Part shown: one piece after another, positions 1 through 58,295 of the stretch | Numbering within the stretch: position 1 is the stretch's first letter | Layout of the letters: every line of letters starts with the position of its first letter | From: an uncultured Spirochaetales bacterium | GTDB lineage: Bacteria > Spirochaetota > Spirochaetia > Sphaerochaetales > Sphaerochaetaceae | Length of the DNA: 58,295 nt | Direction of reading: 5' to 3' | Assembly (NCBI GenBank): GCA_949285145.1 | Contig: CASDXQ010000039.1 | Span: 1-58,295 of the forward strand | Notes under the pieces: generated by a model | Database searches by the model: none | What the model saw: the letters and a program-made list of their open reading frames with translations, nothing else | Told to the model about the DNA's origin: nothing | Position numbers and translations under genes: made by a program

Positions 1-67
1 TAGGGGGGTGACTCCTGTCGCTTTTGAATCAACAATTATAGGAGATTTTTAATCTATGTACCCTTGT

Positions 68-202
68 TTACTTTTGTCTGCTTTTCTGAAAAGTGCCCGT
101 GATTGAACCTGTGGCTTCCGGTGATGTGCTGTTTCCGTTGCAGGATGGGAAAAAGACCACCAGAAGACAGAGAAGAATAGATAATAATTTTACCCTTTTC
201 AT
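68..202 (-). CDS. small putative lipoprotein (44 aa)
   Basis: A short reading frame starts at an ATG at 202 behind a strong AAGGAG ribosome site and ends with TAA at 68-70. The product has a basic start (MKRVK), a hydrophobic stretch of about 14 residues and then Phe-Pro-Ser-Cys-Asn, which resembles a relaxed spirochaetal lipobox with Cys at about residue 21. The mature part is only about 24 residues, rich in Ser/Thr/Gly, so it may be a truncated lipoprotein or a lipopeptide. It lies 78 bp downstream of the DMT exporter gene on the same strand and could share its transcript. No family is recognised. Confidence 0.5.
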   Translation of the reverse strand: MKRVKLLSILLCLLVVFFPSCNGNSTSPEATGSITGTFQKSRQK

Positions 203-280
203 AACTTTTCTCCTTTTTTCGATTTTATATATGAAAAGGGTTGTCCAAAAAATGTTGATGTCAATGGTTATCCGTTATTT

Positions 281-1159
281 TTACGTTCTTTTCTTTTTCA
301 ACGGAAATTCGAGTTCGGTTGCAAGCACGGCTGCGAATACGAGAATGCAGCCGATCGTTTCGCTTGCGCTCATTCTTTCAGAAAGCAGTACGACACCGCC
401 AATGGCCGCCCATACGCTTTCAAGCGAGAGCAGCAGAACCGCACGTGACGGCTGTACGTACTTCTGGCCGACAACCTGAAGCGTGTAGGCAATACCGCAA
501 GAGAATGCGCCTGCATAGAGAATCGGAAGCCACGCTGAAAGCACTGTCGAGATGGCAGGATCTTCTGCAAGCATTCCAGGGAAAGTCACTATGCCACCGA
601 CGAAGAACTGCAGCATCGACATCGTTATTCCGTCCACATCCTTGCCAAGCGCATCGATTGCCATGATGTGGAACGAGAAGAGAAAGGCACACAGGATAAG
701 GTAGATGTCCCCGACAGATATCGTGCTTTCCCCTCCCATGCACAGAAGATACATTCCGATGAGCGCGACAAGTCCTGCAATCCAGGTCTTTTTCTCCACT
801 TTTTTTCCGAAAATGAGAGAGATGAACGGTACGATTATTATATAGACTGATGTTATGAAGCCGCCTTTGCCTGCACCTGAGTAGCCGACTCCTATCTGCT
901 GGGTTACGGAAGCTGCAGCAAGCAGAAGACCGCATACAATGCCGGCTTTGAGAGTTTTTTTCCAGTATCCCGGAGTCTTCATTTCCCTCCTGATTGCGGG
1001 AATTGCGAACGGGATCAGCACGATGCCGCCGATCAGCAGTCTGATCGAGTTGAAGGTGAAGGGGCCGACAAGGTCGCTTGATACCGACTGGGCGACAAAA
1101 GAAAGTCCCCAGATGAATGATGTGAGCAGTAAAAGCAGGGCAGCGTTTCTTTCTTTCAT
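281..1159 (-). CDS. DMT superfamily transporter (EamA-type)
   Basis: This is an integral membrane exporter of the drug/metabolite superfamily with ten predicted transmembrane segments and two EamA repeats. The start chosen (ATG at 1159) gives 292 aa, the usual family length. Further upstream in-frame starts add non-family sequence. The N-terminus has the typical hydrophobic block followed by SFIWGLSFVAQ, and the second repeat contains LSLESVWAAIGGVVLLSE, the classical C-terminal EamA signature. The protein ends in a basic KKKRT tail in the cytosol. The substrate cannot be told from sequence. It is transcribed divergently from the glycosidase operon, with about 168 bp between the two starts. 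Confidence 0.85.
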   Translation of the reverse strand: MKERNAALLLLLTSFIWGLSFVAQSVSSDLVGPFTFNSIRLLIGGIVLIPFAIPAIRREMKTPGYWKKTLKAGIVCGLLLAAASVTQQIGVGYSGAGKGGFITSVYIIIVPFISLIFGKKVEKKTWIAGLVALIGMYLLCMGGESTISVGDIYLILCAFLFSFHIMAIDALGKDVDGITMSMLQFFVGGIVTFPGMLAEDPAISTVLSAWLPILYAGAFSCGIAYTLQVVGQKYVQPSRAVLLLSLESVWAAIGGVVLLSERMSASETIGCILVFAAVLATELEFPLKKKRT

Positions 1160-1269
1160 AACAGCGCAGGATTGTAGCACAACACGGGTTTTCTTGAGAA
1201 TAAGTTTCTTCTTCTGTCTTTGGCGGCAGAGAAGAAAAATTTTCAGGAAAGTGCTGTGTGAGTTTTTTG

Positions 1270-1316
1270 TTGACAACCCTGAAAAAGTGAAACAATAATA
1301 ACTTAAACGTTTAAGT
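1270..1316 (+). promoter_or_regulatory. promoter with LacI-type palindromic operator
   Basis: A TTGACA box (1270-1275) is followed after 17 bp by CAATAA (1293-1298) as the -10. A perfect 16-bp palindrome, ACTTAAACGTTTAAGT, lies at 1301-1316 and covers the likely transcription start. The ribosome site AGGAG directly follows at 1317-1321. The same palindrome with one changed base, in the same position relative to TTGACA, precedes the LacI gene at 5055-5101, so repression by that LacI protein is the natural reading. Confidence 0.8.
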
Positions 1317-1327
1317 AGGAGTTCTGA

Positions 1328-3055
1328 ATGCCGCTGACTGGTAATGATTTCATAGCTGTTCCTGATATTTCCGATACCGGTGCGATCAGAAGCATCAATG
1401 TGCTGAGCATGAGAGAGAAGGGGCTTATCGAGCTGAAGGGGGATCCTTTTATAACGCCTTCCATATATATTGACGGCAGACGTGCCGGCTCTTTCAGTTT
1501 CAGCTACAGAGACTACTGGATTCCGCAGTTTTGCTTTTCTGACGAGAAAGCCGATGTCGTTCTCACACTTCTCACTCCGCACGGCCATAAGGGATTCTGC
1601 ATGGCTTTCAGTATTTCATCCAGAACCGGTGAAAAACTTGATGTCGAGATCAGGTTTGAGGTGAATCTTTCAAATCTGATGCATACTGTGAATGAATCAA
1701 AGGAAATTGATGTCAGGAAAACGGTGAGGAAATCGTCATGGGAAGATGATTTCATAATAGAGACTTTCATCGGCACTCCGTTTATCTGTTTTGCGGCAAT
1801 GGGTGAGGATGCGTCCTCGAAGACAGGTTCGGACAATGGCTTCACATATATATTCTCAAAACAGCTGGCTGCGGGTGATGAATATTCGGGATGCATGTAT
1901 TTCGGCATTGCCTTTGAGGAAGTCGGTGCCGTGACGGTATGCAGGGAGCTTTTGCGCTGGGACTATGACAGACTGATGGCCCAGAGCGTGAAATACCTTG
2001 AGGAACACACACTCAGATGTGAGGACCCGGCATATTCTCAGCTGCTGAACCGCAATCTCCTTTTCGCCCTGCATTATTCGCTCGGCATCACGTTTGACTC
2101 AGAGGAACTTGTCTGCATCACGAGCAGAAGTCCGCATTACTATGTCTCGGCTGCCTACTGGGACAGGGACAGCCTTCTGTGGTCATTTCCCGCAATTGCC
2201 CGTATCGATATCTCTCTTGCCCGGCGTGTGCTCGATTATGTCGTACACAGGCAGGCAAGGAACACAGGTGTCCACAGCCGCTATATTGACGGAAGCGTTC
2301 TTGAACCGGGTTTCGAGCTTGACGAGCTGGTAAGTCCCGTTATCGCGCTTGACACATACATGGGAAACGGCGGTGACAGATCGATCCTGGAAGAAAGGGA
2401 GGTGAGAAAGCTCATTGAGAAAATCCTGTGCGGACTTGAGAAATGGAAAGATGAGAAAACAGGGCTTTATGCCACTTTCCTGCAGCCTACTGATGACATG
2501 ACGCATTACAGTTTTCTCCTTTATGACAATGCGCTTGTCATCAAGGCGTTCAGGATCCTTGCCGCTTTGTTTTCCGATCCTTCATACGATTATAAGGCCG
2601 GTATGCTCCATGAAAAGTGCATGAAATATTTCAATGTGGAGGGAGAATATGTGTGGGCAGTCGACGGAAACGGCAATTACGATATTTATGATGAGCCGCC
2701 CGGAAGTCTGGTCCTCCTTCCGTATTACGGTTTCTGCACTGTGGACGATCCTGTTTACAGAAAGACAGTGGAAAGGATAAACGATGCTTCATATGAATAC
2801 TCTTTCAGCGGCTGTCCTTTTGCCGCAGTCGGCTGTGCCCATGCTCCGCATCCATGGGTGCTCAGCCTGATAAACGAATTCAAGGTGTTCAGGTCATCTG
2901 ATGCTCTTGAGAAACTTCTGAGGGCACCTATGGATGAGAAGATCGCATGCGAGAGCATCGATGAGAATACTGGAGAGGCTGCGACCGGCAGGGCCTTCGC
3001 CACATGTGCCGGCTTCCTTGCCTGTGCATTGATGGAGGCGCTTGATGAACAGTAA
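1328..3055 (+). CDS. (alpha/alpha)6-barrel glycosidase
   Basis: A 575-aa cytoplasmic protein with no signal peptide. The first 230 or so residues look like a beta-sandwich. The remainder is helical, with YWDRDSLLWSFPAIARID at about residues 278-295, resembling the active-site region of six-hairpin glycosidases (GH15/GH65/GH125-like). The C-terminus has ACESIDENTGEAATG followed by FATCAGF. I cannot place it in one GH family. It starts at ATG 1328 behind AGGAG and overlaps the GH65 gene by 11 bp, so the two are co-transcribed and probably act on the same imported alpha-linked oligosaccharide. It is likely repressed by the LacI protein encoded at 5113. Confidence 0.7.
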   Translation: MPLTGNDFIAVPDISDTGAIRSINVLSMREKGLIELKGDPFITPSIYIDGRRAGSFSFSYRDYWIPQFCFSDEKADVVLTLLTPHGHKGFCMAFSISSRTGEKLDVEIRFEVNLSNLMHTVNESKEIDVRKTVRKSSWEDDFIIETFIGTPFICFAAMGEDASSKTGSDNGFTYIFSKQLAAGDEYSGCMYFGIAFEEVGAVTVCRELLRWDYDRLMAQSVKYLEEHTLRCEDPAYSQLLNRNLLFALHYSLGITFDSEELVCITSRSPHYYVSAAYWDRDSLLWSFPAIARIDISLARRVLDYVVHRQARNTGVHSRYIDGSVLEPGFELDELVSPVIALDTYMGNGGDRSILEEREVRKLIEKILCGLEKWKDEKTGLYATFLQPTDDMTHYSFLLYDNALVIKAFRILAALFSDPSYDYKAGMLHEKCMKYFNVEGEYVWAVDGNGNYDIYDEPPGSLVLLPYYGFCTVDDPVYRKTVERINDASYEYSFSGCPFAAVGCAHAPHPWVLSLINEFKVFRSSDALEKLLRAPMDEKIACESIDENTGEAATGRAFATCAGFLACALMEALDEQ

Positions 3056-5039
3056 GGTGAAGTATGATCCATGGGGCATCACGGTTGATGATCTCTCATG
3101 TGTCTCAGACAAGTGGGCTTCTGCGCTGTTCTTCCTTGGAAACGGACATGCAGGAATAAGGAGTAACTTACCTTTATTCTCCGGTCTTGACCGGAGTGAA
3201 CGCGGCATGTTCATGGAAGGAGTGTTTGAGTATATTCGCCCAGGCATAACCGATATGGTGAATCTTCCCGAACCCTTTGATCTGAAGCTTTCGGCGGGCG
3301 GCGCTGTCCTCACTTCCTCGAGCCAGCTTTCACTCTGCTCAAGAACACTTGATTTCAGGAAAGGAATACTTACGACAGTTCTGGTTTTCGGCGGCCATGA
3401 ATTCAGGATAGAGCAGTTTGTCTCCCATCATGACAGGAACATTGCGGGTATCCGCATAAGCACTGATGCCTCTCCTGATGTCGGCATAGAGGATTCCTTC
3501 TCTTGCGATGTAGCCAACATGCCGGTAAACGATGACCAGAAAACCCGCAGCGAAGAAGTCATAACCCTCATACAGGATGCAGTCACATCCTGTGATGAGA
3601 ACGGAATCCTGTCTCTTTCTTTTTCCACTGTATGCGGCACACATTCATTCACTTTCACCAAGAAAAACCATGATTACGTCTGTGATGGCACTTTTGTTCA
3701 TGAATCCCTTGTCAGTTTCTGCGGCGGCGATCTTTCCTCATCCGATTACGAAGAGGAGAGGAACAGATCTGCTGACGCACTCTCTTCACTCTGGCAGAGA
3801 CGTGACATAATTCTGGAAGGTGCTTCCGACTCTCTGCAGTGCGCGCTGCGTTTCAATATTTTCCAGCTTATGCAGAATGCACCTTCCTGCGACATCTCAA
3901 TAGGTGCAAGGGGACTGACACACGGCCGTTACAAGGGCTGCTATTTCTGGGATACCGATGTTTTCCTTCTTCCTTATTATCTTCTCTCCGACAGGAGCGT
4001 GTCAGAACATCTTGCACGCTATAGGATAAAAAACCTTGATGCGGCGAGAAAAATCTCTGAATCCCTCAATACCGGAGGAGCCCGCTATCCGTGGATGGCT
4101 TCCCTTGACGGCAGCGAGCAGTGCGAAAGCTGGGATACCGGCAAATGCGAGATGCACATCAGCGCCGATGTCGCATGGGCACTGTCACGCTATGATGCTT
4201 CATTTGAACTGTCTGAGGATGAGAGAAGGGCGATTGCAGAGGTGTATGTACAAACGGCGCGCTTCTGGCTCAGCCGTTTCACATACAGCAGAGAAAGGGA
4301 CTGCTATGACCTTATTTTCGTCAAAGGTCCCGACGAGTACTGCGGGGTCACTTCCAATAATGCCTATACCAATCATATGGCAATACTGAATGTACGCCTG
4401 GCACTCAGAGCCTGCGATGAGGGCCTTATAACTCTTGAAAAAGGGGAAAGGGAAAAGTTCAATGACTTCATATTGAAGGTGAAAAGGCCTTATTCCGACA
4501 GGCTCGGCACAATCCTCGAAGACGACAATTATCTTAATCTGGAGGATGTGGATCTCGGTGCGCTCAAGGAATCCGATCAGCCTCTTTACTGGACCTATGA
4601 TTACGATACCCTTCAGCGTCTCAGGGTGCTGAAGCAGCCTGATGTCCTGCTGCTTTATCTTATGCAGCCGTCTCTTTTCACATCTCAGGAAGCAGAGAGG
4701 GCATGGGATGAGTATGAGGCAAGATGTGCGCATGATTCAACTCTTAGCTGGCCGCTGCATGCCCTGATCGCTTACAAACTCGGCAAAGGAAAGGAAGCCT
4801 GGCAATACCTTCAGAAAAGTCTTTTTCTCGATCTTGAGAATCTTATGCAGAACACTCACAGCGAGGGCCTTCATATAGGGGCAATGGGAGCAAGTCTTGA
4901 AGCTGTGCTTTACGGCCTGCTGGGTCATGCCTTCTCCTCTGATGAGAAGAATGACAGTCCGGTTCAGCTTCCTGAGTGTGTCTCACATGTGTCGTACTGT
5001 TTCCTTGAGAAAGGGAAGTTCAGGTGCCGGCGGGTGTGA
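3045..5039 (+). CDS. GH65 family disaccharide phosphorylase-like enzyme
   Basis: The protein carries the conserved GH65 blocks in order: an N-terminal LGNGHAGIR, then GARGLTHGRYKGCYFWDT near residues 287-304, then VKGPDEY near 426-432 with the general acid Glu, and a C-terminal NTHSEGLHIGAMGAS. Family members phosphorolyse alpha-glucosides such as maltose, kojibiose, nigerose or trehalose. The exact linkage is not readable here. About 664 aa is somewhat shorter than typical maltose phosphorylases. The start ATG 3045 lies 6 nt after GGAGG (3034-3038); a TTG one codon earlier is less likely. It has no signal peptide, so it acts on imported sugar. Confidence 0.85.
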   Translation: MNSKVKYDPWGITVDDLSCVSDKWASALFFLGNGHAGIRSNLPLFSGLDRSERGMFMEGVFEYIRPGITDMVNLPEPFDLKLSAGGAVLTSSSQLSLCSRTLDFRKGILTTVLVFGGHEFRIEQFVSHHDRNIAGIRISTDASPDVGIEDSFSCDVANMPVNDDQKTRSEEVITLIQDAVTSCDENGILSLSFSTVCGTHSFTFTKKNHDYVCDGTFVHESLVSFCGGDLSSSDYEEERNRSADALSSLWQRRDIILEGASDSLQCALRFNIFQLMQNAPSCDISIGARGLTHGRYKGCYFWDTDVFLLPYYLLSDRSVSEHLARYRIKNLDAARKISESLNTGGARYPWMASLDGSEQCESWDTGKCEMHISADVAWALSRYDASFELSEDERRAIAEVYVQTARFWLSRFTYSRERDCYDLIFVKGPDEYCGVTSNNAYTNHMAILNVRLALRACDEGLITLEKGEREKFNDFILKVKRPYSDRLGTILEDDNYLNLEDVDLGALKESDQPLYWTYDYDTLQRLRVLKQPDVLLLYLMQPSLFTSQEAERAWDEYEARCAHDSTLSWPLHALIAYKLGKGKEAWQYLQKSLFLDLENLMQNTHSEGLHIGAMGASLEAVLYGLLGHAFSSDEKNDSPVQLPECVSHVSYCFLEKGKFRCRRV

Positions 5040-5054
5040 AGCACAAGAATTTGT

Positions 5055-5101
5055 TTGACAAACGGTGAAAGCTGGAGGAGAATATACTTAAGCGTTTAAG
5101 T
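5055..5101 (+). promoter_or_regulatory. autoregulated promoter of the LacI gene
   Basis: TTGACA (5055-5060), a 17-bp spacer and GAGAAT (5078-5083) form a promoter. The near-perfect palindrome ACTTAAGCGTTTAAGT sits at 5086-5101, 31 bp from the first base of TTGACA. The distance is identical in the promoter at 1270. AGGAG follows at 5102-5106. This indicates autoregulation by the downstream LacI-family product. Confidence 0.8.
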
Positions 5102-5112
5102 AGGAGATGTAT

Positions 5113-6138
5113 ATGGCACACAGAATCAACATGAAGGATATAGCCAGGGAAGCGGGAGTGAGCGTCGCCACGGTTTCCTACATCATAAACAAACGCAGTG
5201 ATCAGAGTATTGCTCCCGATACTGTCGCCCGTGTCAATGAGGCGATAAAAAAGCTTGGCTATGTACCGAATCTCGGGGCCAGGGCACTTGCCAACCGCAA
5301 GACGAGACTGATAGGTCTTGTCATACCGCAGGCTGAGACAGGTAGCAGGATGATGCTTGAGAATTCGTTCTACGGTGAGTTCATTGCGGTTCTTGAAGAA
5401 GCTCTGAGACAAAGCGGATACAGTCTTCTGCTCAGCGGGGAAGATGTGAACAAGAGCTATGTGGAACTTGCCCGTGAGAGAGCACTTGACGGTATTGTCG
5501 TTGTGGGACTTCCCGCAGATCAGGATGCACGTCTTCTTCTTGAAGAGAACATTCCGCTCGTGTTTGTCGATTCCTATCTTGAAGGCAACGCTTATTCAAG
5601 CGTGAACATACAGGATGAGGAAGGCGGTTATCTTGCATGCGACTATCTTATAAAGAACGGGCACCGGAACATCGCATTCGTCTCCGGCTTTCTCTCTCAG
5701 GAAGGGGTAAACCGCAAGCGTTTCAGAGGATACGGGAAAGCTCTCCTTGAGAACGGCATTGAGGAAAAGAATGAGTATGTCCTCAGCGGCAGAATCTCGT
5801 ATTCATACGGAATCGAGGCCGGACGGCAGATAGCTGCCATGAAAGAGCGGCCATCTGCTGTTTTCGCAACTGCGGATATTCTGGCTCTTGGAATAATGAG
5901 GGGGCTGAAGAGTGAAGGTCTCAGCGTTCCCCGGGATGTGTCAGTGATCGGTTTTGATGACGGCTTCCTTGCCCTGAGTGCAGAACCATCCCTTACAAGC
6001 ATCCATCAGGATGCAGGGCAGAAAGCCCGCGTGACGGCACGGCTCCTCTTCGCCCAGATAGACAAAGGCGCAGCCTGCATTGAGAATCTTGTTCTTCCTC
6101 TGTCCCTGACTGTCAGGGACTCGGTAAGAAGGATATAG
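5113..6138 (+). CDS. LacI family transcriptional regulator
   Basis: The N-terminus has the LacI helix-turn-helix (MKDIAREAGVSVATVSYIIN) and hinge (ARALANRKTRLIGLVIP). It is followed by a periplasmic-binding-protein-like effector domain ending in GFDDGFLALSAEPSLTSI and the usual C-terminus. The start ATG 5113 is preferred because AGGAG (5102-5106) is 6 nt away. An in-frame ATG at 5107 would touch the ribosome site. The protein has 341 aa, normal for the family. It sits between the hydrolase pair and the sugar ABC transporter. The shared operator at 1301 and 5086 makes it the likely local repressor, with a sugar from this pathway as effector. Confidence 0.9.
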   Translation: MAHRINMKDIAREAGVSVATVSYIINKRSDQSIAPDTVARVNEAIKKLGYVPNLGARALANRKTRLIGLVIPQAETGSRMMLENSFYGEFIAVLEEALRQSGYSLLLSGEDVNKSYVELARERALDGIVVVGLPADQDARLLLEENIPLVFVDSYLEGNAYSSVNIQDEEGGYLACDYLIKNGHRNIAFVSGFLSQEGVNRKRFRGYGKALLENGIEEKNEYVLSGRISYSYGIEAGRQIAAMKERPSAVFATADILALGIMRGLKSEGLSVPRDVSVIGFDDGFLALSAEPSLTSIHQDAGQKARVTARLLFAQIDKGAACIENLVLPLSLTVRDSVRRI

Positions 6139-6139
6139 A

Positions 6140-6184
6140 GTTTTCCGAAGCTGTGCGAGAACTTCGGAAAACAGAGATTTTTTG
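6140..6184 (+). terminator. rho-independent terminator after the LacI gene
   Basis: GTTTTCCGAAG (6140-6150) pairs perfectly with CTTCGGAAAAC (6162-6172) across an 11-nt loop, and a T-run follows at 6178-6183. It separates the regulator from the ABC transporter genes, so the transporter needs its own promoter or read-through. Confidence 0.85.
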
Positions 6185-6233
6185 TATATCACTATGGATA
6201 CATGGGTATTCTAGTGACTTCAGCAAAGCTTGT

Positions 6234-6249
6234 ACAGGTCAAAACCTGT
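6234..6249 (+). promoter_or_regulatory. small inverted repeat in the leader of the sugar-binding protein
   Basis: ACAGGT (6234-6239) and ACCTGT (6244-6249) flank CAAA directly before the TGGAGG ribosome site (6251-6256). It could be an operator or a 5' mRNA stem. It does not resemble the ACTTAA palindrome found at 1301 and 5086. Confidence 0.35.
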
Positions 6250-6261
6250 TTGGAGGTAAAT

Positions 6262-7524
6262 ATGGGAAAAACTAAAAAAGCTTTGGTGTTTGTTCTTCTG
6301 TCATTGCTGATCGCCGCTCCGCTTTTTGCAAACGGCGCATCGGAAAGCGGTGATGATGTGGTCACTATCAGATTCGAGCAGTTCTCAGGTTCTGACGGAA
6401 CCGGCTCCGGAGAGGCACTCAGACAAATGATTGCCGTCTTTGAAGAGCAGAATCCTGATATAAAGGTCGAGCTCCAGGCAATCGGCTATGATGATTATTT
6501 CACTCAGCTGCAGAGCAAGGTCGTAGGGCAGAACACTGCGGATGTATTCGAACTGAATTATGAGAACTTTGTCTCATATGCAAGTCAGGGTGTTCTTGCT
6601 GATATCTCCGGCTATCTCGGGGATACCAGCGGTTTCAACCAGACTGCGCTTGAGGCTTTCAACTATAACGGAATTCAGTACGGTGTACCAAACTCATTCT
6701 CAAACTGCGTTCTTTTCTACAACAAGGATCTCTTTGATCAGGCAGGCGTCGCCTATCCGACAGATGACTGGACATGGAGTGATGTCGAGACTGCCTCAAA
6801 GCAGATAATGTCAGCTCTTGGAGAAGGAATCTGGGGCTTCTACAGACCTCTTACATTCAATGAGTTCTATAAAGGCGTTGCCCAGAACGGAGGCGCCCTC
6901 ATGAGTGAGGACGGCAGTGCATTCACCGTCAATACTCCTGAAAATGTGGAGACAGCAGAGATCATGGCAGGCTGGCAGATTGATTCACATATCATGCCGA
7001 CAGAAGCTGAGATGGGCGGCATGGGCGACTGGGACCTCTTCAAGAGCGGCCGTCTTGCAATGCTTGTGACAGGAGTGTGGGCATTCACGGATTTCAGCGC
7101 CAACTGTTCTTTCGACTGGGATATTACGATTGAGCCGGGCAACACAGCCAAAGCAACTCACTTCTTCAGCAACGGCTATGTGGTAAGCGCGGACAGCGAA
7201 CATAAGGAAGAGGCTACGAAGCTCGCACAGTTCCTGGCAGGAAGCAGCGAGGCATCCGCAATAAGAGTTGCCGCAAGCTGGGAGCTCCCGCCTGTTACAT
7301 ATGAAGATGTCCTTTCAAGTTATCTTGAGATGACTCCTCCTGAAAACAGGGAAGCCGTATTTGAATCTCTTGACTACCTCGTTCCGCCTCCGGTTGTTGT
7401 CCAGCAGGCTGAAATGAGTGCGATCATTGACAGCTATCTGCAGCAGATCCTCTACGGCAGCATGAGCGCACAGGATGCACTGGATGCATGTCAGGCAGAA
7501 CTTGAAAGCAAAATAAGTCTGTAG
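6262..7524 (+). CDS. sugar ABC transporter substrate-binding protein (CUT1)
   Basis: This is a periplasmic binding protein of extracellular solute-binding family 1. ATG 6262 lies after TGGAGG and opens a typical signal peptide (MGKTKKALVFVLLSLLIAAP) ending near LFA, followed by the NGASESGDD tail common in spirochaete binding proteins. Upstream in-frame starts would bury the signal peptide. The mature part contains the family pattern of an N-terminal AVFEEQNPDIKVELQ and a central VLFYNKDLFDQAGV. The length is 420 aa. It supplies the two permeases downstream. No ATPase is encoded nearby, so a shared MsmK-type ATPase elsewhere is expected, as is common for CUT1 systems. Confidence 0.9.
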   Translation: MGKTKKALVFVLLSLLIAAPLFANGASESGDDVVTIRFEQFSGSDGTGSGEALRQMIAVFEEQNPDIKVELQAIGYDDYFTQLQSKVVGQNTADVFELNYENFVSYASQGVLADISGYLGDTSGFNQTALEAFNYNGIQYGVPNSFSNCVLFYNKDLFDQAGVAYPTDDWTWSDVETASKQIMSALGEGIWGFYRPLTFNEFYKGVAQNGGALMSEDGSAFTVNTPENVETAEIMAGWQIDSHIMPTEAEMGGMGDWDLFKSGRLAMLVTGVWAFTDFSANCSFDWDITIEPGNTAKATHFFSNGYVVSADSEHKEEATKLAQFLAGSSEASAIRVAASWELPPVTYEDVLSSYLEMTPPENREAVFESLDYLVPPPVVVQQAEMSAIIDSYLQQILYGSMSAQDALDACQAELESKISL

Positions 7525-7543
7525 TTATCACAGATTCATTCCC

Positions 7544-7567
7544 GCCCGGTCCTGATGCGGATCGGGC
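7544..7567 (+). other. intergenic stem-loop between binding protein and permease genes
   Basis: GCCCGGTCC (7544-7552) pairs with GGATCGGGC (7559-7567), including one G-U pair, around a 6-nt loop. No T-run follows. Such stems after binding-protein genes are known to protect the upstream mRNA and lower permease expression. Here that role is inferred from position. Confidence 0.6.
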
Positions 7568-7587
7568 ATGATATAAAGAGGTTCAAT

Positions 7588-8508
7588 ATGGCGGTAAAAG
7601 GCAGAAGCGGAATCAGGAGGGCACTTCCTTTCCTGCTTCCTTCATTGGCCGGGGGACTGCTCTTTTCTCTCCTCCCGATAATAATATCATTGTTTCTCAG
7701 CCTGACGGACTGGACAGGCATGACTCCGATCAGTCTCAATCCTGTTTCCTTTCTGCCGTTCATCGCCAGTAATTTTGTAGGTCTTGACAATTTCTCGGTC
7801 ATACTGACGACAAGCGAGTTCTGGACCGTACTGTCACACAATCTGTACTTCATAGTCCTGTATCTGCCGCTCATGCTCGTTTTCAGCATGACATGTGCGC
7901 TGATCATAAATTCAGAAAGACATGGCAGCCGGGTATACCGGGTGCTGTATTACATTCCCGTTCTCACAAGCTGGGTTGCGGGTGCCCTGATCTGGAAGTG
8001 GCTGCTGAGTCCTGTATACGGCCCTGTCAACAATTTTCTTGCCATCTTCGGCATTGAAGGACCTATGTGGCTGCAGAGCGAAGTCTGGGCAATGCCCTCA
8101 ATCGTACTTGCATCCGTATGGAAGGATATGGGCTTTTACGGAATGATCCTCCTGGGGGGACTCAAGGCCATAAACACCGAATATTACGAGGCTGCGGAAA
8201 TAGACGGGGCCGGGCGGTGCCAGATCTTCTTCCGCATAACGCTTCCTCTGCTGTCCTCAGTCATATTCTATGTGGTCATGCTTTCTCTCATAAATGCATT
8301 CCAGCTTTTCCCTCAGGTGATGGTGATGACGACCAATGCCGGGCCGAACGGCGCGACGGAAGTCATGGTGGAGAGAATATACAAATATGCTTTCCGTTTC
8401 GGGAAGATGGGGTATGCGGCGGCATTCTCCTGGCTGCTGTTCATCGTGATCATGATTTTCACGCTTTTCCAGAAACTGGGGGAAAGGTTTGTAAGCTATG
8501 ACAATTAG
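7588..8508 (+). CDS. sugar ABC transporter permease (MalF-like, CUT1)
   Basis: A 306-aa inner-membrane permease with six transmembrane segments. It contains the EAA loop YYEAAEIDGAGRCQIFFRIT near residues 205-224, which docks the ATPase. ATG 7588 is chosen because AAAGAGG ends 5 nt before it. An upstream start at 7555 would lie within the stem-loop. It forms a heterodimer with the next gene product. It probably imports the oligosaccharide processed by the GH65, GH31 and (alpha/alpha)6 enzymes around it. Confidence 0.9.
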   Translation: MAVKGRSGIRRALPFLLPSLAGGLLFSLLPIIISLFLSLTDWTGMTPISLNPVSFLPFIASNFVGLDNFSVILTTSEFWTVLSHNLYFIVLYLPLMLVFSMTCALIINSERHGSRVYRVLYYIPVLTSWVAGALIWKWLLSPVYGPVNNFLAIFGIEGPMWLQSEVWAMPSIVLASVWKDMGFYGMILLGGLKAINTEYYEAAEIDGAGRCQIFFRITLPLLSSVIFYVVMLSLINAFQLFPQVMVMTTNAGPNGATEVMVERIYKYAFRFGKMGYAAAFSWLLFIVIMIFTLFQKLGERFVSYDN

Positions 8509-9325
8509 AAAATGTCTGCAGAGCATTGCTTTCCATATCCTTGCCGCCCTTATATCGGTAATCGCACTTGTTCCGTTCCTGTGGATGATCTCCACATCGC
8601 TCAAAAGCAGCGGTGCGCTCCTGGCTGTCCCGATACAGTGGATACCGGAGGAACCGACACTGCAGGCATATGTGAGGCTGTTCTCCCTTACCGGAATACT
8701 GAGAAGCATAGTCAATTCCTTCATCGTCACTGCCGGTGCCGTCGTATTCACGCTTGCCAGCAGCTCGCTTGCGGCTTTTGCTCTCTCAAAAATAGAATTC
8801 AGGGGCAGGGAAGGCGTGTTCATGCTTTTCATTGCATCCATGATGCTGCCCAGTCAGGTTCTATTCATACCGCTGTACCTCATAATGAACAATCTGGGAC
8901 TTGTCAACAATCTCATTGCGATAATACTGCCGTATCTGTTTCAGGCATTTGCTGTTTTCATGCTGAGACAGCAGATGATGAGCATCCCCGATACCTATCT
9001 GGATGCTGCTGCCATAGACGGTGCCGGTCTTCTGCGTTCTTTCATCACGGTGTTTCTGCCGATGTGCCGGACTGCGCTTGTGACGCTTGCGATCATAATC
9101 TCAATGAATGCATGGAATGATTATCTGATGCCGCTTGTCATTCTCACATCAAGTGAGAACTACACGCTGCCGATCATTCTGAATTCCCTGAGCGGACAGT
9201 TCAAGACAGGCTATGATCTGCTCATGGCCGGAAGCCTTGTTTCAATAGTTCCTCTGCTTGTTGTGTATATAGTTTTCCAGCGTTATTTCGCATCGGGCCT
9301 TCAGGTGGGAGGAATCAAAGGATGA
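8498..9325 (+). CDS. sugar ABC transporter permease (MalG-like, CUT1)
   Basis: A 275-aa permease with six transmembrane segments. The N-terminus shows LVPFLWMISTSLK, a hallmark of MalG-like subunits, and the EAA loop reads YLDAAAIDGAGLLRSFITVF near 166-185. It overlaps the previous permease gene by 11 bp and the GH31 gene by 4 bp (ATGA), so translation is coupled. It pairs with the product of the gene at 7588. Confidence 0.9.
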   Translation: MTIRKCLQSIAFHILAALISVIALVPFLWMISTSLKSSGALLAVPIQWIPEEPTLQAYVRLFSLTGILRSIVNSFIVTAGAVVFTLASSSLAAFALSKIEFRGREGVFMLFIASMMLPSQVLFIPLYLIMNNLGLVNNLIAIILPYLFQAFAVFMLRQQMMSIPDTYLDAAAIDGAGLLRSFITVFLPMCRTALVTLAIIISMNAWNDYLMPLVILTSSENYTLPIILNSLSGQFKTGYDLLMAGSLVSIVPLLVVYIVFQRYFASGLQVGGIKG

Positions 9326-10968
9326 ACATAAGACTTGAACTTCCTCCTGTCAGAAGTGTGTGGGGCTTCGGTGAGAGGTATGATCTTACGGATCATATCG
9401 GGGTGGAGATTGTCAACCGGGTAGAGGAGAAATTCACGCATCAGGGCGAGAAGACATATCTTCCGCTTCCCATTGCGGTTTCATCAGAGTTCGCAGTCCG
9501 TGTGGACACGGACAGTGTCTTCACATTCACTTTTTTAAATGAAGGCGGTCATACCGTGATGGAACTGAGCGGCGATGAGCTGTCAGATGATGATGTGAAA
9601 ACAGCATACGGGAAGCCACGGGATACAGTCGCACAGCTGATCGGCGAAGTCTGCAGGGTTCCAGACTGGGTTTTTGCTCCGTGGGCAAGTGCCAACAGAT
9701 GGACAAGTGACGAGGATGTCATGAAATTCCTCGATGATGCAGAGCGTTACGGCTTCAGCTTTTCCACTCTTGTCCTTGAAGCCTGGAGCGATGAGGCCAC
9801 ATTCTATACCTTCAAGAGAGAATTCAGGGATCCGGCCGCGTTGTGCCGGCGTCTTGAGGAGAAAGGAATCCATCTCCTTCTCTGGCAGTGCCCGGTTCTC
9901 AAGGTTGAGGAAGGGTTTTACAATGATCAGCTTGAGAAAGACATATGTTACGCAAAGGAGAACAATCTTCTTGTGAAGAACAGTGACGGAAGTTTCTATA
10001 CTATTCCGGAAGGGCACTGGTTCCAGTATTCATATGTTCCCGATTTCACGAATCCGGATACGCGTATGTGGTGGATGCAGAAGAGGCAGAGTCTTATTGA
10101 TGCGGGCATCTCCGGTTTCAAGACCGACGGCGGCGAATTCATACTCAGTGACGACACTGTTTTCTTCAACGGCATGAGCGGACGCCAGATGCGTAACCGC
10201 TACCCTGATGAATACATATCAGCATACCTTGAGTATATGAATGACGGCATGATCACTTTTTCCAGATCCGGCTACAGGAATGCAGGTGGCAACTCATGCT
10301 TCTGGGCCGGTGATCAGATGAGTTCTTTCGATGAACTGGAACCGGTATTGCGGGCAGGCCTGAATGCTGCCGTTTCAGGGGTGTTCTGGTGGGGCTTTGA
10401 CATAGCGGGATTCGCAGGTCCCATGCCGTCGGCGGAACTTTACCTGAGAAGCTACATGCTCTCTGTCTTTGTCCCGATAATGCAGTGGCATTCCGAACCT
10501 GTGGGCGGACAGTTCAGGGAGTTCATGAAAAGCGGAGATGAGATCAATGACAGGAGTCCATGGCATGTGGCTGAATACCGCAACTGCCCTGAGGTTGTTG
10601 ATATCTGCAGGCACTACAGCGATATGAGGATGAGACTTCAGGAGTATATAATCAGCGAGGCGCATTTCAGCCGGGAGAACAGAGAACCGCTCATGAGACC
10701 GATGTTCTATATGTATCCTGATGATGAGGCTGTGCAGTGCGTATATGATGAATTCTTTTTCGGCCGCAGCCTGCTTATCGCACCGGTACTTCATGAAGGA
10801 GTGAAGGAGAGGACTGTCATTCTTCCTGAGGGAGAATGGTATGATGTCCAGCGCGGAGAGATCATAAAAGGACGGCTCTCTGTTTCCAGAGTATACGAAC
10901 TGGATGAGATCGGAATTTTCATCTCCCTTCCTGAAGGCAAGAATCTTATAAATATGTTTGGAAAATAA
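9322..10968 (+). CDS. GH31 family alpha-glycosidase
   Basis: A 548-aa cytoplasmic enzyme. The GH31 nucleophile motif FKTDGGEF has its Asp at about residue 269, and the acid/base motif CFWAGDQ has its Asp at about 331. PMPSAELYLRSY and FGRSLLIAPVL are further family blocks. It is shorter than the 650-800 aa usual for GH31: the N-terminal beta domain is reduced, beginning near the WGFGERYD motif. Alpha-glucosidase or alpha-xylosidase specificity cannot be decided. The 4-bp overlap with the permease gene ties it to uptake of the same sugar. Confidence 0.85.
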   Translation: MNIRLELPPVRSVWGFGERYDLTDHIGVEIVNRVEEKFTHQGEKTYLPLPIAVSSEFAVRVDTDSVFTFTFLNEGGHTVMELSGDELSDDDVKTAYGKPRDTVAQLIGEVCRVPDWVFAPWASANRWTSDEDVMKFLDDAERYGFSFSTLVLEAWSDEATFYTFKREFRDPAALCRRLEEKGIHLLLWQCPVLKVEEGFYNDQLEKDICYAKENNLLVKNSDGSFYTIPEGHWFQYSYVPDFTNPDTRMWWMQKRQSLIDAGISGFKTDGGEFILSDDTVFFNGMSGRQMRNRYPDEYISAYLEYMNDGMITFSRSGYRNAGGNSCFWAGDQMSSFDELEPVLRAGLNAAVSGVFWWGFDIAGFAGPMPSAELYLRSYMLSVFVPIMQWHSEPVGGQFREFMKSGDEINDRSPWHVAEYRNCPEVVDICRHYSDMRMRLQEYIISEAHFSRENREPLMRPMFYMYPDDEAVQCVYDEFFFGRSLLIAPVLHEGVKERTVILPEGEWYDVQRGEIIKGRLSVSRVYELDEIGIFISLPEGKNLINMFGK

Positions 10969-11044
10969 GCAGAACGGGTACTTCTTTTTTCTGTAAAAAT
11001 TCAGTTTAATGTATAAAAATACACTGTTCATACATTTGCATTGC

Positions 11045-11053
11045 TGATATACT
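11045..11053 (+). promoter_or_regulatory. extended -10 promoter for the amino acid ABC operon
   Basis: TGATATACT is an extended -10 (TG-n-TATACT), 30 bp before the start codon at 11083. No good -35 lies at the right distance, as is usual for extended -10 promoters. No clear hairpin terminator was seen between the GH31 stop and this site. Confidence 0.5.
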
Positions 11054-11082
11054 GGGTTATCCTCTATAGGACGGTGGTGCAT

Positions 11083-11889
11083 ATGAAAAAAACATTTTGT
11101 ATTCTGGTTGCTCTTTTGCTGAGTTTTTCACTTTTTGCCGGCGGCGCTTCTGAAAGCGGCGTTGACAATTCCCTCAATGATGTTCTTGAGAAGGGACAGT
11201 TTGTTCTCGGTCTTGATGATTCATTCCCTCCGATGGGATACCGTGACGAGAACGGCGAGATCGTCGGATTCGACATAGACTGTGCGAGGGAAGTGTGTAA
11301 CCGTCTTGGTGTGGAACTTGTTCCCCAGCCGATAGACTGGAACAGCAAGGAACAGGAACTCATGACAGGAAACATCGACTGCCTGTGGAACGGTTTCACC
11401 ATCACGGAAGAAAGAAAGGAGAACCTGCTTTTCTCTGATCCGTATGTGAAGAATGCACAGGTTGTCGTAGTCAATGCATCCTCTCCTTTCAATACTCTTG
11501 AAGATCTTTCAGGCGGGTCGATAGGTGTACAGGCAGGTTCCAGTGCCGAGAGTGCGATTGAGGATACTCCCGATTTTGCTTCTTCAATCGGTGAGATCAT
11601 CCAGTTCAAGGAAAACCTCACGGCTCTCATGGATCTTGAGATCGGCGGGGTTGATGCCGTTGTGATGGATCTTCTTGTCGCAAATGACAACATCAACAGG
11701 AGCGGCAAGGATTTCAGGATTCTTGACGAGACTCTTGCCGATGAGGAATACGGCATAGGATTCAGAAAGAATGATGTTGCATTGAGGGATGCTGTACAGG
11801 GCGCGCTTGATGACATGGCCGCAGACGGAACTCTTGCCTCGATTGCGGAGAAATGGTTCGGTGCCGATATAACGGTGGTCGGAAAATAA
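11083..11889 (+). CDS. amino acid ABC transporter substrate-binding protein (family 3)
   Basis: A periplasmic polar amino acid-binding protein of 268 aa. The start ATG 11083 precedes a signal peptide (MKKTFCILVALLLSFSLFA) followed by GGASESG. Family 3 motifs include GLDDSFPPMGYRDENGEIVGFDID near residues 45-68, LVPQPIDWNSKEQELMTGNIDC, TITEERKENLLFSDPY and C-terminal LASIAEKWFG. The ligand could be an acidic, amidic or basic amino acid, or cystine. It is followed 1 bp later by its permease. Confidence 0.9.
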   Translation: MKKTFCILVALLLSFSLFAGGASESGVDNSLNDVLEKGQFVLGLDDSFPPMGYRDENGEIVGFDIDCAREVCNRLGVELVPQPIDWNSKEQELMTGNIDCLWNGFTITEERKENLLFSDPYVKNAQVVVVNASSPFNTLEDLSGGSIGVQAGSSAESAIEDTPDFASSIGEIIQFKENLTALMDLEIGGVDAVVMDLLVANDNINRSGKDFRILDETLADEEYGIGFRKNDVALRDAVQGALDDMAADGTLASIAEKWFGADITVVGK

Positions 11890-11890
11890 A

Positions 11891-12526
11891 ATGGCACAGA
11901 TGCTCATGCTGATGCTGGAAGGAACTCTTACCAGCCTCAGGATTTTCTTTCTCACGCTCATTTTCTCCCTTCCGCTCGGCTTTGTTGTTGCGAAAGGGAG
12001 AATGAGCCGTAACTGGCTTCTCAGAAGCGTTGTGAATCTTTATATACAGATTATGAGGGGAACGCCTCTCATCCTGCAGCTCATTTTCGTCTATTTCGCT
12101 CCATTTTACATATTCGGGGTGTCGTATGACAGATTCACTGCAGTGATCATTGCATATGTGGTGAACTACAGCGCTTATTTTGCCGAGATATACCGCTCGG
12201 GACTGCAGTCAATAGAAAAAGGACAGTATGAGGCATCGCGTGTCCTGGGATTCTCGAAAGCACATACTTTCTTCTTCATCGTGCTGCCGCAGGTCATCAA
12301 GAGGATACTTCCATCTCTTGCAAATGAAGTGATCACGCTTGTCAAGGATACCGCACTTGCGCAGACCATAGGCGTTGCGGAGCTTTTCCGCGTTGCACAG
12401 AATGCGTCCGCCCGCGAGTTCTCGACCGTTCCAATATTCGTCGCCGGTATTTTCTATTTCGTGATGAATTTCATCGTGAGCAAGGTCTTTGACCTGTTTG
12501 AGAAGAAACTTTCATATTACAGGTGA
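11891..12526 (+). CDS. amino acid ABC transporter permease (HisM/GlnP type)
   Basis: A 211-aa permease of the His/Glu/Gln/Arg/opine family. It contains IQIMRGTPLILQL near residues 50-62, AYFAEIYRSGLQSIEKGQYEASRVLGF (the EAA-like coupling loop), and SLANEVITLVKDTALAQTIG. Three to five membrane helices are predicted. It starts immediately after the binding-protein stop and its TGA overlaps the start region of the ATPase, a tight operon. As there is only one permease gene, a homodimer is likely. Confidence 0.9.
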   Translation: MAQMLMLMLEGTLTSLRIFFLTLIFSLPLGFVVAKGRMSRNWLLRSVVNLYIQIMRGTPLILQLIFVYFAPFYIFGVSYDRFTAVIIAYVVNYSAYFAEIYRSGLQSIEKGQYEASRVLGFSKAHTFFFIVLPQVIKRILPSLANEVITLVKDTALAQTIGVAELFRVAQNASAREFSTVPIFVAGIFYFVMNFIVSKVFDLFEKKLSYYR

Positions 12527-12531
12527 TGTCC

Positions 12532-13281
12532 ATGATGCTTGAAGCTAAAAATATAAGAAAATCATTTGCTGCTGCCGAGATACTTAAGGGTATATCTTTC
12601 ACTCTTGACAAGGCTCAGGTGCTTTCCATAATAGGGCCTTCCGGCAGCGGAAAGAGCACGCTGCTGAGAATCGTGACACAGCTGGAGAAAGCTGACGGAG
12701 GATCTCTTGTCATCGATGATATCCCTCTTTTCAGCGATACTCCTTCCGGCTGCGTTTACAATAAGGAGAACATGAAGGCTGCATCCCGCAAGACAGGACT
12801 GGTATTCCAGAACTTCAATCTTTTTCCTCATTTCTCGGTTCTCAGAAACATTACTGAGGCCCAGCGTGCGGTCCTCGGAAGAAGCCGTGAGGAAAGCGAG
12901 GCAAAAGCTTTCGCTCTTCTGAAGAAGATGGGTCTTGAAGACAAGGCGGAAAGCTATCCTTACCAGCTTTCCGGCGGACAGGCACAGAGAGTCTCCATCG
13001 CAAGGGCTCTTGCAATGGATCCTGAGATCCTTTTCTTCGATGAACCCACAAGCGCTCTTGATCCCGAGCTTACGAGGGAGATTCTCTCTGTCATCAGGGA
13101 GCTGAAGGAAGAGAAGATGACAATGGTTGTAGTCACGCATGAGATGAGTTTTGCAAAGGGTATTTCCGACAAGGTCATCTTCATGGACAAGGGCGTGATC
13201 GTGGAAGAAGGGGAAGGGGACGAGCTTTTCACAAACCCCAGGAATGAGAGGACCAGGCTGTTTCTCTCAAACTACGACTGA
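12532..13281 (+). CDS. amino acid ABC transporter ATPase (GlnQ type)
   Basis: A cytoplasmic ATPase with all motifs: Walker A GPSGSGKST near residues 35-43, a Q-loop in GLVFQNFNLFPH, signature LSGGQAQRVSIARAL, Walker B ILFFDEPTSALDPE and the H-loop VVTHEM. ATG 12532 has AGGTGA at a good distance. ATG 12526, overlapping the upstream stop, is an alternative. The length is about 249 aa, typical for polar amino acid uptake. The operon ends at the hairpin at 13287. Confidence 0.9.
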   Translation: MMLEAKNIRKSFAAAEILKGISFTLDKAQVLSIIGPSGSGKSTLLRIVTQLEKADGGSLVIDDIPLFSDTPSGCVYNKENMKAASRKTGLVFQNFNLFPHFSVLRNITEAQRAVLGRSREESEAKAFALLKKMGLEDKAESYPYQLSGGQAQRVSIARALAMDPEILFFDEPTSALDPELTREILSVIRELKEEKMTMVVVTHEMSFAKGISDKVIFMDKGVIVEEGEGDELFTNPRNERTRLFLSNYD

Positions 13282-13286
13282 CAGAT

Positions 13287-13315
13287 CTGCTGCATGAAAG
13301 CGGCAGCAGCTTTTA
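13287..13315 (+). terminator. terminator of the amino acid ABC operon
   Basis: CTGCTGC (13287-13293) pairs with GCAGCAG (13303-13309) across a 9-nt loop, followed by CTTTTA. It lies against the 3' end of the convergent AAA-DUF4143 gene and marks the left edge of the accessory island. Confidence 0.7.
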
Positions 13316-14599
13316 CGGTTTCAATGCAGTCAGAGGAATGACATATACACCATCTTTCCTGCGGTACGCGGCATTTGAGAGGCCACATATCACAGCGAGG
13401 AATGCAGGTGCGTTTTCAGCATTGTCTTCTCTGATTTTCCTTTCTGTTTTCAGCAGATTCTCAGCGGCTTTATCAATCTGTGATGCACCAAGTTTGATTT
13501 CAAAAGCTCCCCAGCGCCCGTCTTCAAGTTCAAGCACAGCATCTATTTCCCTGTTTGAATAATCCTGATAATGGTAAAGATTTCCATTCAGGGAGCGGGC
13601 GTATATGTCAAGATCATGCTCAGCCAGTGATTCAAACAGAAATCCGAACGTGTTCAGATCTCCAATAAGCTTTTCAGGTGTCAGCGATAATAAGGCGCAT
13701 ACAAGAGATGGATCTGTCAGGTGTCTTTTGGGTGCCTGTTTAAGCCGTTTCTTTGAACGCGCAGAAAATGTAAAGGCATTCTGATCTTCTATGAGAAAAC
13801 TACGCTTAAGAATTTCAAGATACTCATTGACAGTTTCCTGCGTGATGTCCATATCTGTTGCAATACTGATATCTGTTCTCAGTTTTGAAACAGACGCGGT
13901 GGCGGACTCATTTCTCGCAAGAGATTCAAGGAGGAATCTCATTTTCCTTCCATCCCGGAAAGAACGGTTATCATCTATCCTTGGAAGATCTTCTTCCAGA
14001 AAACTTGAAACGTAATCTCTGGCATTCTGCAGTGCAACGTGCTCTCCGGCATTCAGAATTCCAGGCCAGCCGCCGCGTGTTATCAGCATTGCGATTTCCC
14101 TTATATCAATCTCACCTGTCATTGCATCGGAAAAATTACCATCAAAAAGATCTTTTACAGATACTTTTCCAGTTGAATTTCCGGTTTCAAACAGACTCAT
14201 GCTGCGCATTCTGAGTTTTGTTATCCGTCCTGTGCCGCTGTGCATTATACCTTTGATGCGCGGTGTAGAGGATCCTGTGAGAATGAACTGTCCGTATTCT
14301 CCTCTTGCATCGACTTCCATCCTGACTGCATCCCATATTCCGGGAGCCTCCTGCCATTCATCGATCAGGTGATGTGTTTCACCTTCAAGTGCAAGCATGG
14401 GATTTTCTCTTGCAAGCATTCTGTTGCTGAAGTTGCCGGCAGGAGAACCGACCAGAAATGAACTTTGAGCCTGCTCCTGACATGACCATGTCTTACCGCA
14501 CCATTTGGGGCCTTCGACACATACGGCACCCTTCCAGCTAAGACGGTCTTTCAGCTGTGCATCAATCAGTCTTGGCATATAGTTCTTATTTTTTTCCAT
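13313..14599 (-). CDS. AAA ATPase with C-terminal DUF4143 (copy 1)
   Basis: An ATP-binding protein of 428 aa with an N-terminal P-loop GPKWCGKT near residues 30-37. An arginine-finger-type block follows (QFILTGSSTPRIKGIMHSG), and the C-terminal DUF4143 nuclease-like region includes REIDAVLELEDGRWGAFEIKLG near 365-386, which resembles a PD-(D/E)XK core (D..E-K). Function is unknown. Relatives are common as solitary accessory genes in gut bacteria. It is transcribed away from a second family member at 15088. No clear ribosome site precedes ATG 14599. A perfect 11-bp inverted repeat lies 42 bp upstream. Confidence 0.85.
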   Translation of the reverse strand: MEKNKNYMPRLIDAQLKDRLSWKGAVCVEGPKWCGKTWSCQEQAQSSFLVGSPAGNFSNRMLARENPMLALEGETHHLIDEWQEAPGIWDAVRMEVDARGEYGQFILTGSSTPRIKGIMHSGTGRITKLRMRSMSLFETGNSTGKVSVKDLFDGNFSDAMTGEIDIREIAMLITRGGWPGILNAGEHVALQNARDYVSSFLEEDLPRIDDNRSFRDGRKMRFLLESLARNESATASVSKLRTDISIATDMDITQETVNEYLEILKRSFLIEDQNAFTFSARSKKRLKQAPKRHLTDPSLVCALLSLTPEKLIGDLNTFGFLFESLAEHDLDIYARSLNGNLYHYQDYSNREIDAVLELEDGRWGAFEIKLGASQIDKAAENLLKTERKIREDNAENAPAFLAVICGLSNAAYRRKDGVYVIPLTALKP

Positions 14600-14640
14600 A
14601 GAGATATATTACTGTCAAATTGGCTGTAAAACAAGGCATC

Positions 14641-14679
14641 ATGTAAAATTTTATATTTCCATCATGAGAAATTTTACAT
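14641..14679. repeat. inverted repeat upstream of AAA-DUF4143 copy 1
   Basis: ATGTAAAATTT (14641-14651) and AAATTTTACAT (14669-14679) are perfect 11-bp arms around 17 bp. The repeat is 42 bp upstream of the leftward gene's start, a plausible operator for self-regulation. Confidence 0.6.
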
Positions 14680-14715
14680 TATCATCATGAAAAAATCTGA
14701 ATCACTGCTTTGGTT

Positions 14716-14871
14716 GTGAGCGATGACAGCTGGTACATCAACAGACTGCCATTTGTTAATACGGCAGACATCATTTTCAATGGTCAGGCTTATGAACTTA
14801 ATATGCTATTGTGTGCAAACATATTCATTTTGAATAAGAATGGAAAAATTGTACTTACAATCAGGTACTGA
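14716..14871 (+). CDS. 51-aa reading frame, possibly a gene fragment
   Basis: A GTG-started frame encodes a peptide beginning VSDDSWYINRLPF and ending LNKNGKIVLTIRY. Its composition is protein-like but I recognise no family, and no convincing ribosome site precedes it. It may be the remains of a gene lost from the island, or chance. Confidence 0.2.
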   Translation: MSDDSWYINRLPFVNTADIIFNGQAYELNMLLCANIFILNKNGKIVLTIRY

Positions 14872-15028
14872 GGCCTTGCAGAAGGATGAATGATCATTAG
14901 CAATCTATTTTTTAAAGAAGAAGCTGTTATATATTTTTGCACGGTTTCTTGAAAATGAGAATGATATGCCGCTGTGCTGAAATCAACATCATGGAAATGG
15001 TCTGGGCACATGTCTTTATTTTCATGAT

Positions 15029-15068
15029 TTTACGGAGATTTGGAATTATAGGTAGAAATCTCCGTAAA
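15029..15068. repeat. inverted repeat upstream of AAA-DUF4143 copy 2
   Basis: TTTACGGAGATTT (15029-15041) and AAATCTCCGTAAA (15056-15068) are perfect 13-bp arms around 14 bp. The right arm ends 19 bp before the start codon at 15088. This is too long and symmetrical to be chance and is well placed for an operator over the promoter. Confidence 0.7.
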
Positions 15069-15087
15069 GTTGTGATATTCTTTGTGC

Positions 15088-16275
15088 ATGATCAAACGGA
15101 TGATAGAACAGCAGATAACCCAGTCAATGAAAGATTTTCCTTCTGTCACTATATATGGCCCCCGCCAGTGCGGAAAGACAACAACTGTAAGAAATCTTTT
15201 TCCTGATTTCAGCTATGCGAATCTGGAAGATATGAATGTACGACGCCTTGCTGTTGATGATCCCGTCGGTTTTTTCGCCCGGTTCCCGGAGCCTGTCATA
15301 ATCGATGAGATCCAGCGTGTGCCTGAACTGCTGTCCGCAGTTCAGGTCAGAATTGATGGAAACGGGAAAAAAGGGCAGTACATTTTCACCGGCAGCCAGC
15401 AGATAGCATTGAAAGCTGCTGTTGCCCAGTCTCTTGCCGGAAGAACCGCAATACTCAACATGCTGCCTCTTTCTCTCAGGGAACTTGAAAACGAAGGAGT
15501 CAGACTTGACAGGGATATCCAGCTTCTTGCCGGGAATATGCCGTATCTGTTTGCGAATGCTGGAATTTCTCCTTCCGAATATTACAAAAGCTATATCGAG
15601 ACTTATCTTGAAAGAGATATAGCCATGCAGAATCAGTTACATGACATGGCAGCATTTGAGAGAATGCTGCGCCTGCTTGCTGCCAGAACAGGGCAGTTGC
15701 TTAACGAGTCCTCTCTGGCTTCTGATACGGGAATAAGCACAAAGACACTTAAAGGATGGCTTTCCATACTTGAATCCACCCATATCATTTACATTCTGAA
15801 GCCATGGTATTCATCAAGGACAAGTCAGGAAGTGAAGACTCCGAAAATCTATTTCTGTGATACCGGAATAGCCTCTTATCTGCTTGGCATTGAGACTCCG
15901 GCCCAGATGAACCGTGATCCTCTCATGGGACAGCTTTTTGAGAATCTGGCAGTTATGGAGGCTTTGAAGGCTGAGTATGACAACAACATCATTGACAGTC
16001 TGTTTTTCTTCCGCAACAGCAATGGTGTCGAAGTCGATCTCATACATAAGAGGCCTGAAGGAATGAATCTGTTTAAAGTGAAATCCTCAATGAGCATCAG
16101 CAAGGATTTTCTCAAGGGAATCAGTTTTTACAGAAACAAATACAGTGCTGCATCCAGCAATGTCATATATGCGGGTGAAAACTGTCCTGAATATCTGGGA
16201 AGCGGCTTTGTCAATTTCCATGACATTTATGATCTTTTTGTGCCCAAAACGGAGAAGTTCAGGCTGAATATCTGA
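15088..16275 (+). CDS. AAA ATPase with C-terminal DUF4143 (copy 2)
   Basis: A 395-aa protein with Walker A YGPRQCGKTTT near residues 24-34, Walker B-like EPVIIDEIQRVPELL, sensor block GQYIFTGSQQIALK and AGRTAILNMLPLSLREL. This is the best-known subtype of the AAA-DUF4143 family. The C-terminal DUF4143 region includes KIYFCDTGIASYLLG and FFFRNSNGVEVDLI, again with a PD-(D/E)XK look. ATG 15088 is chosen over a TTG two codons upstream. It is divergent from copy 1 and only distantly similar to it. The molecular role is unknown. Confidence 0.85.
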   Translation: MIKRMIEQQITQSMKDFPSVTIYGPRQCGKTTTVRNLFPDFSYANLEDMNVRRLAVDDPVGFFARFPEPVIIDEIQRVPELLSAVQVRIDGNGKKGQYIFTGSQQIALKAAVAQSLAGRTAILNMLPLSLRELENEGVRLDRDIQLLAGNMPYLFANAGISPSEYYKSYIETYLERDIAMQNQLHDMAAFERMLRLLAARTGQLLNESSLASDTGISTKTLKGWLSILESTHIIYILKPWYSSRTSQEVKTPKIYFCDTGIASYLLGIETPAQMNRDPLMGQLFENLAVMEALKAEYDNNIIDSLFFFRNSNGVEVDLIHKRPEGMNLFKVKSSMSISKDFLKGISFYRNKYSAASSNVIYAGENCPEYLGSGFVNFHDIYDLFVPKTEKFRLNI

Positions 16276-16291
16276 CTGGGGCATAGATGCC

Positions 16292-16307
16292 TGTTTTCTA
16301 TAAATAT
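16292..16307. repeat. 16-bp direct repeat, left copy
   Basis: TGTTTTCTATAAATAT occurs here and again, identically, at 18045-18060. The two copies bracket the AlbA_2 pseudogene. The copy lies 41 bp before its start codon and contains a possible -10 (TATAAA). Confidence 0.75.
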
Positions 16308-16348
16308 GTTATGATTTGCTCAGTAAAATCCGTTTGGAGGGTAGTTCT

Positions 16349-18005
16349 TTGCAAGACCGATACGAAAAACTTCTTGATTCCCTGCTGGCAATGTCTGATG
16401 AGACAGAAGTAGTTGAATTCAAGAAGGCCAGTGATCATTTTGATTATGACAAGACAGGAGAGTATTATTCAGCATTGAGCAATGAAGCGAATTTGCGCGG
16501 CTTGAATGTGGCTGGCTAGTATTCGGTATTGACAACAAAACACATGCAGCTATCGGGATAGCTTTCTTGAAAGATATCAGAAAACAGAATGAACTCAAAA
16601 AGAATCTTGGTGAACACCTGAGTATGAATATGAACCTTCATGACATTATTGAGGTTAGCAAAGATGGAAAAAGAGTTGTAATGCTTAAGATACCGGCGGC
16701 GCCTGCCGGTATCCCCGTGGCATATAAAAGAGCCTGCTACGGACGTGACGGGGAGTCTCTTGTGCCACTTTCACTGGATAAGATTGAAAGGATAAGAAGT
16801 CAGAAAAAAGAAGACTGGAGTGCCGGAATTGTGGATGCTGCATCTTTTGATGATCTTGATCCTGTTGCAATTGCGGCTGCCCGTGAAGGATACAGACGAA
16901 GATATCCAAACAGGGCAGAAGAACTTAACGGCTGGGACGACAGGACGTTCCTCAACAAAGCAAAGCTTACAATCAAAGGCAGGATTACGAAGACTGCACT
17001 GCTTCTGCTTGGAAGAGATGAGGCTTCAGTGCTCATTGACAGCAGGATTGATCCCAAGATCAGACTGCTGATCAAGGATGAAAGAGGTGATACAACAGAT
17101 TACTGTATCTGTACGACGCCTTTTATCCTTTCAATCGAAACTATCGCAAACAAAGTGCCAAATTCGACATATCAGTATCTGAGGGATAATTCCCTGATTG
17201 CAGAAACTGTGACCAAGTTTGATCCATTCATCATAAGAGAGGCTCTGTGCAACTGCATCGGACATCAGGATTACCTGGCCGGATGGCGGATTGACATTAT
17301 TGCCAGAGGTGACCGTCTCACTTTGGTCAATGCAGGATCATTTATTCCAGAAAGTGTGGAAAAGGTTGTCATTCAGGATGCTCCGGAGCCTGATTACCGG
17401 AATAAATTTCTTGTTGAGGCTATGACGAATATAGGTCTTGTCGAGACGGTTGGGGGAGGTATACGTAAGATGTTCGCAATCCAGCAGAATAAAGGATTCC
17501 CTCTGCCTGATTACAATCTGTCTGATAATAAGGTGGAAGTTGTCATAACGGGAAAAGTGGTTGACAAAGACTTTGCAGATATCCTCATGAGAAATACAGA
17601 CCTTCCTATTGAGGATTCCTCCTTCTTGATAAAGTCTCAAAGAAAAAACGTCTGTCTAAAGACGAGGCAGACCGGCTGAGAAAGAAAAAGCTGGTGGAAG
17701 GCCGCTATCCAAATCTGTTTATTTCAAAGAATGTTGCTTCCGTGCTTGGGAAGAAGGTTGAATACTCATTGCAGAAAGGTCTGGAAAATGAGAGTTGTAC
17801 CAATATGATTCTTGAATCTATCAAGGTGCATAAATCGTTGACTCGAAAAGAAATTGAAAAGCTTGTTGCCGGTGTGCTTTCTTCCAATATGACAGAAACA
17901 CAAAAGCGTAATCGAATTGATTATATTTTAAAGCAGATGCGGGAAACTGGACTGATTGTCAATGAGAAGAGAGGCCAGATATCTTTATGGAAATTAAACC
18001 AATAA
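16349..18005 (+). pseudogene. AlbA_2 (Schlafen-like) ATP-binding regulator, two frameshifts
   Basis: One ancestral gene is spread over three frames. A TTG start at 16349, 8 nt after GGAGG, opens the AlbA_2 domain (DETEVVEFKKAS, LSNEANLRG). A one-base loss near 16500-16504 shifts the frame; the other frame continues with ECGWLVFGIDNKTHAAIGI and runs to 17679, through a region with YKRACYGRDGESLVPL and EALCNCIGHQDY (RecG/HATPase-C like). A second shift near 17620-17635 moves to the frame reading LLDKVSKKKRLSKDEADRL and a C-terminal winged-helix tail ending at 18005. The family is a putative transcriptional regulator or helicase-like accessory protein. Both shifts argue for decay, unless there are assembly errors. 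Confidence 0.8.
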
Positions 18006-18012
18006 CAAGGTG

Positions 18013-18044
18013 TTCCGGATAAAATTCCGGATAAAATTCCGGAT
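18013..18044. repeat. 12-bp tandem repeat encoding a Pro-Asp-Lys-Ile linker
   Basis: TTCCGGATAAAA is present at 18013-18024 and 18025-18036, and its first eight bases again at 18037-18044. One frame would read VPDKIPDKIPD, the kind of short linker repeat seen before winged-helix tails of Fic and AlbA_2 proteins. Here it is 7 bp past a stop codon and untranslated. Confidence 0.6.
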
Positions 18045-18060
18045 TGTTTTCTATAAATAT
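18045..18060. repeat. 16-bp direct repeat, right copy
   Basis: An exact second copy of TGTTTTCTATAAATAT (see 16292), directly after the tandem repeat. The bases flanking the two copies differ, so exactly 16 bp are shared. Confidence 0.75.
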
Positions 18061-18102
18061 TTACTTCATCAGCTTTTATATATCTGAAATTGTGCTTATG
18101 TT

Positions 18103-19116
18103 TTACCTGGTTTTTCGATACTTCTGCTTGCTGCTGTTAGGCTTATCTGGGATTGTTCGCTCTATGAGATTTGCTTCAAGTGCCGGGTCAAGATAGTTTT
18201 TGCGGAATGTAGGACGATGGGAAAGTCCCAATCGCTTCATGATTTCAGATGCCGGAAGAGCCTCATCTCCAATGGCCGTCAGCAACCTTCGGACGGGGCC
18301 ATCAACTTGGTCGGTATCTTGGTCGCTGACTTGATCGGTGATGTTTCCGGCAACAGACATTTCCTTCAGGCTGTCCCGTATGATTTCAAGCATCAGTTCG
18401 ACGAAACAGGAACTGTCAGCCAGTGAATCCGCCTTATTGAGCGCATCATAGTATTCTTTCTGCCGGGACTGGATTAGATCTTCAATGGGAAGCCAGAAGA
18501 ACAGATCTTTCCAGTTTCCAAGAAGAAGAGTATGCCACATCCTTCCCATCCTGCCGTTACCGTCAGCAAATGGATGGATGAATTCGAACTCATAGTGGAA
18601 AACAGAGCTTTTGATCAGTGGATGGAGTCTGGACTTCTTGTACCATGCAATGAGATCTCTGATCTGTCCAGGCACAAACTCTGCCGGAGGCGCCATATGT
18701 ATGACCTTTTGACCATTGAATACCCCAACGCCACGGGTGCGGAACTTTCCATTCTCTGGAATTAGGCCGGCCATCATCAGCTCATGGGCTTTCAGCAAGT
18801 CATGAACAGAAAGAGGATCAAGTTCCAGCATGAGCTCGTATGCCTCATATGCGTTCCTGACCTCTCTGATCTCATTCGGGTTCCCGAGGACGCGTTTCCC
18901 ATCGATAATAGCAGTCACCTGATCTATAGTGAGCGTGTTGTTCTCGATTGCGAGGGATGAGTGGATAGTGCGGATACGGTTCTTCCGCCTCAGGTGTGGT
19001 GTGACATGACCTTCCTGCATGACGGAGATTCTTCCGATCTCCTCACTGATTTCAGAGACAAGGACGGTCATCTCATCTGTAATTGTCAATGGTGGTTTAT
19101 ATGCATTCATAGCCAT
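18103..19116 (-). CDS. Fic family protein (class II, AMPylator type)
   Basis: A 337-aa Fic protein. The catalytic motif HPFADGNGRMGR is at residues 181-192 and fits the canonical HPFx(D/E)GNGRxxR. The N-terminal inhibitory helix SSLAIEN (about 53-59) matches the (S/T)xxxE(G/N) motif of class II Fic enzymes, so activity is self-inhibited. The C-terminus has a DQVSDQDTDQVDG linker and a winged-helix domain. It is expected to transfer AMP to target hydroxyls. ATG 19116 is preferred to a TTG at 19143. The gene appears intact, unlike several neighbours. Confidence 0.9.
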   Translation of the reverse strand: MAMNAYKPPLTITDEMTVLVSEISEEIGRISVMQEGHVTPHLRRKNRIRTIHSSLAIENNTLTIDQVTAIIDGKRVLGNPNEIREVRNAYEAYELMLELDPLSVHDLLKAHELMMAGLIPENGKFRTRGVGVFNGQKVIHMAPPAEFVPGQIRDLIAWYKKSRLHPLIKSSVFHYEFEFIHPFADGNGRMGRMWHTLLLGNWKDLFFWLPIEDLIQSRQKEYYDALNKADSLADSSCFVELMLEIIRDSLKEMSVAGNITDQVSDQDTDQVDGPVRRLLTAIGDEALPASEIMKRLGLSHRPTFRKNYLDPALEANLIERTIPDKPNSSKQKYRKTR

Positions 19117-19207
19117 TTTCTCGCTCTTGCAACCGTGGCACAACAGACATCATTTTTCTCTGCGATATACTGATACGTGGCAGTTGGAACACGGTGTATG
19201 ATGTTCT

Positions 19208-19285
19208 TCACTTTCTTCTGAACAAGTACTGTTTGGAAAAAAGGACTGCGAGGATGAGAACATTCGTGTCAATCAGTATTCTCAC
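19208..19285 (-). pseudogene. PIN-domain toxin, N-terminal stub only
   Basis: A GTG start at 19285 overlaps the antitoxin stop (GTGA), the usual toxin-antitoxin coupling. The frame reads VRILIDTNVLILAVLF, the first strand of a PIN ribonuclease with its first catalytic Asp, then meets TGA after 25 codons. The remaining 100 or so residues and the other acidic residues are missing. The toxin is therefore inactive. Confidence 0.7.
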
Positions 19286-19551
19286 TTACTCTCAGCCTCG
19301 TTTCTCATTTCGGAGATGTGGCTGATCACTTCTTCATCTGTTTTTAGTCCGGCTTTTTTTGCTTCTCCCTTCATCTCCTGCTGAAGCATCTGCATTGCAT
19401 AGACTGCGGAATTAACAATACGGACTGTATTTCCTTCAACAATGAATGAAACCCTGTCTCCATTGGAAATTCCGAGAATGTCTCTTACATCCTTTGGTAT
19501 AGTAATCTGGCCCTTAGACATCACTTTTGCATTATCAATGAAAGCTGTCAT
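19282..19551 (-). CDS. AbrB/MazE-type antitoxin
   Basis: An 89-aa protein with an N-terminal swapped-hairpin DNA-binding domain (VMSKGQITIPKDVRDILGI, then GDRVSFIVEGNTVRIVN) and a helical C-terminal tail that would bind the toxin. ATG 19551 follows AGAGG; a TTG two codons upstream is possible. Its partner toxin is only a stub (19208-19285), so it is an orphan antitoxin that may persist as a DNA-binding regulator. A 10-bp inverted repeat covers its promoter, in line with autorepression. Confidence 0.85.
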   Translation of the reverse strand: MTAFIDNAKVMSKGQITIPKDVRDILGISNGDRVSFIVEGNTVRIVNSAVYAMQMLQQEMKGEAKKAGLKTDEEVISHISEMRNEAESK

Positions 19552-19575
19552 CAGCAATTACCTCTATAAAATAGG

Positions 19576-19627
19576 AAAAGTAGGATAATTCCTACTTTTA
19601 TTATAATCACAATCCAGCAAAAGACAA
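19576..19627 (-). promoter_or_regulatory. antitoxin promoter with palindromic operator
   Basis: On the minus strand, TTGTCT (19622-19627), 16 bp and a perfect TATAAT (19600-19605) form the promoter. Immediately downstream, AAAAGTAGGA (19576-19585) and TCCTACTTTT (19590-19599) are perfect arms around TAAT, covering the transcription start. Confidence 0.65.
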
Positions 19628-19735
19628 TATTCCGAATTCAAGGATGAAGTCTTTGATGTGGGAGATAATCTGCTTCTTGAGATCTTTTTCTTGCATGAAG
19701 CTCCCTAAAGGATGAGGAATGAATTCTGATACATC
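19607..19735 (-). pseudogene. fragment resembling YhcG (DUF1016) nuclease
   Basis: One minus-strand frame from about 19735 reads through MQEKDLKKQIISHIKDFILEFG and stops at 19607. It resembles the block E-K-D-L-x(n)-I-x-H-I-x-K-F-L-L-E-L-G that precedes the nuclease core of YhcG/DUF1016 proteins. No start or downstream catalytic part remains. The antitoxin promoter now occupies its end. The match is by eye and short. Confidence 0.4.
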
Positions 19736-19794
19736 TTTGCATCACAAATGGTGTCTGTATCACTGTAGTAGAGTCTATTGAAACGGAGGTGAGC

Positions 19795-20343
19795 ATGACA
19801 GTTGGATATATCAGTGTCAGCACCACTGACAAGAATCCTGCAAGATAGGAAGAAGCTCTTAGAAAACACGGAGTGGAACGTGTCTTCGAAGAAAAGATCT
19901 CAGGCAAGGATATGAACCGCCCTAAGCTGAATGAGCTTTTGGATTTTGTGCGTGAAGGTGACATCGTAATCGTTGAGTCTTATTCCCGTCTTGCCAGATC
20001 TACAAAATATCGCCTCTTCATCATCGACAAGCTTCAGGAAAAGAAGGTATCCTTCATTCTCTCTGAAGGAGAACAGCGATACGACCACACCGTAAAGAAA
20101 GCCAATGCCTACAACCTTCGCTGGTCTTTCCTGTTTGGGCGGGAGCATATACTTCAGCGTTAGGCTGAGGGCATAGCAATTGCAAAAGCATATGGCAAGT
20201 ACAAAGGGCGCAAGCCTATTAGCAAATCAGCCGACTGGAATTATGTCATAAGGCTTTATAGAGCTAAGGAGATAACCTCGACCCAGGCAAAGAGGCGATT
20301 AGGCTTGAGCCATGCTACGTTCTACAGGATGCTTAAAGGGTAG
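19795..20343 (+). pseudogene. serine recombinase (resolvase/invertase), decayed
   Basis: ATG 19795 follows GGAGG and starts MTVGYISVSTTDKN, with the catalytic Ser of the VST motif. TAG at 19846 interrupts it where a Gln is expected. The frame continues with EEALRKHGVERVFEEKISGKDMNRPKL and VIVESYSRLARS (the R-S motif). Two opposite frameshifts enclose a stretch that reads SLKENSDTTTP and FAGLS in another frame, and a second TAG occurs at 20161, again where Gln is expected (QR-stop-AEGIAIAK). The C-terminal helix-turn-helix (SHATFYRMLKG) is intact to TAG 20341. It is a Tn3-resolvase-like gene, inactive. Confidence 0.8.
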
Positions 20344-20345
20344 CG

Positions 20346-21695
20346 CTATCTGACAATGCGCTTGTCATAGAGAGAGCGGAGAATCTCCATATCGGATGCC
20401 CAACACCTGACAGCCTGGCTCATGTCCCTGTTGGTAACAGAACCGTTGATGTCAATGAAAGTGTTCAGATAACTGAGAATTCGATGGTATGACACGCCCC
20501 GGACATTCAACGCAATCAGAATCCTTATCCTTTGCTCTTGAGTGAGGCAGGATTGCTGGTTCACTTCATATCCTGCCTTTTTCAGAACGGACTCGGCAGC
20601 CCACATATCAGTAGTGGTTTTGTAGCCAAACTTTTTCCCATCGTAAAGGAAACAGTTGAAGACCTGATATTGGTTGTCCTTGATTAGATTGTAGATTCCG
20701 TAGAATTCATTAGTGTACATGAAGACTTTCTTGCACTGTTTGCAGTAGTAAGCTTTCAGATTCTTGGTAAATGGAGTGGAACCATAGACGTCCTTAATCA
20801 GAACTTCAAGAGTAACTCCTACCATCTGATGTCCTTTCTTAAGGCACTTGAATGTGTTCTCGACAATGATGATTGATGACAGCTGACAATAGATTCTGTC
20901 TCCTTTATTGATGACTTCGCTTGAAGGAACCATTTTGCCAGGCGGCTTAGGAAATGTCGGTATTTGCTGTTTGACTCCCGAAGTTTTCTGTTCTGGCTGA
21001 GGGCCTCCAAACAGAATGTGATTCACCTCCGCATCCCGTTTGAAGTGTTCCAGAAAGATGAAATAGTCTCCGATTGCTGTGAGGTAGCTGTTACAGACAT
21101 CCTGTACGAGAAATTTGAAATGTCTTCTCGGAATACCTGCTTCATAAATCAGATTCAGGATTTTCCTGCATTGCGGAAGCTTGGTCGTTGCGTCCAGCAA
21201 TTTCCTGAATGGATAGTTCGGCCCTGTATGATCAATACTGTTGTAAAGAGGAACATCGTTTATCGACTTCATGTATACGGAGCTACCGTTTCGTCTGTCT
21301 TTGATTTTCAAGACAATGGAACCATCTTTATCAAGGCGTGCAAACGTAACTCGTAGTTTGGCATTTGATTTTCCCTTTAACGTAAATTCGTATGCTGGGC
21401 TTGAGATTTCCGGGTCACTGTAAATTTCAAGTGCAGCTTCTAGGTGCTGAAGGTAAATTGTGTTGAGCTTATCAATTGGAAGGCTGGAATATTTTCTTCG
21501 GACTCCAGCTCGAATTACTTCTATCCGGTCAGGGGATACTTGCTGAATGTCCGACTTGTTTACCTTTTCCCTTGGTGAAACGCTTATGACAGAACCATCT
21601 TTCTTTACTAACGTGAAACCAGAGTTCTTGATTGCATCCACAGTAATATTTCGTGAACGTGATCGGTAATGATGACGCTGTTGTTTCTTTGCCAT
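20346..21695 (-). CDS. CxxC protein of unknown function (449 aa)
   Basis: I do not recognise a named family. The protein has a basic start (MAKKQQRHHYRSRSRN), a middle region without clear motifs, and a probable zinc site: Cys-Leu-Lys-Lys-Gly-His at about residues 284-289 and YYCKQCKKVFMYTNEF at about 314-329. The C-terminal 70 residues (QRIRILIALNVRGVSYHRIL and a Trp-Ala-Ser-Asp block) look like a small helical domain. Similar architectures occur as uncharacterised accessory genes in gut Firmicutes, from memory only. ATG 21695 follows AGGAG. It is intact and has its own promoter. Base use is AT-richer than in the flanking core genes. Confidence 0.7.
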   Translation of the reverse strand: MAKKQQRHHYRSRSRNITVDAIKNSGFTLVKKDGSVISVSPREKVNKSDIQQVSPDRIEVIRAGVRRKYSSLPIDKLNTIYLQHLEAALEIYSDPEISSPAYEFTLKGKSNAKLRVTFARLDKDGSIVLKIKDRRNGSSVYMKSINDVPLYNSIDHTGPNYPFRKLLDATTKLPQCRKILNLIYEAGIPRRHFKFLVQDVCNSYLTAIGDYFIFLEHFKRDAEVNHILFGGPQPEQKTSGVKQQIPTFPKPPGKMVPSSEVINKGDRIYCQLSSIIIVENTFKCLKKGHQMVGVTLEVLIKDVYGSTPFTKNLKAYYCKQCKKVFMYTNEFYGIYNLIKDNQYQVFNCFLYDGKKFGYKTTTDMWAAESVLKKAGYEVNQQSCLTQEQRIRILIALNVRGVSYHRILSYLNTFIDINGSVTNRDMSQAVRCWASDMEILRSLYDKRIVR

Positions 21696-21717
21696 CTCTA
21701 TTCTCCTGATAACAAGA

Positions 21718-21747
21718 ATTATACCCTTTGGCCACTTCTGACTTCAA
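21718..21747 (-). promoter_or_regulatory. promoter of the CxxC protein gene
   Basis: On the minus strand, TTGAAG (21742-21747), 18 bp and a perfect TATAAT (21718-21723) lie about 22 bp before the start codon. Confidence 0.6.
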
Positions 21748-21893
21748 TTCTGTTATTATGAGAGAAGTGTCATAACATGAGATATATGGGAAAAGAAAGG
21801 CGACTTTACACATGATTGCATAGCACTTCCATAGCTATCTGCATTTGTCATAGAGGTACTAGAAGCATCAGATTTTGTTGAAGTTGTTTGGTA

Positions 21894-21916
21894 ATTACTG
21901 ACGCGGATTACTGACG
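21894..21916. repeat. short direct repeat near the tRNA
   Basis: ATTACTGACG occurs at 21894-21903 and 21907-21916, 13 bp apart, in the stretch between the CxxC gene and the tRNA terminator. It may be a recombination scar. The rest of 21750-21930 shows nothing recognisable. Confidence 0.35.
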
Positions 21917-21930
21917 GAGTTTTGCCTTGT

Positions 21931-21963
21931 AAATGAAACAACTCCCTGACTTGCAGAGAGTTG
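21931..21963 (-). terminator. tRNA-Ala terminator
   Basis: On the minus strand CAACTCTCTG pairs with CAGGGAGTTG (plus 21939-21963, one G-U pair, 5-nt loop) and is followed by TTTCATTT. It lies 7 bp after the tRNA end. Confidence 0.6.
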
Positions 21964-21970
21964 CTGGTGT

Positions 21971-22044
21971 TGGAGCTGATCGGGATCGAACCGACTACCT
22001 ATTGAATGCCATTCAATCGCTCTAGCCAGGTGAGCTACAGCCCC
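21971..22044 (-). tRNA. tRNA-Ala (GGC)
   Basis: The complement folds as a 74-nt cloverleaf. The acceptor GGGGCTG pairs with CAGCTCC (one G-U), the D arm is GCTC/GAGC, the anticodon arm ATTGA/TCAAT has loop ATGGCAT giving anticodon GGC, and the T arm is GTCGG/CCGAT with loop TTCGATC. The discriminator base is A and CCA is not encoded directly after it. Its 3' end faces the accessory island, the usual orientation for an integration target. Confidence 0.93.
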
Positions 22045-22087
22045 ACAGGAAAGTTGAGAATTATTCAAGTGGGTTGGCAGTGCATTT

Positions 22088-22116
22088 TTGACATATCTTT
22101 ATCAAAACTATTGAAT
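22088..22116 (+). promoter_or_regulatory. probable promoter of asd
   Basis: TTGACA (22088-22093) is followed after 17 bp by TTGAAT (22111-22116), about 67 bp before the asd start codon. The -10 is a weak match. Confidence 0.45.
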
Positions 22117-22182
22117 AAAACATGATATTGCAATAACCTTCGCTTAATTTCATTATCACAGTTTTCAAGGTAGGGATTTGCC

Positions 22183-23202
22183 ATGGAAAAGAAAATCAAG
22201 GTCGCAGTCATGGGTGCAACCGGCGCGGTTGGCCAGGTTTTCATGTGGATGCTTTCTGATCATCCCTGGTTTGAGCTGGCGTATTGCACTGCATCCGCAG
22301 CAAGGGTGGGGCAGAAATACGCATCAACAGTTCATTGGGTAATGCCTTTTGAAATTCCTGAAGCAATCAAGGATATCGAAGTCAGGGAGTTTGATTTCGA
22401 TGCAATGGAGGAAGCAGGAGTCTCTATCGTATTCTCGGCACTTCCTGCGGCAGTTGCCGCCGAAGCGGAGCCGCAGCTCAGGGCAAGAGGATTCTATGTT
22501 TTCAGCAATGCAGCTGCAATGAGATATGACTCGAATGTGCCGATCCTCATTCCTGAGACGAATATGGAGCAGCTTGATCTCATCAGAAGTCAGGGCTATC
22601 CGCAGACAGGATTTGTTGTCACAAATGCAAACTGCGTGACAACCGGTCTTGCAATGGCGCTTGCTCCGTTGCGTAAGTTCGGAATAAAGACGATCACGAT
22701 CAACAGCTATCAGAGTGTATCCGGTGCAGGATATCCCGGCCTTTCCTCTTTCGACATCACTGACAATTGTATTCCATATATAAAAGGAGAGGAGGACAAG
22801 ATTGAGAAGGAAGTGAAGAAAATCCTTTCCATCAATCCGGAAGTCTATGCATATACAGTACGAGTTCCTGTCATGTTCGGTCATCTCGAGACTGTCTGGC
22901 TTGATTTTGAGCAGAATGTCGGGATTGATGATGTCATCCGTGCCTGGGCCGATTTCAAGGAAGTTCCCGATCTTCCCTCAACTCCCGAGCAGCCGGTTGT
23001 CTATTCACCGGAGCCGACTTTCCCACAGCCAAAGTATGCTTTCTGGGGCAATCCCAAGGGAATGGTTGTTTATACGGGAAGAATCAGGAAGCAGCACGGC
23101 AAGATCGGTTTTGTCCTCCTTGTCAACAATATTGTCAAAGGCGCTGCAGGCGGTTCCATCCAGAACGCAGAGGCTTTTGTCTCAAGGTTCCTCAACAAGT
23201 AA
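22183..23202 (+). CDS. asd: aspartate-semialdehyde dehydrogenase
   Basis: The enzyme reduces aspartyl phosphate to aspartate semialdehyde in lysine, threonine and methionine synthesis. It has an N-terminal Rossmann motif GATGAVGQ (residues 11-18), the catalytic Cys151 in TNANCVTTGL, SYQSVSGAG after it and RVPVMFGHLE with the catalytic His. The form of the protein resembles the archaeal/fungal-type subfamily rather than E. coli Asd. The length of 339 aa is usual. GGTAGGGA precedes ATG 22183. It is a single-gene unit ended by the hairpin at 23224. Confidence 0.92.
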   Translation: MEKKIKVAVMGATGAVGQVFMWMLSDHPWFELAYCTASAARVGQKYASTVHWVMPFEIPEAIKDIEVREFDFDAMEEAGVSIVFSALPAAVAAEAEPQLRARGFYVFSNAAAMRYDSNVPILIPETNMEQLDLIRSQGYPQTGFVVTNANCVTTGLAMALAPLRKFGIKTITINSYQSVSGAGYPGLSSFDITDNCIPYIKGEEDKIEKEVKKILSINPEVYAYTVRVPVMFGHLETVWLDFEQNVGIDDVIRAWADFKEVPDLPSTPEQPVVYSPEPTFPQPKYAFWGNPKGMVVYTGRIRKQHGKIGFVLLVNNIVKGAAGGSIQNAEAFVSRFLNK

Positions 23203-23223
23203 CATAAATTACTTTCACAATGA

Positions 23224-23256
23224 TGGAGGCGGGGGTGCTCAGCCTCCATTATTTTT
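23224..23256 (+). terminator. terminator of asd
   Basis: TGGAGGC (23224-23230) pairs with GCCTCCA (23242-23248) and TTATTTTT follows. It overlaps the last codons of the convergent U32 peptidase gene. Confidence 0.8.
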
Positions 23257-25275
23257 CTCGACCACGGTAAGACAGTTCCTCACTTTCACTGTATAGCTGA
23301 CGTCATTCTGGAAAATATGGAAATCTTCCTTTCCTTTGCAGGATGAGCATGAAAGACCCATCGCATCATGACGGAAGCAGGTGCGGGAAATGAAAGAAGG
23401 AGCGATGTAGTCTGTCACTGTCGGTTCAACCGGCCATGGCGCATCATAGGAATCCCTTTCAAGCCAGAGATAGCCGCCGATGAATGAATCACCGAGTTCA
23501 TCCTGTATGAGTTTTGCTGCCCATTTGTTGGAAAGATAGAGATAGATATCGGCAAAATAGCGGGCATGAGTATATGCTTTGGCAAGACGGATGTGTGCAA
23601 TATTGTTGAGACCTACTATCACATCAGGATTTTCCTCAATTATTTTTCCAGCTTTTCTGAAAAGTTCCTCTTCATTGAATGTCACCGGCGGGAGGGTGAT
23701 GTACTTTCTCCCGTCAATTTCCTTTATATCAAGAGACCATGGAAGATCATCTGAAAGGCGCTTCCTGTCAGGAAGGATGAAATGCTTTGTGCATTCCATG
23801 TTGATGGAAATATCCGCAACCGGACGCTCTGCGGCATCCAGTGCCAGATAGAATTCACGCCTCAGTGTTTTGAGTGCGGAAAGCGGCAGGAATGGGCAGG
23901 ACAGTCCTGAACTGTTGTCAATGTGAAGCTCTTTCAATGTGTAAAGAGAGGTATCTGACTGACTGAAGACTGATGAAACCTGAGCACTGATGTCATAAAC
24001 TTTCTTTGCCTCGCTGAGCGTTACGGCAAGACTTCTGCTCACGCCAAGGGCTTCTGCAGTTATTTTGTCCTGTCCGATTGTGAACTTTATATCCACCGGT
24101 TTCCTGAACAGAGGAAGATTGAGATTGGGTTTCTTCTCATGCTGTACGGATGATGTGATCTTGTAGATCTTTTTCCCTCTGACATCATCTTTTTCCTCAT
24201 GAGACAGCGTGATATAGCCACTCTGCTTTCCTGTGATGCGGCAGGCGAATTTCACGGGCTCGTCAAGGCCTCTGGCATTTGTCCTGAAATACTGAAGCCC
24301 GTCCCTGTTGTGCAACGCCCTGTCTGTTTTCACCGTTATTGTGTTTCCTCTCTGGCCTGTTATGATTCCGCATTCAAGCCCAAGGTGGGAAGGGTAGCCT
24401 GAAAGGAGGCTCTCCCTTTCTTTTTTGTAATAAAAGTATCCCTGTCCCGACTTTCGCGAGAAGGTCGTCTTTGCAAGATCCTCAAGTCCGCCTGCATCTT
24501 CACCCCTCAGTATTGCTTTGTAGTACCTTGTAAGGGCACAGACGTATTCATTGCCTTTCAGGCGGCCTTCAATCTTGGCGCTGTCGATTCCCATCTCATT
24601 CAGAAGCACGAGAGTCCTGCCTGCATTCAGATCCTCAAGAGAGAAGAAGCAGCCGTTCCTGCGGCTTTTCTCCTCTGTGAACCATGTGCGGCATATCTGG
24701 GCACATTCACCTCTGTTGGCACTGCGTCCGGTAAGATTGCAGCTTGCCATGCACAGACCGGAAAACCCATAGCAGAGAGCGCCGTGTATGAATACTTTCA
24801 GTTCTATGTCCGGGCATTTTTTCCTTATGTCCTCAATTTCCTTCAGCGTGAGCTCCCTTGAGAGAACCACACGCTCAAAGCCCAGATCCTGCATCTGCCT
24901 GACACCTTCCACAGTATGCACTGCCAGCTGCGTCGAACCGTGAAGGGGAAGATGCGGGTAATGTTCTCTTATGATCTGGACAAATCCCAGATCCTGAATG
25001 ATGACCCCGTCAGGTTCATAGAAATCAAGAGCGGAGAGGATTCTGTTTGCAGCCGCACTCTCGCTGTCATCCACGAGAGTGTTAACCGTGACATATATCT
25101 TCTTTGAGTGTTCTGCGGCATATCGCTTTATTTTCGACAGATCCCCAATGCTGAAATTGGCAGCGCCTTTGCGCGCCGAGAATTCCTTCATTCCGAAATA
25201 TACGGCATCCGCATCCGCATTGAAAGCTGAGATGGCAGTTTCAAGACTGCCTGCAGGAAGGGCAAGTTCAATCAT
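23239..25275 (-). CDS. U32 family peptidase-like protein (RlhA-type)
   Basis: A 678-aa protein with the U32 TIM-barrel: ELALPAGSLETA at the start, DAVYFGMKEFSARKGAANFS, and the Cys-rich signature from HGALCYGFSGLC through NRGECAQICR (Cys 168, 175, 179, 191 and 195), which is expected to hold an iron-sulfur cluster. A long C-terminal part matches the layout of RlhA, which hydroxylates 23S rRNA. A tRNA- or rRNA-modifying role is therefore more likely than proteolysis. ATG 25275 fits the family start; ATG 25293 adds six residues. Neither has a clear ribosome site. Confidence 0.85.
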   Translation of the reverse strand: MIELALPAGSLETAISAFNADADAVYFGMKEFSARKGAANFSIGDLSKIKRYAAEHSKKIYVTVNTLVDDSESAAANRILSALDFYEPDGVIIQDLGFVQIIREHYPHLPLHGSTQLAVHTVEGVRQMQDLGFERVVLSRELTLKEIEDIRKKCPDIELKVFIHGALCYGFSGLCMASCNLTGRSANRGECAQICRTWFTEEKSRRNGCFFSLEDLNAGRTLVLLNEMGIDSAKIEGRLKGNEYVCALTRYYKAILRGEDAGGLEDLAKTTFSRKSGQGYFYYKKERESLLSGYPSHLGLECGIITGQRGNTITVKTDRALHNRDGLQYFRTNARGLDEPVKFACRITGKQSGYITLSHEEKDDVRGKKIYKITSSVQHEKKPNLNLPLFRKPVDIKFTIGQDKITAEALGVSRSLAVTLSEAKKVYDISAQVSSVFSQSDTSLYTLKELHIDNSSGLSCPFLPLSALKTLRREFYLALDAAERPVADISINMECTKHFILPDRKRLSDDLPWSLDIKEIDGRKYITLPPVTFNEEELFRKAGKIIEENPDVIVGLNNIAHIRLAKAYTHARYFADIYLYLSNKWAAKLIQDELGDSFIGGYLWLERDSYDAPWPVEPTVTDYIAPSFISRTCFRHDAMGLSCSSCKGKEDFHIFQNDVSYTVKVRNCLTVVEKNNGG

Positions 25276-25297
25276 GACTGCATTGTAGCGCATCAGG

Positions 25298-25340
25298 TTG
25301 TAGTCAAGGAAGATAGGCCTTATACTTATTATAAAGGAGG
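25298..25340 (+). promoter_or_regulatory. promoter and ribosome site of the cNMP-binding protein
   Basis: TTGTAG (25298-25303), 17 bp and TATACT (25321-25326) form a promoter, and AAGGAGG (25334-25340) lies 6 nt before ATG 25347. The leader is very short. Confidence 0.6.
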
Positions 25341-25346
25341 ATATGA

Positions 25347-25880
25347 ATGGACACAGCCAAAGTCATCCATCTTGCAAAGGGGCATGTGCTTTATCATAAG
25401 GGAGAGGAATGCGACACCATGTTCGTTCTCAGAAGCGGAAAGGTCACCCTTTATCTGAATTACGGCAAGGAAAACCAGTTCGCGCTGGTGAGCGTGAGTG
25501 AACCGGGATCCTCGCTGGGTGAGATGGGGCTTCTTGAGGGCGAGACCCGCAACGGAACCGCAGTCGCCGATGAGGACTCGGTGCTCATTGAGATCAGCCG
25601 TGAGAATTTCGCACAGTTCCTTTCCCGCTATCCGGATGAAGGGGTGAAAATCGTAAGTGATCTTGCACACCGGTTCAAGACGGTTACTGAAGAGCTTAAG
25701 AATACCCAGACACTAGTCGCCGAGATAATCAGGGATGTCCAGACGAGTCAGGAAAGCGTGAAGCCTTCATTGAAGGAAAGGCTTAAAAAGCTTGCCGATT
25801 TCTTCCTGGATATACCGGATGATGTGCCGCCGGATCTGTATGTGAACGTCTGGTCGCGAAACCACAGCCACATGCATTGA
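25347..25880 (+). CDS. stand-alone cyclic nucleotide-binding domain protein
   Basis: A 177-aa cytoplasmic protein that is one cNMP-binding fold: KGHVLYHKGEECDTMFVLRSGKVTLY at residues 11-36 and a phosphate-binding-cassette-like LGEMGLLEGETRNGTAVA at 57-74. There is no helix-turn-helix after it. Instead a helix and a tail with SLKERLKKLADFFLDI follow. The cassette has Glu but TRNGTA instead of RxAS/T, so nucleotide binding is uncertain. It probably works through a partner. It lies between the divergent U32 gene and pckG, 75 bp before the latter. Confidence 0.8.
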   Translation: MDTAKVIHLAKGHVLYHKGEECDTMFVLRSGKVTLYLNYGKENQFALVSVSEPGSSLGEMGLLEGETRNGTAVADEDSVLIEISRENFAQFLSRYPDEGVKIVSDLAHRFKTVTEELKNTQTLVAEIIRDVQTSQESVKPSLKERLKKLADFFLDIPDDVPPDLYVNVWSRNHSHMH

Positions 25881-25885
25881 TTCTG

Positions 25886-25929
25886 CTTGCAAAAGCCATG
25901 GCAAAAAGAAATTTTATCTTGCAAAAGAT
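25886..25929 (+). promoter_or_regulatory. repeats upstream of pckG
   Basis: CTTGCAAAAG is present at 25886-25895 and again at 25918-25927. The second copy lies in a short palindrome ATCTTGCAAAAGAT (25916-25929). Repeats 32 bp apart before a strongly expressed gluconeogenic gene suggest regulator sites. A convincing -35/-10 pair was not found. Confidence 0.4.
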
Positions 25930-25954
25930 TTAATTATTGATAAGGAGAATAGCA

Positions 25955-27775
25955 ATGACTATCAACGACATTAAACATGCTAAACTCACTAAGTGGGTTA
26001 ATGAGATTGCTGCTCTTACAACACCTGATGCAGTTGTGCTTGCTGACGGTTCATCAGAGCAGTATGACAAGCTTGTTCAGGAATGTGTGGACAACGGGCT
26101 CTGTGTCCGCCTGAACGAAGAAAAGAAGCCTCACAGCGTACTTTTCAATTCTGACCCATCAGACGTTGCACGTGTTGAGAAGAGAACTTTCATTTCTTCT
26201 GTGAAGGAAGAGGATGCAGGTCCTACAAACAACTGGGTTGATCCTGTTGAACTCAAGAAGACACTCACAGAGCTTTACACAGGCTGTATGAAGGGTCGTA
26301 CAATGTACGTCATTCCTTTCTCAATGGGGCCTCTCGGTTCTCCGATTTCAAAGATCGGTGTTGAAATCACGGATTCTCCGTATGTTGTGATCAACATGAT
26401 GATCATGACACGTGTCGGTGTGAAAGTTCTCGACCTCCTTGGAGAAGACGGTTACTTCGTACCTTGTTTGCATTCAGTAGGCAAGCCTCTTGCTGAAGGC
26501 GAGAGCGACGGTGGAAAGTGGCCATGCGCACCGATGGAGCACAAGTATATCGCACAGTTCCCCGAGACAAGGGAAATCTGGTCATACGGTTCCGGTTACG
26601 GCGGAAACGCCCTTCTGGGAAAGAAGTGTCTCGCACTCCGCATCGCATCAGTTCTCGCACGCGACGAAGGCTGGCTTGCTGAGCACATGCTCATCCTCAA
26701 GATAACAAATCCTGAAGGAAAGAGCCGCTTCATCACAGCAGCATTCCCCTCAGCATGCGGAAAGACAAACCTCGCAATGCTCATTCCTACAATCCCGGGC
26801 TGGGAAGTCCACACAGTAGGTGACGATATCGCATGGATGAAGTACGGCAAGGACGGCAGACTGTATGCAATCAACCCTGAAGCAGGTTTCTTCGGTGTTG
26901 CACCAGGCACATCCGCAAAGTCCAACTACAATGCTCTTGTCGCGGCAAGCAAGAATACAATCTTCACAAATGTCGCACTTACAGAAGACAAGGACGTATG
27001 GTGGGAAGGCATCGGTTACGACGCACCGGGCAAGCTCATCGACTGGACCGGAAACGAATGGGAGCAGGGCAAGAGCGAAAAGCCGGCCGCACACCCGAAT
27101 TCACGTTTCACAGCTCCTGCTGCTCAGTGCCCGTGCATCGCTCCTGAATGGGAAGATCCCAACGGTGTTCCTGTATCGGCAATTCTCTTCGGCGGCAGAA
27201 GACCTTCAACAATTCCTCTTGTACACATGGCAAGAAACTGGAATCATGGTGTGTTCCTCGGCTCAATCGTAGGTTCTGAGGTCACAGCTGCAACTCTCGA
27301 CGTCAAGGCCGGCACAATCCGCCGCGACCCGTTCGCAATGCTTCCGTTCTGCGGTTACAACATGGGCGACTACTTCAAGCACTGGATTGAAGTCGGCGCT
27401 GCAGGGGACGCAGACAAGCTTCCAAAGATCTTCTATGTCAACTGGTTCAGAAAGACAGCTGACGGCAAGTGGCTCTGGCCGGGCTACGGCGACAACAGCC
27501 GTGTTCTCAAGTGGATCTTCGAGTGTTGCGAAGGAACTGCAAAGACAGTTGACACACCGATCGGTATCATGCCGACTGTTGATGCGATCGACCGCCCTGA
27601 AGGCGTAAGCGAAGCAGACATGAAGGAGCTTCTCACAGTTGATGTTGACGGATGGCTCAGAGAAGTCGAGGATATCAGGACAAATCACTATCCGAAGTTC
27701 GGCAAGCACCTCCCGAAGGAACTTGCAGATATGCTTGACACACTTGAGGCCAACCTCAAGGCTGCAAAGAACTGA
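25955..27775 (+). CDS. pckG: phosphoenolpyruvate carboxykinase (GTP)
   Basis: The enzyme interconverts oxaloacetate and PEP with GTP/GDP. The GTP-type motifs are [20 protein letters not shown], the P-loop [12 protein letters not shown] near residues 264-275, and [20 protein letters not shown] with the metal Asp residues. The length is 606 aa, typical. ATG 25955 follows TAAGGAG; upstream in-frame codons are not family sequence. Codon use is strongly biased, as in highly expressed genes. Together with the Na+ oxaloacetate decarboxylase genes at 43832-47531 it links C4 acids to PEP and pyruvate. Confidence 0.95.
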
Positions 27776-27798
27776 TAGTCCGCACAGTATTTCATATG

Positions 27799-27838
27799 AA
27801 GAACGGCAAGGCTTTCCGGCTGAGCCGTTCTTTTTTTT
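27799..27838 (+). terminator. terminator of pckG
   Basis: AAGAACGGC (27799-27807) pairs perfectly with GCCGTTCTT (27824-27832) and lies on a run of eight T. Confidence 0.9.
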
Positions 27839-27942
27839 GTTTTTCTGTAAATTGACACGGGGCCGGATTGCGGTTTTCAGAAGAAAACGGGATGGAAGGC
27901 GTCTGCTTACAGCAGAAAATGCATCTGATAATTCATTCAGAG

Positions 27943-28011
27943 TGCATAAATTTCAGTTTTTTTGCATAAATGGTAGTAGAATTTTTTTTCCAATAAGTAT
28001 AATGTACCATT
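27943..28011 (+). promoter_or_regulatory. promoter region of the DUF3798 transporter operon
   Basis: A perfect TATAAT -10 lies at 27998-28003. No good -35 is present. TGCATAAAT occurs at 27943-27951 and 27963-27971, 20 bp (two helical turns) apart, just upstream. AATGGTA (27969-27975) and TACCATT (28005-28011) flank the -10. A regulator-dependent promoter is likely. The rest of the 263-bp gap holds only the pckG terminator. Confidence 0.5.
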
Positions 28012-28038
28012 CATAAAACACCAAACGGAGGTTAATGA

Positions 28039-29319
28039 ATGAAAAAACTTGGTTTGATTCTTCTTTCACTTCTCGTCGCATGTTCATTTGTATATGCAGG
28101 CGGTTCCAGCGAATCAACAGCAGTTACAGTTCAGGCAGCCGCTCCGGTTGCTGCAGCTGAAGAGACAACAACTGCTGCTCCTGCTGTAGAAGTTCCTGAA
28201 GAATTCCACATCGGTATCGTAACAGGTACTGTTTCCCAGTCTGAGGATGACCTCAGAGGTGCCGAAGCTCTTATCGCAGAGTACGGTTCTGTCGACGAAG
28301 GCGGCATGATCCAGCACCTTACATATCCTGACAACTTCATGGAAGAGCAGGAGACAACAATCAGTGTCATCGCAGGTCTTGCAGACGATCCTCTCATGAA
28401 GGCTGTCATTGTCAACCAGGCAGTTCCCGGCACAACAGAAGCTTTCAGAAGAATCAAGGAGAGAAGACCTGACATCATCTGTATCGCAGGTGAGGCTCAT
28501 GAGGATCCGGGCGTAATCGCATCTGCTGCCGATCTCGTATGTAACAACGACTTCGTATCACGCGGTTACCTTATGGTTCACACAGCTCACGAACTCGGAT
28601 GCGACACATTTGTCCATATCTCATTCCCGCGCCACCTCGCAATGGAGACAATGGCCCGCAGAAGAGCAATCATGATTGAGACTTGTAATCAGCTCGGCAT
28701 GACTTTTGTCGACATCTCAGCTCCTGATCCGACAAGCGACGTAGGTATCGCAGGTGCTCAGCAGTACATCCTCGAGAACACAAAGAACTGGATCGAGCAG
28801 TATGGTGAGAACACAGCATTCTTCTGTACAAACGATGCTCATACAGAGCCTCTTCTCAGCCAGCTTCTTGAGTACGGCGGCTACTTCATCGAAGCAGACC
28901 TTCCTTCACCTCTCATGGGCTATCCTGGTGCTCTCGGCGTTGAGCTCGGCGACGTTTCCGGCGACTTCCCTGCAATCCTCGCACGTGTTGAGCAGGCAGT
29001 TGTTGACCGCGGCGGTGCCGGCAGATTCGGCACATGGGCATACAGCTACGGCTACACAGTATCCGCAGGTCTCGGAACTCATGCTATCAACGTAATCCGC
29101 GGCGAAAGCGAACTCCTTGACAGAGACGACATCATGGCTGCATACGGCAAGTATTCACCGGGTGCAGAATGGGGCGGTGCAAACTACGTTAACGTCAACA
29201 CAGGTACAGGTCTGAGAAACTTCTTCCTTACATACCAGGATACATATGTCATGGGTAAGGGCTACATGCACGTCACAGACGTTGAAGTTCCTGACTGGTG
29301 CTACACAATCAGCGGCTAA
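28039..29319 (+). CDS. DUF3798 substrate-binding lipoprotein
   Basis: A 426-aa exported protein. The N-terminus is MKKLGLILLSLLVACSFVYAGG with a lipobox Leu-Val-Ala-Cys, followed by a Ser/Thr/Ala-rich tether to about residue 50. The remaining part is a periplasmic-binding fold with FHIGIVTGTVSQSEDDLRG and motifs typical of DUF3798, a family related to Bmp/Med nucleoside-binding proteins. It heads an operon with one two-domain ATPase and two permeases, so it is the receptor of that ABC importer. The ligand is unknown. Strong codon bias and CGGAGG before ATG 28039 suggest high expression. Confidence 0.8.
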   Translation: MKKLGLILLSLLVACSFVYAGGSSESTAVTVQAAAPVAAAEETTTAAPAVEVPEEFHIGIVTGTVSQSEDDLRGAEALIAEYGSVDEGGMIQHLTYPDNFMEEQETTISVIAGLADDPLMKAVIVNQAVPGTTEAFRRIKERRPDIICIAGEAHEDPGVIASAADLVCNNDFVSRGYLMVHTAHELGCDTFVHISFPRHLAMETMARRRAIMIETCNQLGMTFVDISAPDPTSDVGIAGAQQYILENTKNWIEQYGENTAFFCTNDAHTEPLLSQLLEYGGYFIEADLPSPLMGYPGALGVELGDVSGDFPAILARVEQAVVDRGGAGRFGTWAYSYGYTVSAGLGTHAINVIRGESELLDRDDIMAAYGKYSPGAEWGGANYVNVNTGTGLRNFFLTYQDTYVMGKGYMHVTDVEVPDWCYTISG

Positions 29320-29394
29320 TTCTGTAATACGCTGTTCTTTACAAGGGGAGGCACATTCCTCCCCTTGAACTTTGTTTGAAATAAGGTATTTATA

Positions 29395-31011
29395 ATGGAT
29401 TATTCTTCTACTCCCCTTCTTGAGATGAAGGGAATCAGCAAGGAATTTTCAGGAAACAAAGTTCTCAACGACATCAATTTCAAGCTTTATCCGGGCGAGA
29501 TCCTGGGCCTTGTCGGTGAGAACGGTGCAGGGAAGAGCACTCTCATGAAAATTCTTTTCGGAATGGATGAAATAAGGGAAACAGGCGGTTACGGCGGTGA
29601 TGTTCTCATCGACGGAAAGAAGGTCAGCTTCAATTCATCCGAGGATGCAATCAAGGCTGGCATCGGCATGGTTCATCAGGAATTCTCCCTCATTCCGGAT
29701 TTCACAGTCGGCGAGAATATCGTTCTGAACAGAGAACCTGAGAAATACAGTGTGATGAGCGAACTGTTCGGAAAAAGACTGAATACATTAGACAGAAAAG
29801 AAATGCAGAGAAGAGCTCTCAAGGCCATAGAGCGCCTTGGAGTTGAACTCGAAGCAGATAAAAAGATTTCAACACTTCCTGTCGGTTACAAGCAGTTCAC
29901 GGAAATTGCCCGCGAGCTCAGCAAGGAAGATGACAAGAGAGATGACGGTGCCAACGGCATCAGGCTGCTGGTTCTCGATGAACCTACCGCAGTTCTCTCC
30001 GAGCATGAGGCAATTGCGCTTCTGAAGGCAATGAATAACCTTTCACAGGCAGGCATTGCCATCATCTTCATTTCACACCGTCTGCAGGAAATCATCGATG
30101 TCTGTGATTCAATCATGGTCATGAGAGACGGTCTGATCATTAAGCATGTTGACAAGAGCGAGGCAGATACACAGAAAATCGCATCATGGATGGTCGGCCG
30201 TACCGTCAAGCAGGAGAGAATCGAAAGATCAACCTCTCATGTAAGTGATGAGATAATATTCAGCGTCTCGGATCTCCGTGTCGAAATGCCGGGTGAAATG
30301 GTCAAGAATGTCTCCTTCTCTGTAAAGAAAGGAGAGATCTTCGGCCTCGGCGGTCTTGCGGGACAGGGAAAGATCGGCATCCCCAACGGAATCATGGGAC
30401 TCTATCTTGCAAGCGGAAAAGTTGAGTTTGAAGGCAAGGAAATCCCGCTCAATTCTCCTTCTCAGGCGCTTAAGGCCGGCTGCGCTTTCGTTTCTGAGGA
30501 CAGAAGAGGTGTCGGGCTTCTTCTTGACGAGTCTCTTGAATGGAATGTCGCTTTCGGTGCGATGCAGGTGAAGGACAAGTTCCTCAAAAAGATCGGCCCG
30601 GTGCAGTTCCGCGACAACGAGGCAATAAGGAAAGTTACGGAGGAGTATGTGGATCTTCTCAAGATCAAATGCACTTCCACAAAGCAGAGGGCGCGTCAGC
30701 TTTCAGGCGGCAATCAGCAGAAGATCTGTCTTGCAAAGGCATTCGCGCTTGAACCCAAACTTCTTTTCGTATCCGAACCGACAAGAGGTATCGATGTCGG
30801 TGCAAAGGCTCTCGTTCTCGAGGCGCTTAGAAAGTACAACGAAGAGAACGGAACAACAATCATAATGATCTCAAGTGAGCTTGAAGAGCTCAGAAGCATC
30901 TGCGACCGCATCGCAATCGTTCATGACGGTGCAATTGCAGGAACACTTGATGCGACAGCTTCAAGTGAGGAATTCGGTATCTTCATGCTCGGCGAGATGA
31001 AGGAGGCTTGA
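29395..31011 (+). CDS. ABC transporter ATPase, two-domain (MglA/Bmp type)
   Basis: A 538-aa protein with two nucleotide-binding domains. Domain 1 has Walker A GENGAGKST (about 42-50) and Walker B LLVLDEPTAVL but a degenerate signature (LPVGYKQFTEIAREL). Domain 2 has a degenerate Walker A (GLAGQGKIGIPNG) but a canonical signature LSGGNQQKICLAKAF and LLFVSEPTRGID. This complementary pattern is normal for sugar and nucleoside importers of the CUT2/Bmp class. An acidic insert (KEDDKRDDGANG) precedes the first Walker B. It energises the permeases at 31014 and 32069. Confidence 0.9.
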   Translation: MDYSSTPLLEMKGISKEFSGNKVLNDINFKLYPGEILGLVGENGAGKSTLMKILFGMDEIRETGGYGGDVLIDGKKVSFNSSEDAIKAGIGMVHQEFSLIPDFTVGENIVLNREPEKYSVMSELFGKRLNTLDRKEMQRRALKAIERLGVELEADKKISTLPVGYKQFTEIARELSKEDDKRDDGANGIRLLVLDEPTAVLSEHEAIALLKAMNNLSQAGIAIIFISHRLQEIIDVCDSIMVMRDGLIIKHVDKSEADTQKIASWMVGRTVKQERIERSTSHVSDEIIFSVSDLRVEMPGEMVKNVSFSVKKGEIFGLGGLAGQGKIGIPNGIMGLYLASGKVEFEGKEIPLNSPSQALKAGCAFVSEDRRGVGLLLDESLEWNVAFGAMQVKDKFLKKIGPVQFRDNEAIRKVTEEYVDLLKIKCTSTKQRARQLSGGNQQKICLAKAFALEPKLLFVSEPTRGIDVGAKALVLEALRKYNEENGTTIIMISSELEELRSICDRIAIVHDGAIAGTLDATASSEEFGIFMLGEMKEA

Positions 31012-31013
31012 CA

Positions 31014-32072
31014 ATGGATGCTGTGGCAATAAAAGAAAAAGCACTTTCTGCAATCAAGTCTTTCGGACTTCCCAGACTTATAATAACAGGCTTCCTGCTG
31101 CTCATGTTCGTCATCGCTCCATTTGCGGATGTGAACATAGCTGCAGGCCTGACAAATGTATTCACACGTTTCGGCATGAATGCCGTGCTCGTACTTGCAA
31201 TGGTTCCTATGGTTCACTCCGGATGCGGTCTCAACTTCGGTCTTCCCCTCGGAATCATCTCCGGTCTTCTGGGTGCGACAATGTCTGTTGAGTTCGCATT
31301 CACAGGCTTTGCAGGTTTCCTCATGGCAATCGTGCTTGCAAGCCCGTTCGCTATCATCCTGGGAGCAGGATACGGCGTCCTTCTCAACAGGGTTAAGGGC
31401 GGTGAGATGATGATTGCGACATACGTCGGTTTCTCATCCGTTGCGTTCATGTGCATCATGTGGCTGCTTCTGCCTTATGATTCCCCGGCCATGGTATGGG
31501 GCTATGCGGGAACAGGTCTGAGGACGACGATTTCCGTTGCAGATTATTACGGCGGTGTGCTGGACAATTTCCTGCGCATTCAGATAGGACACTTCGCGAT
31601 TCCGACAGGAGCGATTCTCTTCTTCGCTTTCCTTGCACTGCTCATATGGCTCTTCCTGAGGACCAAGACTGGAACAGCAATGACTGCTGTCGGTTCAAAC
31701 CCGGTTTTCGCAAGGGCAAGCGGGGTCAATGTTGACAGGATGAGAATGCTTTCGGTTATTCTCTCAACCTGGCTCGGTGCGGTCGGTATCATCGTGTATG
31801 AGCAGTCCTTCGGCTTCATTCAGCTTTATATGGGGCCGTTCAATATGGCAATGCCTGCCGTGAGTGCCGTTCTTCTGGGCGGTGCGAGCGTCAACAAGGC
31901 TTCCATCGCAAACGTAGTCATCGGAACTCTTCTTTTCCAGGGTATTCTGACAATGACGCCGAGCGTCATGAACGGACTTATCCAGACTGATGTTTCAGAA
32001 GTCATCAGAATCATCGTTTCCAACGGTATGATTCTCTATGCTCTGACCAGAAAGCAGGAGGTGACAAGATGA
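31014..32072 (+). CDS. ABC transporter permease (BPD_transp_2 family), subunit 1
   Basis: A 352-aa membrane protein with eight to ten helices of the branched-chain amino acid/ribose/nucleoside permease family. GCGLNFGLPLGIISGLLGA near residues 70-88 and FLRTKTGTAMTAVGSNPVFARASGVNVDRMR near 214-244 (the ATPase-coupling loop) are characteristic. ATG 31014 follows AAGGAGG; the preceding gene ends 3 bp before it. It pairs with the next gene product. Confidence 0.88.
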   Translation: MDAVAIKEKALSAIKSFGLPRLIITGFLLLMFVIAPFADVNIAAGLTNVFTRFGMNAVLVLAMVPMVHSGCGLNFGLPLGIISGLLGATMSVEFAFTGFAGFLMAIVLASPFAIILGAGYGVLLNRVKGGEMMIATYVGFSSVAFMCIMWLLLPYDSPAMVWGYAGTGLRTTISVADYYGGVLDNFLRIQIGHFAIPTGAILFFAFLALLIWLFLRTKTGTAMTAVGSNPVFARASGVNVDRMRMLSVILSTWLGAVGIIVYEQSFGFIQLYMGPFNMAMPAVSAVLLGGASVNKASIANVVIGTLLFQGILTMTPSVMNGLIQTDVSEVIRIIVSNGMILYALTRKQEVTR

Positions 32073-33190
32073 CAAACAAGTTCAAGCTGGACATTAAAAA
32101 CATGAAAGTCTCACCCAAGGAACTTCTGATAAACAATCTTGTTCCTATTCTTTTCATCATAATCTGCTGCGTGGGTATCCCTCTGTCAGGCTACTCCGGT
32201 TCATATCTTCTCAACGAGATTCTTTCAAGACTTGGAAGAAATGCATTCCTCGTTCTTTCCCTGCTCATTCCTGTCATGGCCGGCATGGGACTCAACTTCG
32301 GTATGACACTCGGTGCCATGGCAGGTCAGATCGGTCTTATCTTCGTATCTGACTGGTCGGTTGTCGGTATCCCCGGCATGGTGCTTGCAGCAATCATTTC
32401 GACTCCGATTTCGGTTCTTCTCGGCTATCTGTGCGGATCAATCCTCAACAGGGCAAAGGGACGTGAGATGGTTACAAGCTACATAATCGGCTTCTTCATG
32501 AACGGTGTGTATCAGCTCTTTGTCCTTTATCTCATGGGCCTTGTGATTCCAATCTCATCGCCTGAGCTCATTCTTCCAAGAGGGTATGGCATCAGAAACA
32601 CTGTCAATCTTGAGAGTATGAGAAAGAGCCTTGACAACCTCATCCCGTTCAATATTTTCGGCGCAAGTGTTCCTGTTGCCACATTCATTCTCGTTGTTCT
32701 TTTCTGTCTCTTCATAATCTGGTTCAGAAGAACAAAGCTCGGTCAGGACATGAGAGCTGTAGGACAGGATATGGAAGTCGCGCGTCAGGCCGGTATCAAG
32801 GTTGAGAGAACACGTGTCCTTTCAATCATCCTCTCAACTGTATTCGCAGGCTATGGCATGATCATATATCTGCAGAATATCGGTACGCTGAACACATACA
32901 ACAGCCACTCTCAGATCGGTATGTTCTCGATCGCAGCTCTTCTGGTCGGCGGCGCGAGTGTTGATAAGGCTAATATCAGGAACGTATTCATCGGTATCAT
33001 CCTGTTCCACCTTATGTTCACAATCGCTCCTACTGTCGGCAGAAACCTCATCGGCGAGGCTCAGCTCGGCGAGTACTTCCGCGTATTCGTCAGCTACGGC
33101 GTAATCACACTGGCTCTTGTTCTCTATGAGATGAGAAAGAGAAGAGCAGAGCGTATCGCACTTGAGAAAGGCGAGGAGGTGGTCGCATGA
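32069..33190 (+). CDS. ABC transporter permease (BPD_transp_2 family), subunit 2
   Basis: A 373-aa paralogue of subunit 1, with GMGLNFGMTLGAMAGQIGL near 72-90 and FRRTKLGQDMRAVGQDMEVARQAGIKVERTR near 218-248. Its start overlaps the previous stop by ATGA, and it overlaps the next gene by 4 bp. The two permeases form the heterodimeric channel for the DUF3798 system. Confidence 0.88.
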   Translation: MTNKFKLDIKNMKVSPKELLINNLVPILFIIICCVGIPLSGYSGSYLLNEILSRLGRNAFLVLSLLIPVMAGMGLNFGMTLGAMAGQIGLIFVSDWSVVGIPGMVLAAIISTPISVLLGYLCGSILNRAKGREMVTSYIIGFFMNGVYQLFVLYLMGLVIPISSPELILPRGYGIRNTVNLESMRKSLDNLIPFNIFGASVPVATFILVVLFCLFIIWFRRTKLGQDMRAVGQDMEVARQAGIKVERTRVLSIILSTVFAGYGMIIYLQNIGTLNTYNSHSQIGMFSIAALLVGGASVDKANIRNVFIGIILFHLMFTIAPTVGRNLIGEAQLGEYFRVFVSYGVITLALVLYEMRKRRAERIALEKGEEVVA

Positions 33191-33651
33191 AACTGGGAAG
33201 AAAATTCTTTATCCGCATCGCGGCTGTTCTTATCATCATAATCATCGGCGTCGTTATGTTCTTCATCGGCAAGGAGCATACAATCCTCATAGACAACTTC
33301 TCGCAGGGAGACTATAAGGCTCTTGATTATTTTGAAGTATCCGTTGACGGCTCTCCTATCCTTGATATGTCACGCATGATGAGAGAGCAGTTCACTGTGA
33401 CAGGACAGAAGCATACAGTCCTCATTCAGTGGGAAGATGAGGCCAGCGGACAGATGCTGGCAGTCACATTCAAGATCACCGTTCCTCTTATGCAGGATAT
33501 GGTGCTGCTTTCAGTTCCGACATTCATGGCTGACATGAATCAGCCTCAGAGTGTGTGGCTGACACCGTTTGAGCCTCAGGTTGTTGTCTCTTCCTCTGCT
33601 GAAGACAATGCTGTCGTTACAGACGATACAGCATCTTTCTCAAGCTTCTGA
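33187..33651 (+). CDS. small membrane-anchored protein of the transporter operon (DUF6672-like)
   Basis: A 154-aa protein with a single N-terminal membrane anchor (RIAAVLIIIIIGVVMFFIG, residues 9-27) followed by a beta-rich extracytoplasmic domain starting IGKEHTILIDNF. I tentatively relate it to DUF6672, small proteins that accompany DUF3798-type ABC genes. Its ATG overlaps the permease stop, so it is translationally coupled and is probably an accessory subunit. No catalytic motif is visible. The operon ends with the hairpin at 33678. Confidence 0.65.
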   Translation: MKLGRKFFIRIAAVLIIIIIGVVMFFIGKEHTILIDNFSQGDYKALDYFEVSVDGSPILDMSRMMREQFTVTGQKHTVLIQWEDEASGQMLAVTFKITVPLMQDMVLLSVPTFMADMNQPQSVWLTPFEPQVVVSSSAEDNAVVTDDTASFSSF

Positions 33652-33677
33652 TCATAAATCTGATCTTCAGTTTGAAG

Positions 33678-33714
33678 CCCTGCCGTGCTAGAATGCATGG
33701 CAGGGTTTTCTTTT
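33678..33714 (+). terminator. terminator of the DUF3798 operon
   Basis: CCCTGCCGTGC (33678-33688) pairs with GCATGGCAGGG (33695-33705, one G-U) around TAGAAT, followed by TTTTCTTTT. It abuts the ATG of the WYL regulator at 33715. The loop TAGAAT could double as a -10. Confidence 0.85.
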
Positions 33715-34638
33715 ATGAGTCAGAGTGTCAGGCTGCAGTATATTATCAGGTGTTTGTATCACAAGGGAGGCATAGACCTTGCTGAAATTGCGGATGAATT
33801 TGAGATTTCAAAGCGTCAGGCCGGACGCGATATAGAATATCTGCGCTTTCAGATGGGTGCGCCGGTAATATATGACAGAAAGGAAAAGAAGTACAGGCTT
33901 GCAAGCATATGGGAAAGTTACTCAAACACCGATGAGCGGATAATCATCACGGGTGCCTATCTCAAGTCCCTGTTTGCAAAGATACATCTTGGAAAATATT
34001 TTGAAGACGAAATATATGAATCTATTTACAGCGGTATATCAGATCCTGTCAGGAGAGTTCTGGACAGAGTTGAATACCGGAGTACATCCATTGATGTACC
34101 GGACTGGAATATTGTCTCAACGCTGATTGACGCTTTTGCCGGCAACCTTTGTGTGGAGATTGAATACACTTCGCTCAAAAGTGAGACGAGCTGCCGCATG
34201 ATAGAGCCCAAGCGGCTTATCAACTACAACAACTCATGGTATGTGGCTGCATACGATTATAAAAGAGATGATGCAAGGACATTCCATCTCTCGAGGATAA
34301 AGAAAGCCGTGCTTGCACGTGAAAAAGCCTCTCACGATATAAAGCTTTCAGAAGACGGGTATGGCATTTATATTTCTGACAAGCTCACTGAATACAGAAT
34401 AAAATTCACAGGCAATGCAGCCAGAATCGTATCAACACAGGTATGGAGTCCGTCGCAGAGGCTTGAAAGCCAGGATGACGGCTCTCTTGTGATGACTCTC
34501 AAATCATCATCGGTTGAAGAACTTGTTCCCGCAGTTCTGGGATTTGCAGATGAGGCTGAACCTCTGTTTCCGCCATCTTTTGTTGATGAGTACAGAAAAA
34601 GACTTTCAAGAATGGCTGAAAAAAATCTCGGAAAATAA
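33715..34638 (+). CDS. WYL-domain transcriptional regulator
   Basis: A 307-aa regulator. The N-terminal winged helix (LQYIIRCLYHKGGIDLAEIADEF, SKRQAGRDIEYLR) is followed by a WYL domain with VEIEYTSLKSE, EPKRLINYNNSWYVAAYD near residues 162-179 and FHLSRI, the ligand/nucleic-acid-sensing motif. ATG 33715 has no separate ribosome site other than AGGG in the terminator stem. It may control the adjacent transporter, but no site was identified. In-frame codons upstream would lie in the terminator. Confidence 0.85.
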   Translation: MSQSVRLQYIIRCLYHKGGIDLAEIADEFEISKRQAGRDIEYLRFQMGAPVIYDRKEKKYRLASIWESYSNTDERIIITGAYLKSLFAKIHLGKYFEDEIYESIYSGISDPVRRVLDRVEYRSTSIDVPDWNIVSTLIDAFAGNLCVEIEYTSLKSETSCRMIEPKRLINYNNSWYVAAYDYKRDDARTFHLSRIKKAVLAREKASHDIKLSEDGYGIYISDKLTEYRIKFTGNAARIVSTQVWSPSQRLESQDDGSLVMTLKSSSVEELVPAVLGFADEAEPLFPPSFVDEYRKRLSRMAEKNLGK

Positions 34639-34641
34639 TTT

Positions 34642-34664
34642 ACAAGGACATCATATGTCCTTGT
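34642..34664. promoter_or_regulatory. 23-bp palindrome after the WYL gene
   Basis: ACAAGGACAT (34642-34651) and ATGTCCTTGT (34655-34664) are perfect arms around CAT. No T-run follows. It may be an operator for the small gene at 34707, perhaps for the WYL protein, or a poor terminator. Confidence 0.5.
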
Positions 34665-34706
34665 GAGTGTAATAGACTCTGAGTATCAGAAAGAGAAAGG
34701 AGTCCA

Positions 34707-34850
34707 ATGATGAATGAAATTATCACAGCCGAGGAAATGGCAATCGCCTATGAAGAGGATCTTAAGGAGAGCAAGCTGAAGAATCTGGTCATCAGCATGA
34801 TCTGTGTGAGTCTGAGTTTTATTGCATTTATTGTGATGGTTAATCTGTAA
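34707..34850 (+). CDS. 47-aa membrane peptide
   Basis: A short gene with AAAGGAG (34697-34702-centred) before ATG 34707 (a second ATG follows directly). The product has an acidic amphipathic start (EEMAIAYEEDLKESKLKN) and one C-terminal membrane helix (LVISMICVSLSFIAFIVMV). The clear ribosome site and clean topology favour a real gene. Family unknown. Its neighbours are the palindrome at 34642 and the convergent trxA. Confidence 0.6.
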   Translation: MMNEIITAEEMAIAYEEDLKESKLKNLVISMICVSLSFIAFIVMVNL

Positions 34851-34883
34851 TTATGAAAAAGAAAATCTTTGGAAATTGCTTAC

Positions 34884-34918
34884 TTTAAAACAACAGGGAT
34901 GGCTTTTCACCATCCCTG
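34884..34918 (-). terminator. terminator of trxA
   Basis: On the minus strand CAGGGATGG pairs perfectly with CCATCCCTG (plus 34894-34918, 7-nt loop), followed by TTGTTTT. It lies 26 bp after the trxA stop. Confidence 0.8.
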
Positions 34919-34943
34919 AACATATAAGGAGGATTTGCTATGA

Positions 34944-35252
34944 TCAGTTGATCATTGCTTCAAGGCCGGCTTCGTTTCTGTAGCCCACAGCTTTGTTGAC
35001 AATCTCGCCGTTCTTGAAAACGAGTATTGTCGGAACGCCCATGACGCCGTAGCTTGAAGCAAGGGCATTGGCCTGATCAACATCTACCTTAACGACCTTC
35101 ACATCAGGATGCTTGTCTGCAACTTTCTCAAGCACCGGTGCAAGCATCTTGCACGGACCGCACCATGTTGCGAAGAAATCGACGAGGACTGTACCTTTTG
35201 AATCTAAGACTTCACTTTTGAAGTTACTGTTATCTGCATGAATTATTGCCAT
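34944..35252 (-). CDS. trxA: thioredoxin
   Basis: A 102-aa cytoplasmic dithiol reductant. The active site WCGPCK lies at residues 30-35, with the conserved cis-Pro in GVMGVPTILVF and the C-terminal GYRNEAGLEAMI. The length is typical. GGGAG lies 9 nt before the ATG. It is a single-gene unit. No thioredoxin reductase gene is adjacent. Confidence 0.95.
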   Translation of the reverse strand: MAIIHADNSNFKSEVLDSKGTVLVDFFATWCGPCKMLAPVLEKVADKHPDVKVVKVDVDQANALASSYGVMGVPTILVFKNGEIVNKAVGYRNEAGLEAMIN

Positions 35253-35297
35253 AATACTTTTCTCCCTTTGCTTTAATTCTGCGTTAAATATAATGTA

Positions 35298-35936
35298 TTA
35301 TTTTCCTGCGGGTAAGTGATCTTCCGACATTTTCATTTTTCTTCTTTCCCTGAAGAAAATTACTACACCTGCCATTATACTGCCGAGTGTTCCGTTGAAC
35401 ATGTCATTCATGCTGTCCTTGACTCCGGAGTTCTGCCAATGTCTGCCGATCAGTTCAAAGTCTTCTGTAAGGTTACGCTGGACATCAAGACTTGTGAATA
35501 TATCAAGAAAGTATTCGCACAGCTCCCAGAAACCGGCACCGGCCAGTCCTATGATCATGCTGAGTGAAACACGGGCAACAAGGGGAATGCTGTTCCTGTA
35601 AGAGGAGGGGAAGAACACTTCGTACAGTGTCAGCGATATGAGAATTCCCGAAATGAAATGGAGCATTATGTCGTAGGCGAAGAACGTATGATACAGATCA
35701 AAGCGGTTTCCGATATATGTGCCGAATACTGCGAATGTTATATCTGCAAGTGTTATGGAAAAAGAGAGGTCTGTTTTGAAGATCTTCCTGAAAAACGGAT
35801 GGTATATGTTGACGATCAATATTGAAACAATGGCATAGAAAGCCATCATCAATCCTTTTCCAAGCAGTATATCGATTATTAAAGCGATTATAAGCAGTAT
35901 TGAAATAATAAGCTGCATCTTTTTCAGTTTTGTCAT
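35298..35936 (-). CDS. integral membrane protein (YjdF/DUF2238-like)
   Basis: A 212-aa protein with six or so membrane helices. The blocks FFAYDIMLHFISGILISL and GAGFWELCEYFLDIF resemble the D-x-x-x-H-F and F-W-E-x-x-E-Y motifs of the YjdF/DUF2238 group, whose function is unknown. It ends in a basic, cytosolic tail. ATG 35936 is preferred over a GTG seven codons upstream. It follows trxA's start region by 45 bp on the same strand and may form one transcript with it. Confidence 0.65.
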   Translation of the reverse strand: MTKLKKMQLIISILLIIALIIDILLGKGLMMAFYAIVSILIVNIYHPFFRKIFKTDLSFSITLADITFAVFGTYIGNRFDLYHTFFAYDIMLHFISGILISLTLYEVFFPSSYRNSIPLVARVSLSMIIGLAGAGFWELCEYFLDIFTSLDVQRNLTEDFELIGRHWQNSGVKDSMNDMFNGTLGSIMAGVVIFFRERRKMKMSEDHLPAGK

Positions 35937-36002
35937 ACCGGTAAAATATAGCTTCACTTCAGGCTATGAACAAGACTCTTTTTCAGCTATCATGAAGCTG
36001 TC

Positions 36003-36887
36003 ATGAATTATACCCTGATAGACAATTCCGCAGATCTTGAAAAATATATTGCCGCATGGAATGTGCTTGACCGTATTGCAGTGGATTTTGAATGCGAGTT
36101 CAATCTTCATATCTACGGTGAACACCTGTGTCTCATTCAGATTTTTGACGGAACAGATTATTATATCATTGATCCGAGATCCGGCAGACTAGGCAGAGAT
36201 ACTCTCTGTGCTTTTTTCACTTCTCCTGTCAGAAAGGTCTGGTTCGACTGCCAGAGCGACAATGCGCTTGTTTATAAGAAATACGGTGTCAGTATCAGCA
36301 ATATTGTCGATATAAGGGTGTATGCACTCACTCTCGGTTTCAGATCCAATCTGGCTTCTCTGAAGAAGGAGTTCCTTTCCATTGAGGAGCAGAACCTTGA
36401 GCCTGCATCAAAGAAGCGTCTTCAGCAGACAAACTGGGTCAAACGGCCGCTGTCTGAAGAACAGATTTCTTATGCTCTTTCCGATGTCACCCATCTTTTC
36501 GCACTTGAAGATGTGCTTGAGAAGAGGGCACTTGAAGCCGGTCTGACGGAAGAGTGCGCAAGAGAGATGAAGAAAGCAGTCAGGGCAAAGACCGGCAAGC
36601 CGGGATGGGTGAATCTCGGGCCGTGGCGGATAATGACGAAAGAACAGCGGCTGAATGTGAAACAGTATTACATTGCCCGCGATAATGTCGCAAAACGCTT
36701 CAATGTGCCTTCATATTATGTTCTTGACAAGCATGTCCTCAGGGATTTCGCCATGAGCTGTCCGAAAAGTGAAGGGGATGTCATGGCGATGATAGCCTCA
36801 AAGGCAAACCCGCGTTTTCAAAGTCAGCTTAAGGAAAACATGCTTAAAGCTTTCAGAATCATTCATTCTTCTCAGGCTTCTTCATAG
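36003..36887 (+). CDS. rnd: ribonuclease D-like 3'-5' exonuclease
   Basis: A 294-aa DEDD exonuclease. The acidic residues are visible: VDFECE (Asp28, Glu30), WFDCQSD (Asp82) and SYALSDVTHL with the Y-x(3)-D motif of DEDDy enzymes. The C-terminal part (LNVKQYYIARDNVAKRFNVPSYYVLD) is an HRDC domain. The family trims structured RNA 3' ends, especially tRNA precursors. The length is shorter than E. coli RNase D (about 375 aa), with one HRDC domain only. It overlaps the convergent xanthine dehydrogenase gene by 29 bp. Confidence 0.85.
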   Translation: MNYTLIDNSADLEKYIAAWNVLDRIAVDFECEFNLHIYGEHLCLIQIFDGTDYYIIDPRSGRLGRDTLCAFFTSPVRKVWFDCQSDNALVYKKYGVSISNIVDIRVYALTLGFRSNLASLKKEFLSIEEQNLEPASKKRLQQTNWVKRPLSEEQISYALSDVTHLFALEDVLEKRALEAGLTEECAREMKKAVRAKTGKPGWVNLGPWRIMTKEQRLNVKQYYIARDNVAKRFNVPSYYVLDKHVLRDFAMSCPKSEGDVMAMIASKANPRFQSQLKENMLKAFRIIHSSQASS

Positions 36888-39414
36888 GAAGACTTGTCCT
36901 GACGATACCGTCCTGTCTGTAGAAAGCATTGCCGATTGCAGGAGCTGTGGGTATGGTGCACAGTTCTCCGATTCCTTTTGCTCCGTATGCAGCACTGCCT
37001 TTGCCGGGGCCGTGTACGAGGATCGTCTCTATCGCGGGCACGTCAGTCGAGCGCAGAAGGCCGAGCGTTCCGTATTTTGATTTAACATAGCCTTGATCGG
37101 TTATGAATTTCTCGCTCAGCGCATAGCCGATACCCATTACGACACCGCCCTCGATCTGTCCTTCGATGGCAGTCATGTTTATGACGGTTCCTGCATCGCA
37201 GGCAGCATAGACCTTCTTTATGTCATTGTTCTCATCAAGTTTGACAACCTGGGCGGAGTAACTGTAGGCAAGATGTGAGACAGGATTTGGCTTGTCGCTG
37301 TTTATGGGATCTGTCTCGTATGTGAATTCACCGCTGAATTCTTTTCCTTCAAGTGCCTGCATGCCGCTTTCCTCAATTGCTTTTTTAAGCTTTTCTGCGG
37401 CTCTTCTGACAGCTTCTCCCGTGAATGCGGTCTGGCGTGAGGCTGTCGATGTTCCGCTGTCAGGAGTGCGTGATGTATCGGGGCTTTCAACAATGATCAT
37501 GCCAGGTGATATACCGGCAGTCTCTGCCGTTATCTGGGTGGCGACTGTGGCAAGTCCCTGTCCCATGCATGCTGCCGATGTTCTCACATGAACATATCCT
37601 TTTTCCACGGATATGATACAGCGTCCGGTATCAACGACACCGACTCCCAGTCCGCTGTTCTTGAGACCGCAGGCGATACCTGTGCGGCTGCTGCCGTAAT
37701 AGGCAGTCCTGACAGCTTCAAGGCACTCCCTGATACCTGTGTCAGGGGAGGCAATCTGCCCGTTCGGCATCACATCTCCGGGTCTGAGCGCATTCTGAAG
37801 GCGGAAGACAAAAGGATCAAGGCCTGCCTTTTTAGCAAGGACATCCACAGCTTCCTCGATTGCATAGCATGACTGAGTGACACCGAAGCCCCGGTAGGCA
37901 CCGGATGGGACATTGTTCGTGTAAAGTCCGTACCCCTCAATCCTTATATTCTGGTAATTGTACGGACCTGCTGCATGGGTGCAGGCTCTCTGGAGGACAG
38001 GTCCTCCAAGGGATGCATATGCTCCGCTGTCAGCGGTAATCCGGCAGTCCAGAGCCTTGAGAAATCCTTTTTCATCGCATCCCAGCGTCAGATCGATGTC
38101 CATGGGATGCCGTTTGGGATGAACGATGAGACTTTCCTGTCTGGTGAGCTTTACTTTTACCGGGCGTCTGAGGATGTATGCGGCAAGAGCTGCATGATGC
38201 TGGACTGACATGTCTTCCTTGCCGCCGAAGCCGCCGCCGACAAGCATGCTTATGCAGCGCACCCTGCTTTTATCAAGATGGAGCATATGGGAGATCTCTC
38301 TCTGTTCATCGTACACGCTCTGACCAGAGGTATATACTATGACTCCGTCATTTTCCGCATCATAGGTTCCGACTGCACATTCCGGTTCCATGAACGCATG
38401 TTCAGTATGCCCGGTTCTGAATGAAAGAGAGACTGTGTATGCACATTTCTTCAGTGTTTCATCCACATTCCCCCTTTCAATATGTTCTTTTGTAAGAAGA
38501 TTGCTGCGCCCTTCATGAACAAGGATTCTGTCTTCAAGTGCACTATGGGCATCAAAGACGCCTTCAAGCACCTCATAGTCGACTTTGATGAGATGGAGAA
38601 TCTCTTCAAGTGCATCTTCTCTGTCTGCGACAGCCATGCAGATCGCATCACCCGTATAATGTGTGATTTCTCCTTCCTTTATGAAAACAGGCCAGTCCTT
38701 TATTATGTGTCCGTGTTCATTGCATGGAACATCTTCAGCCCTGAGCACGGCGATGCAGGATGGATGGGCTTCTGCTGCTGCTGTGTCTATGCTGAGCACC
38801 CGGGAGCGCGGATAGGCGCTTCTCAGACATTTTCCGTAAAGCATGCCGTCAATATGGATATCATCAGTGTAAATACCTGTTCCAAGTGTCTTTTCTTTGG
38901 CATCAACTCTGATCATTCTGGAGGAGAAACCTGTATCACTGTCTTCCTCTGTCTTTTCGTCTCCCCTCAGGATTGCTGCTGCAAGCTTTATCGCATCTTC
39001 AATCTTCACATATCCCGTACATCGGCAGATATTCCCCTTTATCGCTTTCCTTATGTCTTCCCGTGAAGGATTGAGATTCACATCCAGCAGGCTTTTCGCG
39101 CACATCACCATACCCGGAGTGCAGAAACCGCACTGAACAGCTCCTGCTTTGCCGAAAGCATATGAATATACTTGTTTTTCCCTTTCACTCAGTCCTTCGA
39201 TTGTAACTATCTTCTTTCCTTCAAGCCTGGAGAGCACCGGTACGCAGGCCTTTGTCCTTTTACCGTCAACAAGTACGGTGCATGAACCGCATGCCCCTTC
39301 GCTGCAGCCGTTTTTCGTTCCTGTCAGGTGCAGTATGTCACGCAGGAAGGTGAGGAGTTTCATGTCCGAGGAAGATGAATAATCCCTTCCGTTTACGTTT
39401 ACTGTGAAAGACAA
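36859..39414 (-). CDS. xanthine dehydrogenase, fused FeS and molybdopterin subunits (Se-dependent type)
   Basis: An 851-aa protein. Residues 1-150 hold two [2Fe-2S] sites: Cys37, 42, 45 and 57, then Cys95, 98, 130 and 132 (CGFCTPGM, CRCTGY). The rest is the molybdopterin-binding subunit with GGGFGGKEDMSVQHHAALAA and VPSGAYRGFGVTQ. The fusion order and length match the selenium-dependent xanthine dehydrogenase subfamily, which handles purines. The selenium is a bound labile atom, not selenocysteine. No FAD subunit is encoded here. It starts with TTG 39414, preceded by GAGGTGA. A TnpB-like remnant sits directly upstream. Confidence 0.85.
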   Translation of the reverse strand: MSFTVNVNGRDYSSSSDMKLLTFLRDILHLTGTKNGCSEGACGSCTVLVDGKRTKACVPVLSRLEGKKIVTIEGLSEREKQVYSYAFGKAGAVQCGFCTPGMVMCAKSLLDVNLNPSREDIRKAIKGNICRCTGYVKIEDAIKLAAAILRGDEKTEEDSDTGFSSRMIRVDAKEKTLGTGIYTDDIHIDGMLYGKCLRSAYPRSRVLSIDTAAAEAHPSCIAVLRAEDVPCNEHGHIIKDWPVFIKEGEITHYTGDAICMAVADREDALEEILHLIKVDYEVLEGVFDAHSALEDRILVHEGRSNLLTKEHIERGNVDETLKKCAYTVSLSFRTGHTEHAFMEPECAVGTYDAENDGVIVYTSGQSVYDEQREISHMLHLDKSRVRCISMLVGGGFGGKEDMSVQHHAALAAYILRRPVKVKLTRQESLIVHPKRHPMDIDLTLGCDEKGFLKALDCRITADSGAYASLGGPVLQRACTHAAGPYNYQNIRIEGYGLYTNNVPSGAYRGFGVTQSCYAIEEAVDVLAKKAGLDPFVFRLQNALRPGDVMPNGQIASPDTGIRECLEAVRTAYYGSSRTGIACGLKNSGLGVGVVDTGRCIISVEKGYVHVRTSAACMGQGLATVATQITAETAGISPGMIIVESPDTSRTPDSGTSTASRQTAFTGEAVRRAAEKLKKAIEESGMQALEGKEFSGEFTYETDPINSDKPNPVSHLAYSYSAQVVKLDENNDIKKVYAACDAGTVINMTAIEGQIEGGVVMGIGYALSEKFITDQGYVKSKYGTLGLLRSTDVPAIETILVHGPGKGSAAYGAKGIGELCTIPTAPAIGNAFYRQDGIVRTSLPMKKPEKNE

Positions 39415-39416
39415 GA

Positions 39417-39720
39417 TTAATCACCTCTTTTTCTGTTTTGAAAGCTTTGGCCGCTGAGCTTTTCTGTGATACCAAAGTCTAGTGAACTGCCGCCATCCTG
39501 AAGGATGGAAGCTTCCGGTCTCACAGCAGAATGCCTGAACATCTCTTGCAAGGTATCGAAGTCCGACAACTGCTTTCCCGGAGTACCCATGTGTTCCTCA
39601 TGGGTGCAGGACATCATATGCCGGCCTGCAAGCAGCAGTGTTTTCACACCTTTCATTCCAGCATTCCATCTCACATCCTGAAAGATGGGAGCTTTTCTGC
39701 TGAACCTCTTGTAAATGATA
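39417..39720 (-). mobile_element. probable IS200/IS605 (TnpB) right-end remnant
   Basis: The minus strand reads CCATCCTTCAGGATGG (plus 39493-39508), a hairpin of the kind found at IS605-type right ends and at the 3' end of TnpB guide RNAs, preceded by GGAAGCTT. A diverged second copy lies at plus 39674-39697. One frame between and across them reads HSAVRPEASILQDGG, a tail commonly produced when TnpB runs into the element end. A further hairpin, CCCATG/CATGGG, lies at 39596-39605. The transposase core and TnpA are absent. It fills most of the 416-bp gap before the metal transporter operon. The match rests on memory of such ends. Confidence 0.5.
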
Positions 39721-39769
39721 CACCAGTTTCACTCTTTTTCAAAGGAAAAAGAATTTTGCCGTCTTTATT

Positions 39770-39820
39770 CTGACAATGTGTCAGTTTTGTATTGACAGCA
39801 TCACATCTCTGTCTTAGGAT
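39770..39820 (+). promoter_or_regulatory. promoter and palindrome of the metal transporter operon
   Basis: TTGACA (39792-39797), 17 bp and TAGGAT (39815-39820) form a promoter whose start would lie about 4 nt before ATG 39831, a nearly leaderless mRNA. The palindrome CTGACA-ATG-TGTCAG (39770-39784) is just upstream and could bind a metal-responsive regulator. Confidence 0.5.
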
Positions 39821-39830
39821 TTTTCCTGTT

Positions 39831-40812
39831 ATGCATACATATCTTTCCTCTTTGTCACAAGGCTGTTCCCTTGAACTTTTCAACGACGGTGACCTTATAT
39901 TCCACAGCAGAGGCAAGTGGCTTCATCCGCTTTTCGAAGCTGAGAATTTCATAAGAAAAAGCGGACGGCAGTATGACAATCTGACACTTCACGACAGCAT
40001 TTCCGGTCTTGCGGCGGCATTTCTCACCATAAGGCTTTCCGTCAGGGCTGTTAATGTCGACATGATCTCATCCCTTGCACTTGAATTGTACAGAAATTAC
40101 GATGTGGAGGTGCATTACACAAAGCTTGTGGACAGGATCAAATGCATAACGGAAACCATGATCAGGCCTTCAATGACGCTTGATGAGGCATACAGGCTCC
40201 TGAGAAAGAAAGCCGATCTGACGAGCGGCATATCGCTGAAAATAGAGAATCTGGACTTCTCATACGGCTCAAAGAAGATACTTGACGGTTTCTCCCTTTA
40301 TCTTGAAAAAGGGGATGCCATGATTCTCGAAGGTGACAACGGATGCGGAAAGACCACTCTGCTGCGTCTCATTCTCGGTCTCGAAAAGCCTGCAGCGGGC
40401 AGGATACTTTATGACGGAAAGGAAGAAAGACCTCCTGTGGGTTACATAAAGCAGTTTTCCGACAAACAGGATTTTCCGTTCACCAGCAGGGAAGTTGTAG
40501 CACTGTCGCTCCCGGATGATACGCAGGACAGAGAAGGTGAGATTGAAGTCGCACTGAGGCGATGCGGTGCGTATCATCTTATAGACAGGCAGTTCTTTTC
40601 CCTTTCGGGAGGGGAGATGGCAAAGGTGAATTCTGCTTTTTGACGAGCCCTCTGCAAGCCTTGACAGGGAGGCGAGGGAGAACTTTGCTGCAATAATGAC
40701 TTCTCTGTCAGTCACTGAAATGCCTACAATGCTGATAGTCAACCATGACAAGGCGCTCTCCGACCTGCTGCCATGGCCCCGCCGGCGTCTGGAAGGAGGT
40801 GTTCTTGTTTAG
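39831..40812 (+). pseudogene. DUF1893-ABC ATPase fusion of a metal transporter, broken by deletion
   Basis: Residues 1-130 resemble DUF1893 (CSLELFNDGDLIFHSRGKWLHPL, then SISGLAAAFLTIRLSVRAVN). An ATPase of the ZnuC/TroB class follows with Walker A GDNGCGKTT and signature LSGGEMAKVN. About a dozen codons plus a frame are then missing: the first frame stops at 40643, while another frame resumes with LLFDEPSASLD (Walker B) and IVNHD (H-loop) and ends at 40812. The missing piece is the helix between signature and Walker B, so the enzyme should be dead. Permease and binding protein genes downstream are intact. Confidence 0.75.
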
Positions 40813-41608
40813 TCTTCTCCTTCTTCCTCCCATCTTCAGGGCATTCATAAGTCTTCTGTTCGCAGGAGCCGCATTCCCTCTTGCCGGTGTCATGGTGCTT
40901 CGCATGAATCTCCTGCAGCTGAGATACACCCTCATGCACGGCCTGCTGCTTGGCGGTGCGCTTGCTCTGGCCCTTGATCTTCCATCACTTCCTGTGTATA
41001 TATTCATGTGCACTCTCACCGTGGTTCTCATTCTCGTCCTTTCAAGAAAGGGCAGGCTCAATATGGGGATTTCATCTGCCTTCCTCATGGTGCTGGCTGT
41101 CGCCCTTGCCGCAATAATAACACAGGCGGCGGATGTGCCGTCAAAAGATACGCTTGCTCTGCTGTGGGGATCCCCGTTCACAGTACAGACAGGAGAGCTT
41201 GCCGCTTTCGCCGTTCTGTCACTTCTGATCATTCTTTATACGGTATTCAACTTCAGGACAATACTTCTTGTGTTCTTTGACAGGGATGTTGCACTCTCCA
41301 GCGGGAAAAACATCTCTCTTCACGAGACTGTGATGGTCTTCCTCATAGCTTTCGCTGTCGCTCTGTCCATGCGCTTTGTAGGCTCGCTCCTCATCGATGC
41401 TCTTCTCATACTCCCATCTGTCATTGCACTGAAGATTGCCGGCAGCATAAGGAAGCTTTTCATCACGGCGTCTCTCATGGGGCTCCTTACTGCAGTGACC
41501 GGCTTCATGCTCTCACTGGTTCTGGACATGCCTCCTTCCAGCATGATCGCCGCATCAAGCGCGCTCATATATATTCTGATTCCGCACAGAAAGGAAAAAT
41601 CATTATGA
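40805..41608 (+). CDS. metal ABC transporter permease (ZnuB/TroC-type, ABC-3)
   Basis: A 267-aa membrane protein with seven or eight helices. LAGVMVLRMNLLQLRYTLMHG at the start and MRFVGSLLIDALLILPSVIAL near 200-220 are ABC-3 family blocks. TTG 40805 is chosen because AGGAGG ends 5 nt before it; ATG 40745 would add sequence derived from the ATPase coding region. It overlaps the ATPase end by 8 bp and the binding protein start by 4 bp. The expected cargo is zinc or manganese. Confidence 0.85.
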   Translation: MFSLLLLPPIFRAFISLLFAGAAFPLAGVMVLRMNLLQLRYTLMHGLLLGGALALALDLPSLPVYIFMCTLTVVLILVLSRKGRLNMGISSAFLMVLAVALAAIITQAADVPSKDTLALLWGSPFTVQTGELAAFAVLSLLIILYTVFNFRTILLVFFDRDVALSSGKNISLHETVMVFLIAFAVALSMRFVGSLLIDALLILPSVIALKIAGSIRKLFITASLMGLLTAVTGFMLSLVLDMPPSSMIAASSALIYILIPHRKEKSL

Positions 41609-42357
41609 AGAAATTCTTTGTACTTATGACAGCTGTCCTTGCTTCATCACTGTCAGGGCTTTCAGCACAGGCCTCAATGGAAAGCACAGCCCATACAGCT
41701 GTTGCATCGACTTCATGGACGGCCGCTTTTGCAGATCTCGCAGGTGTTGATGATATTGCTGTGATCGCGCCATCTGAACTCAGGCATCCCCCTGAGTATG
41801 AGCTTACTCCCTCCGATATCATCGAGATCCAGAATGCCACGTTTTTCATTTATGCAGGATACGAGAGAATGATGACAACGATTCAGGAAGGAATTCCTTC
41901 CGGAGACTGTGTGGACATTGCGATAACGACGGAGAACGACAGACAGACCGTGATTGAGATGGCAGAACTCATAGCATCATATACCGGCACCGCTCCGCGT
42001 TATGAGGGTTATGTGGAAACTGTCAATGAAGGACGGAGGATGGTGGAGGATTTCTCCCTTGATGAGCTTGAGGTCTGCTGCCATACGATGCAGGTGCCTC
42101 TGGCTGAGGATCTTGGCCTCAACATTGTCGCAACATTCGGCGGCAATGAACTTTCAGCCGGCCAGATACAGGAGGCTGCTGAAAGTGATTATGATCTCAT
42201 CATTGACAATTATCATAATCCTGTTGCCGCCCCGCTTGCGGAAGTCAGCGGTGCAAAGCTTGTCATCTGGAGGAACTTTCCACCGGCTTCCGGACGTAAT
42301 GCCCTTCAGGAGATGGTGAAGGACAATATCGATGCACTGTCAGAACTTTATGACTAA
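41605..42357 (+). CDS. metal ABC transporter substrate-binding protein (ZnuA-like)
   Basis: A 250-aa exported protein with a signal peptide ([23 protein letters not shown]). The block [14 protein letters not shown] near residues 53-66 holds the first metal-ligand His of cluster A-I proteins. Other blocks are [11 protein letters not shown] and [19 protein letters not shown]. It is short for the family and lacks the His-rich loop of ZnuA. It closes the operon that starts with the broken ATPase. Its 3' end overlaps the convergent dCMP deaminase gene by 18 bp. Confidence 0.75.
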
Positions 42358-42822
42358 TTCCTTTTTCTGAGGTCTGAGCTGAGTGAATTCAACTCCGGCC
42401 TCTGAAAGCATCCTCTTGCTGGCCTTCGTGCCGTCTGTATCCGCGTATTTGTCTGAAAGGTAGATTATCTTCTTGATGCCGGACTGTATTATGGCTTTCG
42501 CACATTCGTTGCACGGGAAAAGGGCAACATAGAGTGTGCAGCCTTTAAGATTGCCTCCGATGGAGTTGAGGATTGCATTCAGCTCTGCATGACATACATA
42601 AGGATATTTTGTGTCAATCCATTCTCCCTCTCTCTCCCATGGAAGATCATCATCGCAGCAGCCTGTGGGAAAACCGTTGTAGCCGACACCGACGATTTTC
42701 CTGTCTTCATTCACTATGCAGGCTCCGACCTGTGTATTGGGATCCTTGCTGCGCATGGATGAAAGCATGGCGACTCCCATGAAATATTCATCCCAGCTTA
42801 TGTAATCAGAACGTTTGGTCAT
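42340..42822 (-). CDS. dCMP deaminase
   Basis: A 160-aa zinc enzyme that deaminates dCMP to dUMP for thymidylate synthesis. The zinc and proton-shuttle motif CHAELNA (His78, Glu80) and the PCNEC motif (Cys104, Cys107) are present, with [19 protein letters not shown] after the N-terminal strand, as in ComEB/dCMP deaminases. The ATG lies directly at the stop of the upstream hydrolase gene, whose end carries its ribosome site (GGAGGAGATGAATAATG context), so they are co-transcribed. Confidence 0.9.
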
Positions 42823-43748
42823 TATTCATCTCCTCCTTTGAGAAATTCTGTTATTTCATCAGTATAGCCTTTCTGTACTGAATGGTACATCAGAAGTGCA
42901 TGATGGGAATGTTTATAGTGTCTGTCCATTTCAACTTCCCTTGCGCATACAATATGATCACGGCAATGCTTTTCTATTATCCTGATATTTCTGAAAGGTA
43001 CGGTTCTGTCGCCTCTGTCATGCATGACAAACATCGGAACCTTTATCTCTGAAAGTTCCTTTCCGATTCTGTTGAAAGCTTTCCACAAAGACAGTCCGTG
43101 GTTTATGACTGTTCCGCTGTAGCCGAGCCATTCTTCGTTTCCGTCTTCGCTATCCGGCCGTCCGTTGACGATGGTGAGACCGATTGTCTTCCTGAAGAGT
43201 CCTATGGTTCTGGCTATATATGCTGCGGGGTTTGTCACAATGCCGCATCGCAGCAGGGCATTATAGCAGACCGGAGCCGAGATTGAGACAATCTTGTCCA
43301 TGGCAAGAGGAGTGGACGAATATTTCTCTGCCAGTTTCAGTGTCATCGCTCCTCCCATCGATGTGCCGATCACATATACCTTGTCATATCTTTTCCGCAG
43401 ACCGGTATAATACTCGTCAATGAAGCTGAACCACTGGGTGAAGTCTGTATTCATGAATTCCGCGGGATCCGCTCCGAATGTCGGGATAAGCGGTACAAAG
43501 ACATCATAGCCTGCATCGGACAGTCTTGAAGCACTGTATGCGTACATATGAGGCGTGGTGGGATAGCCGTGGATCATCAGCACAGCTTCCCGTCTGCCGT
43601 TTTCAAGGATTATGCTCCGGCATTCAGGTGAAAAGCATTTTGACTCGTCACTTGCAAGCTTTTCCTTATTGCGGTCTTTGTAAAAAGGAAGGCAGGTATT
43701 CCACCAGATGAATATTATTATAACTGTTATGATTATTGCGGCTGTCAT
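42822..43748 (-). CDS. membrane-anchored alpha/beta hydrolase
   Basis: A 308-aa protein with an N-terminal hydrophobic helix ([15 protein letters not shown]), then an alpha/beta-hydrolase fold: [15 protein letters not shown] (oxyanion strand), the nucleophile elbow GTSMGG with Ser, [11 protein letters not shown] with the acidic residue and a late His in HYKHSHH. It resembles carboxylesterases and monoglyceride lipases. The substrate is unknown. ATG 43748 is chosen; more upstream frames have no family sequence. It is likely co-transcribed with dCMP deaminase. Confidence 0.75.
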
Positions 43749-43775
43749 AGATGAAATAATGATAACCCGGAAAGA

Positions 43776-43808
43776 CAAATAAAAACAGCAGTGATTTCTC
43801 ACTGCTGT
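43776..43808 (-). terminator. terminator of the oad operon
   Basis: ACAGCAGTGA and TCACTGCTGT (plus 43785-43808) form a perfect 10-bp stem with a 4-nt loop. On the minus strand TTTTTATTT follows. It lies 23 bp after the oadB stop. Confidence 0.85.
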
Positions 43809-43831
43809 CCTGTTTTGAAACGGTATTGTGC

Positions 43832-45037
43832 TTATACCATTGATGCTGCGACGAATACCGGAACAACGCTCATCAGAACGCCTGCTGCAACTGCAGAGCC
43901 GATAACGCCTGATACGTTCGGGCCCATTGCATGCATGAGGAGGAAGTTCTGGGGATCCGCTTCCTGCCCGACCTTGCTTGACACACGTGCGGCCATAGGA
44001 ACTGCTGAAACACCTGCAGATCCGATAAGAGGGTTTACAGGATGTTTCGGATCGAGCTTGTTCATCAGCTTGCCGAGGAGGACACCGCCTGCAGTACCGA
44101 CGCCGAATGCGATCATACCGAGGAAGAGGATGCCGAGTGTCTCGAGGTTGAGGAACTTGTCAGCAGCCATCTTCGAACCTACAGAGAGGCCGAGGAAGAT
44201 TGTGACTGTGTTCATGAGAGCATTCTGCATTGTGTCGCTGAGTCTGTTGATGACTCCGCATTCTCTTGCAAGGTTGCCGAACATGAGTGCGCCGATAAGT
44301 GAACATGCGCTTGGAAGCAGAATTGCACATACTGTGATTACAGAGATCGGGAAGATGATCTTCTCGAGCTTTGATACAGGGCGCATCTGCTGCATTCTGA
44401 TCTTTCTCTCTTTTTCCGTTGTGAGCAGTCTCATTATAGGCGGCTGGATGATAGGTACCAGAGCCATGTATGAGTAAGCTGCCACGGCGATGGAACCGAG
44501 ATAGTCAGGAGCCAGGTAACGTGTTACGTAGATGGCTGTCGGACCGTCCGCACCGCCGATGATGCCGATGGAAGCTGCGACGTTGAGGTCGAAGTTGATT
44601 CCCGGTATGAAAGAGAGAAGAAGAGCGCCGATAAGTGCCGTGAAGATACCCAGCTGGGCGGCAGCGCCCAGGAAGAGTGTCTTCGGATTTGCTATGAGCG
44701 GACCGAAGTCTGTCATTGCACCTACGCCCATGAAGATAAGAACAGGGAAGAGTCCCGATTCAATACCTGCGTCGTAGAGTACCTGAATGAAGCCTGACTG
44801 TCCGCTTACAGGATCCGGTGCTCCTGCGATATATGCAAAGGGGATGTTTGAAAGGATACAGCCCATTGCAATAGGAATAAGTAAGAGTGGTTCAAAGCCC
44901 TTCTTGATGGCGAGGTAGAGAAGCAGGAAACCTACGAGGATCATCAGTAAGTTTCCCCAGCCGCCGTCCTGAAGGAAGCCGTAGATACCTGTGCTCTGAG
45001 CCAGTAATTGAAGTCCTGTTAAAATTCCTTCACCCAT
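43832..45037 (-). CDS. oadB: oxaloacetate decarboxylase beta subunit (Na+ pump)
   Basis: A 401-aa integral membrane subunit that decarboxylates carboxybiotin and exports Na+. It has about ten helices and the conserved blocks [22 protein letters not shown]-like (near 90-113), [15 protein letters not shown] near 155-169 with the conserved Asp of the sodium path, and [23 protein letters not shown]. The length is normal. AAGGAG precedes the ATG. It is the last gene of oadG-oadA-oadB. Confidence 0.93.
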
Positions 45038-45049
45038 ATTCTGTGCTCC

Positions 45050-47224
45050 TTAACAAATTGTGAGAATCGGGTCATCTGCCTGGAGCTGATCGCCCTGACT
45101 TACATGAATTGCAGTGACTGTACCGTCGCATGGAGCGTAGATCGGATTCTCCATCTTCATTGCTTCCATGATGACGATCTCGTCATTCAGCTTGACCTTG
45201 TCACCGACCTTCACGTTGAGGCGGAGAATGAGACCCGGCATCGGTGCGTTGACTGATGTGCCGCCGGCAGGAGCTGCTGCAGGTGCAGGTGCTGCCTGAG
45301 CCGGAGCTTCCTGTACAGGTGCCGCTTCAGCCTGAGGGGCAGGAGCTGCTGCAGGTGCAGGTGCTGCCTGAACTGCGACCGCGACACCGCCGATTGTGAG
45401 GATGAGGTCATCAGCCTGGATCTGATCGCCCTGGTTGACTGCGATTGAAGAGACTGTACCGTCGCATGGAGCATAGATCGGGTTCTCCATCTTCATGGCT
45501 TCCATGATGACGATCTCGTCATTCTTCTTGACTGTGTCGCCGACCTTCACGTTGAGGCGGAGGATGAGACCCGGCATCGGAGCCTTGACTTCCTCGCTTC
45601 CTGTCACGACTGTCTGGGCTGCAGGAGCTGCTGCAGGTGCACTCTGTGCTGCTGCCGGAGCTGCCTTGATTCCGTCGACAATTGAGAGAGGATAGCTTAC
45701 GCCGTTGACGACTGCTGCATTGTCGCTGATCTTCACGCCGTATGCATTGCCGTTGACCGTGACTGTGTATTCACCGGATGCATTCTTCTTTGCATCTTTC
45801 TTTGCTTCAGTCTTCTCGACCTTTCTCACTCCGTTGACTTTTGCCTTTCCTGTGAGGTAGAGGATACCCTTTTCCTTACAGCTTGCTGCGATGAAGATGT
45901 TCTCTTCTGTCTTCTCAAGACCTGCTTCCTCAAGCATCTTCTCAGCTGCCTTGCGACCCTTGTTCGGATTCTTGTCATTGAGATCAACAACTTTTTCTGT
46001 TGTCGGTTCAAGCTTGAGCTGCTCGCTTGCAGCCTTCACGACTTCCGGATCCGGTTCGACAGGAGTCTTTCCGAAGTAACCGAGAACCATCTTGCCGTAG
46101 CCTTCAGCAAACTTCTTCCACGGCCCGAACATCACGTTGTTGAATGCCTGCTGGAAATAGAACTGTGAGACAGGAGTTACAGATGTGCCGAAACCGCCTT
46201 TCTTCACAACATCGCCCATTGCCTCGACGATAAGAGGATACTTGTCCATGAGGCCGTTGTCGCGCAGCATCTGTGTGTTTGCTGTCAGAGCGCCGCCCGG
46301 GAGCGGGAAGAACGGGATCTCGGGGTTGACTGCTGTTGCTTCCGGCGGTAGGAAGTAGTCCTTCATGCAGTCCTGGAATACTCTTTCAGCTTCCTGGATC
46401 TTTGCAACGTCAATGTCGAGATCGTAATCTGTACCGCGCAGAGCGTGCCACATTGTGAGAATGTCCGGCTGGCATGTACCGCCTGAACACGGAACCATTG
46501 AAAGGTCAACCTGTGTTGCACCTGCTTCGATGGCTGACATGTACTGCTGGATTGAAACACCTGCTGTCTCGTGTGAGTGGAATACGATGTTCATGTTGGG
46601 GCCGAGGAGCTTTCTTGCTCTCTTGATGGTCTCGTATACGTTGTGAGGTGTTGATGTGCCGGAAGCATCCTTGAAGCAGAGGGAATCGAACGGGATTCCT
46701 GCATCGAGGATCTGGCGGAGAATCTTTTCATAGAATTCGGGGTTGTGAGCTGCGGCCTTGTAGCTGTCTGGAAGGCTCATCATCGTGATTGTGACTTCGT
46801 GCTTGAGGCCTGCATCGTGAATTGCCTGTCCTGAATCAATGAGGTTGTTCACATCGTTGAGGGCATCGAAGTTCCTGATTGTTGTCATGCCGTGCTTCTT
46901 GAACATCTGTGCATGAAGCTTGATGATGTCTCTCGGCTGGGAGTCGAGACCTACGACATTGACGCCTCTTGAGAGTGTCTGGAGGTTTGCATCAGGTCCT
47001 GCGACTCTTCTGAACTCATCCATCATCTCGAAAGCATCTTCGTTTGTATAGAAGTAAAGTGACTGGAAGCGTGCGCCGCCGCCTGCCTCAAAGTGCTTGA
47101 TACCGGCTTCTCTTGCCGCTTCTACAGCCGGCATGAAGTCTTTTGTGAAAACACGTGCGCCGTAAACGGACTGAAAACCGTCACGGAATGCAGTACACAT
47201 AAAGTTGATCTTTTTCTTTGCCAT
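45050..47224 (-). CDS. oadA: oxaloacetate decarboxylase alpha subunit with two biotinyl domains
   Basis: A 724-aa carboxyltransferase that moves CO2 from oxaloacetate to biotin. The N-terminal TIM barrel shows AFRDGFQSVYG, CFKDASGTSTPH with the catalytic Lys, and FHSHETAGVS with the metal His pair. After the PYC_OADA region and an Ala/Pro linker come two nearly identical biotinyl domains, each with EAMKMENPIYAPCDGT. The biotin lysines are at about 578 and 690. Standard OadA has one such domain and about 600 aa. Together with oadB and oadG it generates a sodium gradient and pyruvate. The start ATG follows AAGGAT. Confidence 0.93.
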   Translation of the reverse strand: MAKKKINFMCTAFRDGFQSVYGARVFTKDFMPAVEAAREAGIKHFEAGGGARFQSLYFYTNEDAFEMMDEFRRVAGPDANLQTLSRGVNVVGLDSQPRDIIKLHAQMFKKHGMTTIRNFDALNDVNNLIDSGQAIHDAGLKHEVTITMMSLPDSYKAAAHNPEFYEKILRQILDAGIPFDSLCFKDASGTSTPHNVYETIKRARKLLGPNMNIVFHSHETAGVSIQQYMSAIEAGATQVDLSMVPCSGGTCQPDILTMWHALRGTDYDLDIDVAKIQEAERVFQDCMKDYFLPPEATAVNPEIPFFPLPGGALTANTQMLRDNGLMDKYPLIVEAMGDVVKKGGFGTSVTPVSQFYFQQAFNNVMFGPWKKFAEGYGKMVLGYFGKTPVEPDPEVVKAASEQLKLEPTTEKVVDLNDKNPNKGRKAAEKMLEEAGLEKTEENIFIAASCKEKGILYLTGKAKVNGVRKVEKTEAKKDAKKNASGEYTVTVNGNAYGVKISDNAAVVNGVSYPLSIVDGIKAAPAAAQSAPAAAPAAQTVVTGSEEVKAPMPGLILRLNVKVGDTVKKNDEIVIMEAMKMENPIYAPCDGTVSSIAVNQGDQIQADDLILTIGGVAVAVQAAPAPAAAPAPQAEAAPVQEAPAQAAPAPAAAPAGGTSVNAPMPGLILRLNVKVGDKVKLNDEIVIMEAMKMENPIYAPCDGTVTAIHVSQGDQLQADDPILTIC
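45053..45256 (-). repeat. duplicated biotinyl-domain coding segment, C-terminal copy
   Basis: This encodes residues 657-724 of OadA. It is nearly identical at protein level (roughly 80% by eye) and very similar in DNA to 45392-45589. The copies are joined by an Ala/Pro/Gln linker, itself with a repeated APAPAAAPA unit. Confidence 0.85.
45392..45589 (-). repeat. duplicated biotinyl-domain coding segment, N-terminal copy
   Basis: This encodes residues 546-611 of OadA, beginning VKAPMPGLILRLNVKVGD. See the copy at 45053. High DNA similarity suggests recent duplication or ongoing gene conversion. Confidence 0.85.
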
Positions 47225-47237
47225 ATTCTATATCCTT

Positions 47238-47531
47238 TTAGTTCCTTGATTTAGCATATGCTGCAGCAATTGCGGCCGCAACTTCCGCATCCTTAACGCC
47301 GCCTGTTGTCTGTACTGCGGCAGATGCTGATGCCTGAACAGGTGCCTTTTTCACCTCAGGCTGTTTTGCAGGTGACACCTTCATGCACAATCTGCTGATC
47401 CATTTTGTGGTGAAGACCAGAATTGCGAGGAAGATGAAAACAAATCCCATGCCCAGGACAAGAAGAACAAGCCCATCCTGAAGCTGACGGATCAAAACAT
47501 CTCTTGGAAGATTGGTTAAGAGTGTCAACAT
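47238..47531 (-). CDS. oadG: oxaloacetate decarboxylase gamma subunit
   Basis: A 97-aa protein with one N-terminal membrane helix (LVLLVLGMGFVFIFLAILVF, about 21-40), then a basic stretch and an Ala/Pro/Gln/Val-rich linker, the layout of OadG. It joins OadA to OadB in the membrane complex. It is the first gene of the operon, 13 bp before oadA. The absence of the C-terminal His zinc site of some OadG proteins is noted. Confidence 0.85.
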   Translation of the reverse strand: MLTLLTNLPRDVLIRQLQDGLVLLVLGMGFVFIFLAILVFTTKWISRLCMKVSPAKQPEVKKAPVQASASAAVQTTGGVKDAEVAAAIAAAYAKSRN

Positions 47532-47581
47532 GTTGTTTATTTCTCCTAAAGTTTCTGATTAAGAATTATATTCAGAACTAC

Positions 47582-47609
47582 TATATATTAAGAGAGGAAT
47601 GAATTGCAA
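47582..47609 (-). promoter_or_regulatory. probable promoter of oadGAB
   Basis: On the minus strand TTGCAA (47604-47609), 16 bp and TATATA (47582-47587). A second -10-like TATAAT lies at 47565-47570. The leader runs about 45 bp to the oadG start. Confidence 0.45.
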
Positions 47610-47692
47610 CAAGAGAGGGTGATAAATTTTTTTCATCCCATGCTGATTTTCATCTCTTCCGCAGTGTGTTTTCAGTTGCAAAAACCGGATGA

Positions 47693-48610
47693 ATGCTAAT
47701 AAGCTTTGATGGTATGAGAGAGATTGACTGCAAGAAAGTTTTCAAGGATTACTCAAGGATCATACTCGGTACGTTCATAGCCGGGTGCGGAATAGCGGTA
47801 TTTTCAAATCCGGCAAAGCTCACAGGCGGCGGAACAACAGGTGTCGGCACCATTCTTTTCTACACACTCGGCATTGATCCTGGTCTTACCATGCTGTGCA
47901 TAAACATTCCGCTGTTCTTTCTGGGAATGCATTTTTTCGGCTCAATGTACGGGCTGAAGGTTTTCGTAGGGGCGGTCATGCTTTCTGTATGGACTTCCGT
48001 GATAGGAAACCTGACTGGCTACCGCGGGGTGCTGGATTATACTGACAGCACGAATGTGCTTATTTCGGCTGTCTGCTACGGTGTTCTGGTCGGCAGCGGC
48101 ATCGGTATTGTAATGCGGGCAGGTTCAAATACCGGAGGAACGGATATCCTCGCCCAGATAGTTGCAAAATACACTCCGTTCAATGTCGGCTCGATCGAGT
48201 TCTGCATGAATGCATGCGTGGTATGCGCCGGCGGCTTTTTCTTCGGAATAAGAAATACGATTTTCGCTTTTGTGGCGATGTATATCTCCGGGCAGATGAT
48301 AAACCATGTGGTCGTCAAATGGGGAACAAGTCTTGCAAAAACAGCATACATCTTCTCAAACGAACGCATCCCCGATATTTCCAGAAGAGTCATAAAGGAG
48401 CTGCATCACGGAGGAACCCTGTTCAAGGGTGTCGGCATATACACATCGAAGGAAAGGAACATGCTTATGGTTGTTGTTCCGAACCAGCAGCTCACTCTGC
48501 TTGAAGAGATCGTAAGGGAGGCCGATCCTGCGGCGTTCATGTTCATAACCGAGACCTTCCAGGTTCTCGGAAACGGCTTCACACCTCTGAACAGAGTACC
48601 AAAAAGCTGA
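47693..48610 (+). CDS. YitT family membrane protein (DUF161/DUF2179)
   Basis: A 305-aa protein with five or six N-terminal membrane helices (GTFIAGCGIAVFSNPAKLTGGGTTGVG, IVMRAGSNTGGTDILAQIV) and a cytosolic C-terminal DUF2179 domain (SRRVIKELHHGGTLFKGVGIYTSKERNML). The function is not established. Members are widespread in anaerobes. ATG 47693 was kept; ATG 47714 is equally possible, as neither has a strong ribosome site. It is divergent from oadGAB. Confidence 0.88.
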   Translation: MLISFDGMREIDCKKVFKDYSRIILGTFIAGCGIAVFSNPAKLTGGGTTGVGTILFYTLGIDPGLTMLCINIPLFFLGMHFFGSMYGLKVFVGAVMLSVWTSVIGNLTGYRGVLDYTDSTNVLISAVCYGVLVGSGIGIVMRAGSNTGGTDILAQIVAKYTPFNVGSIEFCMNACVVCAGGFFFGIRNTIFAFVAMYISGQMINHVVVKWGTSLAKTAYIFSNERIPDISRRVIKELHHGGTLFKGVGIYTSKERNMLMVVVPNQQLTLLEEIVREADPAAFMFITETFQVLGNGFTPLNRVPKS

Positions 48611-48675
48611 CAGTGTGTTGAAATGATGCATGAACAAGTATTATAGTGCCATCATCGGCAAGGAGCATAATTGCA

Positions 48676-49854
48676 ATGTTTTCCCTTAACAGATTTCTTG
48701 ATGTGAAGAAAGAAGACCAGAGCCTGCTTTATTTCACATATTACGCATTCCTGTGTTCGGGAATGATGACCACAGTGCTGGGTGCAATACTTCCCAGCCT
48801 TTCTGAGGAATACGGACTGTCATATACGCTGCAGGGTTCCCTGCTGTCGTTCCACCAGATCGGAAACCTGGCTGCTGTTTATATTGCAGGATTCCTGCCA
48901 TATGCGATAGGACGCAAGATGAGCACATTGCTGGGTGCTTCAGGCATAATACTCGGCCTTGTGTTCATGACGCTGTACGGCAATCCTTTTTTCCTGATCT
49001 TCGCATTCCTGCTTACAGGCATAGGACGCGGCACGATGTCAAACATGACAAATGTCGTAGTCGGACAGAGCGCCGGAAACAAGGCCGGAGGTCTCAATCT
49101 GCTGCATGCATGCTTTGCGGTGGGAGCTTTTGTCTCTCCGCTGATCGCCATCGCTGCCGGAGACAGCATGTGGAGAGTCCCAGGCTGGATCATTTCAGGA
49201 CTGATGCTCATCGCGCTCATCCTGCTTGGAACATCCCGTCTGAGCAGCGAGAGAAGCAGGAAGGAAAAAGGCGGTGAGACCCGCTTCCTGAAGAGTATCG
49301 GTTTCTGGCTCAACACCATGATAATGTTCTTCTATCTGTGTGCTGAAGCTTCCCTCACAGGCTGGCTGGTCACATATTTCATTGACAGTGGAATCTTCCC
49401 CCAGTCGATTGCGACTTCAATGCAGTCAATACTCTGGGTCATGATCCTTTTCGGCCGTCTTATCTGCGCAAGCATTTCAAACAGGATGAACAAGGCATCT
49501 CTTATTCTTGTCCTTGGTATCATAATGACAGCATTCTTCACCGTGATGGTCAACGCGTCAGGCCCTGTTGCCGCTGTGATAGGAGTGTTCGGTGTCGGCG
49601 TGTCCATGAGCGGGATTTATCCGACAACGCTTTCCACAATGCCTGCTGATTACAATTCCTCGACAGTTGCGACAGGTACGTGCATAGCGGTTGCAACCGT
49701 AGGTGCCATACTCATGCCGCTTGTGATCGGAACTGTTGCGGAAAGTGCGGGAATCGCAAGCGGAATCACGCTGATCGCACTTGCCCTGATCTGTATGCTC
49801 GCACTTATGACCATAAAGCTGGTTCTCACACTCAAGGGACGTGACCTTTCCTGA
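48676..49854 (+). CDS. MFS transporter
   Basis: A 392-aa protein with twelve predicted helices. The N-half contains LLSFHQIGNLAAVYIAGFLPYAIGRK, the loop 2-3 motif region of the major facilitator family. The C-half includes FGVGVSMSGIYPTTLS. It resembles sugar/metabolite permeases of the FucP/YfkF kind. The substrate is unknown. ATG 48676 follows GGAG by 10 nt. A weak promoter, TTGAAA (48618-48623) with TTATAG (48641-48646), precedes it. It ends 89 bp before the stop of convergent rhaD. Confidence 0.8.
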   Translation: MFSLNRFLDVKKEDQSLLYFTYYAFLCSGMMTTVLGAILPSLSEEYGLSYTLQGSLLSFHQIGNLAAVYIAGFLPYAIGRKMSTLLGASGIILGLVFMTLYGNPFFLIFAFLLTGIGRGTMSNMTNVVVGQSAGNKAGGLNLLHACFAVGAFVSPLIAIAAGDSMWRVPGWIISGLMLIALILLGTSRLSSERSRKEKGGETRFLKSIGFWLNTMIMFFYLCAEASLTGWLVTYFIDSGIFPQSIATSMQSILWVMILFGRLICASISNRMNKASLILVLGIIMTAFFTVMVNASGPVAAVIGVFGVGVSMSGIYPTTLSTMPADYNSSTVATGTCIAVATVGAILMPLVIGTVAESAGIASGITLIALALICMLALMTIKLVLTLKGRDLS

Positions 49855-49890
49855 ATATAATATTCAGACAAAACGAAATAGATAAAAATA

Positions 49891-49932
49891 AAGGAGCATG
49901 TACACTTGTTCGTACGTGCTCCTTACTTTTTT
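49891..49932. terminator. bidirectional terminator between the MFS gene and rhaD
   Basis: AAGGAGCATGTAC (49891-49903) pairs with GTACGTGCTCCTT (49912-49924, one G-U). T-runs follow on both strands (TTTTTTA at 49927-49932 on plus, TATTTTTAT on minus). Confidence 0.9.
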
Positions 49933-49943
49933 ATTGCAGCATT

Positions 49944-50747
49944 CTATTCAAGGAAATCCTCATTGATCGCAACGCCGAAGGCATCTGCAAGAATTCTCAG
50001 CTGGTCATCACTTATCGTCCTGATTATTCCGGCTCCCTTTGCCTTGAGATATATCTCGGCTGCTTTCTCGATTGTGTGGATAAGACCGAAGGTCTCATCG
50101 AAAGTCTCACCTGAGCCGAAAATGCCGTGGAATGCCCATACGACCGCAGGATATTTCCTTATGAGCTCGGATGTTTTCTGAGCGATTTCGGTACCGCCGG
50201 GAATCATCCAGTCAAGGATGCCGACGCCCTGCGGGAAAACAACTGCACATTCGGTCTCGCTCTGCCAGAGAATGCGTGACAGTGTTTTCGCATCCGGTTC
50301 GATCGTATAGCTCAGTGCCGTTATGTTTGCAGGATGTGCATGATAGATGACACGGCATCTGCCATCGCTCACGCTCATTCGGCTGACATGGTTCAGCAGA
50401 TGGCTTGGAAGCTCGCTGGTAGGTTTCGCGCCATCCTCAAGACCCCAGAGAATACTGTAGCCTTTGCCGTCATCATCGATTTTTATGATTCCGATGTTCT
50501 TTTCAGGAGCCAGCGGCACATTCCTCATATAGCGTCCGCTTCCTGTCGTGATGAAATATTCTCCTGCCAGCTGGCTGACTTCAACCGGCAGTGTGAAATG
50601 GCGCACATCCGGAGAGAAAAGGCTGCAGCACTCTTCTGCCTCTTCTGCTTTCATTCTATATGTGAGGTTTCCCCCGTTTCTCTCATGCCAGCCCTGAAGA
50701 AAGCCGTCATAGCACATTCTTATGTAGTCTTCCAGTACTTTCTGCAT
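49944..50747 (-). CDS. rhaD: rhamnulose-1-phosphate aldolase
   Basis: A 267-aa class II aldolase that splits L-rhamnulose 1-phosphate into DHAP and lactaldehyde. RNGGNLTYR lies near the start. The zinc ligands appear in YHAHPAN and in AFHGIFGSG. ATG 50747 is chosen, behind GAGAGG; a TTG two codons earlier overlaps the rhaA stop. It is the last gene of rhaB-rhaA-rhaD. Confidence 0.93.
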   Translation of the reverse strand: MQKVLEDYIRMCYDGFLQGWHERNGGNLTYRMKAEEAEECCSLFSPDVRHFTLPVEVSQLAGEYFITTGSGRYMRNVPLAPEKNIGIIKIDDDGKGYSILWGLEDGAKPTSELPSHLLNHVSRMSVSDGRCRVIYHAHPANITALSYTIEPDAKTLSRILWQSETECAVVFPQGVGILDWMIPGGTEIAQKTSELIRKYPAVVWAFHGIFGSGETFDETFGLIHTIEKAAEIYLKAKGAGIIRTISDDQLRILADAFGVAINEDFLE

Positions 50748-50749
50748 AT

Positions 50750-51985
50750 TCAACCTCTCTTTGAAAGAACATCTTTCTCGTATTTCTTTATATCATCATA
50801 CCAGCTGAAATCATCTGCAAGATTTTCCCTGATGAGGAACTCATTCCACACTTCCTGCCACGGCAGTGTCTTCATCTCTTCGGAGTATGCAAGAAGATGT
50901 GTATAGTCCTCGCTTTCCTGATCCGCCTTCATTCTTGCATTGTCTTCAAGAAGTGCCATCATCATCGCTTTCTGCATGTTTCTGGTCCCGATCACCCATG
51001 CCGCGATTCTGTTGATTGATGCATCAAAAAAGTCAAGTCCGATGAGAACCTTCTCCTCGGCATCGTTTCTCACGATTTCCTTTGCGATTTCCTTAATTTC
51101 ATCATCAAGGCGCACCACATGATCGCTGTCCCAGCGCACGGCACGTGTCACATGAAGTGGAATCCTGTCGAAGAAACACAGAAGTGCCGGAAGCTTTTCC
51201 GAAATGACTTCTGTCGGATGGTAGTGTCCTGAATCCAGAAGCTGATAAACACCATCATGATGTGATGCGTATGCAAGGTAGAATTCGCTTGAACCCACTG
51301 TGAATGATTCCACGCCGATTCCGAAGACCTTGCTCTCCACGCTGTCAATCACGCCGTCAAGCTTTTCTTCAAATATTTCATCAAGAGCATCCTTCAGTCT
51401 CAGTCTCGGTGTGAGCCGGTCGGCAGGAGTGTCCTTGAAACCGTCAGGAATCCAAAGGTTGCACACACAATGTGTATTCAGCTCCTTTGCAAAGTAAGCG
51501 GCAACGCGGCGGCTTCTTCTGCAGTGCTCTATCCAGAAGTCCCTTACGTTTTTGTGCGGGGATGAGAGAGTGAGATTGTTGACGACCATGGGATGGGAGA
51601 AGCATGTAGGGTTGAAGTCGAGTCCGAGTCTGTTCTTCTTTGCAAAGTCCACCCATGCCTTGTAATCTTCCACTTCTATCTCGTTTCTGTCCTTGTCCCT
51701 GTCGCTTATAAGGTAGCTTGCATGAAGGTTAAGTCTCTTTGCTCCCGGAATGAGTGATGATGCGAATTCGAAGTCCTGCATCAGTTCTTGCGCATTGCGT
51801 GCACGTCCGGGATAGTTGCCCGTGGTCTGTATGCCGCCTGAAAGGGCGCCTGCACCTTTTTCAAAACCGATCACGTCATCCCCCTGCCAGCAGTTGATGC
51901 TGACTGGAATATGTTTCATTTTCTCAAGTACAGCTTCTGTGTCGATATTGTATCTGCTGTATCTTTCCTTTGCATCCTGATACAT
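50750..51985 (-). CDS. rhaA: L-rhamnose isomerase
   Basis: A 411-aa enzyme converting L-rhamnose to L-rhamnulose. Typical blocks are ISINCWQGDDVIGFE at the start (here VSINCWQGDDV), GGIQTTGNYPGRARN, LDSGHYHPTEVISEK with metal ligands, and LIGLDFFDASINRIAAW. The ribosome site AGGAGG lies in the last codons of rhaB, giving coupled translation. The length matches the family. Confidence 0.95.
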   Translation of the reverse strand: MYQDAKERYSRYNIDTEAVLEKMKHIPVSINCWQGDDVIGFEKGAGALSGGIQTTGNYPGRARNAQELMQDFEFASSLIPGAKRLNLHASYLISDRDKDRNEIEVEDYKAWVDFAKKNRLGLDFNPTCFSHPMVVNNLTLSSPHKNVRDFWIEHCRRSRRVAAYFAKELNTHCVCNLWIPDGFKDTPADRLTPRLRLKDALDEIFEEKLDGVIDSVESKVFGIGVESFTVGSSEFYLAYASHHDGVYQLLDSGHYHPTEVISEKLPALLCFFDRIPLHVTRAVRWDSDHVVRLDDEIKEIAKEIVRNDAEEKVLIGLDFFDASINRIAAWVIGTRNMQKAMMMALLEDNARMKADQESEDYTHLLAYSEEMKTLPWQEVWNEFLIRENLADDFSWYDDIKKYEKDVLSKRG

Positions 51986-51986
51986 C

Positions 51987-53354
51987 TCAGTCCTCCTGAA
52001 TGGTTTTTATGTCGAATGAAGAGGCAAGAAGGGAAGGAATGTCCTCTCTTCTTATCTCGCCTGTGCGGATCATTGCTGAAAGCAGGCATCCTGCGGCACT
52101 GCCTTCATCCGGGCCGGCCGTGACGGTCAGACCTGTATATTTTCTTGTCAGCCGGTTGAGGAAATCATCCCTGGAGCCGCCGCCGACTATCGCAAGATGG
52201 TTGAACTTACGTCCTGTTATGCTGCTGATTTCTTCAATTGCATTCTTATATGCATTTGCAAGACTGTGATAGACGACAAGAGCCCTCTCTCCTATGCCGG
52301 ATGGTTTTCTCAGTCCTTGCTCCTCAAGTGCCCTGTCTATTTCCCCGCTCATGCTTGAAGGCGACAGGAAACGCGGCGAGAGCGCATCGACAAGGCCGAT
52401 GAGCCTGCTATTTGATGCTTTCGTGACAATTTCATCAAAAGAAAGGTTTTCCCCGCTTTCTTTTCTGATATTCTGCAGCATCCATGTCCCCATGATATTC
52501 TTAAGAAATCTAATCATACCGTTATCGGAGCCTTCATTTGTGAAATTGCTGTTCATCGCAATATCTGATGTTATTGCATTTTCATTTATGCAGCCGAGCA
52601 GCGACCATGTTCCGGATGAAAGGAAAAGACTGTCTTTCCCGAGCGGGCTTGCAAGAACCGCACATGCCGTGTCATGGGTGGGTGCAAGAATGAAGCGGGC
52701 ATTACATCCGGTTTTCTCCCTTATTTCTTTTCTCAGGGGTCCGAGCACTGTTCCCGGCATTGAGAGATCTGAGAAAAGACGTTCAGGCAGACCAAGTTTA
52801 CCGATAAGGTCCATATCCCACTGTGAAGTGCCGGCTTTGAGAAGACTTGATGTGGTTGCGTTTGTGTATTCCTGCACTTTCACTCCTGTAAGACGGAATG
52901 CAAGATAGTCGGGAATGAAGAGAAGACTTGAGGCTTTGTCGAGAACAGCAGGATCCTCAGCCTGCTGTGCTGCCAGCTGATAGACCGTGTTGAATCTCTG
53001 GTGCTGAATGCCTGTACGTCTGTAAAGCTCTTCATCTGAGACACAGAGCGAGACATTTTCAGTACGGCTGTCACGGTATGAGATGGCTGGAGCGAGAAGC
53101 CTGTCATTCTCATCAAGGAGTACGTAGTCGACTGCCCATGTGTCAATTGAGACATAGTCAGCATCCTTTGCTTTTGAAAGTCCTTCGATTATTTCATCTT
53201 CAAGATAGCGGATATCCCAGCAAAGGTGTCCGTTCTGCTTTATGAGCCTGTTTTCGAAACGGTGAACGACCTTTGTGATGATCTTCCCTTTTTCGAGCCG
53301 GGCTTCCAGCATCTTGCCGCTGGAGGCGCCGATGTCTATTGCCAGATATTTCAT
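51987..53354 (-). CDS. rhaB: rhamnulokinase
   Basis: A 455-aa FGGY-family kinase that phosphorylates L-rhamnulose. The N-terminal YLAIDIGASSGKML holds the phosphate-binding loop, WAVDYVLLD follows, and the second ATP-binding block AIVGGGSRDDFLNRL lies near residue 390. It is the first gene of the operon and is divergent from the AraC-type regulator, with 94 bp between the starts. Confidence 0.94.
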   Translation of the reverse strand: MKYLAIDIGASSGKMLEARLEKGKIITKVVHRFENRLIKQNGHLCWDIRYLEDEIIEGLSKAKDADYVSIDTWAVDYVLLDENDRLLAPAISYRDSRTENVSLCVSDEELYRRTGIQHQRFNTVYQLAAQQAEDPAVLDKASSLLFIPDYLAFRLTGVKVQEYTNATTSSLLKAGTSQWDMDLIGKLGLPERLFSDLSMPGTVLGPLRKEIREKTGCNARFILAPTHDTACAVLASPLGKDSLFLSSGTWSLLGCINENAITSDIAMNSNFTNEGSDNGMIRFLKNIMGTWMLQNIRKESGENLSFDEIVTKASNSRLIGLVDALSPRFLSPSSMSGEIDRALEEQGLRKPSGIGERALVVYHSLANAYKNAIEEISSITGRKFNHLAIVGGGSRDDFLNRLTRKYTGLTVTAGPDEGSAAGCLLSAMIRTGEIRREDIPSLLASSFDIKTIQED

Positions 53355-53369
53355 ACCTACATCATCACC

Positions 53370-53441
53370 CCGCAGTGCGGACTGTGCAATTGATAATTAT
53401 CATTACTTCTTGATTGATTTTAACTTTTCTTTCTTTATAAT
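53370..53441. promoter_or_regulatory. divergent rhamnose control region
   Basis: For rhaB (minus) TTGCAC, 17 bp and GATGAT form a candidate promoter whose spacer contains the palindrome CCGCA-G-TGCGG (53370-53380). A second palindrome TGATAATTATCA lies at 53391-53402. For the regulator gene (plus), TTGATT (53414-53419), 16 bp and TATAAT (53436-53441) put the start at about the ATG 53449, suggesting a leaderless mRNA. Confidence 0.55.
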
Positions 53442-53448
53442 TGGAATT

Positions 53449-54393
53449 ATGAGCAGACTTCTTGATGAATTTTACACTCTGAGTGACGAAGAGAAATACT
53501 ATCGCAGTCTATACATGGAAGGCAGGAGCAGGGCCGAATTCGTAAATCTCCCGTCTCAGGTTGAGGCAGCGGCGAGGCTTGAAGAGAAAATAGTTCTTGC
53601 CTCAAGCTATTATTCAAAGGATGACGATGCCTCTGTGATAATACTCAAACATCCGAATTACATGCCGCTTTATCTTCACTCGCACCGTTTTGTCGAGATG
53701 AACTATGTACTGCGCGGCAGCGTCAGGGAAAACATAGAAGGCCGGACGTTCACGCTTGGAAAAGGAAACCTGCTTGTTCTGCTTCCGGGGTTCTACCACA
53801 GCATAGGCGTTTTCGATGATGAAACAGCCGCTGTGAATCTGCTTGTGAGCCGTGATCTCTTCTCGTTCCTTGATGAAAGGTTCGACATGCACCTCTCTTC
53901 TTCATCTTTTGCAGTGTATGGGGATCTTGATCTTGAAAATGAGCTGGAAGACCTGCTGAGGGAAGACAGGATCAGTGACGAGGTTTCCCGGATGAAGAAG
54001 GAAGTGACAGCGGCTTCCATATTGCTCAAGGTGAAAAGGGAAGGGCATCTTGAGATGAGGGCGGAAGAATGCCGCCGCAATGAAGTCTACCGGATAATGT
54101 CATACATCGAAGAGAATCTCAAAGACGTGACGCTTTCATCTTTCTCAGCTCATTTCAATTTGTGTGAGCAGTACGCATCCCGCATGATAAAGGAAAAGAC
54201 AGGAGAACTCTTCTCCTCCATTGTGAGACGGCTCCGTATGGAGGCCTCCTGCCGCCTGCTGAGAAACAGCAGGATCACTCTCAAGGAAATCGCATACAAT
54301 GTCGGCTACAGCTCTGCGGAGCAGTTCAGCCGCACATTCAGGGATTATTATGATATGACACCGGGAGAGTACAGAAAAAGAACATCTCTTTAA
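53449..54393 (+). CDS. AraC family regulator (RhaS/RhaR-like)
   Basis: A 314-aa regulator. Residues about 70-130 form a cupin sugar-sensing domain (YLHSHRFVEMNYVLRGSV, LVLLPGFYHSIGV). The C-terminal 100 residues are the double helix-turn-helix (FNLCEQYASRMIKEKTGE, ITLKEIAYNVGYSSAEQFSRTFR, ending MTPGEYRKR). ATG 53449 starts MSRLLDEF; longer frames upstream run through the control region. Its position opposite rhaB makes rhamnose-dependent activation of the rha genes the likely role. It overlaps convergent rhaM by 4 bp. Confidence 0.9.
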   Translation: MSRLLDEFYTLSDEEKYYRSLYMEGRSRAEFVNLPSQVEAAARLEEKIVLASSYYSKDDDASVIILKHPNYMPLYLHSHRFVEMNYVLRGSVRENIEGRTFTLGKGNLLVLLPGFYHSIGVFDDETAAVNLLVSRDLFSFLDERFDMHLSSSSFAVYGDLDLENELEDLLREDRISDEVSRMKKEVTAASILLKVKREGHLEMRAEECRRNEVYRIMSYIEENLKDVTLSSFSAHFNLCEQYASRMIKEKTGELFSSIVRRLRMEASCRLLRNSRITLKEIAYNVGYSSAEQFSRTFRDYYDMTPGEYRKRTSL

Positions 54394-54707
54394 TCCAGAT
54401 GGAACATTTCCTCAAGCGGAACTGAGACAGGGCTTTCATCTTCATTGACGATCATGAGCGGTGCCATGAAATGCCACCATTCCCTTATCGCTTTCTCGCT
54501 TCCAAGATCCTGGCTTCCTGCCTCTCCCTTCACTTTCTGGAAGGCGAAAAGCGTGCCGGTCTCCTCATCGAGATAGATGGAGTAGTCATATACGCCTGCT
54601 TCTTTCAGAACTTTCTCTACTTCGGGCCACAGCTCGCTGTGACGTTTCCTGTACTCTTCCCTGCAGCCCGGTTTCAGGTACATTTTAAATGCTTCACGTT
54701 TTTCCAT
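54390..54707 (-). CDS. rhaM: L-rhamnose mutarotase
   Basis: A 105-aa protein that interconverts rhamnose anomers. The start MEKREAFKMYLKPGCREEYRKRH matches RhaM length and layout (104 aa in E. coli), so ATG 54707 is preferred over ATG 54728. ELWPEVEKVL, the catalytic-region block DYSIYLDEETGTLFAFQ and WWHFMAPLM are family motifs. It stands alone on the minus strand, convergent to the regulator. Confidence 0.9.
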   Translation of the reverse strand: MEKREAFKMYLKPGCREEYRKRHSELWPEVEKVLKEAGVYDYSIYLDEETGTLFAFQKVKGEAGSQDLGSEKAIREWWHFMAPLMIVNEDESPVSVPLEEMFHLD

Positions 54708-54763
54708 GAGATAATGGTAACCCTTCATTACTAAATAAGCAAAATGTTATATTTTAACATTTA

Positions 54764-54808
54764 ATGACAAAAATTAATCTGCTTCCCCATCTTGTGACGG
54801 AGAAGCAG
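54764..54808 (-). terminator. terminator of trpB
   Basis: On the minus strand CTGCTTCTCC pairs with GGGGAAGCAG (plus 54779-54808, one G-U, 10-nt loop) and ATTAATTTTTGTC follows. It lies 8 bp after the trpB stop. Confidence 0.85.
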
Positions 54809-54815
54809 AAAGAGG

Positions 54816-56030
54816 TCAATGATCTTTTTTGTAATACACATCTATGTCCTTGTCACCTCGTCCGGAGAGGTTTACAAGAATCGTCTGATCCTTGTCAAGC
54901 TGTTCGGCAAGCTTTACGGCATAGGCGACAGCATGGCTGGACTCAAGTGCGGGAATGATGCCTTCCATGCGGCTTAATGCATAGAACGCTTCAACAGCCT
55001 CCCTGTCCGTGATTGTCGTGTATGTGACACGTTTTATGTCATGCAGGTAGCAGTGCTGAGGACCGCTTCCCGGGTAGTCCAGTCCTGATGCGATTGAGTA
55101 CACGGGAAGGGGTTCACCCTTGTCATCCTGGATCATGATGGTTTTGAAACCGTGCATTATGCCTTTGCTTCCCTTTGTGATGGAAGCCGCATGTGCGCCT
55201 GTCTCGAGGCCCATTCCTGCAGGTTCGACGCCGTACAGTTTCACATCTTTGTCGTCAAGGAAGGCAGAGAACATTCCCATGGCATTGCTGCCGCCTCCGA
55301 CACAGGCGACAATGTTATCCGGAAGACGGCCTGTCATCTCAAGCATCTGACGGCGTGCCTCAATTCCTATAACAGCCTGGAAATCGCGGACCATCATCGG
55401 AAATGGATGCGGACCGACAACAGATCCGATGCAGTAGATCTGTGTCACAGGATCTTTCAGATACGCCTTGAATGCTTCATCGACGGCATCTTTCAGTGTT
55501 CTTGTACCCGTTTTCACGGGAATTACCTTCGCTCCGAGTATTTTCATCCTTGATACATTCGGGGCTTCCTTCATGACGTCGATCTCCCCCATGTAGATGT
55601 CGCATTCAAGGCCCATGAGGGCAGCTGCGGTTGCAAGGGCAACACCGTGCTGGCCTGCACCGGTTTCGGCAATGACTTTCTTCTTGCCCATTCTCTTTGC
55701 AAGCAGCACTTCTCCAAGACAGTGGTTGATCTTGTGGGCGCCTGTGTGGTTGAGGTCCTCTCTCTTGAGATAGATTTTCGCACCTCCAACTGCGTCACTC
55801 AGGTTCTTTGCAAACGTTACCGGAGAAGGGCGTCCTGTGTAATGTGCGTTCAGATCTGCCAGTTCCTGTACGAAAGCCGGATCCTGTGAGATCTCTTCAT
55901 ACTTTGCCGCAACCTCATCCATCACTTTCTGCAGTGCCTCAGGCACGAATGAGCCGCCGTATTCGCCGAAATACCCTTTGCTGTCCGGAAGATTGACTGT
56001 GTCTATTTCTTTATTGAGCAGGTTTGTCAT
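54816..56030 (-). CDS. trpB: tryptophan synthase beta subunit
   Basis: A 404-aa PLP enzyme joining indole and serine. The PLP lysine is Lys100 in [19 protein letters not shown] follows near 118, and the phosphate-binding loop [10 protein letters not shown] near 237 is intact. It is the TrpB1 type by length and sequence. No trpA or other trp gene is adjacent, so it may scavenge indole or pair with a distant TrpA. The ATG follows AAGGAG. A promoter with direct-repeat operator precedes it. Confidence 0.94.
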
Positions 56031-56055
56031 TTTTGTCTCCTTGATGTTTTTGTTT

Positions 56056-56091
56056 ATAGAAACATTACTGTAAATAGAAACATAATGTCAA
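56056..56091 (-). promoter_or_regulatory. trpB promoter with direct-repeat operator
   Basis: On the minus strand TTGACA (56086-56091), 18 bp and TAATGT form the promoter. The word ATGTTTCTAT occurs twice (plus 56056-56065 and 56074-56083), 18 bp apart, one in the spacer and one after the -10, so a bound protein would block polymerase. Confidence 0.6.
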
Positions 56092-56097
56092 TAGAAT

Positions 56098-56778
56098 TCA
56101 CTGGTCTTTTTTCCATTTGTTTTCATGCAGTGTGAATTTGTTTTTCCTGTAATCTATAAGTCCCTCCGTCTTCATCTTTGACAGAACTGAAGACAGGGCA
56201 CTTCTGTCAACGGCGAGAAAGGACGCAAGCTGCTGACGGTCGAAGGGGATGGTGACTGTATTGCTGTGCTGTCTTTCCGCCGCTTCAGACAGATAAGATG
56301 TCACCTTTTCCTTCGTGCTGCGTCTTGACAGGCAGTTTATTTTTCCGGCAAGTGTCATGTTTTTCTCCGAAAGAATCCTGAAAAGATTGCCGATCAGCCT
56401 GCTGTGGCATGGACAGGATGCTTCACATGTTCCCGTCACTTTCACGGCATCCAGAAACATCACTGTGCATTTGTCTTCCGCAACGCAGTCATTGAGCATT
56501 GCCCTGCCTGTGAGGGCATAGACTTCGGCAAATATTTCACCATGTCCGATCACGTTCAGGATGCTGCATCTTCCCCACCAGTCAGTCTTCTGTATGATGA
56601 GCCTGCCTTCAAGCAGCAGGGGAATGGAAGAAGTGGTATCGCCCTGATGGAAAACGTATTCCCCTTTGCCGAAGACTCTCAGTGAGGCATTGAAACATTC
56701 AAGCATTGAGAGTATTTCATCATTTCCTATGTGCGAAAACAGATCTGTTTTGCTGAGAATGTCAATATATTTTTCCAT
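56098..56778 (-). CDS. Crp/Fnr family regulator
   Basis: A 226-aa regulator starting MEKYIDILSK. The cNMP-like sensor domain covers residues 10-115. A cluster Cys118-x3-Cys122-x-Cys124 follows on the dimer helix. The winged helix (STKEKVTSYLSEAAE, FDRQQLASFLAVDRSALSSVL) lies near 165-215. Absence of the cAMP RxS motif argues against cAMP. Cys residues suggest redox, iron-sulfur or NO sensing, as in anaerobe Fnr-like proteins. It is divergent from a ferredoxin-like gene, with a palindrome between them. Confidence 0.88.
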   Translation of the reverse strand: MEKYIDILSKTDLFSHIGNDEILSMLECFNASLRVFGKGEYVFHQGDTTSSIPLLLEGRLIIQKTDWWGRCSILNVIGHGEIFAEVYALTGRAMLNDCVAEDKCTVMFLDAVKVTGTCEASCPCHSRLIGNLFRILSEKNMTLAGKINCLSRRSTKEKVTSYLSEAAERQHSNTVTIPFDRQQLASFLAVDRSALSSVLSKMKTEGLIDYRKNKFTLHENKWKKDQ

Positions 56779-56780
56779 TT

Positions 56781-56823
56781 TGTTGTTTTTGCAACATAAT
56801 ATCATGAAAACTTCAGATATAGT
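56781..56823 (+). promoter_or_regulatory. class II activator site and promoter of the ferredoxin-like gene
   Basis: TGTTG-N6-CAACA (56781-56796) is centred at 56788.5. The -10 TATAGT (56818-56823) predicts a start near 56830, so the site is centred at -41.5, the classical Crp/Fnr class II position. The -35 region is poor (CATAAT), as expected for an activated promoter. The same site touches the regulator's own start codon region. Confidence 0.7.
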
Positions 56824-56853
56824 AGAGGAAAAAAGCAGACAGGAGAAACTGAA

Positions 56854-57540
56854 ATGATCAGGAAAATAGTATGTATTGATGAAATGAAATGTACAGGCTG
56901 CGGAGAGTGTGCGATGGCATGCCATGAAGGTGCGATTGCCATGATCGGCGGCAAGGCGAAGCTCATAAGGGGCGATTATTGCGACGGGCTCGGTGATTGC
57001 CTTCCTTCCTGTCCTGCCGGAGCCATAACAATAGAGGAAAGGGAAGCTGTGCCGTACAATGAAGAAGCCGTGAATGAGGCAAAGGCACAAAAGCCTCTTG
57101 CATGCGGCTGTCCCGGCAGTCTTTCAAGAAGCATTGAAAGAAAGGAAGAAAAGGCCTGTCCGTGTCATTCATCTTCTGCCAGTCATCTTGCAAACTGGCC
57201 TGTGCAGATCAGACTTGCACCTGTTGAGGCTCCTTATTTTGACAGTTCGGATCTTCTGATCGCCGCCGACTGCAGTGCCTATGCATACGGAGCATTCCAG
57301 GAAGATTTCATCCGCGGCCGTGTGACGCTTGTAGGCTGTCCGAAGCTGGACGCTGTTGATTACAAAGACAAGCTTTCCCTTATTTTGAAAAATAATAATA
57401 TCCGCTCAGTGACACTTGTACGCATGGAAGTGCCCTGCTGCGGAGGTCTTGAGGCTGCCCTCCGGAATGCACTGAAAGCCTGCGGCAGAGACATCCCGCT
57501 CAAAGTCGTTACAATCTCCGTACAGGGGGAAATACTCTGA
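56854..57540 (+). CDS. 4Fe-4S ferredoxin-type protein (228 aa)
   Basis: The N-terminus has two cluster motifs: CTGCGECAMAC (Cys13, 16, 19, 23) and a variant C-x5-C-x3-C (Cys43, 49, 53) in YCDGLGDCLPSCPAG. The next 170 residues form a separate domain with further Cys pairs (ACGCPGS, ACPCHSS, VGCPKLD, VPCCGG), which may hold another cluster. It is probably an electron carrier or redox enzyme under the divergent Crp/Fnr protein. AGGAG precedes ATG 56854. It overlaps the next gene by 1 bp. Confidence 0.85.
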   Translation: MIRKIVCIDEMKCTGCGECAMACHEGAIAMIGGKAKLIRGDYCDGLGDCLPSCPAGAITIEEREAVPYNEEAVNEAKAQKPLACGCPGSLSRSIERKEEKACPCHSSSASHLANWPVQIRLAPVEAPYFDSSDLLIAADCSAYAYGAFQEDFIRGRVTLVGCPKLDAVDYKDKLSLILKNNNIRSVTLVRMEVPCCGGLEAALRNALKACGRDIPLKVVTISVQGEIL

Positions 57541-57974
57541 TGAATGACAGGCAAAAGATCTTAAGCTGTCTTATTGGGCTTGCACGTGCAGCAGAAGGCA
57601 ATGAAGGAAAGCTTGACGGAGAGACTGACAGGCTCGTATGCACAGCTCTTTCAGCCATCGGAGAGGAGAAAATCAGCAGTGATGCGGTCGATTATATTCT
57701 CTCTGCGTTGAGAAAAGAGAAGAAAAGGATAGCTCCAGACTGCTTTTCCTGTGCTTCCCCATGCGGAAGAACAGACGATCCTGATCTGTCAGCATTATCA
57801 GATTCACCTGAGGTGAGGGATCTCAAGGAAAGGCTGGCTGGGACTCTGATCAGCCTTTCCTGTGAAAAGAAGATGAATCCATCTGTTTACAAGGCTCTGT
57901 ATATGATCGGATATGACGGTCTTTCACGCACAGATGCCTGTCAGCTTCTGAACGGGCTGGAGAGTCTTCTGTAA
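57540..57974 (+). CDS. small Cys-motif protein of unknown function (144 aa)
   Basis: I do not recognise a named family. The protein is mostly helical and has a central CFSCASPCGRTDD motif (Cys68, Cys71, Cys75), which could hold an iron-sulfur cluster or metal. Its start overlaps the stop of the ferredoxin-like gene (TGATG-type), so the two are coupled and probably work together. Similar short proteins lie beside hydroxylamine reductase/Hcp genes in anaerobes, from memory. Confidence 0.7.
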   Translation: MNDRQKILSCLIGLARAAEGNEGKLDGETDRLVCTALSAIGEEKISSDAVDYILSALRKEKKRIAPDCFSCASPCGRTDDPDLSALSDSPEVRDLKERLAGTLISLSCEKKMNPSVYKALYMIGYDGLSRTDACQLLNGLESLL

Positions 57975-58295
57975 GACACATAACAGATCGAGAAATAGAG
58001 AATCCAGCCGAGGGGGACAACATACCAGACAATCTCAACACCGTAAAGAGGAGCGAAAACCATGGCGCCGATCACACGCAGCGACAGGTTTGCGATGCTT
58101 GCAGCGGTGAATGATGCCATCTTTCCCATGCCGCGCAGCACGCCTCCTGTGACAAAGGCAAAACCGAGAATCCCGTAGAACCAGCCCAGATAGGAAAGGT
58201 TCTCTTCCCCCGTCCTGTATGCTGCAGCGCTTCCATCTGTTCCAAGAAACAGGGAGATTATTTCAGTGTTGAAAGCCTGAAGAATGATGCAGATT
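57941..58295 (-). CDS. MATE family efflux transporter, C-terminal part (cut by window edge)
   Basis: The open frame runs from the right edge to the stop at 57941. It encodes about 117 residues with three or four membrane helices (WFYGILGFAFVTGGVLRGMGK, ASIANLSLRVIGAMVFAPLYGV, VVPLGWILYFSICYV). The GVLRGMGK block and the final helices fit the C-terminal lobe of MATE transporters, which export drugs or metabolites with Na+ or H+. The 5' part lies outside the window. The stop is inside the convergent Cys-protein gene by 34 bp. Confidence 0.8.
   Translation of the reverse strand, partial: ICIILQAFNTEIISLFLGTDGSAAAYRTGEENLSYLGWFYGILGFAFVTGGVLRGMGKMASFTAASIANLSLRVIGAMVFAPLYGVEIVWYVVPLGWILYFSICYVSYRRLSSPFRS

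What the first reader, a model, noticed from the sequence alone, without database searches (positions are those of the whole stretch)
13313..16275. Divergent AAA-DUF4143 pair, each with a private palindrome
Two distantly related AAA-DUF4143 genes face away from each other. Perfect inverted repeats with 11-bp arms (14641-14679) and 13-bp arms (15029-15068) lie next to their starts. The arm sequences differ, so each protein may control itself. The PD-(D/E)XK-like C-terminal region and the accessory setting suggest a defence or selfish module of unknown mechanism.
Basis: partly seen in the sequence, partly recalled or inferred. Interest (0 to 1): 0.6.

Follow-up and report, generated by a model that had tools for sequence, protein, structure and literature searches.

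The report
Nuclease genes with private DNA addresses
Each of these two very common but uncharacterised nuclease genes sits behind its own private DNA recognition site, a tandem array or a palindrome, which travels with the gene and changes with it, so a large family of suspected defence genes now has concrete DNA targets to test.

Summary
The two AAA-DUF4143 genes are real and both match the PADLOC candidate PDC-S01. The 13-bp inverted repeat before gene 2 is real: homologues keep the symmetry while both arms change together, and it overlaps the -35 region and spacer of a mostly leaderless promoter. The 11-bp "palindrome" before gene 1 is incidental: it lies inside a 23-bp-period tandem array (14637-14694) and is lost in a 97% identical orthologue that keeps the array. 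Upstream arrays are general in gene 1's subfamily: 83 of 94 upstream regions in the window's family (lag 23 in 75) and 64 of 78 loci from many bacterial and archaeal lineages (all lag 23). Unit sequences differ between paralogues and covary with the recognition helix. DNA shared between copies at unrelated places is essentially site plus ORF. At three of three loci tested, a sister genome lacks the gene but keeps an array. Best reading: mobile, self-addressed STAND-like AAA+/winged-helix/PD-(D/E)XK proteins that bind their own site and control their own promoter. Whether they defend, home or transpose is open. Self-control is inferred, not shown. No report of such arrays turned up in the papers searched; most literature is not held.

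The parts
13313..14599 (-). Gene 1: AAA_14 + winged helix/DUF4143 + PD-(D/E)XK nuclease domain, 428 aa
14637..14694 (-). Gene 1's private tandem array, 23-nt period, about 2.5 units (CATGATG-type core), ending 37 nt before ATG; contains the reported 11-bp palindrome
14606..14634 (-). Putative gene 1 promoter, read by eye: -35 TTGTTT (14634-14629), 17-nt spacer, -10 TAATAT (14611-14606), 6 nt before ATG
   Evidence: sequence; inference, not supported as a family-wide pattern for gene 1
15029..15068 (+). Gene 2's private palindrome: 13-bp arms, 14-nt spacer
15053..15081 (+). Putative gene 2 promoter: -35 TAGAAA (15053-15058, overlapping the right arm), 17-nt spacer, -10 TATTCT (15076-15081), 6 nt before ATG, so probably leaderless
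   Evidence: sequence; family pattern
15088..16275 (+). Gene 2: AAA_14 + winged helix/DUF4143 + PD-(D/E)XK domain, 395 aa; residue 330 of the E-x-K motif is K here, E in the 97% identical orthologues L016 and L017

Best explanation
The locus holds two divergent members of one large family (PADLOC candidate PDC-S01): single-gene modules made of a private DNA site and one ORF. The protein is a STAND/Orc-like AAA+ ATPase with a winged helix and a PD-(D/E)XK nuclease domain. Through the winged helix it binds its own site: tandem 23-bp units in gene 1's subfamily (cooperative, side-by-side loading) or a symmetric two-half-site palindrome in gene 2's subfamily. Binding at the promoter makes expression self-limiting. 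Site and protein change specificity together, so many paralogues in one cell do not cross-regulate. The module moves as site plus ORF. Shown by computation: the sites, their spread, symmetry, period, privacy, covariation, promoter overlap (gene 2 type), transfer unit and gene-less arrays. Inferred: binding by the own protein, repression, cooperativity, nuclease activity, and a role against competing phages or mobile elements (about even odds).
For: Arrays: 83 of 94 gene-1-type upstream regions exceed the 99th percentile of shuffles (window counted twice), lag 23 in 75 and 24 in 6; 3' flanks 3 of 33. 64 of 78 named loci, all lag 23; 3' flanks 6 of 74. 38 other window genes: none above 10.5. Palindromes: 38 of 61 gene-2-type loci above the 99th percentile, 3' flanks 3 of 55; base pairs 13-16 from the centre are complementary in 43, 43, 42 and 44 of 46 loci with two to four pair types each. 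Promoter: -10 six nt before ATG in 39 of 65, shuffled control 1 of 65. Privacy: in the own genome the gene 2 palindrome occurs once, the gene 1 unit without mismatch only at its own promoter; seven paralogous arrays are 77-97% alike inside, 39-74% between. Covariation: the strongest core pair is E255, first turn of the recognition helix, with unit position 10 (138 arrays; helix region versus rest p 0.0003). Fold. Transfer unit. Gene-less arrays. PDC-S01.
Against: No binding, expression or cleavage data. Gene-less arrays in sister genomes mean the site is not only a promoter element, unless they are relics. In gene 2's subfamily the covariation test did not single out the winged helix (4 of the top 40 pairs, p 0.55). 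Gene 1's family shows no common leaderless promoter, so the array-promoter relation there is by eye. 11 of 94 and 14 of 78 gene-1-type upstream regions and 23 of 61 gene-2-type ones lack a significant site. The covariation statistics are only partly corrected for relatedness. Window gene 2 may lack nuclease activity (K at the E of E-x-K).
Confidence: 0.62

Rival explanations
1. Homing or transposition element: the nuclease acts on its array or palindrome in other DNA, so that the site is a landing place or an element end and the module spreads by itself; promoter control is secondary.
For: Unit of sharing between unrelated locations is site plus ORF, e.g. L258/L259 91.0% from -58 to stop+2, L259/L265 90.0% -67 to +5, L026/L027 87.6% -56 to +3, L040/L042 92.1% -58 to -2. 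Gene-less arrays in sister genomes at 3 of 3 loci. Sites on both sides of the gene in L250 and L260 (2 of 30) and in L010 and L180 (2 of 83). Empty junction in G630 where G366 has site-gene-site. AAA+ plus PD-(D/E)XK recalls TnsC plus TnsA (recalled).
Against: No fixed target sequence or regular target duplication found. 0 of 27 own-family palindrome loci have a downstream copy. L010's downstream repeat includes a decayed promoter, which fits a tandem copy whose gene was lost. Selection could leave only functional DNA recognisable after ordinary transfer.
Confidence: 0.2
2. Defence nuclease whose private site is a sensor or self-mark: bound protein is held silent at the array and released or assembled on foreign DNA, for instance iteron-type replication origins.
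For: PDC-S01 match; STAND-like fold, as in AVAST5 and resistosomes; viral 23-bp arrays turned up mostly in genes resembling phage replication initiators.
Against: The viral patterns themselves demanded 23-nt spacing; only 1 of 18 GCCAA arrays and 0 of 3 CCGAATG arrays in viral contigs lie beside a relative of these genes; the gene 2 palindrome has 0 exact matches in viral contigs. No antiviral test is reported in the passages read.
Confidence: 0.25
3. The repeats are an RNA hairpin or attenuator in the leader of the mRNA.
For: Long perfect palindromes with 3-nt centres in some homologues.
Against: In most gene-2-type genes the predicted transcript starts at or near the ATG, downstream of the palindrome; gene 1's site is a direct repeat.
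Confidence: 0.03
4. Chance low-complexity repeats in AT-rich intergenic DNA.
For: Intergenic GC is 34%.
Against: Shuffle, 3'-flank and other-gene controls; one fixed period across lineages.
Confidence: 0.01

Closest known systems
PADLOC candidate PDC-S01 (AAA ATPase fused to PD-(D/E)XK; DUF4143)
   Same: Both proteins match its models over most of their length (E 1.8e-61 and 6.8e-92). Described as the fourth most common defence across prokaryotes, with validation pending for most such candidates, in passages read of PMC12988326.
   Different: The passages read say nothing of upstream arrays or palindromes, their 23-bp period, or the site-plus-ORF unit.
Archaeal AAA+ ATPases SSO1545 and PABY2304 and STAND ATPases (CED-4, NLRs, MalT, AVAST5)
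   Same: Best structural matches for the ATPase and winged-helix part. MalT binding of repeated boxes is a recalled analogy.
   Different: Alignment barely covers the C-terminal nuclease domain; no sequence relative among solved structures except two short P-loop matches.
Iteron-binding replication initiators (plasmid Rep, phage O type)
   Same: Tandem repeats of about two helical turns near the gene of the binding protein (recalled for these systems).
   Different: No origin or replicon shown here; a nuclease domain is fused; site sequences are hypervariable.
Tn7-type TnsA/TnsC
   Same: A PD-(D/E)XK nuclease and an AAA+ ATPase used together in mobility (recalled).
   Different: No DDE transposase in the module and no defined pair of ends seen.

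Membership tests
PDC-S01 | Match to PADLOC PDC-S01 profile models | tested here: met
   E 1.8e-61 (gene 1) and 6.8e-92 (gene 2)
PDC-S01 | ATPase fused to a PD-(D/E)XK domain | tested here: met
   window gene 2 has K at the E of E-x-K
PDC-S01 | Antiviral activity | not testable with these tools
   No assay; [quoted passage not shown]
STAND / archaeal AAA+ ATPase | AAA+ core with winged helix of the SSO1545/PABY2304 type | tested here: met
   Foldseek E 3.1e-07, gene 1; Z 15.6, rmsd 3.3, 243 aligned, gene 2
Self-regulating DNA-binding protein | Conserved symmetric or repeated site at the own promoter | tested here: met
Self-regulating DNA-binding protein | Protein binds the site and changes its own expression | not testable with these tools
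   Needs binding and reporter assays
Transposon or homing element | Precise movable unit with sharp ends | tested here: inconclusive
   shared DNA stops near the outer edge of the site and near the stop codon in several pairs; direction of change not resolved
Transposon or homing element | Target-site duplication or fixed target | tested here: inconclusive
   no regular duplication or shared target seen; few junctions
Tn7-type transposon | DDE transposase and TnsB-type ends | not tested
   No such gene lies in the module; the wider genomes were not searched for one
Iteron plasmid replicon | Repeats act as a replication origin | not testable with these tools
   Needs replication assays

The most novel reading that the evidence does not exclude
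A minimal self-addressed mobile unit of about 1.3 kb: one AAA+/winged-helix/PD-(D/E)XK protein and one hypervariable cognate array or palindrome that is both its operator and its landing or excision site. Gene-less arrays are its footprints, and the diversity of addresses is an arms race between copies. This would make one of the most common uncharacterised 'defence' gene families a class of selfish element that competes with other mobile DNA through private DNA addresses.
Probability: 0.2. Interest if true: 0.9.

Novelty: new variant of a known kind. Interest (0 to 1): 0.7.

Why it matters
PDC-S01 genes are reported among the most common candidate defence genes of bacteria and archaea, without a validated mechanism (PMC12988326, passages). 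A private DNA site with a fixed 23-bp period, or a palindrome with co-changing arms, gives each gene a predicted ligand. That makes binding, self-control, specificity switching and site-directed cutting testable at once, and more than a hundred natural protein-site pairs are at hand for learning a recognition code (138 arrays).

Tried and rejected
Rejected: gene 1's palindrome as an operator (lost in L046 while the array stays). RNA hairpin (promoter lies over the palindrome). Phage genomes as holders of the gene 2 palindrome: 0 exact matches. A downstream copy of the site as a general feature: 0 of 27 own-family palindrome loci, 2 of 30 loci of another family of the class, 2 of 83 array loci close downstream. 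Winged-helix covariation in gene 2's family: not singled out. A first covariation run for gene 1 mixed registers and was repeated with the GCCAA units rotated by rule. Thirteen listed arrays of ambiguous register were dropped (the two lists differ slightly), leaving 72 each time; instead dropped arrays not at lag 23, scoring under 11, or with short, broken or duplicate proteins, leaving 138. Sequence search of solved structures: no useful relative. Families: no NCBIfam or PHROGs match for the two proteins. Paper searches used: DUF4143 (1 paper, listing only), Pfam names (noise), DUF234 (listing), PDC-S01 (3 papers; passages read of two), PADLOC candidates (listing), expansion terms (0), guilt-by-embedding (4, listing), iterons plus nuclease (0), DUF4143 phrases (0). 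So 'not in print' holds only for these searches of an open-licence library without preprints. The flank of L260 was taken to relatives, but the best were only about 72% alike, too far for a junction.

Full report
What is there. Between an amino-acid transporter operon and an accessory stretch of lower GC, two AAA_14-DUF4143 genes stand back to back at 13313-14599 (-) and 15088-16275 (+). The own genome, 2.06 Mb in 61 contigs, has 14 DUF4143 matches. Both window proteins match PADLOC's PDC-S01. Predicted structures (mean pLDDT 92.1 and 92.7) have an AAA+ core, a winged helix and a C-terminal PD-(D/E)XK-type domain (domain reading mine, from the element lists and motifs); the first two parts match archaeal ATPases SSO1545 and PABY2304 and STAND proteins best. 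In the gene 1 alignment of 92 sequences E323, D353 and E367 are invariant and K369 nearly so; in that of gene 2 (44 sequences) E285, E315, D317 and K332 are invariant and E330 nearly so, with K at 330 in the window's own copy only.

Gene 1's site is an array. Upstream of gene 1 on its own strand lie units of 23 nt, about 2.5 copies, ending 37 nt before the ATG. The reported 11-bp palindrome is a by-product: one 97% identical orthologue keeps the 23-nt repeat but loses the palindrome (L046), another keeps both (L047). In the window's family, 83 of 94 gene-1-type upstream stretches exceed the 99th percentile of shuffles (the window is in twice), with lag 23 in 75 and 24 in 6; 3' flanks do so in 3 of 33. 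Of 80 named loci, whose titles name Firmicutes, Bacteroidota, Actinomycetota, spirochaetes, Verrucomicrobia, proteobacteria and archaea, two were too short; 64 of 78 exceed the limit, all with lag 23, against 6 of 74 3' flanks. Six of the 80 are the same DNA as loci counted. Two Bacteroides plasmids, a Collinsella plasmid and a phage-labelled record show the same layout, 4 of 4 examined.

Gene 2's site is a palindrome. Down to about 41% protein identity, upstream stretches hold two inverted half-sites. At the best centre 15.2 of 21 positions pair on average, against 11.0 in shuffles; 38 of 61 loci exceed the 99th percentile, 3' flanks 3 of 55. The centre was chosen to maximise pairing in loci and controls alike. 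In the 46 loci of one spacing class, positions 13 to 16 from the centre are complementary in 43, 43, 42 and 44 loci although the base pair itself differs (for instance GC 26, CG 12, TA 4, AT 1 at position 13). So both halves change together. In a simpler test on the 52 gene-2-type loci, which include more distant relatives, only 20 passed. The -10-like hexamer lies six nt before the ATG in 39 of 65 genes, against 1 of 65 in shuffled controls, and the -35 falls in the right half-site (and sequences): a DNA operator over a mostly leaderless promoter is the plain reading. Gene 1's family shows no such common arrangement in the same test; overlap of -35 with the last unit there is by eye in a few members.

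The sites are private. Gene 2's palindrome occurs once in the own genome, and in 2 of 296 genomes of the phylum sample, each time beside such a gene. Gene 1's unit occurs without mismatch twice, both in its own array; every other hit has two mismatches. Seven arrays of the own genome are 77 to 97% alike inside and 39 to 74% alike between paralogues, the window's array at most 57% like another. Across 138 arrays the strongest covariation inside the unit's core is with E255 in the first turn of the recognition helix (helix 254-266); the helix-turn-helix region scores above the rest (p 0.0003), and 8 of the top 40 pairs fall in it. Earlier smaller runs pointed to neighbouring residues 253 and 254. 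The same kind of test for gene 2's family did not single out the winged helix.

The unit moves. Among 92 similar pairs listed, many that lie at unrelated places share DNA only from the outer edge of the site to about the stop codon: L258/L259 91.0%, -58 to +2; L259/L265 90.0%, -67 to +5; L026/L027 87.6%, -56 to +3; L040/L042 92.1%, -58 to -2; L276/L278 93.6%, -56 to -15; and, for arrays, L157/L161 85.2%, -131 to -4; L172/L173 83.4%, -124 to +2. Others are the same locus in related genomes and share flanks. In one genome (G366) a gene stands between two copies of its palindrome where a relative (G630) has neither gene nor palindrome; in G502 it stands between direct repeats holding the palindrome.

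Arrays without the gene. Three gene-1-type copies of the own genome were compared with the 16 genomes of the genus, own included. At the L010 locus, G015 has the flanks and one array but no gene; the own copy stands between two array copies. At the L004 locus, G013 and G015 each have three units and no gene. At the L005 locus, G015 has two degenerate units and no gene, while G013 has the gene. Whether the gene left or had not yet come is not settled; at L010 the downstream repeat includes a decayed promoter, which favours loss of a tandem copy.

How it most likely works. The protein binds its own site and limits its own expression; diversified sites insulate paralogues. In the tandem class the 23-bp step would load neighbouring AAA+ units in a regular row; in the palindrome class a dimer would sit over the -35. 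What the nuclease acts on is unknown. A role against phages or other mobile DNA is the common label for the family but is untested in what I read. A homing or transposing life is the boldest reading that the transfer unit and gene-less arrays leave open.

Limits. All is computed; many genomes are draft and unnamed; relatedness is only partly corrected in the covariation tests; the literature library holds open-licence papers only.

Noticed in passing
window 16075-16077: Gene 2 has K at residue 330, the E of the E-x-K nuclease motif, unique among 44 aligned sequences; its two 97% identical orthologues have E. The copy may be nuclease-dead, or the base may be an assembly error.
   Followed up: partly
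window 16316-18005: Three consecutive + strand ORFs (16316-16519, 16567-17679, 17694-18005), the middle one matching a RecG-like ATPase C-terminal family, look like one interrupted gene; this block is absent from the G013 counterpart.
   Followed up: no
window 18103-19557: A Fic-domain gene with an AbrB-like small ORF nearby (the latter by eye), in the same accessory stretch.
   Followed up: no
window 19631-21931: Block with a resolvase-like fragment (by eye) and a 449-aa protein without Pfam match, absent from the G013 counterpart.
   Followed up: no
L283, L285, L287, L295, L296, L298, L299 (viral contigs): Tandem GCCAA repeats at 23-nt spacing inside genes that look like phage replication initiators (by eye), resembling origin iterons; the 23-nt spacing was demanded by the search pattern.
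   Followed up: partly
L027 and L028, about 185 nt before the ATG: What looks like the 3' part of a tRNA gene (by eye) lies before the palindrome-gene unit, and homology between L027 and L028 starts inside it, as if the island uses a tRNA as integration site.
   Followed up: no
L217 upstream: An exact copy of the gene's array unit lies in the stretch 260 to 1200 nt upstream of the gene, beyond the part in which the array was measured.
   Followed up: no
L012 upstream: A more distant DUF4143 gene of the own genome has upstream direct repeats of about 34-36 nt, suggesting other periods in other subfamilies (by eye).
   Followed up: no
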